Shown here piece after piece: positions 1 through 64,000 of a DNA stretch of 64,000 bases. Below the pieces are notes generated by a model. That model made no database searches. It was not told the DNA's origin and saw only the letters and a program-made list of their open reading frames with translations. The stretch is from Perkinsus marinus ATCC 50983. Its lineage: Eukaryota > Perkinsozoa > Perkinsida > Perkinsidae. The stretch spans positions 62,001-126,000 of the forward strand of contig NW_003203798.1 of assembly GCF_000006405.1 (NCBI RefSeq), given 5' to 3'. The position numbers and the translations under genes are program-made. Numbering within the stretch: the stretch's first letter is position 1; the number at the start of each line of letters is the position of its first letter.

Positions 1-1243
1 AGAAGATTCGAATGACGATTAGGTGAATATTGTGAATGAAGATTTCTCACTAACACTGTCAACTGCATTTGTCTACAATTTCTAATGATATTGATATGTG
101 CATATCGATCAATCTACACCAATTCATACTTGCATCCTAGCGTGAACCACGGCTCTGCTTCTAACACATTCTGGTAAGCGTCTCGTTAGTTTCAATGCTG
201 GGAACGCTTACCTTAGCTATTGTGAATGCGTACAGTATTAGAAAAGAGACAGAATAAAGAGCCCCTGAACAGCCTTATAGTTGCTATTGCATGATCTTCA
301 AAAGCCTAATGTTTCACAGAAAGGCACCTGTCGCCTTCGCTTGCATATCGGAAGACACTTGTGAATACCAGCCTGCGTTCGATAAGTGGAATACCATGCT
401 GTCGAGAGGCAGGACTGAACAATATAGTAGAGGAGTCCGATTGAGAGCTGACTAAACGTGTTGCCTTGTAGATCGATGATGCTCGGAAGGGCATTGGTGT
501 CTTTGCTCGAATGGGGGATCGATGTCAAAGTCGTGCCTATCAGTGTCACACCATAAACTTCGTAATCATTCTCACACACTATCCGCATCAACAGTTGTGT
601 GACCGATCCCCCTCCTATTATCGATATGATAAGGGAGCTCGAAACCGTAATTGTTAGGAGTGAATTTCTGTCAACAGTAGCCACGCGATTCCCCAGTAAT
701 CACCGAAGTTGGGGACGACCATCACAGCAATTTTTTCTTGACAGGTGTGAGAGACGGTCTTTGGCATCCCTCACGATGATTCCGGGATGTCACCATAATA
801 ACGCTGAGTTCTCGTCTTAACCCTATCTTTGAGAGGAACTCTAAACCCCTGGCAACCTTCCATGGGACTAATTCGCGAGCAATGAAACGAGTCTACTCTA
901 CGTGTCTGTTTTTATGGTCATTCCAGAATAGCTATGGCAAGCCTTTACGCATCGCTTGACAATAATTTGGAATCGCGACTTCTGTGTCGTATTTGGAGTG
1001 GATACACGTCGAACGCAACCGCCTCACGATCATTTAGAAGAGAGCTCATTGTTCCAACAAAGTGGTAATGACCGATTGCTTGAACATTGACCAGAGCTCA
1101 CGATGAGGGGAGGTGCACGAACCTCTCACTTAGAAAAGTGAATAACAAAGTATAAGATGTGAGTCTCAGACACTCTATTTAGGAATGTCTAAGACTTCCT
1201 AGCGCTGCAACTATCAGCCTAGTATATATGAGGTGTTCGAGAT
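1..1243. other. Intergenic, no gene recognised
   Basis: Short open stretches exist on both strands, but none has a recognisable domain, a convincing splice structure or a homologous feel. I see no repeat or RNA gene here. The last part, to about 1240, would be the 3' flank of the minus-strand NmrA-like gene. Confidence 0.5.
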
Positions 1244-2199
1244 TTACTCCTTGTCTGCGAAGACGAAAGAAGGGTCCGAGAGGCACTTTTTAATCGAAGT
1301 GAAATTGTAGTCTGCAGGCAATATTGAGTTCCCCGAAATAGTGTCAGGGAAGTCGAGTTTGTTCATGCCACCCATACAGAAGATGGAGTAGAGAATAACC
1401 CAAAGATCATTCTCCTTCTCGGCACGCATGAGGTGGATGAGCGTGGCCTCATCAATGTGCTTCTCAGGGAAGTCCTCCTTCGGCCAGAGCTCCCGGACCA
1501 ACTCGATATTCTTTGCTTGAGTGGTGGGATTGATCTGGAACTGCACATACTTGTTGATGGTTCTATCGTCAGTAGCAGCATGCGCAATCATCTTGCCTAG
1601 ATCTTCTAGACTGTTTGTGAAGAATAGAGCGTGCTTATCACCAAAGCTCATGAGAGCTCCGCTGTTTTTTAGTGAGGGGAGGAAATAACCGAACAATCCG
1701 CCGTTGAGAATAGACGTCCACTGCAAACCAGACTTGGCAACGAGCTCTTGCATCTCCTTCTTGGCATCAAAGAGATCAGCCAATCCCCATGGAATAGCCC
1801 CAGTATGGACACCGAACTCATCAGGACACAATCGTTCGACAGTGCCACTCTTGACTGCAGCATTGATGACATGGCCTTCGACATCTCTGATTACCGCAGC
1901 AGAACCATGCATAGCACAAATAACAGTGTCAACCTTATTGTCACGAAAGACGGCAGCCAATGCCTCTTCATCTTTTTGATTTGGAACTTCAACTACCTGA
2001 AACGATACGTATACTAACAGCGAAGGGTTTATAAACTGACCTTGGCACCGGCCTTCTCGAGCTCCTTAATGATACCCTCTTTACTCGAGATACTACGAGT
2101 AATGGCAATCACTTTATGGCCTAGCTCCAGAAGAGCAAGACTGATGCTCTTGCCAAATAACCCGGTGGCACCGACAACGGCTACGGTCTTTTGAGACAT
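1244..2199 (-). CDS. NmrA-like NAD(P)-binding oxidoreductase
   Basis: Predicted 303-residue protein from two exons (2199-2041 and 1996-1244) split by a 44-bp GT-AG intron. Joining them keeps phase 0. The N-terminus has the Rossmann dinucleotide motif GATGLFG at residues 10-16, directly after a beta-strand-like TVAVV. A second segment, VDTVICAMHG, fits the fourth strand of the fold. The length and the motif fit the NmrA/isoflavone-reductase group of atypical short-chain dehydrogenases, which either reduce small molecules or sense NAD(P). No catalytic Tyr-x3-Lys pair is obvious, as is common in this group, so the substrate cannot be given. An alternative in-frame start lies slightly upstream, but the ATG at 2199 places the Rossmann motif at its usual distance. 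Confidence 0.8.
1997..2040 (-). other. 44-bp intron of the NmrA-like gene
   Basis: The donor GTCAG and acceptor TTTCAG join exon phases exactly. The following exon begins with GT, as several others in the window do. Confidence 0.75.
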
Positions 2200-3314
2200 T
2201 GTATTAGAATCTGTATAACTTAGGCTAACTGCCAAGTAATATGAATGGAGACAGCTCCTCGCATTGCATGCACGTGCGAGGAGATCCCGCCGGGAAGTGG
2301 ACGAGGAGACAGTCCCTGCAGCGAGTTGATCTGCCTTCTCAGTCTGGGGCCCCTGTGTGGGTTAGCCTGTGTGGTGAACTTCAGGGTTAACAATAAAGTA
2401 GAAGTCAAACTTCCACTTCAGCCTTATATTTGGTATGACAGCGCGTTTCTGGAATGTCGCGAACAGTGATGTTGATGGCTCTAGGGGACACTCCATGGAG
2501 AGAGGGCATGTCCCGGCCCTGCTACCCTAGAAGCGGACTGACTTGCAGATGCAGTGGCTATAGTTGCAGCCAGGCATAGGGAGAACCTAGCGTACCGGAG
2601 TATACGGCCAACTGCCTGCTGGGGGGGTTTACGACACTGTCCAGTGGGGGCGAATAATGTGATTGACGTTCACGTGCGTCACCGACTATCGTGGCTGAGA
2701 ACCAATTCTGTCTATCCTGTAGCGTGTTGAACTCTGCGAGTTATGTCTTGTTTCGGGAGGACTGAGCGTCTGTACTTCCCTACACCGCGGGTTTTGGAGT
2801 CCTGCTTGGACACTGGCCCACATCACCATTGAAACTTCCCTCCATAGTGGAGTCCCAAGATTTTGATTCAATTTAGTCATGGTCCTCATTAGGCTTCGCA
2901 TTTGGACAAGTCCGTACAAAGTATCGATTCGAACCATCAATATGCATACCCCATCCTGCTGTACTCTTGAAACAACAAGAAGAGAGCATGTGGAAAAATG
3001 ATTGAACTCAGCCCTTTATATATTTCGAAGGCATTATTCGCAACGCCTTCTCCACAGAGGTGATACCGCACGATTACTCTTGAAATGAAGAAAGGAAGCT
3101 CGACCCATCCAGAGTTGATCATTGCCGCCCATAAGGTGGGACTCTACGGGTTCCAGGTTCGATTACTTCCATTAACTGTGCACACCTAGACGACACTTTA
3201 AAACTCGGCACAACAATGAATACCTTCTTGGAGAAACCTTCTTCTTCAACCCCCAGAGAGTCAATGGCTGTTACACAGTCGACAGTGGTAGGTGAATGAT
3301 AACCGGTTGTTGAC
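2200..3314. other. Intergenic, no gene recognised
   Basis: Stop-interrupted in all frames apart from short open stretches without known motifs. It contains a G7 run near 2623. It covers the 5' flank of the NmrA-like gene and the 3' flank of the uS8 gene. Confidence 0.45.
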
Positions 3315-3817
3315 TTAGAAGAAGAAGCCAACGACCTTGCCACCAGTGTGCTTACGACGGGCCTCTTCGTGGTCCATGATGCCGTAAGGGGTAGTGAGCA
3401 CGACGTGACCGAACTGACGGGAAGGCAAGAGATCGGAGGCCAACTAAAAAGGGATGAACATAAGAGCGACCTCACTAGTAATAGGACCATGAGTATAATA
3501 CCTGTTCCATGTCGCCGGTCTCGATATCGAATCGGGGGGATATGACACCGCACTTGTTGATACGACCGTTGAGGTTGACAATGATCTTGCCGGCACGATG
3601 ATCATCGACGATCTCGAAGTCGCCAATGTAACCTGAGAGCAGCAATGACTATAGAAATGCTTGATCGGCATCAGTTGTTATTACCATTCTTTTGCATAAC
3701 CTGCAAGAACTTGACGATGACCTTAGAGCAAGGTCGGACGAGGACCTGCCTCTTACCGGCCTTCTCGGCGTTCAAGATTGAGTTGAGGCAATCACGTAGC
3801 ACAGACACACGTACCAT
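3315..3817 (-). CDS. RPS15A: 40S ribosomal protein S15A (uS8)
   Basis: Three exons (3817-3685, 3632-3502, 3443-3315) give a 130-residue protein, the usual size of eukaryotic uS8. Diagnostic stretches are [20 protein letters not shown] near the N-terminus, [15 protein letters not shown] in the middle, [13 protein letters not shown], and the C-terminal [20 protein letters not shown]. The protein binds 18S rRNA in the small-subunit body. The introns are 52 and 58 bp and both use GT-AG. The start context and the conserved MVR N-terminus fix the start. The gene is transcribed away from the helicase gene, with about 600 bp between the two start codons. Confidence 0.97.
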
Positions 3818-4421
3818 CTAAAGAAGCCAATTCGTCATCCATAACACCAATTACTCTACTATTTATAACTCGACTAGGCTCTCAATACAGCGACATACGA
3901 CACCAAACGAGCGCGACCACCGACCACACAGGTTAGCCTAGGCCTGTACTTAGACTTCACACATGCATAGTGATATAGGCAATCGATTGAACCGCTTCCC
4001 AGCACTACCTTGGCAGGAAGTCTCCGAAGGGGTTGATGAAGAAGGATTTGCAGCGATTTAAGGGCTAATCGATCAGCTTGGCGGGCGAGAATCTGCTCCG
4101 CGGAGCGAAGTGAGTTTACTTTTGCGAATTTTGTCGGAGCTGCTGGGCATACTGGGAAAATCAGCTGGGCAGAGAGCCTCCGTCATTGCAGTACAGAACC
4201 CCACCGTCGCCGCGTATACTCCTTTGTCGGGAGCCATTAAGAAATAAAGAAAAAAACTCCCCCATTTTCTGGAAATCTTCCAGTGTTGTAGCTACGCTCA
4301 TCGGCCCTCGATGAGAATCTTATGGTACGCTCCCCTAGATTCAGATGAGGTTCCGTATTAAAGATACATTTAAGGTCCCTCAAGTAGAGGATGACTTTGT
4401 CATTATAGTTGTATACGTTAC
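3818..4421. promoter_or_regulatory. Divergent intergenic region between uS8 and helicase
   Basis: About 600 bp separate two genes that point away from each other, so both promoters (and any 5' UTR introns) should lie here. No clear TATA box was assigned. A segment at about 4316-4386 has ATCTTATGG and AAAGATACATTTAAGGTCC, resembling the hairpin introns in the glutaminyl-tRNA synthetase gene. It could be a diverged copy. Confidence 0.4.
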
Positions 4422-7623
<3,202 letters not shown>

Positions 7624-7891
7624 CTTCCAAGTCACTGTGATGTTATTATTGATGCCACTTCTACTGCTGCTGCTGCTCGGTTTTAGTCATAACTGTCGCC
7701 GTGTCTGTCGGTGAAGTCTCCCTCCGTTCGGCTAATGCCCTTTTGTTGCATTGTCAAGTAGTTGCCTGAGGCACGGACGATTGATCGGAATCAGTTAATT
7801 CCGAAGGAACCTATTGCGAGCTAATTGCGAGTCTGGAGGGTCGATGTACAACAGAACTTTGTTTTCATTTCGCCATCCACGGCCTCGTGAG
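7624..7891. other. 3' flank of the helicase gene, short CTG run
   Basis: Non-coding in appearance. It holds a short CTG repeat (about 7664-7677) and nothing else that I recognise. Confidence 0.4.
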
Positions 7892-8357
7892 TATAGATGG
7901 GCCGAATGACGGACGGTTACGACTGCTCACTTGCGGTTACGCTTTGAGCCCCGAGCCGTAAGATTACGGCGCCGTAAGCAGTCTCACGGACAAGACGAGG
8001 ATTCGCCATTCAAGTCGTTTAAATTTATTGCATATGAATGCGCGTGCGTAGACCGGCTGAGCAGTTTCGGGTCAGCCTGGGGGTAAGACGGATTGTATTT
8101 GAAAGGGAAACGAATGGTCAATGCGAAACCAAATGTTACACGCTCACCGGTTTGGTTGCATGTGGGCCACCAGGAGTGAATTCAACGACTATTCCAGCTA
8201 CGGTGGGGTGCCTTACAGCGAACCTTTACGTCACAATTCCAAAACGGCGGTTCAGCACAAACCGCAAAGTCGTAAGCCCTTTCCGTAACCGTAAACTACT
8301 CACGTGACGCACACCGTAGCGTGAATCGTCAAAAACCCATGACGATGCCCATCTATA
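7892..8357. mobile_element. MITE-like element with short terminal inverted repeats
   Basis: The 466-bp segment starts with TATAGATGGGC and ends with its complement GCCCATCTATA (an exact inverted repeat, slightly imperfect further in). Similar GC-rich blocks with TTACGG/CCGTAA occur inside both ends. The interior has no transposase. Part of the left arm (TTGCGGTTACGCTTTGA, from about 7932) recurs near 40118-40140. No clear target-site duplication was seen. Confidence 0.5.
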
Positions 8358-8721
8358 GTTTCCATGAGCTAGCCTCGCACCAAGCTCCTTGGTCGATGAA
8401 GGGTCAGATTGTGCGCTCTTCCTGGTTTCCTCGATTGACGAAGGCGTGCAGACTCTAGATGGAAGTCCTTTTGACATATCGAACTGTCCCGCGCGTAGGG
8501 GGAGGGGCCCCGGGCGCGCGCTAAAATACTCCCATGTACTCACAGGGAAGTTGGGCGGATGCGAAGGCGATTTCGGCCAATCGCCATTCAATCTTCACCA
8601 TTTTCACCCTCCTGGTACATACGGGTCTGTAAAGGCTATATCTGGCCTCGGAATTGTGGTTTATGAATTTGTTCATGAGAAATAGACCACGATAATTTGT
8701 CAATTCACGTTTTATGCGAAA

Positions 8722-8862
8722 ATGCGCCACGACAATCTTGCGTTGTGCAACGTCGGAGCGATGCGGTCTTTACAAAAATCTTGTTTTGTTCAAGGGCGGA
8801 GCGATGCGTTCACCATAACAATCTTGCGTTGTTCAACGGCGGAGCGATGCGTTTGATACAGA
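8722..8862. repeat. Three degenerate tandem units of about 43-51 bp
   Basis: Each unit contains ACAATCTTGCGTTGTTCAA or a close variant followed by GGCGGAGCGATGCG. Units start near 8726, 8775 and 8818. The same GGCGGAGCGA core recurs in introns of several genes in this window. Confidence 0.6.
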
Positions 8863-9006
8863 TTTTGTGTGGAGAGCTGGTGTTGGTCGTGGGTTCGAAT
8901 CCGGGTTTGGGTAGTTCTGGAAATTGTACTGCGAGCTACGTAGCAAGCGTTCGTAAGTCTAGCGGGGAGTTAAGCAGGTTTAATACTGCCAGCAAGTGGG
9001 CCGACT

Positions 9007-9240
9007 GTGCTGGGGGCCCCGCCACGCGGGGCAGCACAGGAGGCCCGGCCGAAGGCCAAAGACCGTGCGTAGCACCCCGTTGTCTCCCACGCCCCATCCG
9101 GGCCGAGGTTGTACATTGTGTGCCTGAGTGGTCTAGCGGTAGATCGACCCATCCAGAGCCCACCCTCAGAGGCCGCGGGTTCTAGCACCCCCCGTAAGGG
9201 GGTTCGTGCTGCACATCCGCTAGGTGGATGAAACAATTTT
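9007..9240 (+). mobile_element. Compound SINE-like element, copy A
   Basis: Parts in order are a GC-rich hairpin head (9007-9037, arms GTGCTGGGGGCCCC-GC and its complement); a GGCCGAAGGCC block; a tRNA-like stretch with an A-box-like TGAGTGGTCTAGCGG (9125-9139) and a B-box-like GCGGGTTCTAGC; a small C6/G5 hairpin; and a tail ending CCGCTAGGTGGA (9217-9228). A T-rich stretch with T8 follows. Copy B at 9717 shows the same order of parts. The tRNA-like part has no acceptor stem, so it is not a functional tRNA. Confidence 0.5.
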
Positions 9241-9504
9241 TCGCCCTTTTTTTTCAGGGCGAGGGCAGGGCCCCTCCGCCCGTTATCAGAGCCAATTTAT
9301 ACACATCGAAGTTGGTACGTAAATAAGTCTATTTCGCGATCTACCCATAATATCGGGTCGAGACTAGTACCAAACGAATCCTTATCGAATTTTAGGAACA
9401 ATGGCATCAGCCGTTTTCTGGTTTATAGCTTGTGGTAGGAGCTATAATCGATTTAAGATTCTCCGTTAGGATGTCCGCTCAAAAATCGTCACTTGCAATC
9501 TTAA

Positions 9505-9610
9505 GGTGGGATTGGTCTAGTGGTATGCGCCGCGGCTGACGACCGGAAGGTCCCCGGATCGAATCTCGGGTATGATAAAATAAACTTTTTATATTATTTA
9601 AATATATCAC
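9505..9610 (+). mobile_element. tRNA-derived SINE-like sequence
   Basis: It has an A-box-like TGGTCTAGTGGTA followed about 40 bp later by a B-box-like CCCGGATCGAATCTCGGG, then an AT-rich tail (about 9575-9610). The T-arm folds with one mismatch and no acceptor stem closes, so this looks like a SINE or a tRNA pseudogene. Confidence 0.4.
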
Positions 9611-9716
9611 TATGTTAATTATTCTTAGATCTATTTCGTGGCGCGTGAGAAGTATATGCAACTTTCTATACCGCTATTCCCGATGTAATGATATGAAATG
9701 TCGGTTCAAAGCTCAT

Positions 9717-9954
9717 GGCTCGGCTGTGTAGGGGACCCCACATAGTGGGGTCTGCACAGCCGAGCCGGCCGTAGGCCAGACTCCTCACGTAACCATCCCA
9801 CTCAAAGCTGCGCAGCACTCAAGTACGGCAGAGGCCGTACAGCCTAAAGGTCGAGCGGTCAGCCTCACACCCGTGAGGCATGGGTTCGATACCGGTCGAC
9901 CCCCCAAAAAGGGGGAATGCTAGCGCAGCGCACATGCGGACACCGCTAGGTGGA
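9717..9954 (+). mobile_element. Compound SINE-like element, copy B
   Basis: A head hairpin (9717-9766, GGCTCGGCTGTG arms around a second ACCCCAC/GTGGGGT stem) is followed by GGCCGTAGGCC, a tRNA-like part (AAGGTCGAGCGGTC and GGGTTCGATACC, 9846-9893), a C6/G5 hairpin and the tail GCGCACATGCGGACA plus CCGCTAGGTGGA ending at 9954. The order of parts matches copy A although the head sequences differ. It abuts the integrase relic directly. Confidence 0.5.
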
Positions 9955-9963
9955 CAAGTCACT

Positions 9964-10389
9964 TGTCACAAGTGTGATCGGTGCATGTATACTAAGGCTG
10001 CGGATCGGTTAGCTATGCTCACCGCTCCTAAAGTTCCGCGAGGTCTGATCGACGGGGGTCAACGGGTGAAACACTTGACGATTGACCATGGCTTCCCAAG
10101 TAAGGGATGGCTGGCTCCCAATGATCCTCAGCTCACATGTTTCTTGGTCATCACCGACGCGTCCACCGGGTACTGTGTCGTTGTCGGTGCTCCATCCACC
10201 GCTACTGAAGTTACGTGGAAGCTGTTTTGGGATCGTTGGGTGTCTTAATTTGGCATTCCTCTGAGTCTCATGTTGGATAATGCGTTGAATTCTCAGATGA
10301 TGCGCCAATCGTTGGCAGCCATTGCTATTCAGTACTTGCCAATTCCTGCAGACACTGTCGCGTGTGGAGGTACCACTAAGACGACCTAG
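9964..10389 (+). pseudogene. LTR-retrotransposon integrase fragment (relic)
   Basis: The translated segment starts with a CHKCDRC zinc-binding remnant, continues with a DDE-integrase-like core (HLTIDHGFP, then FLVITDASTGY, the expected second block, then FGIPLSLMLDNALNSQ) and ends at a TAG. One in-frame TAA interrupts it at 10246-10248. No reverse transcriptase, gag or LTR was found nearby. Family: rve core of Ty3/Copia-type integrases. Inactive because it is truncated at both ends and carries a stop. Confidence 0.6.
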
Positions 10390-10735
10390 ACAGTCGCCTC
10401 CAACGGTGATCGTGCCTGTCTTGACTTGATTTCCTCATAGGTGATCTATCCGTGTACAGTTTGCGGCAGGTTTACGCCGCACAAGGCTGTGCGGAATCCT
10501 GTTCATTCCTAGCTTTTTACGTGAGGTACGCGAGTTGATCGATGTTGGTAGAGCAGAAGGGCTCCAGAATGAGGGAGACTTCTGAGGATCCTTTCTTTCG
10601 GTAGCATCAGGAAGTGATTGAACTTCGATAGGGAGTTGTAAACATCTTCGGATGACTAACACATCATCTAGCGTTGATGCCAGTATTGGGTTGTTTACCA
10701 GTGGTTATTGGCTTGATCAAGGAAACGCTACATGT
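10390..10735. repeat. Dispersed repeat R1, copy a
   Basis: Shares several blocks in the same order with 14880-15170, such as CAGTCGCCTCCAA, GTGCGGAAT, and TTCGATAGGGAGTTGTAAAC followed by ATCTTCGGATGACTAAC. Copy a directly follows the integrase relic, so R1 may be the 3' part (including LTR) of that element. Confidence 0.55.
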
Positions 10736-10766
10736 TTAGTAACTTTTCATCTCATCGTTTCCATCA

Positions 10767-11264
10767 ATGTGTAGATCGGACTGCAAGTTGGTGATCTTGG
10801 TCCTGATGATTTCGATGCCATCAGTGTTCGCCGGATCTCCCGAGGGCCACTTTCTCGGATATCAGTTGGACCCTAAGTATCTCCGAGTGGATGCACTTTT
10901 TACCGGGGAAGGAGAATCTATAAACCTTCAATACAGTATCGTATGCGGCGCTACCCGTAAAAGGTTCGAAGCAAGGTTCAAAATCGAACTGTTGTCCAGC
11001 GAAGCGAATGCCTATACAATCTCGTCCCCTCTACACACATATGGGGATCTTCTATCCTTTTACAACAAGGAATGCGGTCGCACCCCAGCAATTGCTCCTG
11101 ATTTCTCCATCTTCTACTACGACGAATTAGCTGATCGGGTCTCGGTTAAGTTCCAAGGGCCTGGAGGGACGAAGAAGACGCTTAACCTAGAGTTTGATCC
11201 CCGTTTTGGCACCGTTAGCTTGGAGGGGTCGAGATGGCCTCTCACTGAGGAGAGTCTACCGTAA
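10767..11264 (+). CDS. Small secreted protein, unknown family
   Basis: A single exon encodes 165 residues. The N-terminus has a hydrophobic core (LVILVLMISMPSVFA) that fits a signal peptide with cleavage after Ala-22. The mature part has three cysteines and alternating hydrophobic residues suggesting a beta-rich fold, for example NLQYSIVCG and DFSIFYYDEL. I do not recognise the family. It is weakly similar in design to the secreted protein at 52557-52982 (same size, similar signal peptide, a YxIS...C...I..DF pattern). The gene lies between two repeats. Function unknown; a secreted effector or surface component is possible but not shown. Confidence 0.7.
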   Translation: MCRSDCKLVILVLMISMPSVFAGSPEGHFLGYQLDPKYLRVDALFTGEGESINLQYSIVCGATRKRFEARFKIELLSSEANAYTISSPLHTYGDLLSFYNKECGRTPAIAPDFSIFYYDELADRVSVKFQGPGGTKKTLNLEFDPRFGTVSLEGSRWPLTEESLP

Positions 11265-14027
11265 CATTCCTTTTGGCATCTTCGTTTAGTCCCGTTAGAT
11301 GCTTCATCATAAATCCTTTATTCAACATCCACCCGTGGATGAATGATTATTTCTTTTTTTTGTGCTTTTTATCGGAGGAATATTTCATTCGAGAGGATGG
11401 ATATATGATCATCTTTTAGGGGCCTAGAGGCCATACATTGTTCTCGGAGTATGCTGAGCATGCAGCTGCCCATACGAAGGGTCAGTTGGGCATATCATCG
11501 AGCCGATTCTAACGTCGCTTTGGTTGTCTCAGTCGAGACATGCTGTATGCGCCATCGAGACATGCTAATCGATAGCGTACAGCTTTTGAGGTTCTTATAA
11601 TCGAGATTTACAGACTCTGTCCCGATTGCTCTGTCGCGTTCTATCAAGTGACTAACCGTACGTAACATTTTGCTACACTATCTTGAGACGCAAGACCTGC
11701 GAGAGGGAGGCGTCTCCCTCGGTATGCACGCATTACATTGAATCTGGTCAATACATTTTGGTCTAGTCGGACGAAGCGCGTCAATGTAACGAATACTTTT
11801 GATCCAGTATAGGGAATATGGTCGTACTGTATGTGAATATGGTGAGTGATTCATTGTGGTATCTGTGGTAGTGATAGATACCTGTCGGTTGAGGATCTCA
11901 GCATCCTTCAACTATGGAGCACTGTGATGTGGACCGAATCCCTGTGCTCTTTGCGATGTGGAGATGGCATAATTCATCTCTGTATTTCATTCAACATTTG
12001 AATGACTGCGATCTTCTGAAGTCAAGGAGCTCCTTCCCCACAGGATGCTGGTCGACGCGTTCAACGTCAAAGAGTTGGTAGGTTCGCGGGTGAATGACAG
12101 AAGCCGCGTCTAAGACGCGACATCAGAGCTGGTGACAGTACGGCGAACAACTTGGTTTGTGTTTATCAAGCTGTTCGCACCATCGGATACACCCCAGAGT
12201 TGAGAGGTAAATTCGATGTTGAGAATCTTGGCATCCATTCCTGTATCAATGTCATGGATGGATGAGCTGAATTCATGAGTGATAAGCCGCATCTTTCTGC
12301 TTCCGAATGTCATTATTGTGAACAATCTTTACTGAACATCGAGTCTCTCAGTTTCATAGGATCCCCGCGTTCATATTGTTGACACACCTAGTGTATCTCT
12401 CGACAAGTTCAAGCAATGTACAATGTAATCGTATTAACCGTACAAGGATGGCAATGCTCCTCTTGTTCTTACCGGCGTTCAAGTTGTCATAAGCAACTCG
12501 TTTGTTCAAACTTTGTTGGACTCAACCGTAGCGAGGAGCTGTATCTTCTACTTTATCTTCTTTATCGTGGTGAAGGGGTGTACCGGTCTAGACGGAGTCC
12601 TCCGAAACTATGCTGGATGTTCATTGCGGAAGCAGAGAATTCCTCGAACGTAGGTTGATCAGCGAGCAAATCACTGTCGATCACACCAACACTCCGAACA
12701 TCACAGAAACTCAACACTCATAATGCAAATACAAGGGCTCTGAGACGGAGCCAAGTCACACCGGTTGAAGATAAAGTTTCGCAGCACGCTAAGCTGTTGA
12801 ATCTCGCCCCCCCTTTTGAGCAAAGTTGACCGAGGTCAGCCAAACTCGAGGGATGCTAGGAGACGGTCTCCGGCGGAGACCTCATCCCCGGTCGGCATGC
12901 CACGATTCGATCGATCTACTGAGAACAGGTTGGCGAGATCCATACCACCGTCGCCCTCAACGATGCCACCCGTACGCGAAGTCTCCTGGGTCGTCACAGT
13001 AAGCCTGCTAGAGCCTCTACCGTCCCGTCGCCGCATCGGCTGGTCCAGAACTTTCTCCCCTAGGAGGAAGCCGATGAGATCGAGAAAGGGTGAGCGAGGA
13101 CGGATTCGAGCACGCACACAACATCAGCAACCGTGGACAACAACTGGGTTTTGAGGCTTCAGTTTGCACGAAGTTAGTCTATACCCTACAACTACGGGTT
13201 CAGCATAGTGCAGATCATCGAGACCCAGACCTGAGATCTGTTGAACTACAACCAGGAGTTCGGCTCTCCACCCAGCAAGTCTTAGGAGGGCTGCTGAGCC
13301 ACGACGGAGAACATGTTACCACGGGCGATGCTCTCTGCATTTACCGAAACATAACTCATCTCCGACGACTCTTGACTGTACACGTGCATACCATGCATAG
13401 CCTATCACCGCGAAAGGCTCCAAGGCTCCTCCAAAGAGGAGGATCGCTGCAGCTGCATTCCGTAAGATCCGCCGCATGCCCAAAGAAAAGAGATTAGACA
13501 GGAAAGAAAATCATATCGTGGACCAACCTGCAAACTTGAGATCAAGCCTTGCGACCTGCCGATTTCGATTTTTCTGCCGTGAGATTGAGAGGCATCCCAT
13601 CATACTGTGCCTGTAATTGAGTCATTACGAGTGACTCTATCTAACGCTATTCTGCGGGAAGGCACAATACTGTGAATCTCCTTGTGGTCGCTGAAGAGCC
13701 TGATGGGCCACCGGTGATAACGGCGGGGAAGAATGAATGGTTCAGCAACGCCGAATATCTGGTAAAGTGAAGCTTCGAAGAACCGCTACCACGTCGCATA
13801 TCGAGTGGAAAGAAGGAGGAAAGTTGAGAATGAGCAGTGCTCATTGAGCACAAATGATGGCAATTCGATCTTCATTCATTCACGAAGATCATTGCATTAT
13901 CGTTGCGTTGTTGTTAGCGAACTGATAGTGAGTGAACCTGGCAGACGCTCGGGTGCTCGACGGCAAAAATTATGAACGAGCAGGTGCTACACCAGCAGCA
14001 ACGGTAGACTGCTCCTTGGCGAACCTC
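11265..14027. other. Gene-poor stretch
   Basis: Only short open stretches with no motifs were seen on either strand. A CGAGACATGCT duplication lies near 11533-11566. I see no gene that I can support. Confidence 0.4.
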
Positions 14028-14694
14028 TCACGGACCTAATTCACATACGGAACTGTTGGACCCGGAAGAATGTATCACGTTGCTCCAGTCGCATGGCAGC
14101 CTTGCACCGTCCGATGGCCTCTGATACGAACAGAAAGACTGCCCGGGAGACCAAATATTCGGAGCAGGAACGAAGAGCGGCGATTGAGACTTGGTGGGTG
14201 AAACGTCGAGTATCGCTTTATCTGCGCTCGGGATAACCTCGAAAATGTAACTTCTCCTATCAGGGAGAGGTAGTCTATCGTCTCCGCCTTCATCGATACT
14301 CTCTTCTCCACCACTTCCATCGTCAAACTCTCTTTCCCCGCCCCCCGTCACCACTCTCTACTTCTCCGCCTTCCTCACGCTCTCCTCCCCCTCCAACATC
14401 ACTCTCTTCCTCCCCATCGTCATCACTCTCTCCGGACTCAGCAACATCCATGCTACCATCGGCATCGTAGAGATCGTCCCCATCCCCCCTGTCAATCTCA
14501 TCGATAAGCGTTCTGTCGTGGAGACGATCGGGGTCTGGAGAAGACACAGATGCACCTCGCGCAGAAACCCGAAGGACTGAGAGGCTCGAGTCAGTGGACT
14601 GTTCCGTTACCTCGTTCACCTTCGTCAGAAGCCTCATCTGTTGCATCAACAGAGCTCGACACGGTTTTCGGTCAAGTTCGGGCGAGTTTTGCAC
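14028..14694 (-). CDS. Possible acidic low-complexity protein (partial model)
   Basis: Two overlapping open segments on the minus strand (14694-14323 and 14354-14028) have strongly acidic, Gly/Ser-rich sequence, for example SGESDDDGEEESD and GGEESIDEGGDD. The frame changes between them near 14330-14350, by a small intron or a frameshift. No ATG start is evident for the first segment, and no domain is recognised. It may equally be a compositional artefact of a CT-rich plus strand (CTCTCCTCCC-type runs). Confidence 0.25.
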
Positions 14695-14879
14695 ATTCTA
14701 CGTTTTTTTCGAGCCTCGACGAGTCTCGAAGAAGGAATTGGCATGGTATGAGCAGTGTGATTAAGACACTCCCACCGCACGTGCATGAGACTTGTGACTC
14801 TAGATAAAACCCTGCTCGCCAGTTCCTGCGCGCATGGTGGTACCATTTAATGGTTACTAACCATCACGAATCGTAATTT

Positions 14880-15170
14880 ACGACGATCTGAGCAGTCGCC
14901 TCCAATGGTGATCCTTCCTGTCTCGATTTCTCCATAGTTGGTCTCCTCGTGTATGGTGCGTGAGAGGTCTAGGCCTAAGAAGCTGGTTGTGCGGAATTTT
15001 GTTCATTCGTAGCATTTAACGTGCAGTACATCACGTTCTTCACATACTGTATGGACTTCGATAGGGAGCTGTAAACATCTTCGAATGACTAACTCATCAT
15101 CTAGCGCCGATGCCAATGTTGAGTTGTTCACCAGTGATGATTGGGTTGAGCGAAGAGACGTTACTCCTGG
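14880..15170. repeat. Dispersed repeat R1, copy b
   Basis: Second copy of R1, sharing CAGTCGCCTCCAA, TTCGATAGGGAGCTGTAAAC, ATGACTAACTCATCATCTAG and others with 10390-10735 in the same orientation. It is diverged and shorter. No coding capacity was recognised. Confidence 0.55.
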
Positions 15171-15388
15171 AGCACACACATGGCATAATCAAGGAACCAA
15201 AGTGTGGTTCCCGAGTCCCCATGTATTCACGGCGTGGCACCTGCCAGGTGTCACCTAGCAGTGCTAGGCTAGCACCGGGTACGCTGAGTACTCTCACAGA
15301 TGGCTGAGGCCTTGCTGCACTATAGACTAGGAGAACAATGGTAACGAAAGGTACCCCTATTGCAGTGAGAACCATTTGCGTATCTTAA

Positions 15389-16952
15389 ATGCTGGTCTTC
15401 CTACTCCCTCTCGCAGCCGTCACTGCCGAGTATGCCGGACTCCAGGCGAGGGAAATGTTCGAAGCCTACAAGGAGAAGTAAGGAGTCACTTCCTTGGCCG
15501 GTTGTCAGATCTTGGAGAGCATTCTCGTCTGGCCAGATTTGGACACGACTTCGGTGCACATGATGATTTCCGTATGAAGATTTTTGCAGATAATCTTCGC
15601 TACATAGAGGAAGAGAATTCTAAAGGTGGGGTCATCCGGTTGGGAACATCTACTCAAGTTGACATGAGAGTACCGCACTACCACTGCAGGTCTGTCCTAC
15701 ACGCTCAAAGTCACTCCATTTGCTCACCTCACCAACGCTGAGTTCAGAATGACGAGACTCGGAAAAGTGGGGAAGGAAAGAAGCTTCACCGGTAGCGCCA
15801 AGCATTTCAGCTATTCCTCTATCACTGATCCTGAAGACCTGATCATCCCCTTCTGTGCAGCTCATCCTTCAGGAAACACCTTTGGTTATGAGGGCTCCGT
15901 TGAAGACCTTCCAGTGGTTGTCAACTATGTTACCAAGGGCTGGGTTACGGGTGTTAAAGATCAGGGAAAGTGTGCCAGTTGCTGGGCCTTCTCAGCTACT
16001 GGTGGGATTCTTCGCTAGTCCGCGCTGATACTTTCCGTGAATATTCTCAACAGGTGCCCTCGAGGGTCTTCACAAGAATCTCACTGGGGACCTCGTGTCA
16101 CTCTCGGAGGAAGAGTTACTCGACTGCAGCTTGAGTTATGGAAACGCGTATGTTCCAGTTTTGACAAAAGGGTTTTGTAGCTTGTCTACACAAGATTCCT
16201 CAACCTCTTCAGGGCCTGTCAGGGTGGTGAGATGTATGAGGCGTTTCAATACGTGAAGGATCACGGGATCGGTTCAGAGAAGGATTATCCATATGAATCA
16301 AAAGACATTCCAATCTTATTCCCGATTCGTTTTCCCTGTCGAAGCGATACTACAAAGGATGTCATTGCGGTGAGTTCAGCAACGTTAATCGACTAGACTG
16401 CTGATCCTTCTGATCTTTAGCCCCATTCTATAAGCTATGTGCACGTGACGCCGAAATCGAAACCATCACTTCTGGCAGCGATAGCTGTTATTGGACCAGT
16501 TAGTGTTTCTGTTGATGGAGGGTCGCCTGCCTTCCAACACTATGGTGGAGGGATTCTGAGTTGTACGGTGGCATGACACTGCTATGATCCCATATGAAAC
16601 GACTTTTCGCTTTCAGCTAATTGCTCGACGATGCTGGATCACGGTGTTCTCGCAGTTGGCTATGACCTGGAAGCAGCTGAGCCGTGAGTTCTCGTCATCG
16701 CACTCGACAACGCGCTGTTCAGTTACTATCTTGTGAAGAACTCTTGGGGAGCTGATTGGGGAGAGAAAGGTTACATCAGGATCGCCATTGACGATACACC
16801 CGAGGGTGAGCCTACATCTTCAACGCATTTTAATGTTCTATATCTCGCAACCAGATGGATATTGTCAGGTCTGTGCGGCATCTTGCTCGATTCAACCTAC
16901 CCCATTGCACCTCGAATGCACTACTAGACGCCCACCATGTTCGGCCCAGTGA
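15389..16952 (+). CDS. Papain-family cysteine protease (cathepsin L-like)
   Basis: Nine exons (starts 15389, 15537, 15690, 16054, 16213, 16421, 16617, 16723, 16855) give a 376-residue preproenzyme. A signal peptide ([13 protein letters not shown]) precedes an I29-type propeptide containing [17 protein letters not shown] and [11 protein letters not shown]. The mature domain has the catalytic Cys in [13 protein letters not shown] (family usual CGSCWAF), the CxGG stretch [11 protein letters not shown], the catalytic His in [10 protein letters not shown] and the Asn in [14 protein letters not shown]. Chain folding and disulphides fit peptidase family C1A, acting in lysosome-like compartments or after secretion. 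Introns are 37-65 bp. The C-terminus is unusually Cys-rich (YCQVCAASC and further cysteines) and longer than the usual CGI...SYPV ending. Confidence 0.93.
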
Positions 16953-19671
16953 AGCATTCTTGGCAACAGCTCTTCAGCAGCTTTGCGAAGTCTCCCGTGG
17001 TGGTGTATTCTTTACGGCAGGGATCGTGCTTTACCTAACAGGTGTTCTTCGTGGACCAAGCGGCCTCCCTACTCTTTCGTAAGGTCCACACACTTTTTAT
17101 TCTCCGTAGAACCTGCGCTTCCGCATTAGATTACAGATGTGATGCTCGTCTTTCCTTACACTTTCCGAATCTTCTCCTGGAGATTGGGTTCGTAACACGC
17201 GAGATTACGACTAGCATGGTCCATCAAGTTTACTGACTCTCTGCTTAATCATATCAGAAAAAGTCGCCGCGCGAGAGGGATAGTCCTGATCCGAGACTGA
17301 CTATCAAGCAATTAATAATTCGCTTCTGCACGAATGCACTGTACAGTACGCTGCGGAAAAAACCTCCCACCTGAGAAAATGCCCGAGAGAGGTGGGCCAC
17401 ATCTGATAATTTTGTGGCTCGTGGAAAGTTTTCACTGGAAACTGGTGGACGCATTACCCATTCTCTTAGCAGAGCTTGATGGATGACCTGACCCGGATAT
17501 GAATGGTGCCCGTCAGGCAATGGCTGAGGGAATCGAAACCTCAATGGCTGTGATGTGACGAGGAGAAGCCCCGCTTGCGTGAGATTTCGACATTATGGGC
17601 TCTGGGGAGTGACCCTGAGTTTCGTTTATCTGCCTTGTGCTCAATGGCCCGGCCATAGACCACGGCCAGAATAGCCGTGCCGAGTAAACGAGAATGCTCC
17701 TCGGGACTGGTCGTCCTCGTCTGATATCGGGATTTTCCAACCCGCGTACAGGGGCTGCTCTCTTGATTGTCTCAAATATACGGGTCTAAGGTTTAGGAAA
17801 CCTGCGCTTAGCGCTCGCTAGAAGATTCGTGACTGTCGTCTATGATATTATGACAGCTATGCTGCGGCTCCCTGGTTCTTTCTCAATTATATATCGCGTG
17901 GAGCTTTCCACTGGTATCGCCTTGGGGCTCCCCTCCAGACGTAGATCGTCCATCATTGATCTGTTCGTGAAAGGCGACTATCACTCAGAATTGATACAGC
18001 AAGAGCTCTCACTTGTGATCATCGCCGGGATGCCTTTTAGTGCCCACTGAACTGTTTATGTGGGAAGTTTAGTGCTCACTGACAGTGGGTCACTGTACCA
18101 TTTCAACCTCGTAAGAATAAATATGTAACTCGATTGTGCCCGATGAGTTTCGCGCGATGTGCTTTCTTAGCTGGGTAGGAACTTCCGTGGTCCAAAAGTG
18201 GGTCCAGTTGGTCCAATAGTGGATAATAGATCAAATAGTATAATATGTCGAGCTTTCATCCTCGAGCGAGCGACTTCCCTATAGGTCCAAACCTGGTTTG
18301 GTCCAGAAGTGGGGAAATCGCTGCTGTCGGGTACAACGTCGGGTACGAACGACGTAGCGCTCTCCCAAAGTAGCTTCCAGGCTATAGCGGCCTAGACGTC
18401 TATGACTTACTGAAGCCACTTCGGCACAGAAGATCGAGGAGGGGTGTCGGAGACTCGACGTCCATCTGTGATCTGACTATTATTGATCGATGACAGGATT
18501 TGAGCCTGGGTGACGCCGATGATAAATCTAGATTTTACCATTTCACCAACAGGTCTAGTTGAACTAAGATGCTAACATAACGCATATACTATCTGGTGCG
18601 TACGCAACTGGAACGACACAACTGCACGACGAAACTTATATCACGGTATTTAGAGCTGACTAGGTTCACCACGTACACTCCGAACCATATTCTAAGATGT
18701 GTGGATGATATGTGGTTCATCGAGACGTACTAATAAGACACTCGGTACCAACCCCGGAATCAAATCTATGATGATAACGGGAATGGGAAGATGGGGGGAT
18801 GACAGGAGCAAAAATACAACGAGCAATAGACTGATAGAAAATGAGCAGATGTGAATCAAAAATTCACACTAGCTATTATGACGGGCGAACTGATAGCTTC
18901 TGAGAAAATTGTCGCTGTGTGCAGGCTTGCTGCCTACCGAACAGGGACCGTCGCAGGGCGTCGTCTTGGACCTACATCAGACGTGCTCGTCGGTACAAGT
19001 GTTGTTCCGCCGACTGGGAGGTAGACGATCCTTAGTTGGGGTTCCTGACATATGTGGGACACCGCTCCAGTAGCAATGGTAGAAGTGAGAGAAAAGTGAA
19101 GAATGTTACGCATGGATGTATTGTCATTGATAATTTATCACACGAGCTACCAGTGTAGGGGTGGTTAGTAGTTAATCTAGACACTTCTTGATCACCACTT
19201 AGGGGGACGTGCTAGAGTGGTAGACTCGATCTCTACTTGGCACCGGGAGAGCCCCGACCACCCCTACGCGACGATGACTCGTGAGAGAAACCCCACCATA
19301 CTCCAAGGCACCCGCTGAGGGATGTACGAGTATAGGCAGAGGTGGTCAAGGCTTGGCACCGGCTATACCGAACCGGTCACCCCCAGAGACCAATTAAGTG
19401 GCCTCCTCAACTATCATCGGAAGGTACTCAGCGTAACTTGCGCCGTGACGGGGCGAGCGCGAAGTCGCGTAGTCTCTGCATTTGAACAAGGTTTATCGAA
19501 AATAGTAGCGGAAGTGAATCTATCTAATGGTCTTTTCGTCATTTGAGCAGGACTGGCTGAGGTTGCTGAAATGTGTATCTTCCACACTCGTTGGCTAAGG
19601 AACCATACACACTGTGTTATTTTCTCTCATCATAGGTCTCACCATCAGTTGCTATTCACCATCGTACTCGG
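16953..19671. other. Gene-poor stretch
   Basis: No convincing gene on either strand. Minor structures are the GGTCCA cluster listed separately, a tRNA-like minus-strand sequence near 18486-18556 with a TGGTGAAATGGTA A-box and a T-arm-like CAGGCTCAAATCCTG but no acceptor stem, and an inverted repeat of GTAGGGGTGGT near 19153 and 19258-19268. Confidence 0.4.
18188..18315. repeat. Cluster of GGTCCA(A)nAGTGG motifs
   Basis: GGTCCAAAAGTGG, GGTCCAATAGTGG and GGTCCAGAAGTGG occur within about 125 bp, with additional GGTCCA copies. Meaning unknown. Confidence 0.4.
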
Positions 19672-21479
19672 ATGACATCCTCTGTTGAACCCTTCGTCTA
19701 TCTTGACTATAACGCAACTACGCCGGTGGACCCAGAAGTCGTAACGGAGCTGATGCCGTATCTGGGAGGAAAGGAGTTCGGCAACCCTAGCAGCTCTCAT
19801 CTCAAAGGACGGTAATGTGAGTGAAAAGATCACGAAGCTATGAAGTCATGCAGTATACAAACTGGAAGACTTCTAGTAGAAGTCGTTCAGTCGTCGTTCC
19901 TATAGGCATGCGCATACAGCGGTTGATATGGCTCGGGGGAGAGTGGCAACGTTGCTCGGCTGCGATGAAACGAGTGTAGGTCTAAGGATGAATCATACCA
20001 AGTCGGATGCGTTCGAATTGCAAACATGATCTCAATGAATCAAGTTCATGTGTCATGTGTAGGTTTTCTTCACCTCGGGAGCTACTGAATCTCTGAACTG
20101 GGCAATCAAAGGGGCGGCATTCCAACAACGGAAGGATAGTGGTCGGAACCATATCCTCATCAGTGCTGTTGAGGTAGAGGTATGCCTCTCTCTGACTTGT
20201 CACGTTGGTCTCCCCATCTCAGCACGTATGTGTTTTCAATATCGTGAAGTGGCTAGCCAGTGAGCACGGCTTCGACTGTGAAGTGTGTCCAGTGGACAGT
20301 CAGGGCCGAGTGGATCCTTTGAAGGTGAAGTCATTGATACGGCCTGGGAAGGTAAGCGACATACCCGGTTTTGCTCTCTATAGCGGATCATATCGTCTCT
20401 TAGACGGCATTAGTGTCAATCCAGCACGGTAATGCCGAAGTCGGGACGGTCGAGCCAATAGCCGAGATCGTGGCTGCGGTAGAGGAGGTCGACAGTAACG
20501 TTGTCGTTCACACTGATGCAAGTCAGAGTGCTGGTAAAAGAACTCAAGGCTTGTAACTAGTTCAAGTATATTGCACGTCAGGGAAATATCCGCTTTCTGT
20601 CGAGTCTCTGGGCTACCCAGATCTGATCACTCTAGCTGGGCATAAGTTCTATGCGCCTAAGGGGATTGGTGCATTGGTGACTCCATCTGGTGTCACCATC
20701 GAACAGCTCATGCATGGTGGAGGACAGGTCCCCCCATGATCAAGCCTTTAGTGGATAGAATAGATTCGATGATTTCAGGAATTCGGTGAGAGATGCGGAA
20801 CGGAGAACGTCCCATGGATAGTGGGATTCGGCAAGGCGTGTGAATTGGTACATAATAATCTTAGCGTCTATATGGACCACATGAGGTAAATAACCACCCA
20901 GTGTCGGTGCAGTGTATATAGCTGGTCTAAGCTCGTTGCGTCGAGTGCTTTTGGAGGCATTGAAGGAGGCCGTCACTCTTGAGGCCGGGCCGACTGCATG
21001 GGAAATGATCTGCGTGAATACACCGCTCAATGTGAGTCTCAATCGACGATTCCTTCGGAAGCGACCATGGCCCCACAGGATCCGACGTGTCCAGTGTTGG
21101 CCAACACTCTGAGCATCAGCGTGAAGGGCATACAAGGGGCGGACGTTGTTAAGGAGCTTGGCGATAAGGTTGGTATCAGCGCAGGTAAGGGTGAAAGGCA
21201 AAAGTGTACAGTGTGAAGACATACTACCAGGCTCGGCGTGCCATAGTGGCGAACACGTAATGTCGTCAGTACTCAAGGCTATGAAGGTTGAACCAATATG
21301 GGGTCTTGGCACCCTAAGATTCTCCATTGGTCGTATGACAACAGAGGAGGAGGTGCTCAATCATTACTGACAATTTAATGTGTGGAGCTGACTTGTAGGT
21401 ACGACGGGCCACTCGCATAGTTGCTCGCGTTATTGCTAAACATTTGAGTGATGGTGTCGAAGAAGACACGTTTCAGTGA
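19672..21479 (+). CDS. NifS-type cysteine desulfurase
   Basis: Eleven exons (19672-19811, 19906-19975, 20063-20173, 20223-20351, 20404-20533, 20582-20727, 20779-20885, 20932-21031, 21079-21184, 21231-21352, 21399-21479) sum to 1242 bp, a 413-residue protein. Diagnostic features are [13 protein letters not shown] near the start, [32 protein letters not shown], the PLP lysine in [11 protein letters not shown], the active-site cysteine in [12 protein letters not shown], and [13 protein letters not shown]. The enzyme removes sulfur from cysteine (or selenium from selenocysteine) using PLP. The ACHSG loop resembles the selenocysteine-lyase and bacterial NifS branch more than mitochondrial Nfs1. 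No targeting peptide is evident at the chosen ATG. All introns but one are 46-94 bp, and phases agree throughout. Confidence 0.93.
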
Positions 21480-22545
21480 TTGCCTGTTTCCTTGTGACTC
21501 GGCTGTCGTGTTGCGCGCGTGGATGTAATTTGCACTGAATGGTTCGTAAGAGTGCGTTGTATATGGTAGAATTGGACGAGCACATGAGTGCATACTATGC
21601 ACTGCATAGCATCTTTCCCAATTAGACTGGGGGTCGATCTGAAAACGACTGATGAGTTTACATTCTTTTGTTCGTCCAACTCCGACAGGGTGTGGTTGTT
21701 TTGATTATTGCGGATCAGTATGTAGACACCACTCGTGTGAAAGGAATAGAAAAGAGCGGAGGATCCGTGCCCAGAGATACCCTCACAACACAGCAGGACG
21801 ACGCAGGTTTGAAGTAATGGAGCTTCATCATTCTAGAGAAGAGAATCCCTGTTGAGGGAATTGTTATGATTTGTAGATTATAAAGATTTGAACGGAAGGA
21901 GAGTAGAATACTCCATCATGCAGATGTATGGATTGACAATTCAGCTCTAATTTCGGAATTGAATGAGGGAGCGGTCCATGACCGCCGCATGGAAGTCCCG
22001 AACTGCTTCAGCTATATAAAAGTGACACGATATGAATGAGCTGTCGAGAATCCCGATTCGGAACTAATGCATTTGTGGGCACCGAACTAGCCCACAATGT
22101 GATGATCCAAGCTGCTCCGCGGACAAGAATGGACTTCGTCCACCTCCCTGCCAAACTCAACAGAATGCACAGTTAGGCTGACTTTGAAAGTTTCAAATTG
22201 AAACTACTGCCAGCTTCGACCCCTGAGGTTTCCTTAACCTCGGCAAGGCATCGGATAAGCAACCACTGATACAATCGTTCTACCAGCTATTTTCGTTATT
22301 ATTGGTTATTGTTGTTGAACACTCTGTATCTTTGGTTTTTGCGGCTGGCCTCAGGAAGCCGTTCCTCAGAAGCTACTATTAACAACACGAAATATCAAGC
22401 AGTTCAGAATCACCGAGTCAGCCAGCAAGAGAATGCCGTGGCCTCAAAAGTCAATGAAGAAACGATGAGAAATACTCATTTGGCAGAGTTCTTCTCCTCT
22501 GGGCAGTCACTGTCCATCCAAATAACCGCACCTAAGTCGTATTAC
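21480..22545. other. Intergenic, no gene recognised
   Basis: Open stretches exist but lack motifs. An apparently secreted open frame at 22309-22569 begins with TTG rather than ATG and overlaps the end of the next gene antisense. Confidence 0.4.
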
Positions 22546-24145
<1,600 letters not shown>

Positions 24146-24703
24146 CCTCAATAACAACAAAAACTGGGATAATGCTGCTGATCGAATCAAACACGATGAA
24201 GACACTCCGGGCCAGGCACACAATCCCGACGACGAACCAACACAACGCTGTCTCCTTATCCCTGCATTAACTTCATCATGGACATATAGCAGAACGATTC
24301 GTACTTTTCCAAAAAGGATAAAACTTTTCAAACGTGTTGGCGCTCTTCAAATGATCCGTACCACGTATTGTGAAGCCAACAGCATGAGCGACTGTGGTCT
24401 AGTCCCAGGAACATTTGTAAAGTTAAATGGTCTCACACGATTGTCAGAACAAAGACACTTGGCAGGTCCACTGGGCCTCTACTACACTGACTACAAGGGC
24501 AATATATTAATAATGATATCGAGGCGGATGAAGGAAGACATTAAGGAATTCTCAATACGTATTCCGTCGAGACCTGCTCAATATAACCCGTCACGATGAT
24601 GGGAGTCCCACACATTTAGTGTCCGCATTTGATCTCACGGGCTGAACCTTCCGAGTCGAAAATTTCGACTCGAAACTCCCAATGATGATGCGGATCTGAA
24701 TAA
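24146..24703. other. 5' flank of the ADH gene
   Basis: No gene recognised. A long plus-strand open frame over 23952-24599 is antisense to ADH exons 1-2 and has no recognisable features. A GTCGAAAATTTCGAC palindrome lies near 24656-24670. Confidence 0.4.
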
Positions 24704-24982
24704 TTTCGCGGCGCGTGACATTTCTCATGGGCGCTTCCAGTGGAAACGCTCATGAGAAATGAGCCTTCCACTACTCCTGGAGTAGTACTTCATCACTAGC
24801 CTCAGCACGTTACGTTAAATCCTCATCACCAGGGTCTCGATCCAACTGCGGGCATGTGTGCTGTTGTTGTTGTAATCTTCAATGTAACGAGGTATCTGAT
24901 AACACTGCTAAAATAACACTCTTCTAACTTGGTACACCCATACGACGATTGAGATGACCGAGCTGGGAAACTACCGCGCGCC
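24704..24982. mobile_element. MITE-like element with GTGGCGCG ends
   Basis: The left end ATTTCGCGGCGCGTGACATT (about 24707) is matched in inverse orientation by CTACCGCGCGCCACAAAAT (about 24963-24981). Inside the left arm lies a long hairpin (CATTTCTCATG ... CATGAGAAATG, about 24718-24762). No transposase was found. The end motif also occurs alone near 9636, 17421 and 58709. Confidence 0.45.
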
Positions 24983-25363
24983 ACAAAATCCTCCCCGCTC
25001 ACTCCGTCCTCTGATTTCTCCCGCCATATCCCGTCTGGTGTTACTGTTGTTGATATACTTGACTGACTGGTGACTGAGGACCATCAGCCAGAATACTCGA
25101 GTTAGTCGTAGGCGTCTGCAGTACAGCTACTGACGATACATCAGTTATCACCATCTAAGATATTCCACAGGAGCATCACTCAGTGATAAAAGGTCAATCG
25201 CTCATCCATCTACAACGGTGCGATCCTCTAGCCGATCCATGAGGACGGACAGAGGATAATAACACCATTCAATTCATCAGAGATGCACATCAAGACGAGT
25301 CTGCATCGCTCCGTCTACAAAGTTGCTAAAAAATCCTTCCGATGCCGGCCGCTGGTGGTACTG

Positions 25364-25655
25364 CTATTGATAATACGGTCCATAACTTCCAGCAGCGTTA
25401 TCCATATTATTCCCCCCTGTACCATTGCGACGACCTCCCTTACCACCATCCCGACTGCTGTGATAGGATGGCAGATACAAGGTCATTGGCAGATTGAGAT
25501 GTAAAATGACTCGACAGAAGGATACGACGCGTGAGCGACTCCAACGAGCCAAACAAGATATCGGAAAGAAGTTCTTTCAGAGAACCAACCTCTCTGAAAA
25601 GCATATCAATTTCTAATGCTATCAGAAAAGCTGGTTTCCTCGCTGCCGTCACCAC
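25364..25655 (-). CDS. Possible C-terminal exon of a Gly-rich protein
   Basis: The minus strand encodes RDGGKGGRRNGTGGNNMDN and a stop after SYGPYYQ, the composition of an RNA-binding or nucleolar tail. Upstream exons could lie at about 25450-25842, but I could not join them consistently. Function unknown. Confidence 0.25.
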
Positions 25656-27173
25656 CTAATGGGTGGCACCCATCAAGTCTATCGACTTGGCCATACTTCC
25701 CCCTTCCACTGACCGTCACATCATCTCGAAAGCCATCCCCCGTCGACCTCAACTCCGTCAACTCTCCATCACCATCAACGGTTCGCCTCACAAGCGTCGG
25801 TGCTCCTCCCCACTCAGTATCACTTATGGTAGGTAATGTCACATTAGTTGTTACATTAGGTTGGTAAGAGCATCTGCAACACCACCCATAACAAGGATAT
25901 CTTCGAGTGCATTCTCGGTCATAATAAGAGATCAGAGACGATCAACCTTCTCTAGCGGAACCTCGGCCGAACCCGGTATATACACTGGTTCGGTGTCTCG
26001 AGATTCGTAATAATCTGATCGAAAACAATCCAACTACTCGTTATCTACGTATACGAAACAAATTTTATGTTCATCAAAGGAGGAGAGATATGCGTTGACC
26101 ACCTGGAGGCCCATCTGTTTCAATCGGATAGCAAGTCTATCTATCCGAATCCAACACAAGCTCGGTACTCAGCATAGAAAAGGAAAATGGTTGTAGAACA
26201 TCGGCGCACCGTCGATTTTCCGCTCTCGCTGACGAATTCGCCATGGCAATTCACAGACTTGGAATTGCGTATTCTGAATGAAGATATCTTTGGACGGACT
26301 GCATGGAGTTTCATCCACTCTTTTCATCAGTGCGAATCTTTGACATGCCTGTTCTAAGATCAGACTTATCCTGGAGTCAGAAATGTGTCTTCCAGAAATT
26401 AGGCGGAATTTCATCGCACGGCAACGAGTCTTGGCGATTCTGATTCAGAAAGTTCGGCGCCCTTCTACTCTTCTAGGCGGACAAGCCTAACTCGTTCGGC
26501 TTTTAATAGAGAAGTAGTCGTCTATGTAAGTCATGATGATCACGGCGAACAATACTCGCAACATATGTGTGAGACTCTCAGCCACGCTCAAGTAGTCAGT
26601 CGCAGATGTCACAGCGCCGAATGGCAGTACAATGTGTCGGAAGCACTGTGGGTTACCGTCTACAACTTCTCGATCCAGGAGTTTTCACTGCGTGAATACA
26701 GCACTTGGGAGCCAGCTAATCCAAACGTCAATCCATCTCCTGTGCTGAATGATATCCACCAGAATGTGAATATGGAAGATGTTCACTTGATATTTCAGGT
26801 CCGGCACGATATCCAAGCAAATGACTTACCACTCAGCGATAAGTCACTGACTCGGTGTTGTGACGCAAAACCCAACAATAGTCATGATAGAACCAGCCTA
26901 CCCGGTAGATCTGGGACCACTAGATAGTCCATAGATATCGTATAATGAAACATGCCAGTAAATGCAGGAGTATGTTTCCAGGTAATGCATCAAGTTTGTG
27001 CCATTACCTGCCTGACAACATACGCGGCGTATGATACGCCAGGGACATTACTTCAACAAGGAACAGAGCTTCTGCCAAGGACGGAGCACTCAAAGGAGTA
27101 GTTTCATCGCACTGAGTTTGTGATCAAATTTAAAAGCGACAAACTCAAAACTCCCCTGTTCGTACCGGAGTTT

Positions 27174-27692
27174 TCATCGGTACTGAATAGCAGAGAAACA
27201 AGATTCTCGTAACAAGAACTCACATGTTGAAAGGCTCACAGGACCTCCGTCGGAGGCTCCACGCTCTCCAGAGAAGGAGCTTTTCGACTCGGAAGCCAAG
27301 AGGTACTGCAAGGGATAACGAGACAATCTCCCAGAGTGATTAGGCTCGATGAGGAAGGAGAGCAACTGATTGAAAATTTCTCTCAGTTGCTCTCCTTCCT
27401 CTGCTTGTATTCCTCTGTGAAATATCACGTTGTTGAGATATACGCAGAGTTGTCGTACACCAGCGAATGACTAGCATCTATCAACGACGACATGAATCAA
27501 CGTCCCGCGGCGTGACTCCCGCCTACCGCTTGGAGAAACATCATTATGAATCCAAGCCTCGAGAGAAATATCATTCACACAGCTGGTAAGCTCAACACAG
27601 ACGTGAGTTGAGTCTCCCTTGTGAGAGGAAATTTCCCGAAGTATAATAATACCCTCAGCGGAACGAAACGATCGAGTTACAAATCGAAACAT
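27174..27692 (-). pseudogene. Coding-like frame interrupted by one in-frame TAG
   Basis: Reading from 27692, one frame stays open for 173 codons except for a single TAG at 27471-27473. Both sides have ordinary amphipathic composition (for example LREISSHKGDSTHVCVELTS before, EEGEQLREIFNQLLSFLIEP after). No splice pair that removes the stop in frame was obvious. It could be a decayed gene, a readthrough case or a sequencing error. No family recognised. Confidence 0.35.
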
Positions 27693-27988
27693 ACTACCAC
27701 CTCAATGATAGAGAGGAGTCCTTCCTCCAGTGACCTGGCTGAACGACGGTTGAGGTCAGTCTCGGGAAACTTCAATAGTGGAAAAAGTCCCCCCCCCTCG
27801 ACGTCCTCCATCAATCGAGGATAATAGAAAAACCCCCTCGCGGGTCAACTTACCAGCATCGATATTCACGCGAGAAATATCATGGAAATGACCCAGGGAG
27901 GACAGCCATTGAACCAAGCTAGGCATACTGCAGACACTCTAACTCAGCACGGTGAGGGGGATGGTCGAGAAACGGCAGTGGAGGGATC

Positions 27989-29079
27989 TTAGGCCTTAGT
28001 CATTTTGGGTTCGTGCTTGCCGGTCTTGCATTTCGGGAGCGCCATGAAATCATCCCAGTCGTAGCTACGGGCTCCGCAGCATGACCATTCCTTCTTCAAA
28101 TCATGGAAAATAGGCCTGACAAAAGTATATTCCTAAACAGTGTGCAGCTCGTGGCATCCAGACGCAATAAAACCTTCAACAATTGCCCATACCACTCCTC
28201 GCCTACTTCCCATCATGATAGTGGCAACAACCATCAGCATTATCCTCGGGATCATACTCCTTACCACATCCAACATGACAACAACGATATTTGCCCGATG
28301 CTGTGACCTGATAACAAAATCTTCCGCGTGCGCAAAGATACTCTCCCATCACTTGTGGCTTCATATCAACTTGTTTCTTATCTTCCTCCTTCTTCTCCTC
28401 AGCGATCTGCACAGGCTCAGAGGAATCTACTATATTACATCGATCATGCTAAAGACGATAACGTTCTTACCCTTCTCACCACCGTCGATCCTGACTGGTG
28501 CCGAAGAAGGCATCGCAACACCCCCAGCAGGCTGGTCGATACGTTGAGGGACCGATGACCTCACAGAACCAGATACCTGATCCTCAGGCTTGGCTTGACC
28601 AATACCTGAAACACCCTCACTCGGGATCGAACCCGAGACCTCTAGATATCCCAAGACCCATTCTACCTGGCTTCACCGGCTTAACATCAGTATGTTGGCC
28701 GACAGCGCACCCTGGTATTTGCATGAATTCATCCCACTCATACTTAACAGCCTGAGAGGCAACGTACTCTGAGGTCAAAAGTTAACGATTGTACCCCGCA
28801 ACACGTCCATGTCTTCTTTATATCTTGGAAAACAGGCCAACCGGGATGATACCGGCACGCCTCCGGACCATTATCAGCGTCAATGTATCTTCAAAAGAGA
28901 ACACTCACAATAAAACCCATCAAAATACATCGCTCCGCCATCACAATGGAATATTTTCTCAGGTCTCTTGAGAAGGTGTCTTTACTATACGGCCGCCCAA
29001 CCCACAGAAAACAAAGGTATTACTTTTTCCCACAGCCATGATGCCGGCACGTCTTCAATACATCCTTGAGATCAGTCAT
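27989..29079 (-). CDS. Two-CHORD zinc protein (RAR1/CHORDC1-like)
   Basis: Two CHORD domains are assembled from several exons. CHORD1 starts right after the ATG at 29079: TCRHHGCGKK, a long intron, then YIDADNGPEACRYHPGWP, VFQDIKKTWTCCG and YEWDEFMQIPGCAVGQH. CHORD2 reads CCHVGCGKEYDPEDNADGCC, HYHDGKPIFHDLKKEWSCCG and YDWDDFMALPKC and ends eleven residues later. Each CHORD binds two zinc ions, and these proteins act as Hsp90/Sgt1 partners. The protein stops directly after CHORD2, so it lacks the C-terminal CS domain of animal CHORDC1 and matches the RAR1-like layout. The linker carries a Pro/Ser-rich stretch and a KKEEDKK charged block. The 135-bp intron in CHORD1 contains GGCGGAGCGATG. Confidence 0.88.
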
Positions 29080-29386
29080 GAGGTTTACTATAAACAACAG
29101 TAGGAACTACACCCTAGTGAGCTCCCCTTCTTTAACATGGAACATGAGGACATCGGCCTTATAGATGACAACGTTGCCAATAGTGGCGCTGTGTAGATCT
29201 CGCTACGCCCAGCTGATCGATTACGCTCATGCTCAATCCCACTTGAACTCAGCACTTCTGGCAGCACAGTCAACTTGTAATATACTCATGTTCATGTCTT
29301 GTTCGTTTCCATCATGCTGCCGTAACTTCTCCTAACAAAACAAGACCTTCACAAGACTTCCCGCGTAGGTTCGATCCCCGGCGACG

Positions 29387-32343
29387 TCACCTTCTCCCAT
29401 TAGTAATAACCAACATCCTCTTCCCATCCACCTTCCCACGTTGTGGTGCCTTATTAATAGCCGGCTTGAAGGTACACGGAGCCAGCTCTTCCGCCTCCCT
29501 TTCCAATTCCCTCAGTTTCTGTGCCTGTATACCACTACATTACAGTATCTCCTATCACCATCCTACCTCAGCTCTCCTCTCCCTCTCCTTAGACACCCTC
29601 CTCAAATAGTCACTGCCACGTTCCACATCCAGCCGGAGCCTCCCAGGCATCTACGAGTGCTGATGGCAACAACGAAATGCTGGGAAACTCTCGCGGGTTT
29701 TTGTACACTCCTACCCCAGGTCGTATTTAAACTCTCTAGCTCCTAAAATGTATTCCAAAACTATTCGCATGCCTAGTCGAGACCGATTCAAATCTCCCAC
29801 CCATACCTCCATCAGATACCCCTGAGTGACCCTAACAACACTGTCCTCTGATCTACGCCTTTCCTCCTCTTCCTCTTCCTTCTGCAGTGTATATGCCAAT
29901 CGCTGTATACTATCCCTCCTTCTATCCATATCATCATAACATCGCTCCGCTGCCTACATCAACAACCAATCCCTCCAACTCCTACTACCCAACCCCTACC
30001 GTTCTAGAAGGGATCCTCCTCGCCTTAGCCGTGACCACAGGTACCTGCCCACCTACCTGCTTTCCATCACTCCTACCGTAACAAGCCTACGAATGGATGA
30101 GCCATCTCCATCTCCCTCAACAGTCCTTCCCTCGACAATGAATGCTTCAGCTTCACTCGCGAACCCACTTTAGGTATCGAAACGCGTCGGGATCGACTAT
30201 ATAACAAATTGCTCCATACGTTCACAGGCCTTCCCTTCTACTCGCATATCCTAGGTTCATGCGTGCAGTCCGCCCGAACTTCCCTTTCCAACTCCCCAAG
30301 CCTTTCCCGTCGCCGAGCATCACGTTCATTTTGCCGAGTGAAAAAGCCGTGCCTGAGCTAGGCATATCTTAGGTTCCACTCTACAAGATACAGATGAGGT
30401 CCCCTCATAGATCTCTACATTATATGCTGCATCTCCTCCTCACTACGTTTGCTCATACCAACCCTTCCCGTGGGCATACCATCACTTTTCTCCCCATCAG
30501 CCAACACCCTCCCATGAGATGCTAGTCGATCGAATACCTCAGAACTCCAATACCAAGCTAATAGAGCCAACCCCCCCCCACATTAGTCTGCATATACTCT
30601 CTGGCATGCCTCATGCTCCTCCTAACCGGATTGGTATACGGCTTAAAGGCACCTTCCGTCCCAACAGACAATAGTGATGATGATGATGCTGAATACAATA
30701 ATTAACTCCTTATTATCAACCATACCACACCAATCTCACCTCTCCTACTGCTATCACCAAACAGCCTACTGGATCCCCTCCTCTTCCGCTGTGACCTTCC
30801 TATATCCGGTGTGAAGGTGCCTACTACTACCGCTCTGAAACATACAGGAGGGATGGAAGCCTACAAGCCGCTATCTCCTTCTCCTCCTTCATCGCCTCCC
30901 CCGCTATCTCTCGTGCTTTCCGGCGCTCCTCCCACGCCTTCACCTAAGTACATTTGGAATCTCAAATTCAACGATGAAATGAAGTCGAAGTCCTACAAAC
31001 CCGTCATTTCGGGAAGGAAAACTTTCAATTCAAAGTTGAATATTCCATGCGCGTATATTCAAAGTGCGACGAGGAAAAAAATTAAAATTTCACAATGATA
31101 CAAAACCATACATGGAAAAGAACAAAAACCCGAATCTTCGAACTCGAAATAGAAAAGTGATTAACAATTTATCCGACAAGCCATCCATCACTACATGTTG
31201 CGGTCCCATTTTAGATCCCCTACGGCCAGTCGTAGTGGTCTTAGGCTTAAACACACACTCCTTCATAGAGGCCTCCTCCTTCTCCCTCCTCCTCTCCTCC
31301 AACTTCTCCTCTCTCTTCATCAGCCATGCCTCATGACGGCTATACACCGCTGATGGTGATGATGTACTCCGCGTTACACTACTGCACGGTAGCCTCCCAG
31401 AATCGACCACTACAGTTGGCGAGGGCACTCCTGATACCATCAGCATCACATGCGCCTCACCCGCATCAACTACCTTCCACATAAGGACTAGTATCATCCT
31501 CCGCTACTACTAAGGATATGCTATCCCAAGAGGAAGGAGTGACTTCCCCCGATGACGATGTACTAGAGGAAGAGGCCGTACGCCTAGGGTCGTCATACCT
31601 GGCATTCCAACAGTGTCAACCAAACCATAATTAGCTATGTGCAGTGATACTAGCATCATAATGCGGATCCACTGACCACATCCATAGACTCCCAAACGCT
31701 CATGCAGAAGAATATAACATTTCACTCTGCAAAACGATTCCCGTCCGAGCTACTACCCCCTCCCTCCTCTTGCCAAGCCATGATATTGAGCTGCATAAGG
31801 CCCAGCTGCTGCTGCTGCTGCCGTAGTACGACCACTAGAGGTAGTCCTAGTAGCCGTCGAGAAGGAGGAGGAAGAGGCCGATAAGGGACGGTAATGACTA
31901 TGATACGCACGGCTGAGAAGAATACACTTATCAAGGCTCTCCTTCTCCTCCTCCTCATCACACCTAGGGTCATCAGGTTCAAGGTAGGACCAGTCCGGTG
32001 AGATGGACCGTCGCCGCCGAGCCAGACCATTCGAATGCAATCTGTGGCTCCTATGGTAAACCTCAGTCGCCAACGCGTTAGCAGAGTCGAGAGACCTCAA
32101 TAACTCCTCTACAAGGACACACTAAGTATTCCCCCCTCACTTCTGCCTTACTACCATAGGGTCTAGTAGAGTCAACCCTGCTCAACCTCCACAGCTCTTC
32201 CCGCATCTCCACACTACGTCGTTGTTCCTAGAGTCAAGCCTATGCCTCATACCACTCCTTTGGAAAATTACCAACAACCGCTTAGCTGCCTCTGGAGTGA
32301 GCAGAGCCGGCACTACAGGGGTGACACCATCTAGACCAGCCAT
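29387..32343 (-). CDS. Long charged protein with recurrent CTFxP-type modules
   Basis: Minus-strand exons carry repeated modules of an Arg/Glu-rich helix followed by Cys-Thr/Val-Phe/His-x-Pro. Examples are EKLEERRREKEEASMKECVF then KPK (about 31240), RLGELEREVRADCTHEP (about 30300) and LRELEREAEELAPCTFKP (about 29500), with a partial VKAWEERRKAREIAGEAMKE near 30900. The start is the ATG at 32343 (MAGLDGVTPVVPALLTPEAA) and the stop is at 29387-29389. Exon joins in the middle are not resolved, and poly-Ala/Ser stretches occur near 31810. Proteins with such charged-helix/CTFxP repeats are common in alveolates and have no assigned function. Single or several genes cannot be separated from sequence alone. 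Confidence 0.55.
30358..30410. repeat. Copy of the hairpin-intron sequence
   Basis: ATATCTTAGGTTCC, then AAGATACAGATGAGGTCC, aligns with the two hairpin introns in the glutaminyl-tRNA synthetase gene (35478 and 35650). The arms TATCTT/AAGATA can pair. It lies within the minus-strand repeat-protein gene in inverse orientation, possibly in an intron. Confidence 0.45.
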
Positions 32344-32415
32344 AAGACTGTATACTAACATCGATGATGAAGACGATCAATTCACAAACACAACAAGAGG
32401 GTAAATGAAGCCACA

Positions 32416-32930
32416 TCACTTCACCGTGTGCGAGTCCACGGCTGCCAGCTGCTGATCGTCCAAATACTTGGCGTATTTCTCATACAATTCTGGATGCTCT
32501 TCCTTCAACTGCACATGCCCAAGACTAACACCATCAGGCCCATATGATCCCTACCTTAGGGTAAAGACTAGCCCAAGGGTCCACAACCATATCCTCCTGT
32601 ACGAATCGTTCAATCGGGAGATCCCTCATAGAGTCAACGTCGTTCCACCTCTTCCCTCCCCCCTTGCCTAAGGCAGTACGCGACGAAAGTAGACACATAG
32701 TCAACAATTGTGATGTCGAAAAATATTTTCCATAAATTTCTCGTCGGGTTCTGTGCACTTTTACACAGAATCGTATGTGAATATTTACTACCAGTGAGAG
32801 GCAGCGGCAAAAGCTGAATATATACCCCAACATCGCTCTGTACAGTCTTCTCACCTTTGTAACCTCCCTTGCGGTATCCTCCTTTCTGTTGTTGTTGCCA
32901 ACCCCAACCACCCGAGCCCTTGCCGCTCAT
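32416..32930 (-). CDS. 93-residue Gly/Gln-rich protein, unknown
   Basis: Three exons (32930-32855, 32667-32555, 32508-32416) join in phase to a 93-residue protein. The N-terminus is low complexity (MSGKGSGGWGWQQQQKGG). The second exon reads RDLPIERFVQEDMVVDPW then ASLYPK. The third is helical (LKEEHPELYEKYAKYLDD). The clean phases and the switch from low-complexity to ordered sequence argue that it is a real gene. I do not recognise the family. The first intron is 187 bp, long for this region. The second is 46 bp. Confidence 0.65.
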
Positions 32931-33589
32931 ACTGTACTGGTCATTACCCCACCTAGTGAGGAAGATACATCTTAGATGAGATCAATGATTATTACCTCTG
33001 ATGAGCATATGGTCTCGGCTCGGTCGCCGGTTGGTGCTGCTGCTGCCAATAGTCTCCACCGCCTTTTCGATACATAGGTAATCAAACTACGATGGACTCA
33101 AAATAGACTCAGAGGATACCAGCGATTCCCATCGTCGCCTATCTCGGGCCGATGACGGTAATGGGAGCAAATCGTCATACGATCATCATCATCACCCTTG
33201 AGAGCCAACTATGACATTGTATTTGTTAGTTGAGATTTCTACGTCTTTTCAACACCTATTTGAAATTAGTAATTTCAATTAGAACGAATGACCCAACTAA
33301 AAGTTAAGATCCTCGTTTGATTTGGATGAAGTTAAGAAACTCCAAGGATACTATCATTTCGAAACTCAAGTGAGGACAATTTCATATTTAAGAACTTCAG
33401 TTAGAACACATGCTTCTCAGCTCAGCAAGGGAGACCAACCCCTGATTATAAGTTCCCCTCGATGGAGCCGCACATAGCATGACAGGACATACTATTTATA
33501 TTCGGCTCGAGCAACTTGACCAAGTCATGAGTGTTTTTACTAGTGTTATTAGTGGAAGAGTACTCAACAAGAAGTCCTCAAGTTTCACA
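32931..33589. other. Intergenic, no gene recognised
   Basis: AT-rich toward 33230-33420, with no supported gene. It includes the 3' flank of TRAPPC1 and the 5' flank of the Gly-rich gene. Confidence 0.45.
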
Positions 33590-34405
33590 CTATGAAAACG
33601 CCAATGGTAAGGAAGAGTACTGGTGTTTACTCTGGAGAAATTGCCGTAGACGTGGAGCGAAGTTTGGACAACTTTTACTATCAATCGGTGAACCTGTAAT
33701 CATCACTTAATCGAATATCATCAATTCCCTAACCCCCTCTCACCTATCTCGTACATGGGATTCATCACCGCGAGCTCAACGAAGAAATCAGTGTATATAG
33801 CGGCCATAACGTCCTGCATGTCCTCCACTGTGGGGTCGGTAGTCATGATGAACATATACCTGTCCCCATTGTGGAAAAATATGTACATCGTCTACTACAT
33901 GTTACAACATTTTGAAAATTTTGACAATTTTTTTGGTTTACGTACATTTCCACTCGAATTCGTATGTAAACTTCTATAATCAGTGAGGAAGTTCCTGAGC
34001 TCAGGTGAAGATATATTATTCCAACACCGCCTATACCTTCACAACAACAATTCAGAGACCATCCACTCACCCTGTCCGAGACTCGCAGTGGTGTACTTTG
34101 TACTCCGGAGTAGAAAACCTGAACAGCTATCGAAATCGATCTGAATATTTCCTCCCGATCGACCTACGTGTTGAAGCCTTCTGGTCCAGCGCCGGCCTTG
34201 AGTGGGCTCATGGCCTGACCGAAGGACTTCATAGTTGCTATCAAACCCCATAGGAGCCGTTGCTCATGCTGAGGGGAATAATGCAGGGAAGATGGGCAGC
34301 AGCAGATGAGAGTACCTGTGCATTCTGCGCAGGTCTACTGCGATGATAGGCTTCGTAGTAGACGACTTTACCAGATGGTGCGAATATATAGAAAGTGTAT
34401 ATCAT
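33590..34405 (-). CDS. TRAPPC1: TRAPP complex subunit 1 (Bet5)
   Basis: Five exons (34405-34316, 34268-34168, 34118-34071, 33859-33744, 33693-33590) sum to 459 bp, 152 residues, the size of TRAPPC1/Bet5. The longin-like fold is recognisable: an N-terminal strand MIYTFYIFAPSGKVVYYEAY, then MKSFGQAMSPLKAG, STPEYKVHHCESRTG, MFIMTTDPTVEDM and IYTDFFVELAVMNP, close to the family's TDP...IY..LYVE.VVKNP. The last exon, ending SSLPLAFS, matches the family's SLPFF ending. TRAPP tethers ER-derived vesicles and activates Rab1/Ypt1. Introns are 47, 49, 211 and 50 bp. The 211-bp intron is AT-rich and unusual here. Confidence 0.92.
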
Positions 34406-35406
34406 CACTAAAGACGAGAAAGAGCTGCCTCTACTTGGACGGATGTGTTAACACAAGGTATCGACAAGGAAACCCTCAATATTTAACATCAGATATATCA
34501 CAACGTTACACGAGATACAAAATGAGCGGTATGGAGTCATACCACACCAATCACAACTCCTATGAGTCTGCCTACATCATTGTCGTTGACCTGGAGCATA
34601 TAAAGGAGCCCACCGATGACCTTCCACTAAAGAGGCAAGTCTGGCACAACCAAAGGGGAATATAATGTTGTTAACGTATACGTAGTGTGCTAAGCCTCAC
34701 CTCCACGGTGGAGGTAACGGAGTTGATGATGTAACGACAACTTGTTGTCGAACAACAGACTGATTATGATGAAGATATTCCACTTTTGAATTGACGGAAG
34801 ATCCCAGGAGCACAGGCGGCCCCCAGACCTCTTCCGTATCTTACCAAGGAGGACCTCTTCCGTATCTTACCGAGGAGGACCTCTTCCGTATCTTGCCGAG
34901 GAGGACCTCTTCCGTATCTTACCGAGGAGGACCTCTTCCGTATCTTACCGGTATGAACCTAATTCATATCCCTCCCGATATTCCAAACTCTGGCAAGGGA
35001 GGCCCGAGTGTGGCCGAGCCTGGAGAGTATGTGGAAAGCCACGAGCTAGATACAAGAGCAATTCGATTTATGCAACCGGCACAGCTACAAATAAATTATA
35101 TCGCATAATGATTTGGATGGTGATGCAATTAAGATGAAGGAATGCTGATCATGATTGGTGAAGGAGCGTCGGTGTTAAGGCCTAGGTTACCACGCCCGCC
35201 CGAGATCCTCGAACTGATATGCAGCAAGAAACTGATACGTAAGAAGTTGACACCGTAATGCTCGAAAGGATCGAGTACGAGATCTTGCGCTACTTGCTTG
35301 CACTTGCATTTCCTCAACGCTTTCGCAACAACGATACTCGTAAAGTAGTATAAGTTTTGGTTTCTACTCAGCCATACTACCTCGACGTCGGATTATATCG
35401 GTTTTG
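34406..35406. other. Divergent intergenic region with a tandem repeat
   Basis: Lies between TRAPPC1 (minus) and glutaminyl-tRNA synthetase (plus), so it carries both promoters. Apart from the 26-bp tandem array at 34825-34952, no gene is supported. Confidence 0.4.
34825..34952. repeat. 26-bp tandem repeat, five copies
   Basis: The unit GGACCTCTTCCGTATCTTAC plus CGAGGA is repeated five times with single-base changes (ACCAAGG, GCCGAGG variants). It remains open in one frame because 26 bp shifts the phase. Each unit contains GTATCTTAC, similar to the start of the hairpin introns. Confidence 0.85.
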
Positions 35407-38166
35407 ATGTCCGCAGAGTCGACTGGAAAGAACTTCATTCAAACTGCTGTTGATCAGGACCTGGCTCCTGGAGGAAGGTATCTTAGTTCCGGGTAGTAAG
35501 ATACAGAATAGGTCCGATTAGGTGCCATGGCAAAAGATCGTTACTCGATTCCCACCCGAGCCCAACGGATATCTCCATATTGGACACGCTAAGAGCATTT
35601 GTCTCAACTTCGGCTTGGCCAAGCAGTACGGCGGCTCCTGCCACTTGAGGTATCTTAGGTTACTCTTAGTAAGATGCAAATTAGGTTCGATTCAGGTTCG
35701 ATGATACCAACCCTAGTGCGGAAAGTGACGAGTATGTGAGGAGCATTCAGGAGGATGTCAAATGGTTAGGGTAATGTCCCCTCCAGGGATCGAACCTCCG
35801 CGGATTTCACCCTGTAGGTTCGACTGGGACGACAACCTCTTCTTCGCATCGTCCTATTTCGACCAACTGTAGCATCCTCCTCAGTGCCTCCCCTCCTATC
35901 CACTTCTTCAGTTACGAATGGGCCGAATACCTCATCAATAGAGGAGAGGCTTATGTCGACCTCCAAACCCCCGAACAGATCAGAATCAATCGCGGCAATA
36001 TCAACACTCCCGGCACAAACTCTCCTTATCGGGACCAGACTCCCGAGGAGAACCTCCGACTCTTTCGAGACATGCGTGATGGCAAATTCAAGGAAGGAGA
36101 AGCTCTCCTGCGAGCCAAGATCGATATGGCCTCCCCTAACATGAACATGCGGGACCCCCCTATGTACAGGATCCTACATAAGGAACACCATAGAACTGGA
36201 AACAAGTGGTGTATCTACCCCCTTTACGATTTCGCCCACGGCCAAGAGGATGCCATAGAGCATATTACTCATTCTATCTGCACGCTGGAGTTTGAAAACC
36301 ATAGGGAACTTTACGACTGGTGAGTAGCCGGTCTCTGTAGAGGAGTACCTCTTTCTGGGGTAGGTTTCTGGCTCATCTACCTGTACCGTCGAGACCCCAC
36401 CAGTACGAGTTCGCCAGGCTGCAGGTTACCAACACTATAATGAGCAAAAGAAAACTGCTAAAGTTGGTCAACTCACGTAACTGGAGGGAACGAGGACGGT
36501 TATTATGTTCATCTTAGTTGTATTTCAGATTCCGTACGAGGTTGGGACGACCCAAGGATGCCCACCATTTCCGGTATGCGGCGACGAGGAGTAACTCCAA
36601 AGGCCCTCCGAACCTTCTGCCAGAAGGTTGGCATCTCTACTAGTCTGAGTACTATTGATAGCGTGTTACTAGATGAATGCATTAGGGAGGATCTTGAGGT
36701 CAGTTGAGGAGCGGAATAAAATGAGAGGAATTATATAAATCTTCCCAGGCCAATTCGAATCGTAGGATGTGTGTGGTGGACCCTGTCAAGGTGTACATCG
36801 AGACTATGCCCGATGATGAGGTGGGTTTTCTTACTAGTTTCCGTATTGGGTTCATCTACCTCCCTGTAGCGAATCGAAGTAGAAGCTCCCAACCACCCTG
36901 GAATGCCGGAGGCTGGTAATATGATCACGACTCGGTTTTGATGTTGGCTACATATCCTGATGCGCACAGCGAAGATTTTCATATTGGTATCTTTCAGGAT
37001 CTCGCAAGTTGTATTTGCGGAATCATCTCGTGATTGAGTCAACTGATTTCCGTATAGATCCCCCTGAGGGGTTCAAGAGGCTTTCTCTGGGTGGAAAGGT
37101 AGTGTGCACACTGGAGCCGCCACCGTCACCGCGCCACGAAATTATCAGGTCAAACTGCGTTACGGTTATGTGATTAAGGCTGAGCGGGTTACTCCTGAAG
37201 GTGTTGTCGTCTGCAGTCACGACCCTCAGTCGCTTCATGGGGAGGGAAGCCTTCCTAAAGATGTCAAGGGGGTTATTCATTGGGTAATAGCATGGCGGCT
37301 AGTACGGGGTCATACCACTCCTTTTTCACATCGTAGGCGGTGGACGCAGAGGAGACCAACGAGGATGTAGTTCGAGGCACAGTGAACTGGTATGAGAATC
37401 TCTTGTTACCAGAATCGACCCCGACTGGTGAGTATTTTTGTGGCGCGCGGTCAAATCTAATAGGCATTTTAGATGAGGGTGCAACTTCGGAGGAGGAGGC
37501 CTCTATGATACCCGGCCTAGCAGAAGCGGAAACCAATGAGGCTGATCAGGATGGTGATAGCCAAGATCACTTTGGCAATTTTTGTATCAGTTTTTCTCAG
37601 CATGGTTATCCAAGTTGAACCCTAACAGTCTCCGAGAGTATAAGGCTTACTTCGAACCTAGCATGGCCATGGCTAAGGTATGCAGCCGTTTAGTGATTCT
37701 ATCGCTGATCACCTATTCCAGCCAATGGAAACTTTCCAATTCGAGCGAGTTGGCTATTTCGTGGTTGACAAGGACACCACGCCTGGTCAGCTTATTTGTA
37801 ACTTGACGGTTACTTTGAAGGAGAGCGGCCTCAAGAAAACCGAGGGCAAACACGCTGGGTAAGAGGTGGAGCATTGGTTCAGCCGTCGACTCATTTGGGT
37901 TTCTTAGTCGTTCTCGTAAGGAGGCTCAAGCGGCCCAGCTAGCTGAGAAGGAGGCTAAGAAAAAGATCAGGCCTGAGGATATGTTTAAAGGTTCGTACCA
38001 CACTTCCGCCATTTCTGGGGTACAAGTAGCCGTCTCAGATCAAACTGATAAGTACTCCAAGTTCGACGAGCATGGTATCCCTACGCACGATGCGGGTGGG
38101 GAGAAGCTCACTAAAAGCGCTTATAAGAAGCTTCACAAGGAATGGGAGAAGCAGAGGCGTTTGTAA
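35407..38166 (+). CDS. QARS: Glutaminyl-tRNA synthetase
   Basis: Class I aminoacyl-tRNA synthetase that charges tRNA-Gln. The HIGH region is [20 protein letters not shown] (about 35555) and the KMSKS-equivalent is [12 protein letters not shown] (about 36440). Between them lie [43 protein letters not shown] and [20 protein letters not shown], all typical of the GlnRS/GluRS subgroup. The anticodon-binding barrels follow, for example [13 protein letters not shown], and [14 protein letters not shown] near 37740. The C-terminal exon [20 protein letters not shown] leads to the stop at 38164-38166. The eukaryotic N-terminal YqeY-like extension is absent. About 15 short exons were seen; not all joins are resolved. 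Joining exons 1 and 2 in frame needs one base more than the canonical acceptor gives. Confidence 0.93.
35478..35521 (+). other. Hairpin intron 1 of QARS
   Basis: The intron starts GTATCTTA and contains TAAGATAC 11 bases later, a perfect 8-bp inverted repeat that begins at the first intron base. It ends ...GATTAG. Strongly similar to the next intron. Confidence 0.75.
35650..35695 (+). other. Hairpin intron 2 of QARS
   Basis: Starts GTATCTTAGGTTAC and contains TAAGATGC, again pairing with the first eight bases (one G-T wobble). It ends TTCGATTCAG. The exon join is in frame. Confidence 0.85.
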
Positions 38167-38343
38167 TAAGACTCTCATCATAGTCGTTGAGGGTGTTCTT
38201 GGTAGGTATGAGAGTAGCCATTGAACTCCCCGATGTATACTGGGTGTCCCTTCCATTTACCAACAAGTGTTTCTACGTGCCTATCTCACGTGTTGTGGTT
38301 GAGGTATAATTCGACGGAATTATGGTCGTAAATTCCGATTTTT

Positions 38344-38628
38344 ATGGATGTGATTGTAGAATATGGAAAGCTTTTGGTAATGGCTTCGCCGAGATTGATA
38401 CCTGAATACTTGTACCGGATGTCTCGTAAAGTTGAGGAGTTTGGATCAGGAGACCAGGTCCACCCTGCAGGAGATGATGTAGTAGCGATACTGTGCTGAG
38501 GGAAGGGCGCAAGGGAAGATACGGTTAACAGAGAAAGCGACCAGCAGACACAGGCGGAGTTGGTCGATGAAATTAAGACTGCTTATCCTGAGATTGACCT
38601 TTTAGAGGTCGAGGAGGAGGAGGGATGA
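38344..38628 (+). CDS. Possible 78-residue acidic protein
   Basis: An ATG at 38344 opens 38 codons, a 48-bp GT-AG intron (38458-38505) follows in phase, and the second exon ends in an acidic tail (AELVDEIKTAYPEIDLLEVE, then EEEG). The intron size and phase match the neighbours. No known family was recognised. It lies 180 bp after QARS on the same strand. Confidence 0.4.
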
Positions 38629-38764
38629 ACCTCTCGGAGTTCCCACGACTTCTTCTTGGTGGAATTAGGACACGTATGGACAGTGGATTGATAGTATTGT
38701 GTTAAGGGGGAAAATGCTATAACTTGAATCCTCTTTTAGAGTAGTAGTTTAAGTGATAGTTACA

Positions 38765-38998
38765 ATGCCGGCTCGAGTACGCATGCCTGCCAACAACTAT
38801 ATGTCGACCAGCGCTACGCTGCAGACACACGGCATTTGGGTAATGACAATGGGCGGTGGGTAACTCCTGATGGTCCTTGTTATTAGAAACATACAATCAA
38901 ATATGATCCACACGCTTCGGAGGAAGAGCGACGGAAGGAGCTGAGTCGGGAAGAGGATCTCAAGCACGGCGACGACTATAATGCTCAGGCTAGGTAGT
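38765..38998 (+). CDS. Possible small charged protein or 5' part of the CCHC/RS gene
   Basis: Exon-like segments read RYAADTRHLGNDNGRW and HTIKYDPHASEEERRKELSR, then EEDLKHGDDYNAQAR and a stop. Joining them needs introns of 35 and 27 bp, the latter shorter than any other in the window. The sequence looks conserved and nuclear in style. It may belong to the same transcript as the CCHC/RS protein, but I found no in-frame join. Confidence 0.35.
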
Positions 38999-39229
38999 AG
39001 TAGTGGGAGGACCTCCTTCTCGTTGTGATAGTTGCCTTATTTTAGTATCCTGTATCGATTCTTAAACTCTGCATTCTCGCGTACAATTTTCGTCTTAAGT
39101 TCAATTAGCCTTCGAATGAATTATATCTCGTTCAGCGTGCAATGGCTGGTATACTACGATTTCATATAACTTCTTTATGAGATCGATCAATGCCTCTGCA
39201 GATCATTATTTCAATTGGCAGCTTCCCAG

Positions 39230-39711
39230 ATGGAGGGTCGTGGAGGTCATCAGCCAGGCTACACCCCAGGAGCATGCAAACACTGTGGACAAGGTATGCC
39301 CACGGAGAGCTCCTCGATTCGATCAATCCTTTTTAGTTGGGCATTTGGCTAAGCAGTGTATGAATTTGATCGACATTGACGATTTGGACAACCCAAATCC
39401 GAAGAAGAGTCAATCGTCCATGCCCGTGATGGCCTCGCCACCGGTGAACGTCGTGAAGGACTCCTCAGACAGTGATGAGGACTCTGATGACAGTGAAGAT
39501 GATAAGAAGAAAAAGAAGAGAAGACATCATCATCACCACCACCGTCATCATCATAAAAGGCGCGATGAAAGTAGTTATTTTAACCTTGATGTCAGTGAGG
39601 AGTGTCGTCGTGTGGTCAGGTCGATCGAGGTCCCGTTCGAGAGACCGGCGAGAGAAGGAGCGGAAGTCATCTCGAAGGTCTCATAGATCTCGTCGATCAC
39701 GTAGTAGTTAA
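39230..39711 (+). CDS. CCHC zinc-knuckle RS-domain protein
   Basis: Three exons. The first two join across a short intron to form the zinc knuckle CKHCGQVGHLAKQC (C-x2-C-x4-H-x4-C). An acidic Ser/Asp block (DSSDSDEDSDDSEDD), a Lys/His run (KKKKKRRHHHHHHRHHHKRR) and, after a second intron, an RS tail (RSRSRSRDRREKERKSSRRS) ending at 39711 follow. Zinc knuckle plus RS indicates an RNA-binding protein of the nuclear speckle or splicing type. The layout recalls ZCCHC10 and SR proteins, but no RRM is present. The start at 39230 is the nearest ATG in frame. The gene may begin further upstream. Confidence 0.7.
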
Positions 39712-40943
39712 GGGTATATTGATCTAACGACTTGGGTTGGTATTATAATTAAAGGGTAGAATATCAATCGTTTGGGGGAGTCACTGACAGGACCAAATAT
39801 TGACGCCATCGGTGGAACTACGCAGACCGTCTGGGGGCAACAGACATTGTTCATGCAGGTTACTCGTTGATGTTCAACAGCGCTCGTGTGTAGAGAACTG
39901 ACTTTGTCATCAACACTTTCACTCCAGTAGGGACTTGTTTAGGACAATCTCTCGTGACCGTCGGTGGGTTACATTTTATTACTTGTTCGGTCTTGAATTG
40001 ACAAGACAACCCACGTAGACTCTCTCATGAATTAATCGGCCAGAAATTTTTTATAATAAACAAGAAATCCAAACGTCGCATAAAATAGGCATCTTGGATT
40101 CGATGATAAAGACTGGAGATTGCGGTTACGCTTTGATCGCCAGCAGCTCGCACAATACCGAACCCTTCGCAAAACCGGAACACCTACTACCTTGAGATTA
40201 TCCCAAGGATGGGTTAAGGAACGTCTCACGTCACTAGCGAACTCCACACTGTCTCAACTCGACGACCGACCTTCGAAATGATATATGTGAACCTATATCT
40301 TCAAGATCCCTTCTTGCAACGAGGCTACTGAGTACGCCCTGTAGTTGAACACACTGCAAGTGCATTAAAGCTCGTACTCGTCCACCTGGACTATCCATCT
40401 TACTAATACAAATCGCAGTCCGCATAGAAGACAAGAAAATTGACATTCTAAGAGAGATGGCAACAACTACCACGTTTATGACCTTTAAAACGATTGAGTG
40501 CGTTGCTCATCACGTGAGTTAGATTTCAATGTTATCAATGAATCCAGTTCGCTACGTAGGTGTATGACAGGAATCCCGATACGATATCCCCGCATTCAAC
40601 AACCCAAGATTGAACTGAACTGGAGAATGATCGCAAAATATCTCAGGTGATATTTGAAGGAATAGAACAGTACATGGAGTCTCACTGTCGACAATAGTAC
40701 TGTAAAATAGGAAGAGAGAACTCCGTCAAACTCCCATTTTTCTTCAGTCGAGACCACGCCTCGCCAACAGAAACGATATCGTGGGAAGCAAACTCGGCGG
40801 CGACATGAGAAGTCGATGAAGAGACGAAGGAAATACACCAGACTCGACGGCACACAGAAATTCGACTTGGATAAAAACAAAGGATATCTCTCCTCGCGGG
40901 GGATAGTACAAAAACGACGAGTTGCGTATACAACAGCTCCTCA
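39712..40943. other. Intergenic, possible repeat remnant
   Basis: No supported gene. TTGCGGTTACGCTTTGA near 40118-40134 matches the left arm of the MITE-like element at 7892-8357, so 40110-40260 may be a diverged relic of it. Confidence 0.35.
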
Positions 40944-43900
40944 TCACGTCATTGCGGGTAATTCTCCACGACATGTCGGGCACTCCATTTTGACCTGCAT
41001 AACCGCTCATCGTCGCTAACAATAAAAGGAGCGACAACTGCTTACATCCATCCACTGCTCAAGACAACCAGCGTGGAATATATGATCACATGGAGTGATG
41101 ACAGGCCGCAACTCAGGATCATGTGTCTCTGACAGGTCGATATCGTTCATGCAAATGACCTGAACAAGAAGGACTCCATCATCACGCGCGTCACGAGGTC
41201 GTACGCATTCCGGAGCCCCGAGCTCCTCATCCTGCACGGGCGGGACCGCTCTGTAGTAGTTGTAGACATGCGGTAGGCAGATCCAAGGGACCTGACGATG
41301 ATGCACTAAGAAATGCTTACAGCCCAACTGTGACTTACGAATGACCTCGGGCCAAATCTGGCCTGAGCCCACAGTATAGCAACTTGGGCTACTTGCAAAC
41401 ACACTATGAGTGTGGCTTCTGCCGTGCTCGGTGCTGATGCTAATGCTGGGTACACCTAAATAGGGTAGTGATGCATAAGCGATAGTATTCCCTGTGTGAA
41501 CTATTCCAATACGAGGAGCGACTACGAGCGGATCGAGCTAGAAAAAGCATGGAAACGTGAATACATATCTCCGCAATGTCCAACAAACATGTGGTGCTTT
41601 CATTAAACTATACGCTTTTCGAGGTTGACGAATTAGTATTTTATTTTCAGCCATACTCAATATCATCTTTAGTCAGCAAATACAGTCTCCACAGGGAAGC
41701 CTCAACGGCGTTGATCGCAACGGGTTGAGCTCGATACCAGAATATGCACAGCTATTAAGTTGAAGACACCATATCCAGATGGGTCCGTAGTCCTTGAGTC
41801 GAATTTTGAAGACACCAACATTAGCTCATCACTTCACATTTTGCCTCCCCCGTTATGACCTCGCCATTGAAGATAGTGTATGGACAGGCCAGAGCATACA
41901 ATGGGACTATCATCCTTGTTATAGAGATGCCCACTATAAACCGCCATAGTAACGGTTTCTTATGCCCTCGCACTATATTATACACGATCTGAGGCACCTG
42001 CACCACAAGGACATAGACACTTCGACACAGACAAAGAACAGTACCCAGTAACACTGCATGATGATAATGAGGACATTTAAGTACTCATAGAAGTTATACA
42101 GAATTACCATGCCAACCAACAGAGCGCCTAGAAATCAAATACTGCGAACATTATAACAAACAGGTGGAATACCGTAAAAGCGAGAATACAGCCAGCTGAG
42201 TTCTCGGCGAATCGACTCCATCCCTCCCTCGTTGAACTGATTCTGTCGACGACTACGCCAAATAAGTAGAAGATACCGCACCTGGGAGGACGAGCTGTTC
42301 GGGCGCATACATTCATTGTTCACCTCTAACATGCTGAACAGAATGAACTTGAACAAAGCGACAACTGAGAAAGTGTTGAACATGAATCTGCAAGAGATGA
42401 TGCCCCCAAGAGACAAGCACTGTGACTAAGCCTTACTGAGCCGATAGTCCCATAAATAGATGTATAAGGGAGTCATAGGCATCCATCAGCGCTTGGATAC
42501 CAATACATAACAACGACACCTAGTCAGTTCGATTCGACGGACGTATTGTGTAGATATGCTTACTTTAGCGTGACCATTGTTGTTTTCCCCGTGCTGCATT
42601 TGCAACAGGAAAAAACGTATTTGCAATATAGTTATGATCTGAATGATGAATCGTCCGATCCCTTTCCGCGACGAGCCCATCTTACATTATTCAGAATAGA
42701 GTAGTTGATGACCTTTCGGCCCAGCCTTTTCACATCGATCTCCCGCAAAGTCATACTGAAAGCAATATACCGTGTAAGAACCGTTGAGCCGTGCGAATTC
42801 GGAAAGGAGTGGTAAACTCAGATTTGACGGTTACTATGGACATCATGACACTTAGTGATCTTCCACAATGAATTTGGAAAGGTGTGGTACTCCATGGATT
42901 GACGAGTAACAATAATGCCTCCTGTACGAACCCAGAAGGGTTAGTTCCCGACGCTGACTTATCCCGTGTAAAGGGGAATACTACTTCCATCATCGCTCCT
43001 CAAAACAGAAGACGGAATCACAATACGATATCCTATTCAAGCATCTTTCACGTTCGGACGACAACGGCGACGACGCCGAATTAGTCTCATGCCGTTTGAT
43101 CGTTCGACTTCCGCTTGAACGCATGAGGCGCCCACATAAGCTGTCACCAACAATGATTTACTCCCAACTATGAATTTCGCTGACGTGAATCTTCAGGAGA
43201 GTCTCCCCCAATACTACCTGATTTTAAATCCACAGTTTTCACTTACAACCGTTCCCACGGCAATTTTCTTGCCGTCCAGCGATAGAGTTTCTCCGTTGTT
43301 TGCATCCTCCCTCGATGGTGTACGTATCTTCAACAAAATTCCAGTAAACTATGATTGATACCACCCCTCACTGAAGATAGTCTACTAAATACGATAACGC
43401 TCTATACAACACCATTGCAATCAACTGAGCCTCGAGACTCGACCAAACCAAACAATGGTCTTACTATGATCCTAGCCGGACCAATCTCGCACACCGGTTT
43501 GGTAAGCCCAGCCAAGCGGAACCTAGATAGGTCTGAGCGACCTGATAATATGACCTCTTCCTCTACACCTGAATACACGCTTATGGTCAGTTTATGAGGG
43601 GTTTGCATCATTACCACCCAAGCTGTTAATGGCTAACATGTTGTTCTGAAAACCAATGGCAGGGGAGAGCTGCAACTCGTGCCACTCATCGTCGTGTTCA
43701 AAACGGAGGAGAACTTCCGATAGGGACATCTACGAAGTGGCAAAGTTACGGTATGGGCAGTTATACGTTAAATTACCATCTTCATTCCAGCTCCTTTAGA
43801 AATCATATGCAGCTTCACCTCGCCCTCGACAGTCGGCACTCCATCGGCAACAGGTGACTGCAGAGAAGATTCGAGAAAAGTGTGGTACGGGAACATCCTC

Positions 43901-44004
43901 ACATCATTCAAAGGCGTCATAGTGTACACTCCTCGATAAATCGAGCTGGGCTTCCCTACATTGCTACTGTCTAGAGCGGCTAAATATGATAATAACAAAA
44001 CCAT
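40944..44004 (-). CDS. TUL1: Transmembrane RING-H2 E3 ubiquitin ligase, Tul1/FLY (Dsc1)-like
   Basis: The C-terminal exons (41205 upward, 41159-41046, 40994-40944) splice to a RING-H2: ECVICMNDIDLSETHDPE, then PCDHIFHAGCLEQWMDV, then KMECPTCRGELPAMT and stop, with 45- and 51-bp introns. Before it come several hydrophobic segments (42416-41821), including VPQIVYNIVRGHKKPLLWRF and TRMIVPLYALACPYTIF. These match the last membrane region of yeast Tul1 and plant FLY1/2 (PQI..N..RG, RL.IPLY.FGCP). The N-terminal half (44004-42750) would be the lumenal domain, for example VPTVEGEVKLHMISKGAG and ETLSLDGKKIAVGTVV. The start MVLLLSYLAALDS could be a signal peptide. Such ligases ubiquitinate membrane proteins in the Golgi/endosome. 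Middle exon joins are unresolved. Confidence 0.8.
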
Positions 44005-44483
44005 ACGAGGAGAACCTCATCTACCAGCAAAGTTAAGACCGTCTCGATGGTCTGTTGAAGAAGCTTCTGAGTCGAGCATAAGCCAGAAACCAATGAGTAG
44101 TATGACTCCCAATAATACATTACTCCTAAGATCATCATCGTCGACAAGGAGAGACCTTCAACGTTATTACCATCGCCAATGGTTGGTAGTAACTAAGCCT
44201 TGTTGGTTCCATACCGTTCTTGCTGATGATGACGATGAACCGAGGCTTAAAAGAGGCATTTATGCAGACTGTATGAGGCAATGGTAGTGGCCGCCGCCGC
44301 CGACCTGATCTGTCCCAAGGCGTGCGCGGGTGTTGGACTATGTAGCGCTCGCCACAGGTAACGGCTTCACGCGAGTCCGGTGATCATATCTTGCACTGGA
44401 GGTAAGCTGTGTTGATGATTATGCTGGACTGAGTTGGAACCTAGATCAGTCGCTTGTATGGTGGGGGATCTGGGGAGAAAACC
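44005..44483. other. Intergenic, divergent from TUL1
   Basis: 5' flank of the E3 ligase gene (minus) and possibly of the following plus-strand gene. No gene supported. Confidence 0.35.
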
Positions 44484-44750
44484 CCTAGACACTGCATAAG
44501 ACTTGCAGTTGGTCACCTTCAGACACTGCATAAGACTTGCAGTTGGTCACCTTCAGACACTGCATTAGACTTGCAGTTGGTCACCTTCAGACACTGCATA
44601 AGACTTGCAGTTGGTCACCTTCAGACACTGCATGAGGCTTGCAGTTGGTCACCTTCAGACACTGCATGAGGCTTGCAGTTGGTCACCTTCAGACACTGCA
44701 TGAGGCTTGCAGTTGGTCACCTTCAGACACTGCATGAGGCTTGCAGTCAG
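44484..44750. repeat. 34-bp tandem repeat, eight copies
   Basis: The unit is CTTCAGACACTGCATAAGAC followed by TTGCAGTTGGTCAC. The first four copies read CATAAGACTTGC or CATTAGACTTGC; the last four read CATGAGGCTTGC. The grouping shows local amplification of two variants. Confidence 0.9.
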
Positions 44751-45018
44751 CGACGATCTCAGTAGATCTAATATCGGCTTAGTAATTATCTCGGGGTTGT
44801 GTTTGCAGTCAGTCAATTTCATCCCTCGAAAGGAATCGAGTATTTTATTTTTGGTCAACTGGTGCATCACCAGTCTCCTCCTCCTCCTTTGTGTTCGTGC
44901 AGGGGGTCCGTCATCCGTTGTGCGAGGGATTTCAGGTCCAGCAGTTTCACAGCCAACCCTCAATCATTCCCGCAACCGATCGGGTCTCGATATTCTCTAA
45001 GTCCACGCTAATCTTTTG

Positions 45019-48000
45019 AAGGATCCTCCAGCTACTATAATTGTGAATATCAAAGGCCTGTTTCAGGAGTTGAACGGATTTACTCACAATAGTGTTTCTA
45101 AGGAGGTCTTCGCTGCTTACCCACAATCGGCTTCACACGCGGATACTCCCCATCATATCGAGTGAGCCCATGCATTGGAATCGACGTGTTTATAGTAGTA
45201 GACTTGCCACATGTTCTCAAACTCCTCCTCATCACCATTCTTCGGACATGGGTTGTATGATGGAGGCCAATACGGCATGATCAGTGCTCGCACTCAGCCG
45301 TAAGTATACTGCTAGTAACACTGAAGTGGTTTGTATTGGTTGAGACTTTTATGTGTAGGAAATTACTAAGATTAGGTTTCAAAGAGAGCTGGAGGAGGCG
45401 AGAATGGAGAACACTAGGTTGAATAGACTCTTGCAGGAGTGTGAACAGGAAATGGTCCAAATGAACAACCAAAGACTGCGAGAACTAGAAGTTGGCAAAG
45501 TTGACAGGAATGCGAATGCACAGTTTCGTACAGGACATGAAACTGAGGCATGGTATCGAGATAAGGGAACTGGCTCAGGAGAAGGATACACTTCTGGCGC
45601 AAATCGAGGCCACTCGCCGAACCAATGATGATGATGGCAAACACCTTCGAATGGAAATACGGTTGGTCAGGAACTTTACCTCCTCGAGTAGATATTGGAA
45701 AATAGGGAACGGCAAGAAGAGATAGACAGACTGCAAGCAGAAATGCAAGAGCTCGTTGATGAGAACACTCTCTTGAGGGCCAAAGTGGGCACTCACACCA
45801 GCTAGCTCCGGATCGTGGGTCATGGTCACAGACCGATGAGAATAACAGTCTGGGTGCAGCCAAGAGTAAGGTCAGCTCCCGGTACTCTGAAGATGACCTC
45901 GTGAGAGTGGAGGAGTTGGAGGCAGCGCTGGAAGGAGCACGAGAGGAGGTGGAGTTGGCTGAATACCTGTGGACCTCGGGGTATACTCAGTTTACAAGGA
46001 TACATTATGGAACTCGCAAACAGCTTAGTGTAGGAGTTTATAAAAACTTCCTCAAAATCTTCCCCGCTGTCCTCGACACATGTAGCTCGCCGTGTGCATA
46101 ATGAAGGCCTTCTGTTCTGGCTATCAACTCTAGTCGTAGAGATATCTACTATCCGTATAAATGTCTACCATAATATTGTCTATATCGTATTGTCGGATTG
46201 AATCCAGATACTCAATTTACGTGAAAAGAATGAGATGCTTGAGGATGTCCTCGAAGAGAAGAACGTACAGATCGTTGCCCTCACTAAATTCGAACGAGAG
46301 TAGGACAGTATTGCTCTATGCTTCGCCGACTGTGGATTATATTAAAGCTTAGTCTCAATTTCTACCACCTAGATTCAACTCAATACCCTCCATCACGAGT
46401 TAGGATTCATACCGCGTACGCAGGCTTAATCTGATATGGCCAGTCGAAACTGCAAGTAGCTCATTATGGATTTTCATTCGTATAGTTATCATCCCCGCAA
46501 CGGATAAGATTTCTTAGATCAACAGAGGGAAGTAGAAACAATTATTCGTCATCTTCAGAGTGGACGCCCAGATAAGGCAGCATTTGGCTGAGCGTGATGA
46601 GAAGTTATCCGAGTTAGAACTCCATAACACTATGCTATGTGGGAAGCTAGCTGTACTCGAGGAGGAGGTGAGTAGACCAATCGTACCCCTTGCCTAACCA
46701 ATGCCACCAGAGACATGCTGGCGGGGCCACCAATGAACTGAAGATGCTCTTGAGGGAGCGTGAGATGGAAATTGAAGCACTAGGTACTTCCCGTGCGCCA
46801 AATCTATCAGCGTGGTACGTACACGTACAGAACTATCATTCTTAGAATCCCAGCTTCGCTCCGCGATATCTATCAACGCCACGAGCCATAAGGATACGAC
46901 GAATGTGGTTTATGTTGATGGATCGCACTCAACAGCGGGTAGGTCACAAGAGAAGTGTACATGATTCGTATCTTCCTCGTTGTGTCCTAAGATACTCATG
47001 CTGCAATCAAAGGCTTACAGACGGAGCTGCAGAACAGAGATGATGAACTTATTCGTCTGCAAAGGAAGGCACTTGGCGACGTGTCGATCGATAGGAAGTG
47101 TCCTCTATTGCAGGTGGACGAATTCGCAAGGGGTTTCTCATCACCTGATGCCCTCAAGAAGATAGACGAGCTTGAGAGGTCCCTGCGTGAGAAGGAAAGG
47201 TGACGACTCATAGGCTCGCCCGAGTGTAGGATGCCATCAGAAACCTCACAGCATCGCGTGTCGAGCTGAGTACATATTTGTCTGAAGTTGAGGACATATT
47301 GCAAGAGAATCGCTATTTACGCCAAGTCGCGGAAGTCCCTCTGGACAAGCTTATTGATTTGACTGGTACATGCCGGTTGAATGTGGTGTGTCCATGTAGT
47401 TGTTGATGTTGTAGATATGAAGATCGCTGAGCGTTTGAGCTGCTCTCGGGCGATTGCACAACTTAGGGTACTCGAACAGAGAGAACTTGAATGGGATCAT
47501 GAGAGGGTTAAGCTACGCAGGAAAGTATGATTGACTAGTAGGAGTCGGCGAAAATGTGGTATGCAGATACTTGAGCTCTCACAGATGGTCGCAGAGAAAG
47601 GTGTTATGTGCCATGGCTTAGACGCTGATAAGCTCATCTATCTACAGGAAGTGATCTCGACGGGACTTTCCAGGGCCCACAAGCCCTCTTAATTGATATT
47701 TCCTTTATACATCGTACTGTCCACAATCGTTTTTACAGTTCGCGAAGTCCCTCCGTGAAGGGTCCATTCTCCCACCGCGGGATGACTCCCATCCTATTGA
47801 CCACAGTATGCTCTATGAAGAAGAGATTAGTAAATTGAAGTCTGAGGTGGCGTCTTTACTCGTGTGTTATTACTATCATTATCTATCTCAGTAGGTGTTG
47901 AGGCTTCAACAGCGCCTGGCTCGCTGTGATGAAGTTCCTAAGCTCACTACAGAAGCCAAAGAATGGAATCCATCTGCTATTGACTCAATCTCGGCCGCTG

Positions 48001-51000
48001 TGGGTTAACCTGGTCCTTGCTATTGCTTATCTACAAACTTTTTGAACTATCTGAATTTTCATAGAATGATTCGTAGTATCGGCTCTTAGTAGCCATTCAT
48101 GCACGCCGCGCAGATTCGATTCCCATACACCGCGTCTTCCCACTACGTAGTTCTCACTGACTAAATAGAAGACTCGTGTGATTCATACGATATGAGCTCC
48201 TATTTGTGCGAGTGATAGATGCTTTTTGGACAGGTTGAGGCAAAATTAGAGAAATTCTTCAGCAGACATGAACTGTCCCGAGATACACGAACGCACAATG
48301 GCAACTCGAGGGATTCTGTATCGTCACCTAAGCACACTCAGGAAGCCTTCTCAACGGCACGGGTGATCAACCCTAGTGGCAAGCAGGTCGGCATCGATGT
48401 GATTCTGATGTATCGATCGAGACCAATGAATGATTCGGGACTTGCTCAGACGAATTCAGAGGTGGTGGATGAGGAAGCAAGGGAGCTCTATGACGGATCT
48501 GTTGAGCTGCAAGAGGGACTGCTGCTGCCGCCTACAACTTTCCCACCAATCAGAGGTCTACCACAAATACTCTACAGTCACGTGTTGCAGCACGCTGTAC
48601 TTCCACCCACTACGAGTGAGAGAAGAAGTAGCGATCGTGGAGGTCAATAGTTCGCCGTCTATAGGCATATTGAAAGGGAAATCACCTGCTACAGTCACAG
48701 CAGTACTCTATACTTTGCTGTTGGAAGCTCTCGAGGACAACAAGCATCTTCGTATGGTGAACGACAAGTAAAGAGAATATCATCCCTGCAAATCCGACTG
48801 ACAGAATTGGCTTGACAGATTCAGCGATGAGATAGCACAAATAGTGCAGGCCCAGCAGAATCGCATAGCCAGCCTTGCCGTTATCAAAGAGGAACATGCC
48901 TTGTTGGTGAGCTGCCGGTTCCCTGTGCGTTGGCCGTTGATCAAGCTGTGGTAAGGCTGTGAATCATGAAAACTTAAAGGAAGAGTCCAGTCGGATGATG
49001 AGGTATAAGGAAGAGAAGATTGAGACGATGCAACGCGAGGTTAGTTGGCTCAAGGAGAAGTGTGCACTGATGGACAAGGGGGTTACTGAACATGGTAAGG
49101 GGACATGGAGGCAGACCCGAACACGCTGTTCAATAATCCTATCATTGACAAGAACAATGGCATTCACACTATAGAAACAGACTATTCTACACATGTTATG
49201 AGGGAAATTTTATTGTTCGCACTGTGAGAAACAGCGTCGTTCACCTTGAAATGAAATACCGCATCGTCCTCATCGAAAGGGACAATACCATTTGAGCTGT
49301 AAGAAAACCAGTGCTCTTCATAAGTGTGGGAATGACCTGCAGTTCGTACTGTTAGAAAAGCAGTGCGATGAAGAGTAGAATCGCATGACTTATCCGATGA
49401 AAAGCCATCCTTGAATGAACTCACATCGTCCAATGATCAGATGGAAGCCTCAAAGCGAAGTATCTCGACGTATTGGAGCGCCTCACCAAAAGTGAAGCGA
49501 GAGAGAACACTCTTAGTAGGGCTCTGCAGACCAGTAGGATTGAAACCAAAACTCTGAGGTTAAGATTATCCTCATGTCACCTATGGACAATGTATTCTCT
49601 ATAGGGAAATGGTCGATAGTATTGAACCTGAATGCACTGCTAGAGAATTCTTCCTCAAGGAAAGGATTGCTCAGCTGGAGAAGTTCAAATTGAAGGCGCA
49701 TCACGCCATCACTGTCGCCACACGGAAACTCAAAGCTTGTAGGCCACGGGTAGAATAGCCATGAAGCCACGGGGTTGACTCATCGTGAATACGCTTGCGG
49801 GTTGCCTTAATCAGGCGTTCCGTCGCATGAGTATGCCAAAGTGAAGGGCGAGCTCTTCACTGTTAAAGCACGTCAAGGGGATTTAGAGGAGGAACTTGCA
49901 GGTTTACGCAGTCGCATACATCAGAATGAAACAGTGGTAGAACAGGAAGCCATATCCCAAACACGACGATTATTATGATGTCCCCCAATGCTCAGTGGGG
50001 TCTCTCCCTCTAGCATGATCGCTCTTTTCCGCCGCGTCAACATACAATCTCAGGCAGAGGAAGCCCGCGGGAGAATTCGAGACCTACTGGGGAGATTACA
50101 AGTGGACCAACCCTCTGAAGATGTCAAGCATGGCGCTGCTGAAAGGGAGCTCATTATCCTACGAAAGCATGTCGAAGGGGACAATGATATTATGGCGGAG
50201 TTGAAGTCACAAGTCAGTTTAATCTCCAAATTTTAGAGCCAGTCGTGATTTTCTCTGACTTCCTCGCTAGATCCACTACCTCGAAAGTCGCATAGTGACT
50301 ATTGAGTCGACCCTAGAAAGTGAGCGAGCTGCCAGATGTGAGCTAGAAGCAACAGTCGAACTCTGTACGCATGGTCAAGCGTCGGTTATTAACCTCGCAC
50401 ACGTGGGTTCACTACTCTCACGAACATCCACAATATTTGAGTGGTAGATTGAACAGCGTGAGATGAAAGCAGAGGAGAAGATTGCGAAGGCGGAGGAATT
50501 GGCCTTGGAGCTGGAACACGCACGAGAAGTCTTGACAGTAGCTAGACGGCAAGCATCGGAAGCGAAGGCTGCCTCACTGAGACACATCATCGAGCTGAAG
50601 ACTCTGAGGGAGACACTCAATGCTGTATGCGACTCGAGCCGATCAGGCGATCAACAGGTATAGTCGTCAGCTTGCTTATATGGGGTCAGTCGAACATAGG
50701 AGGACTCACGAGCAGAAAGTGGGGTGAAATTTAACCTTCGAGTCGGAGGCTTCGACGATTTAGGCTAGAATGATCTTTGAGGTTGATACACTTTTAGCCT
50801 GGCGGGAGCAGCAATACTATAGACTCCATGCCTACACCAGTCTAGCTGTTGTAATGGTGTCTGTAGTGATACATGAGGTAGGTATCATTGATCGCCCAAT
50901 TACAACAGCGACTCATGACCTGGGTCTGGGAGTCGGATAAAGGTCACAGAATCTTGACATTGAACCAGGAAGTTAGTCGCCTGCGGAATGAGGTGAGTTA

Positions 51001-51440
51001 CTCAAGGGCTTCATTTTCTCTCATCTCGATTCATCCTGACGAGACATGTGTTATCAAGCGTGGGACAGTATGCACATTCTCAACTAGATGTGTTGGTTAC
51101 AATATGTAAATCCTGAGGGGATTTTGGAAATTTCTTATTGGTCTCTGTGAACTACTACCCTTATTCATGTGTAAGTCCTTAAGTCAGCCGGGGAAATCAG
51201 ACATATATTCCAACATTGGTGTCATCAGTGTGAGAGACGTCGAACGTTCGTCTCCGCTTGTCGGTTGACAGTCAACGAAGACTTGACAGCCCCCACGTGT
51301 CGTCCTCATAGAATTGAATCCAGTGATCCATGAGATGAATGACTAGGTTATGCGTCTCCATAGCGAGAGGGAGACCCAGCTGGAGAGCTATTATGATGGG
51401 CTGTATCATCATCAGAAACCTGATCGGATCCAGGTCAGAC
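45019..51440 (+). CDS. CEP290: Long coiled-coil protein, CEP290-like (3' end in assembly gap)
   Basis: More than 25 short exons encode almost continuous coiled coil, for example RMENTRLNRLLQECEQEMVQ, EEIDRLQAEMQELVDENTLL, ELKMLLREREMEIEALG, KKIDELERSLREKER and EELALELEHAREVLTVARRQ. One segment (about 47270-47520), EDILQENRYLRQVAEVPLDK then LIDLT, followed by RVLEQRELEWDHERVKLRRK, parallels the human CEP290 stretch ENE.LRERLGL.P...IDL...EEERLDLKKKI, the basis for the name. CEP290 builds the Y-links of the ciliary transition zone. Start and many joins are uncertain. The first clear exon is near 45019, and an earlier one may exist. The last exon before the gap (51345-51434) is open and coiled-coil-like, so the gene continues beyond the Ns. 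Some short open frames contain stops that introns remove. Confidence 0.6.
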
Positions 51441-51540
51441 NNNNNNNNNNNNNNNNNNNNNNNNNNNNNNNNNNNNNNNNNNNNNNNNNNNNNNNNNNNN
51501 NNNNNNNNNNNNNNNNNNNNNNNNNNNNNNNNNNNNNNNN
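51441..51540. other. Assembly gap (100 N)
   Basis: Exactly 100 N bases, a conventional placeholder, so its true length is unknown. It interrupts the CEP290-like gene. Confidence 1.
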
Positions 51541-52556
51541 TGAAACTGCCTTTTGAGGCAGGTTCATCAGCGCCCAGCTCAGTGAGTTGGGTTGAACTGT
51601 GAGTTGAACTCACACGATGTGCACCAACGATGCACAGGGGCCTCTAGGCTAGAGTCAGGCACAGAGGCTCTAGCGACTAGGAACCGTTGCCGGAACAAAA
51701 GTCAGTAAGGTCAGGTGGATGAGTACTAAGTTAGTACTACTAACACTTCGTAATCGCCCGATAAACGTAGCCTAAAGTGCCCAAGACTTGCATTCGATCT
51801 CATTCAAAGAGATCTTCATTGTAGGCTACAATTTGTAGATGACTCATTTAGCTGGTAATCTTACGGAATAACTCATAACTCACGCAATAACTATGATGAG
51901 TTAATCTGTAAGATTCCTAGCCTAACAGCAAGATGAATGACAGCAGTCACCTCTGCTTGAGAATCTGCAGCACAGAGGTTGAGGTTATATATACCCTCCA
52001 GCATGGTGGAACAGGAATCGAGATAATAGCAGTAACTCATCAATTGGTAACTCAACATCAGGTAGACTCCCTCTGCAATGCGAGGATGCCTCGACCTTTC
52101 AACTCTGGGCATCTACTTCCGGTAATGCACACCATTAGTTTTCGCATGCCAAATCCAGATCTGTCTATTACATATGAGCCATTAATCAGTAGCAGAATCA
52201 ATCTCATTCAACTATCATCCCAGTCTCGTTTTCTCAAGCCCATTGAACAAATCTCACTATCATCCAATCAGAGTCTCACGAACCTCTCGGATTCGGTCTG
52301 AACGCGCTTTGTTCTAAGCATATATTCACATTAGCCTGCACCCGATGCTCATACCACTAATTTCCATTGACAATCACAACATGTGAGTTATCAACTCGAA
52401 ACGACCAAGCGTGACGCTTGAAGCGTCGTTACAATCTGGAAGATAGAAAGACTGATACTCCCCGGAGGAGTCCTTTCAAAGGACTTCCGAATATTGAAAA
52501 CTCTCCAGCTCTGGAAAGTAGGTTGCTCCGAAATAGCTCCTTCGAGTGACCAGCTT
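51541..52556. other. No gene recognised
   Basis: Possible continuation of the coiled-coil gene just after the gap (51541-51600). Beyond that, only short open stretches without motifs. Confidence 0.35.
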
Positions 52557-52982
52557 TCAGTTCTCATGGAAGAACAATCCTGTGGTCGGGCCCCAACTGG
52601 TAGTTATACTGTTCCTCTTGGGCTCAATAGTTCTATATGTGTATAACAAGGGTTCGTCAAAATCTTTAATGGTAATTTTAGAACTCTTACATGCGTTGAT
52701 CTGGTTCGCGAGGTCCGTCCCAGCATAAGAGATAGTGAACTTGTAATTCATCATGCCTACATGGATTAGCTGCGAATATTTCACACCGCTCACAGAAATG
52801 GCACAGCCATAGAGGTTGACATGGATGTTCAGGATGTAGTCGGGATAGAAGGTGAGTTTACCAGACACATCGCCATCGGGATCGTCGTAGTACTCTCCCA
52901 TGGGTGGGGGAACCGCCGACAGCGATGGAACCACAATGCTTCCGCAGAAGGACGCGAAGAGGATGAAAGCTGACTGCTTCAT
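52557..52982 (-). CDS. Small secreted protein, unknown family
   Basis: A single exon encodes 141 residues from the ATG at 52982. A signal peptide MKQSAFILFASFCGSIVVPS precedes a likely cleavage after LSA. The mature part is beta-rich (KLTFYPDYILNIHVNLYGC, NYKFTISYAGTDL) with two cysteines. No family was recognised. It is similar in size and layout to the protein at 10767-11264, with a shared YxIS...C...I..DF pattern, so the two may be distant paralogues. Secretion is inferred; role unknown. Confidence 0.7.
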   Translation of the reverse strand: MKQSAFILFASFCGSIVVPSLSAVPPPMGEYYDDPDGDVSGKLTFYPDYILNIHVNLYGCAISVSGVKYSQLIHVGMMNYKFTISYAGTDLANQINACKSSKITIKDFDEPLLYTYRTIEPKRNSITTSWGPTTGLFFHEN

Positions 52983-54095
52983 AGCGGTGGAGGACAACCG
53001 AACTGAGAGAAGGTTACATACAAACTGGGAAGTTAGCTGTTTGGATAGACATGGGAATGTATGCCAGCTCAGTGCGTACGCATGCTCAAGTCCCCGACGG
53101 AAAAATGTTCACGCTGAAAACCTTCCAAGAGTCCGTTAGAGACACCTAAACTTTGAGCAGGAGAGAGTGGTGCGCCGACAGTGCACCGATGGATCACTCA
53201 GGAAAGGAGGACGGAGGGCGAGCGAGCGAAGTCCATCGCCCTCACTCGCCTGAGCGGGAGGATGGGTCAAGACTACTATACCTTTACGGTCGTAAAAGGC
53301 CCCAGCGGCGCCGATTCTTAGAATCAGCGCGTGATCTGCGAGCCTTATTTGTTCGGGCCTTAGATTTCTATCCTCACGGCATCGTGTAACGATAATCGTG
53401 TACACCATCATAGAAGGTATTATTGTCTGTTATTACCACAGCTTATTTCTGTCTTATTTGCTTTTCGTCTAGCTAATTTACCCGGAAAGGGTGACAACAT
53501 CATCAGGTTGCAGTAATTTTTTGTGCTCTGAAGTGCCGCACAAGTCTGTGTGAAAGTTGGCCTGCAGCACGAAACCCGAAGCTAGCGGGGCCCGCGTTGT
53601 TGGCGCTGCGCTACCGCGATGTGATCGAAGTGTGAAGGTACCAAAACCGTCACACATCTCCCGGGTCGGGAGGGTTGGGAGAGAGGGAACAGAAAGTTCC
53701 TTAGCTGTACCACATTAACCTACACCGCCGCATATTGGCACGCCACGGAGTTTTGTTGTGGGAACAGAGTTATATACGTCTGACATGGTAGATTATACGA
53801 GTCACAAGTGAAACGGTCATCAATAGCCTTAACCAGGCAAACAAATAAACAGAGCCCGCAGAGAGACGGCCGGAACAATGGTACGTAGTATTAGCTGTAC
53901 TACAGTGCGAAAGTTAAGGAGTTCCACCATCAGCCACGATGCCGTTGGAAGACTCTCCCGCTCTCTTGGAGCACGACTCGGCTGACTTCGTCCTTTCTAA
54001 GGTTCAAGCAGAATTCCGAAACGCACTCGCTCAATGTCTCCGCCTCCTGTGCTTACCGTCAGCGACTAACTTATCTAATTGAATACCTGATGGCT
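52983..54095. other. No gene recognised
   Basis: Several short open frames, none with a domain. It is GC-rich around 53570-53690 and could be retroelement-derived, given the LINE fragment just downstream. Confidence 0.35.
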
Positions 54096-54347
54096 TTATC
54101 CCGCCGCTCTTCTGGCATCATTCAAGAGTGCACAGTTCTCCACTAGATGGAGCGTGCTGTCGGCCGGATTACCACATGGACAAGTGGGGGATGGCCTCAG
54201 CCGTTGTAGATAGCGCAGATGCGGCGTCAGTAACTGTCCGTTCACGAGTGCCATGAGCGCTGGCGATGTCTCGTATCTCGCAAACTTCGAAGCTGCTGAG
54301 AAGGTACTGAATACAGAACCGTTCAAGCGCTGTGTTCTACACCGCAT
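54096..54347 (-). pseudogene. LINE (non-LTR retrotransposon) C-terminal fragment
   Basis: The 83-residue frame reads ALMALVNGQLLTPHLRYLQR, then CPCGNPADSTLHLVENC (C-x-C-x7-H-x4-C). This is the zinc-knuckle-like tail that follows RNase H or reverse transcriptase in many non-LTR elements. No reverse transcriptase was found upstream, so this is a 5'-truncated relic. Confidence 0.6.
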
Positions 54348-55175
54348 GGGGAAAACTCGCAGGTAGCAATTTGAGTCCGCCCAAGACCTCTGGGGAAGAA
54401 TGGTGTACTCTAGCTTCAGTGAAGTTACTCCACTCTGAGGTCACCCAGTGACTAAAAGTTTTAGTCTAAAACGAGGTGGCAATCCCTTCTGGACAACTCT
54501 TATGTTCTTGCAACGTCCCGTGTTGGCCAGGGGTTTCGATATGTGCTGATATGCAATCCTGTGGAGATTCCCGATCATTTCATAGCACACGGACTGTCCC
54601 AATGTTGCCTTACCTTGGATCTAGGAGCCAACCTCCTCCCACTCTCATCCATTCCAGTGTATACACCTCTCTACAGTTGAGAATTCACTTTTGAGGCAAC
54701 AATACTAGGCATAAAATGAAAATGGTACTATCACGCAATCAATGATATATATAAGATAACAACCGCCTATCGCGGCGGTGAAACATCAGAAGAGGAAGAC
54801 GATGATGAGGAGACTAAGCTGCACTCGACGACTTCAACTCGATCATCGACCTTTCGACCATACAAAATAAACGTAGCACTCATAGAGGTATCTTACCGGA
54901 GGCTTAGATGAGGGTGGAGGCCACGTGGTACTCTCAACTACAACTGTACGTTCATTCACCTTGTCTACACCTAGACAGTACTACACCAACTAGACAATGT
55001 CCACTTAGCCGTACCATCCATCGTTGCATCAGTAACGCCTTTCCCATCATAGTCAGTTTTCTGGGATCTCAGTCCATCAGGATCTTCTTCCAATGATACC
55101 TATTGCTGAATCAATGCAGTTATGGTCGTTGAACAAAGTAACTCTTTAAGTAAAATCTATTATCACCGGTAATTT
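54348..55175. other. No gene recognised
   Basis: Only short open stretches. A hairpin ACCGCCTATCGCGGCGGT lies near 54762-54780. GAGGTATCTTACCGGAGG near 54886 resembles the hairpin-intron start. Confidence 0.35.
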
Positions 55176-56627
55176 TCACGATTTGCTATTGGGTTCGTCA
55201 CCATCATTTAAGCGAATCAGCCCACTGTCGTTTACCTTTGATTGATGGGGTGACAGCTGCTCATCTTCGTCCATCATTTCATCCTCTTCTTCCTCATCCT
55301 CTCCAAGCGATGAGATCTCCTTCTTCGTCGGATCGTTGGAAGGCGGGGATTTCGAACGGGTTCGTTGCGTGAGAAATACTACGGAAAGGTACCATGATTT
55401 GTCTAATTCCGTGCGGTGCCGAAACCCTAGCGCTCGTCCTATCAAGACTACCTATTGCATCATCGCGTGCCGCTTGAACATTGCCATCGTATTTTTTGCG
55501 CGGATTGAACGACTTGGTCCGCAACGAACCGGTGGTTTCATCTTTCCAACTACAGCAAGAATTGTAACAATCATGCTGGTGCCATACCATAACTCTCCCA
55601 ATTAATATCACACTATAAGAAGTACCTCGCTATCCACGCTCTATGCCTTTTTTTCCACTGCACTCGACCAACTCCACTACTGAACGCCCCAGCAGCTCTC
55701 GCCTCTTTTTCTTCCTGCAATCGGTGCGTGTCAATTGCTGCTGGTGATCCCTCAACACTGGCAACCTACTCAACCAATCAACGTCACCACGCCACAAAAA
55801 TACCCGACCGGTGGAATGGAGCTTTCCGTCTTTCGAAAGTCCCCTCCTTCAGCAATGGTCTTCCTCTTCTTTGGCCGGTTATTGTTCACCGGTGTTCGCG
55901 ACCGAGCAGCTGATGATCGTTTCCGCAGCCTCTGGACCTCATCCGAAACCTCCGACTCGCTGCCAGCGCTCATTTCCGAGTCGCTCGAGTCGATGGATGC
56001 CCCCAATGATTGCTGAACTTATGATACGCATTAGAACCTAACCCAAAACATACCATGTCCCGCAATAACCGCCTCATTTTCCGTTTTTTCATTTTGTATC
56101 GCCGTTCACGTCTAGCCAAATCCGCCTTTCTCCGTTCGAGCTCAGCCTTCTGCTTTGATAAGTCTTCCTGTATAGGAAGAATCTCCCATTTTAGATTGGC
56201 ATGTACTACCTTCTGGCTATCAATCGTCTGCTGAGCCGTTTGGAGGAACTTCGCCGATTCTCTTACTGATCTTGAGACAATAACATCGAATGGCATCACC
56301 TAAAACACGAAGATGTGCCATTCACGTTACGACTCCGTTCGCAACTAATTCAATGGAATTATATAACACATTATAGTATATAGCTATTAGTACCATATTA
56401 TTCCTCACTGGATTCAGAGAATCCATACATAGATTTTAATGATGGATTCGAGAATGGATTCGCCAACAGAATGACTATGAATAGAATTTGTTACAATGTA
56501 GTGCTATGTCGACTTCCAATACCACTCCAATCGTAACGCATACCTGATCCCCAGCGACGATCCGACTGCCGCGCTGTTGCTGCTGAGTGGCCTCTTCCCG
56601 GTCGGCAGGCGCAGGGTTCGGTGACAT
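55176..56627 (-). CDS. Nuclear charged coiled-coil protein, unknown
   Basis: Starts MSPNPAPADREEATQQQQ at 56627. The second exon (about 56299) reads MPFDVIVSRSVRESAKFLQ and a Lys/Arg/Glu coiled coil ending KKRKMRRLLRDM. A third joins in frame over a 41-bp intron to QSLGASIDSSDSEMSAGSES with NRPKKRKTIAEGG (NLS-like). Later exons carry SFNPRKKYDGNVQAARDD and an acidic stretch GEDEEEEDEMMDEDE, ending GDEPNSKS at 55176. Exon joins between 55800 and 55600 are uncertain. The composition suggests a chromatin or nucleolar protein; no domain was recognised. Confidence 0.55.
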
Positions 56628-57139
56628 CGTCTTCGAGGAAGGTTTTGCCGTGAGTGTGGCTCGAACTCTACCAATTGAAATACGCCAATCCTCAAAAGTG
56701 CCCCGATTAAAACTATAACCCAACGTATTGGATGCAACGATCACTACAGCGTCGCTTCAACACACCTTTACACCGAGAATGAGACCTCGCACGAGATATT
56801 TTTTGTGCGTGCGTACATCCTTCAAATGTCACTCATTTTTTGCTAATCGCATCGGGTGGTATGAATTGCCAATTCAATTGGCGTACAACGACACACATAG
56901 ATAGATCGCAATACTAAGCACAATACATACATATGGTAAACTACGCCTCTCCATGATCTACATGTTCGACCGAATCGTTAACTCCGTTTCCCGACAAGCC
57001 TTATGATGATCCTATACACACATCGCATTACCAAAGACTTGCTACACATGGCTTACACGATAATCTGATCGAGAGAACATTATCAACGGCCAAGTCTCAT
57101 TAACAGATTGAGCATAACCTGCGCCAGGTTACCTGCCTC
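56628..57139. other. Intergenic
   Basis: 5' flank of the nuclear protein gene. No gene recognised. Confidence 0.4.
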
Positions 57140-57975
57140 ACTACAATCAATTTCTTATGCCGGGGCCGCTATGCCACTCCAGGATCTGCCTTAATACGAT
57201 CAATTTGTGAGGCCGGGGCCGCTATGCCACTCCAGGATCTGCCTTAATACGATCAATTTGTGAGGCCGGGGCCGCTATGCCACTCCAGGATCTGCCTTAA
57301 TACGATCAATTTGTGAGGCCGGGGCCGCTATGCCACTCCAGGATCTGCCTTAATACAATCAATTTGTGAGGCCGGGGCCGCTATGCCACTCCAGGATCTG
57401 CCTTAATCCGATCAATTTGTGAGGCCGAGGCCGCTATGCCACTCCAGGATCTGCCTTAATACGATCAATTTGTGAGGCCGGGGCCGCTATGCCAGTCCAG
57501 AATCTGCCTTAATACGATCAATTTGTGAGGCCGGGGCCGCTATGCCACTCCAGGATCTGCCTTAATACGATCAATTTGTGAGGCCGGGGCCGCTATGCCA
57601 CTCCAGGATCTGCCTTAATACAATCAATTTGTGAGGCCGGGGCCGCTATGCCACTCCAGGATCTGCCTTAATCCGATCAATTTGTGAGGCCGAGGCCGCT
57701 ATGCCACTCCAGGATCTGCCTTAATACGATCAATTTGTGAGGCCGGGGCCGCTATGCCAGTCCAGAATCTGCCTTAATACGATCAATTTGTGAGGCCGGG
57801 GCCGCTATGCCACTCCAGAATCTGCCTTAATACGATCAATTTGTGAGGCCGGGGCCGCTATGCCAGTCCAGAATCTGCCTTAATACGATCAATTTGTGAG
57901 GCCGGGGCCGCTATGCCAGTCCAGAATCTGCCTTAATACGATCAATTTGTGAGGCCGGGGCCGCTATGCCACCTA
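57140..57975. repeat. 53-bp satellite, about 16 copies, with higher-order structure
   Basis: The unit is TTAATACGATCAATTTGTGA followed by GGCCGGGGCCGCTATGCCAC and TCCAGGATCTGCC (53 bp, units from 57191 every 53 bp). Variants are ACAATC, ATCCGATC with GGCCGAGG, and AGTCCAGAATC. The variant order ACAATC, ATCCGATC, AGTCCAGAATC at units starting 57350, 57403 and 57456 recurs exactly at 57615, 57668 and 57721. A five-unit block of 265 bp was therefore duplicated. Confidence 0.95.
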
Positions 57976-58867
57976 AGACATGCTTTAACATTGGTGTCCG
58001 TTCCCATTGCAGAAGGTAGCCATAACGGCTATCCACCATGCACATGACTCAAGCAATGGGGTAAGGTATGCGATAATATACAAACTGTAAGGAAAACATC
58101 ATCACCTATCGTCAATAATATTGCTTACATATACGCATGTCTCGCAAATCTTAAAGACCAAGATACAATCTGGTGAGCGGAAGGACAACAGTCCTGTAGT
58201 GTGAGTGAAATGTCGCGCAAGGAGGGGTGCACCCTTGAAAGACATATGACACAAGTGAAGTGCGCGCGCCCGTAAACGGTTTTTGAGTGTTGCAAAGCGG
58301 GAACCGAAGGTGAAACAAACCTTGAGTTGGACCATACAGGTCTACAACGTGGATTGAGTACGGCTGTGAGGCCGAGCTCAACCACGAGAGTCGAGGGGTT
58401 CCTCGACGGGCCAGAAAAAAATTTTTTTTTTATTCCCTTGAATATGGCGATGCCTTCATACTGATCCCACCAACATTTGGAGAACCGGACAGGTATGTCC
58501 GGCTTCCATCTTAGGTGGGCCCTTCGCGCAGCTACGTGGGGGTCACGAGATCAATTGAAGGCATTGGTAGCACCTGATGTGGTCGGACCGTGTGTGGCCC
58601 AAACAGTTTGGGTCATTACGGTTGAAAATACCGACGGGCCGACCAATCACGGTGCTACCTCCCGCGACCCCGTATTCGATGGGATTTCACGATGCGGGAC
58701 ACACGTTGCAATTTCGTGGCGCGTGACGTTTTGTAAAACATGATCGAAGAACATAAGCATCTCGTAATGGCAGCCAGAAAAGATTAAAGCTGAAAAGTCC
58801 AGCTTGATCGTTAAGCTGTGGACATGTCGCCAAAGTAAGTTATGAACTTTGTTGACTCTTTCTGTTG
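57976..58867. other. No gene recognised
   Basis: Minus-strand open frames at 58100-58385 overlap in three frames and lack features. A short AATTTCGTGGCGCGTGACGT motif lies near 58709, shared with the MITE-like element at 24704. A hairpin GTCGAGGGGTTCCTCGAC and a run of A/T lie near 58390-58430. Confidence 0.35.
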
Positions 58868-60066
58868 ATGTCCTATCCCAAATCGCCGCCTTCAATCTCT
58901 TTGTTCAACCTCACAACAGCGTTGGTCACCATCGTGGCTGTCGGTATTTCTGTCATACCTATGTATGCCCCACCAACCTCTGACCCCTGGTATTTGCCGT
59001 TGTTGGTAAGAAACCTCACATTATTCTCACCATTACATTTCCCTTTCAGCTAGCTGGTCCCAGTGTAGCATTAATTGCATTCCTAGATCTACAGCTTTAT
59101 ACCCTGATGGCCATCATCACAACCGTGAGTGTTTGGCTAGGTTTAGGTGCTGGTATGTTGGTCCACTATATATACAATTCCGCCAGTGGTGGTAATTACA
59201 GTCGAGTATGGGCCGCCTTTGTCCTCTATCCATACACCATTCTACCAGCACTAGGGATGCCAGCAGCCAAGTGCAAGCTCAGTGATTTCACTCTTGCTAG
59301 TTTCTCAACAGCTTTCACTTACATCCCTATTGGTTTCTACCTTGTAGAGCCGTATACTGAGACATGGATCACCGGAGTGAGTGTCACTTTGGGTGCACTT
59401 AGCCCATGTGCAGTCATGTTGGTCTTGTCTCTGTGTAATCTAACACCATCGCCCGGTATATCTATCACACATAAACTACCTTTCGCGGCCGCTGACTTAT
59501 TCGATTTACTCACGGGTTATTTCATCTCTGCTCGAGATCATCGCAATGCAATCAATGCAGAGTCTGCTGACTTCATTAAGGTGTGTGGTGCTGCAGCTGG
59601 GAAGAGGATACCACCACGGCTGAGCGCGATATTCTGGAATATGGCCGGCGAGCTTCTATCCCTCAGGGACTGCCTTCTGTTCGAGGATCTCCAGCCCGGA
59701 ATTGTCGCTTATGTTTGGAAGCCCCTAGCTGCCGACTTCTCTATACTACGGTCTGAGGTTGGTATTGTTCTACGTAAAACTGCCAGAGGAGTGCCTGAGG
59801 AAGCCAATCGGGACCTCCCAGAGAGAATAGCTCATTGTGAGGAGCTCATGGCCAATGTTATCTCAGATGTGAGCGCAAAGGCTGCTGATTCTTCGATATC
59901 ATCACCCAGTACGGCAGCAATAGTGCAGTTCTACTATGCTGTTGGCTCTATTCTGTACATCTCTGGTTTGGCAGAGGATTATCGGTTAGCTGCTGTGGCT
60001 CAGAATAAGGAGGAAGAAAGGATGAGGAAAGAGAAGAAAGAGGTGATGGCAGCCGGGTTTGGTTAG
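58868..60066 (+). CDS. Multi-pass membrane protein, N-terminal ArAE/FUSC-like half
   Basis: Two exons (58868-59005 and 59050-60066, 44-bp intron) give 384 residues. About six hydrophobic spans lie in the first half, for example LVTIVAVGISVIPMYAP, LMAIITTVSVWLGLGAGMLV and TLGALSPCAVMLVLSLCNL. A cytosolic helical half with HCEELMANVISDVSAKAAD and a Glu/Lys-rich end (KEEERMRKEKKEV) follows. The arrangement matches the ArAE_2_N/FUSC type of aromatic-acid exporters and ALMT-like transporters. Substrate cannot be given. The next gene, 275 bp downstream on the same strand, encodes a similar six-span block. Confidence 0.65.
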
Positions 60067-60341
60067 GGTGGGAGCAGATATCAGATGATGAGATCATCGG
60101 AGATCTTTCTGACCGTGCCATTGGAGTTAGGTAGAGAAAATAGCATTAAGTTGAACGCTTGTCACCAATCTAGGGATAATCCACAAGCTAGGAATTCGTG
60201 GTAGAGTTGGTAATATTGTCATCAATTAAGTGAATCATCCAGAGAGATCATCCCACACGCCATACTGCAATTATCGTCCCCATGAATACTCGTGTGTAGT
60301 TACTCGTTACTCAACGTATCTTCTCAAATGTACCATTATCG

Positions 60342-61724
60342 ATGTGGAGAGGTATGGTAGCATGGTTCAAGAAACCATTCTTTTATGATATCAAAAAGAA
60401 GTCGGACATATGGCGGAGGTTTATCTTCCCTTTAAGATTCAGCCTCACACTATTTGCTGTCGCTATCTCGATGATCGTATGGGGTATGTACAGCGAGACC
60501 GTCCGTCTGCACGGTTTCTGGGCTGTCATACCGGTTTATGTTAGCTTCCTTCCAACGGCTGGTGCATCTCTCCTTAAAGGTACACGAAGGATATGTGGTA
60601 CTCTCTTGGGCGGTATTGCCTCTGTTATCTGCATCTTCGCTAATCCTGGCAACAAAGCTGCTTTCTTCTGTGAGATGATATTGGTGGTATTTATGGGTAG
60701 GTTGGCTCAATGTGATACTCGTGTTGGTTATGCAGGGTACGTATTCTCCCTTACGTGGTTTATGGTCGGCTTTAGTTCTATTCTCACGCCCGGGGAGACA
60801 CAGACGCAAATGCTCCTGACTGCACTCTGGCGATTTATTTTCACAACCTGCGGAGTTCTCATAACATCATTCTCGAGTTGCTTCATATTCCCAGAATTCG
60901 CTGCCTCTAAGTTGGATCGAGCATCGGCGAGAATGCTCGAGAAGGTCGCCGACAGGGTACTCTCGGCTCTTGATGTCTTCCATGGTCAACTCAAGGCACT
61001 TAGCGAGGGTAATGATTCCTCTGCTGACGACGATCAGACAGTTACTTCTACTATCATCTCCGATGACCGGGAAGCTTTTGGTGTCGAAGATTTCCAGTCG
61101 ATGGCTGAGCGATCATCACTCTTGGATGACGCCAAGATGGAGGCGATTGTATTTGGGAAGATATTGCTCATTCATGACGTGACGAAGAAAGTAATAGATA
61201 ATCAATTGTTATTGAACCAAGTTTCAAGAGACGGTCTAGTGCTGTATAGCTCTCTAATACTGTCATCTATGCATTTACGGGATCCATTGGCCTCTCGGAC
61301 TCTCTCTCCTCTACTTGATAGTATTCGACAATTATCCAAGGCCATCAAAACCTCGGCGGATAAGATTGTCAGTTGCCTTTATGATAGTGGCACTACACCA
61401 AGAATGCTCGAGCATCTTCCGGATGATGTTCATGTCAAACTTCAACAATGTAATGATAATCTCGGAGCCTTCCGCCGAGAGTGGATCCAAGATATTATGA
61501 CGGGTGGTAAAAAATTACAGGGTATGTATGGTTCCAATTTAGTACGATTCTATCACACTGTCTTTGCGTTGGCTATGTTTGGTGAACGATGGAATACACT
61601 GGAGAGCCGTTTGCATGATCGTCATGCACCAGTGGAACTCGTCGATGCTCACCAACAGGGTGATCGAGGAACACTCGAGAGTTTGCGTTCTCGATCTGAT
61701 GTTATGACAACAACACAGAATTGA
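60342..61724 (+). CDS. FUSC-type membrane transporter, C-terminal half-like
   Basis: A single exon encodes 460 residues. Six hydrophobic spans fill residues 30-200 (for example FSLTLFAVAISMIVWGMY, TRRICGTLLGGIASVICIFA and WFMVGFSSILTPGETQTQ). A Leu-rich cytosolic domain with helical segments (SARMLEKVADRVLSALDVF) follows. The TRRICGTLLGG stretch resembles the G-T/R-x2-GT-x2-G motif at the third span of FUSC/ALMT proteins. It may work with the protein just upstream as two halves of one transporter, or be an independent paralogue. The upstream frame opens at a TAG just before TTACTCG, and splice phases do not let the two frames fuse. Confidence 0.7.
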   Translation: MWRGMVAWFKKPFFYDIKKKSDIWRRFIFPLRFSLTLFAVAISMIVWGMYSETVRLHGFWAVIPVYVSFLPTAGASLLKGTRRICGTLLGGIASVICIFANPGNKAAFFCEMILVVFMGRLAQCDTRVGYAGYVFSLTWFMVGFSSILTPGETQTQMLLTALWRFIFTTCGVLITSFSSCFIFPEFAASKLDRASARMLEKVADRVLSALDVFHGQLKALSEGNDSSADDDQTVTSTIISDDREAFGVEDFQSMAERSSLLDDAKMEAIVFGKILLIHDVTKKVIDNQLLLNQVSRDGLVLYSSLILSSMHLRDPLASRTLSPLLDSIRQLSKAIKTSADKIVSCLYDSGTTPRMLEHLPDDVHVKLQQCNDNLGAFRREWIQDIMTGGKKLQGMYGSNLVRFYHTVFALAMFGERWNTLESRLHDRHAPVELVDAHQQGDRGTLESLRSRSDVMTTTQN

Positions 61725-62556
61725 TTTTTTTCTGACGTCGCTGGCGAATACTTGACTGTTTCCGGAATGCGAGCATTTTGTTCAAGTGCTATTTGGCTAG
61801 GAGTTGGTCCTAACACTGATCGTTATTGCCACAACAGTTACAGGATGCTGAATAACGATCTGAGAAACGCTGAGATAGCAAGGTAGTCAGTACTGTGGTG
61901 AAATGGCATTCATGGTACGAGGACACCAAATCAAATACTGTCCACCCGCCAGTACTCCATCATATCTGCTGTTGCTGAAGTAGTGTTCAGCTCAGAAGTT
62001 CAGAGTCAGAACACTTGATGTGGCTCGCATGATGCCACCGAGCTGGCTTGCGGCGGTACGAAATTATATCGTATATGCGAACTAATCCATCATACTCTTC
62101 CCGTTTCTCAGAGAAGAGGCAGTCTTAGGGAGTGCCTTTCCTATCGCGCGAGTCAAGGAGCATTATTCGCATTCACTGTTGATGATCGATACCTTCGGAG
62201 TCAATGCTTAGCACATCGCAGTAGAACCTTACTGAGGCCGTGTCGTTCTACTCAGCATCGGGTTGATACACGGTGTGTCGAGGAAGCAATATTGAACACT
62301 TCACCTTGGATACCATAATATAGTAACAAATCGTCACTGTACCCCCGTGACAACTACTCATGCCATAGGAGATAGCCTCTCTCGAAATGCATTGACCCAA
62401 CACCACTGATGAACTTAAGCCATTCAAAAATCGAGAAATAAACTATTCGTCTATGCGATCAACATAGATAACCCGGGTCATGATATAAGATAGTGGGCAA
62501 AAAGCTCGGCTTGGGAATAGCCACGGTTGCTCTATTCGGAGCATCCAGTGAAGTTA
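61725..62556. other. Convergent intergenic region
   Basis: Between the FUSC-type gene (plus) and the LITAF gene (minus). No gene recognised. Confidence 0.45.
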
Positions 62557-62933
62557 CTATGAAGTGATGAAAACCTTCTTGCCGAGATGATAACGACAAT
62601 TCGGGCAAGTGTGTTTGGCCTCTTGACAGGCATCACAGCAGAAAGGCAACCAGAATAGCGGCCAAAATAATAAACACAGCAGACCACAGCAGATGTAAGT
62701 ACCTAAGCTATGCATGTCTACAGGGGAGAGTTGAAGACCTTACCGCATTGAGATTCGTGCTCAACCCTTGAGATGATCTTATTCTTGCAGTTTGGGCACT
62801 CTAGGGACACCGGATCATGACCGAAATCTGGCATATAAACCATAGCGACAGGAGGCACATCCACAGGATGTCCGATCATGGCACTCTGCGCGACGGGCTG
62901 GGGGTCAGATGTTTTCGTTTCCTCGTTGCTCAT
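62557..62933 (-). CDS. LITAF-domain membrane protein
   Basis: Two exons (62933-62744 and 62702-62557, 41-bp intron) give 111 residues. The LITAF (SIMPLE-like) zinc domain has CPNCKNKIISRVEHESQCG at its first knuckle, a hydrophobic middle CCGLLCLLFWPLFWLPF and CHTCPNC-type closing motif EAKHTCPNCRYHLGKKVF. Family role: an endosomal/lysosomal membrane-associated adaptor. The N-terminus is Pro-rich. Start chosen at MSNEETK; an upstream in-frame ATG is possible. Confidence 0.92.
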
Positions 62934-63907
62934 TACAAATGAGTTAATACTGAGAGGCATGGGATTCATTATAAGGGCACGATTATGAGGAACCAATAGT
63001 AAACAAAGATGTGGCTATTGAGCACACGATAACCAACCAAACACGAGCATCCAACACTTCACCAAGCGGCCACCGAGCAGCGATAAGTCTCGGGTGGACA
63101 ATGCCTCTCACCTTGTTACTTCGAACGAGCGCGTCACGATCTATACCCGCACAGTGTGCACACACGTGCAGAGTCTGCACGTATGCGCAGTAACCACAGT
63201 GCATGTGTGGTGATGGTCATCATCAGCCTGTCAACGACAGGGGTCCATGCAACATGGCGACTACGCTGTAAACGTCTAAGCAATAACCCAGGTAGGCTGA
63301 GGGATGTGAACAATAGGAGAGTTACTATCAAGCATATCAGTACCGCTTGGTGTGTTAAGCTTAGGTTATGGAATTAAATCGTCAATAGGGACAGGTGAGT
63401 CTAATAAGATCATCCCCTATGACTAGGAGGCTGCATTAAGGTGCTGACCCCCGATATAGTGCTCATCTGCGGGTATGGTGATTGATGAGGATATCAATCT
63501 ACGATCGATAGTGGGGGGGGGGGGCGCTGGAATAGCCGTTGGGCTCTCCCAGAAGGGAGGAGTGGGTAAGATATTGTCTCCACAGCGATATCATTACCGT
63601 TACCGTGAAAAATCAAGGAGAGTTATCTTGGGCCAGTTTGAATTTAGAAAATATATCAAAGTTTCTGGTGGTATCTGCCACAGCGTGCCTAGTTCGAAAG
63701 TCTAGTATCGCCTGACGACGTATCTGATGATGACGACATATGTCCTACAACTACCTCTACATCGTAGCTTTTGGAGGAGGAGATCAAGTGAAGGTATGCC
63801 CACACTCTAGTAGGGTGACTCTACATCTCAGCTTCTATATCCGATCATGGTAATGCACTACATATACTTGCACGCATGTACATGCAAGATACTACTAACA
63901 CACCTCG
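62934..63907. other. No gene recognised
   Basis: Contains a G10 run near 63513 and open stretches without motifs. Confidence 0.35.
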
Positions 63908-64000
63908 AGACTGCTGCTGCTGCTGTTGGCGTCGATCAGCCCTCTTCTTCGCAATCGTTTTGTCAAGAGCTTGGGATAACTCCAATTTGCTGGAGTAGAA
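63908..64000 (-). CDS. Edge of a gene, partial, unknown
   Basis: The minus strand from the window end reads KLELSQALDKTIAKKRADRR then QQQQQQSR and could continue through a GTGTGT donor near 63908. A single Gln-rich basic exon is too little to name. Confidence 0.3.

Follow-up and report, generated by a model that had tools for sequence, protein, structure and literature searches.

A short repeat that probably acts as an introner in both orientations in Perkinsus marinus

Results

A repeat family that makes up short introns

Two short introns of a glutaminyl-tRNA synthetase (QARS) gene of Perkinsus marinus belong to a family of closely similar repeats dispersed through the genome. We consider it probable that this is an introner family, that is, a short non-autonomous element that would be moved as DNA and that carries one bifunctional splice end. 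The gene lies in a 64,000-nt stretch of contig C92 (hereafter the window), and our searches covered the whole 54.46-Mb assembly of 347 contigs. The family itself, its placement as whole introns in both orientations, the continuity of proteins across the resulting junctions and the copies inside longer introns can be read directly from the assembly.

An earlier note on this DNA had described QARS introns of 44 and 46 nt with a common start and pairing partners, and the sequence confirms this description: both introns start with GTATCTTA and contain TAAGATAC / TAAGATGC. The note had also suggested that these introns represent an introner-like family with additional genomic copies. We found such a family, with whole introns in unrelated genes and in both orientations. 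A 29-nt pattern with three mismatches allowed matched 652 places in the genome, compared to 3 for a reversed control. The exact arms, TATCTTAG and AAGATACA separated by 4-24 free bases, occurred at 82 places versus 1 in the reversed control, and 76 of these 82 had a fixed span of 28 nt. The 3′ half of the element alone was present at 210 places, tandem arrays counted (0 in the control), and its first twelve bases at 194 places (8 in the control). The spliced leader, searched with at most 2 mismatches, matched 77 genome places, 34 of them exactly CCGTAGCCATCTTGGCTCAAG, with 0 in its reversed control; according to the introduction of PMC9399869, CCGTAGCCATCTTGGCTCAAG is the 22-nt P. marinus spliced leader minus its first base. 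By this leader the genome appears to be that of Perkinsus and not of an alga.

The consensus was derived from 132 rows in fetched loci, reduced to 72 non-redundant rows and to 71 without N. The core of the element is 39 nt long and comprises GTATCTTAGGTT[C/G], 8 nearly free positions, AAGATACA, RAWY and AGGTCC, giving the consensus GTATCTTAGGTT[CG]N8AAGATACARAWYAGGTCC, in which conserved blocks flank a nearly free centre. The AGGTCC block is conserved at 72-96% across the 71 rows and is absent from the exact-arm and 29-nt search patterns, so the contrast between this block and the free centre is not a product of the search alone. Weak base preferences continue for about 10 bases past the core, and the true 3′ end of the element may therefore lie farther out. 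One row, at 6460-6498 of the window, was rejected as a chance match (0.8 bits by profile); it remained in the consensus, open-frame, long-flank and stem/direct-repeat counts.

Paralogs were compared in 20 pairs. Differences affect 21 of 180 sites in the centre (11.7%), 191 of 3951 in the flanks (4.8%), 10 of 200 in the tail and 7 of 400 in the stem (1.8%, a value biased by the search pattern). The L004/L005 pair differs at 3 of the 9 central bases of the element and at 1 of 200 sites in the flanks.

We searched the window with a profile of 65 copies, from which the copies on the window's contig and the rows of the QARS paralogs (L002, L003) had been left out. The three main copies scored E 1.2e-9 (30365-30402), 2e-7 (35478-35515) and 4.7e-7 (35650-35687). 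An earlier 67-copy profile, which included two L002 rows, gave 1.8e-9, 4e-7 and 9.4e-7 for the same copies, and its best match in five shuffled windows had an E of 0.88. The first of the three is the further copy that the earlier note had placed at 30358-30410, whereas the fainter copy suggested there at 4316-4386 was not recovered above chance level (its pieces scored E 0.55 and 1.6). Rfam gave no match within window positions 30000-36500. All features are listed in Table 1. The decayed copy and the adjoining array of 3′ halves (34826-34962, minus strand) lie upstream of QARS, and a comparable array with about 25 nt per unit is located at C137:330292-330559.

Table 1. Element copies and QARS features in the window
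Feature	Start	End	Strand	Basis
Further element copy, begins ATATC	30364	30402	+	Pattern searches; profile E 1.2e-9
Tandem array, 26-nt unit from the element's 3′ half (AAGATACGGAAGAGGTCC)	34826	34934	-	Pattern and profile searches
Degenerate element copy, 5′ arm decayed	34929	34962	-	Profile E 3.8e-7
QARS exon 1	35407	35477	+	Homology tested on paralog L002
QARS intron 1, 44 nt, predicted whole-intron element copy (core 35478-35515)	35478	35521	+	Profile; frame/homology on L002
QARS exon 2, one base short versus two paralogs	35522	35649	+	Paralog comparison
QARS intron 2, 46 nt, predicted whole-intron element copy (core 35650-35687)	35650	35695	+	Profile; L002
QARS exon 3	35696	35770	+	Sequence, paralog L002
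QARS intron 3, 47 nt, tRNA T-arm-like repeat motif (different family)	35771	35817	+	Pattern search
Weak element copy	46959	46995	-	Profile E 0.0011

Predicted whole introns in sense

In sense orientation, the element is predicted to make up seven whole introns, distributed over six unrelated genes. GT-AG removal restores a conserved protein in QARS (two introns), an SLC25 carrier, an AGC kinase, Rae1, TOR and a RING protein. The introns measure 46 and 46 nt in QARS (paralog L002), 44 nt in SLC25 (L004), 41/51 nt in the kinase (L012/L025), 48 nt in Rae1 (L072), 53 nt in TOR (L033) and 40 nt in the RING gene (L071). P. marinus introns are described in PMC3101222 as 39 to 1622 bp long with a majority of <100. 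At four sites (both QARS introns, SLC25 and RING) the intron begins exactly at the element; it begins 3 nt before the element in Rae1, 6 nt before it in the kinase and 8 nt before it in TOR.

QARS is present in three copies, on contigs C92, C166 and C66, and both element introns are kept in all three. Over the stretch searched, the C92 copy is 85-86% identical to the other two. In the window, exon 2 is one base short, so that removing intron 1 does not preserve the frame; compared to two paralogs, the missing base falls within 35531-35535, and it reflects either an error of the assembly or a copy in decay. In paralog L002, GT-AG removal of the introns is in frame, and the joined exons match Pfam at 4.5e-35 with a domain that spans the junction. 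The alignment to a solved enzyme in the Protein Data Bank (PDB) is gap-free at junction 2 and has short gaps at junction 1, in a region where the proteins vary. The element motif was not found in the QARS introns after intron 2. We gave up the reading of intron 5 as a further hairpin introner once the paralogs had been compared. A 75% match was also recorded between exon sequence and a phage record, and among the 120 matches listed by a protein look-up those with names were bacterial.

The other joined proteins were assessed in the same databases. Pfam matches extend over the junction in the AGC kinase (3.3e-17) and in TOR (FAT domain, 2.9e-15), and in both the PDB alignment is gap-free there. 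Matches over the junction were also obtained for the RING protein (Pfam 2.1e-9) and the SLC25 carrier (Pfam 1.6e-5), the latter with no PDB support for the joined protein. Rae1 has an equal-length match to an mRNA export factor over the stretch 6-66. Two further candidates are not counted as proven: a HEAT-like gene (L057), where a 49-nt intron fits and the only Pfam match (E 0.044) lies outside the junction, and L034, a joined candidate without a convincing Pfam family.

Antisense introns and copies nested in longer introns

The reversed element also coincides with introns. In CDC48 (L014) it makes up a 46-nt intron that ends in CCTAAG, and the joined protein aligns over 114 residues to solved CDC48 without a gap. 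In a DDX60 helicase gene (L074) it makes up a 49-nt intron that ends in CCTAG, and the joined protein is gap-free against kDDX60. In both of these antisense introns the acceptor is provided by the element's GTATCTTAGG end. Nested copies were found as well. A second DDX60 intron (70 nt) and an intron of a KH/BBP-like gene (151 nt) each contain a reversed element with both splice sites outside it, and a PDB search placed a sense element inside a longer, 100-nt intron of a prohibitin gene (L011).

Among the 63 distinct long-flank rows, 14 were placed in introns, 1 is the chance match and 48 have no assigned gene. The 14 placed rows comprise 9 whole introns in sense (two of which are the same kinase site in two paralogs and one the weak HEAT case), 1 nested copy in sense and 4 in antisense. 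A Pfam scan within 300 nt of 47 of the 58 suitable loci identified 7 families in sense and 5 in antisense, which are not tied to individual loci. Two of the sense families are WD40 models and probably both stem from the one Rae1 locus. The counts therefore indicate no strong orientation bias.

Some coding tests did not discriminate. An open frame of 40 codons was found at 20 of 63 sites in sense, at 18 of 63 in antisense and at 19% of 1183 random sites, and the test is uninformative because the element itself carries GT and AG. A hexamer coding model (53 long ORFs, 37 kb) was too weak and was left unused. For twenty further proteins, mostly joined-ORF candidates, Pfam at E 0.01 gave no match in 18; these blanks include L011 (a prohibitin by PDB) and also L014, L074 and L076 when read in sense, three copies that lie in antisense genes. 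The other two gave a one-sided exportin-7 match (E 7.9e-4) and a weak hydrolase match (E 0.0081), the latter in an ORF downstream of a copy.

Inverted repeat, flanking repeats and empty sites

The earlier note had the first eight intron bases forming a stem. The eight pairs of QARS introns 1 and 2 do pair and fold, and the folding energy is ordinary compared to shuffled sequences (z -1.35 and -1.15), as was found for the five intron copies folded. Across the 71 rows, 49 one-sided changes and no two-sided change fall in the seven outer pairs of the stem, and the three-mismatch limit of the search still permitted two-sided changes. The eighth pair is unconserved and shows one two-sided change that still pairs. 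With no compensation among the seven outer pairs, the inverted repeat seems to be a signal at the level of DNA. Its arms are 7-8 bp long. The repeat had been proposed to be terminal; this holds for the 5′ arm, whereas the 3′ arm stops 11 nt short of the core's end.

A general target-site duplication, which the same note suggested testing for, did not emerge clearly. Direct repeats of at least 4 nt occur on both sides of 22 of 71 copies, weakly above the 15.3 expected. Most whole-intron copies in sense are flanked by AGGT or GGTA repeats, and these could reflect a splice-site preference because some other QARS introns have GT past the acceptor. The Micromonas and Aureococcus introners of Huff et al. 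(2016) reportedly have defined target-site duplications, a difference from the weak excess of direct repeats seen here.

We searched for empty sites with the joined flanks of copies, using 63 of 67 prepared queries and scoring the best candidates. Both flanks matched at 30 further places, 28 with an element-sized insert and two (C101, C129) with a shorter insert; at three additional places a single flank matched. No clean empty site was found with these 63 queries. One of the two shorter inserts was read: there, the intron of paralog L099 that corresponds to the element-bearing intron of L092 has no element, and the surrounding intron sequence differs too. The gene concerned is presumably a deoxyhypusine hydroxylase, which it resembles; the short L092/L099 query had no Pfam match.

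Discussion

Alternative explanations

Introns tolerate repeats, and a MITE-like or other repeat without any special fit to splicing might be seen in them for that reason. The copies inside longer introns, the 48 of 63 rows without gene placement and the near balance of Pfam families (7 sense, 5 antisense, 47 loci) agree with such a repeat. We nevertheless regard it as unlikely, since the seven sense introns of six genes consist of the element with 0-8 nt ahead of it and a few nt behind it, the element provides the acceptor in CDC48 and DDX60, and the 40-53-nt introns without the core would be too short for introns.

Likeness could also arise by constraint instead of copying, if ordinary introns were selected for a stem-loop that aids splicing. 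The conservation of the stem and of AGGTCC around a centre that varies most between paralogs would fit this explanation, but none of the seven stem pairs shows a compensated change, five copies fold no better than ordinary against shuffles, the later QARS introns do without the motif, and copies occur reversed and inside longer introns; selection for a stem-loop thus appears extremely improbable. The three conserved blocks, their fixed spacing and the free centre also resemble a bipartite binding site, as might be expected of a protein-binding or promoter-type DNA site that falls by chance in some introns. Such a site would hardly make up entire introns in several genes, also mid-gene, or have its 3′ half in tandem arrays, and we consider it very improbable.

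For an introner family, the proposed mechanism is as follows. The element would be non-autonomous, with trans-acting proteins that would recognise its three conserved blocks and move it as DNA. In sense, the GTATCTTAGG end would act as the 5′ splice site or sit 3-8 nt past a host one, with the acceptor AG contributed either by adjacent host sequence or by the TAGG tail of the element. In antisense, the GTATCTTAGG end would act as the 3′ splice site (CCTAAG or CCTAG), with a donor situated 11-15 nt upstream of the core. A copy that inserts into coding sequence would thus be removable from the RNA as a 40-53-nt intron. The steps of movement, block recognition and RNA splicing are what we infer from the genomic pattern.

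Relation to known introners

Introners of Amoebophrya, on the dinoflagellate side of the alveolates, carry 8-20 nt inverted repeats within introns and 3-5 nt direct repeats at the borders (PMC7789003). They share inverted repeats, predicted hairpins and many copies with our element; however, they are defined there on introns that are non-canonical and whose 5′ and 3′ ends are complementary, whereas the element here goes with canonical GT-AG introns, has its 3′ arm inside the element and has the conserved AGGTCC block outside the stem. The families of Gozashti et al. 2022 have median lengths of 30-654 nt and 5 to >2,000 copies (PMC9860276). They resemble our element as intron-forming repeat families with splice sites either carried or recruited from the host, and some have inverted repeats but no target-site duplication. 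Perkinsus is unnamed in the main text of that source, and in its accessible part we found no case of one end serving as 5′ or 3′ splice site according to orientation, as proposed here (PMC9860276). The DNA-transposon introners of Micromonas and Aureococcus are also similar in their co-opted splice sites and in their insertion in both orientations, the latter stated for the introners of Huff et al. in PMC10228655. A literature search, largely of records without full texts, found no report of introners in Perkinsus.

A second repeat was noted in QARS intron 3 and in a DDX60 intron (L074), both 47 nt long, which share a tRNA T-arm-like motif (GGGATCGAACC, GGGAATCGAACC). The pattern of QARS intron 3 matched 131 places versus 2 in its control, and another consensus matched 24 versus 0. 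A stricter form of the motif no longer covers QARS intron 3 and gave 12 distinct copies in the 360 kb searched. ARAGORN, run on the window and on 11 loci, detected no tRNA genes. This repeat is possibly a second, tRNA-derived introner family.

We tentatively put forward a wider reading, in which the element is a minimal introner, 40-50 nt long, that works both ways because its one GTATCTTAGG end may act as 5′ or 3′ splice site by orientation, and in which the tRNA-like repeat would likewise make whole introns (QARS intron 3, DDX60), so that several repeat families may feed intron gain in perkinsids at once. The origin of new introns is an old question. A mobile element of this sort can seed new introns, and with hundreds of copies in a compact, apparently perkinsid genome, some of which appear to be whole introns of housekeeping genes in both orientations, intron gain would become measurable strain by strain.
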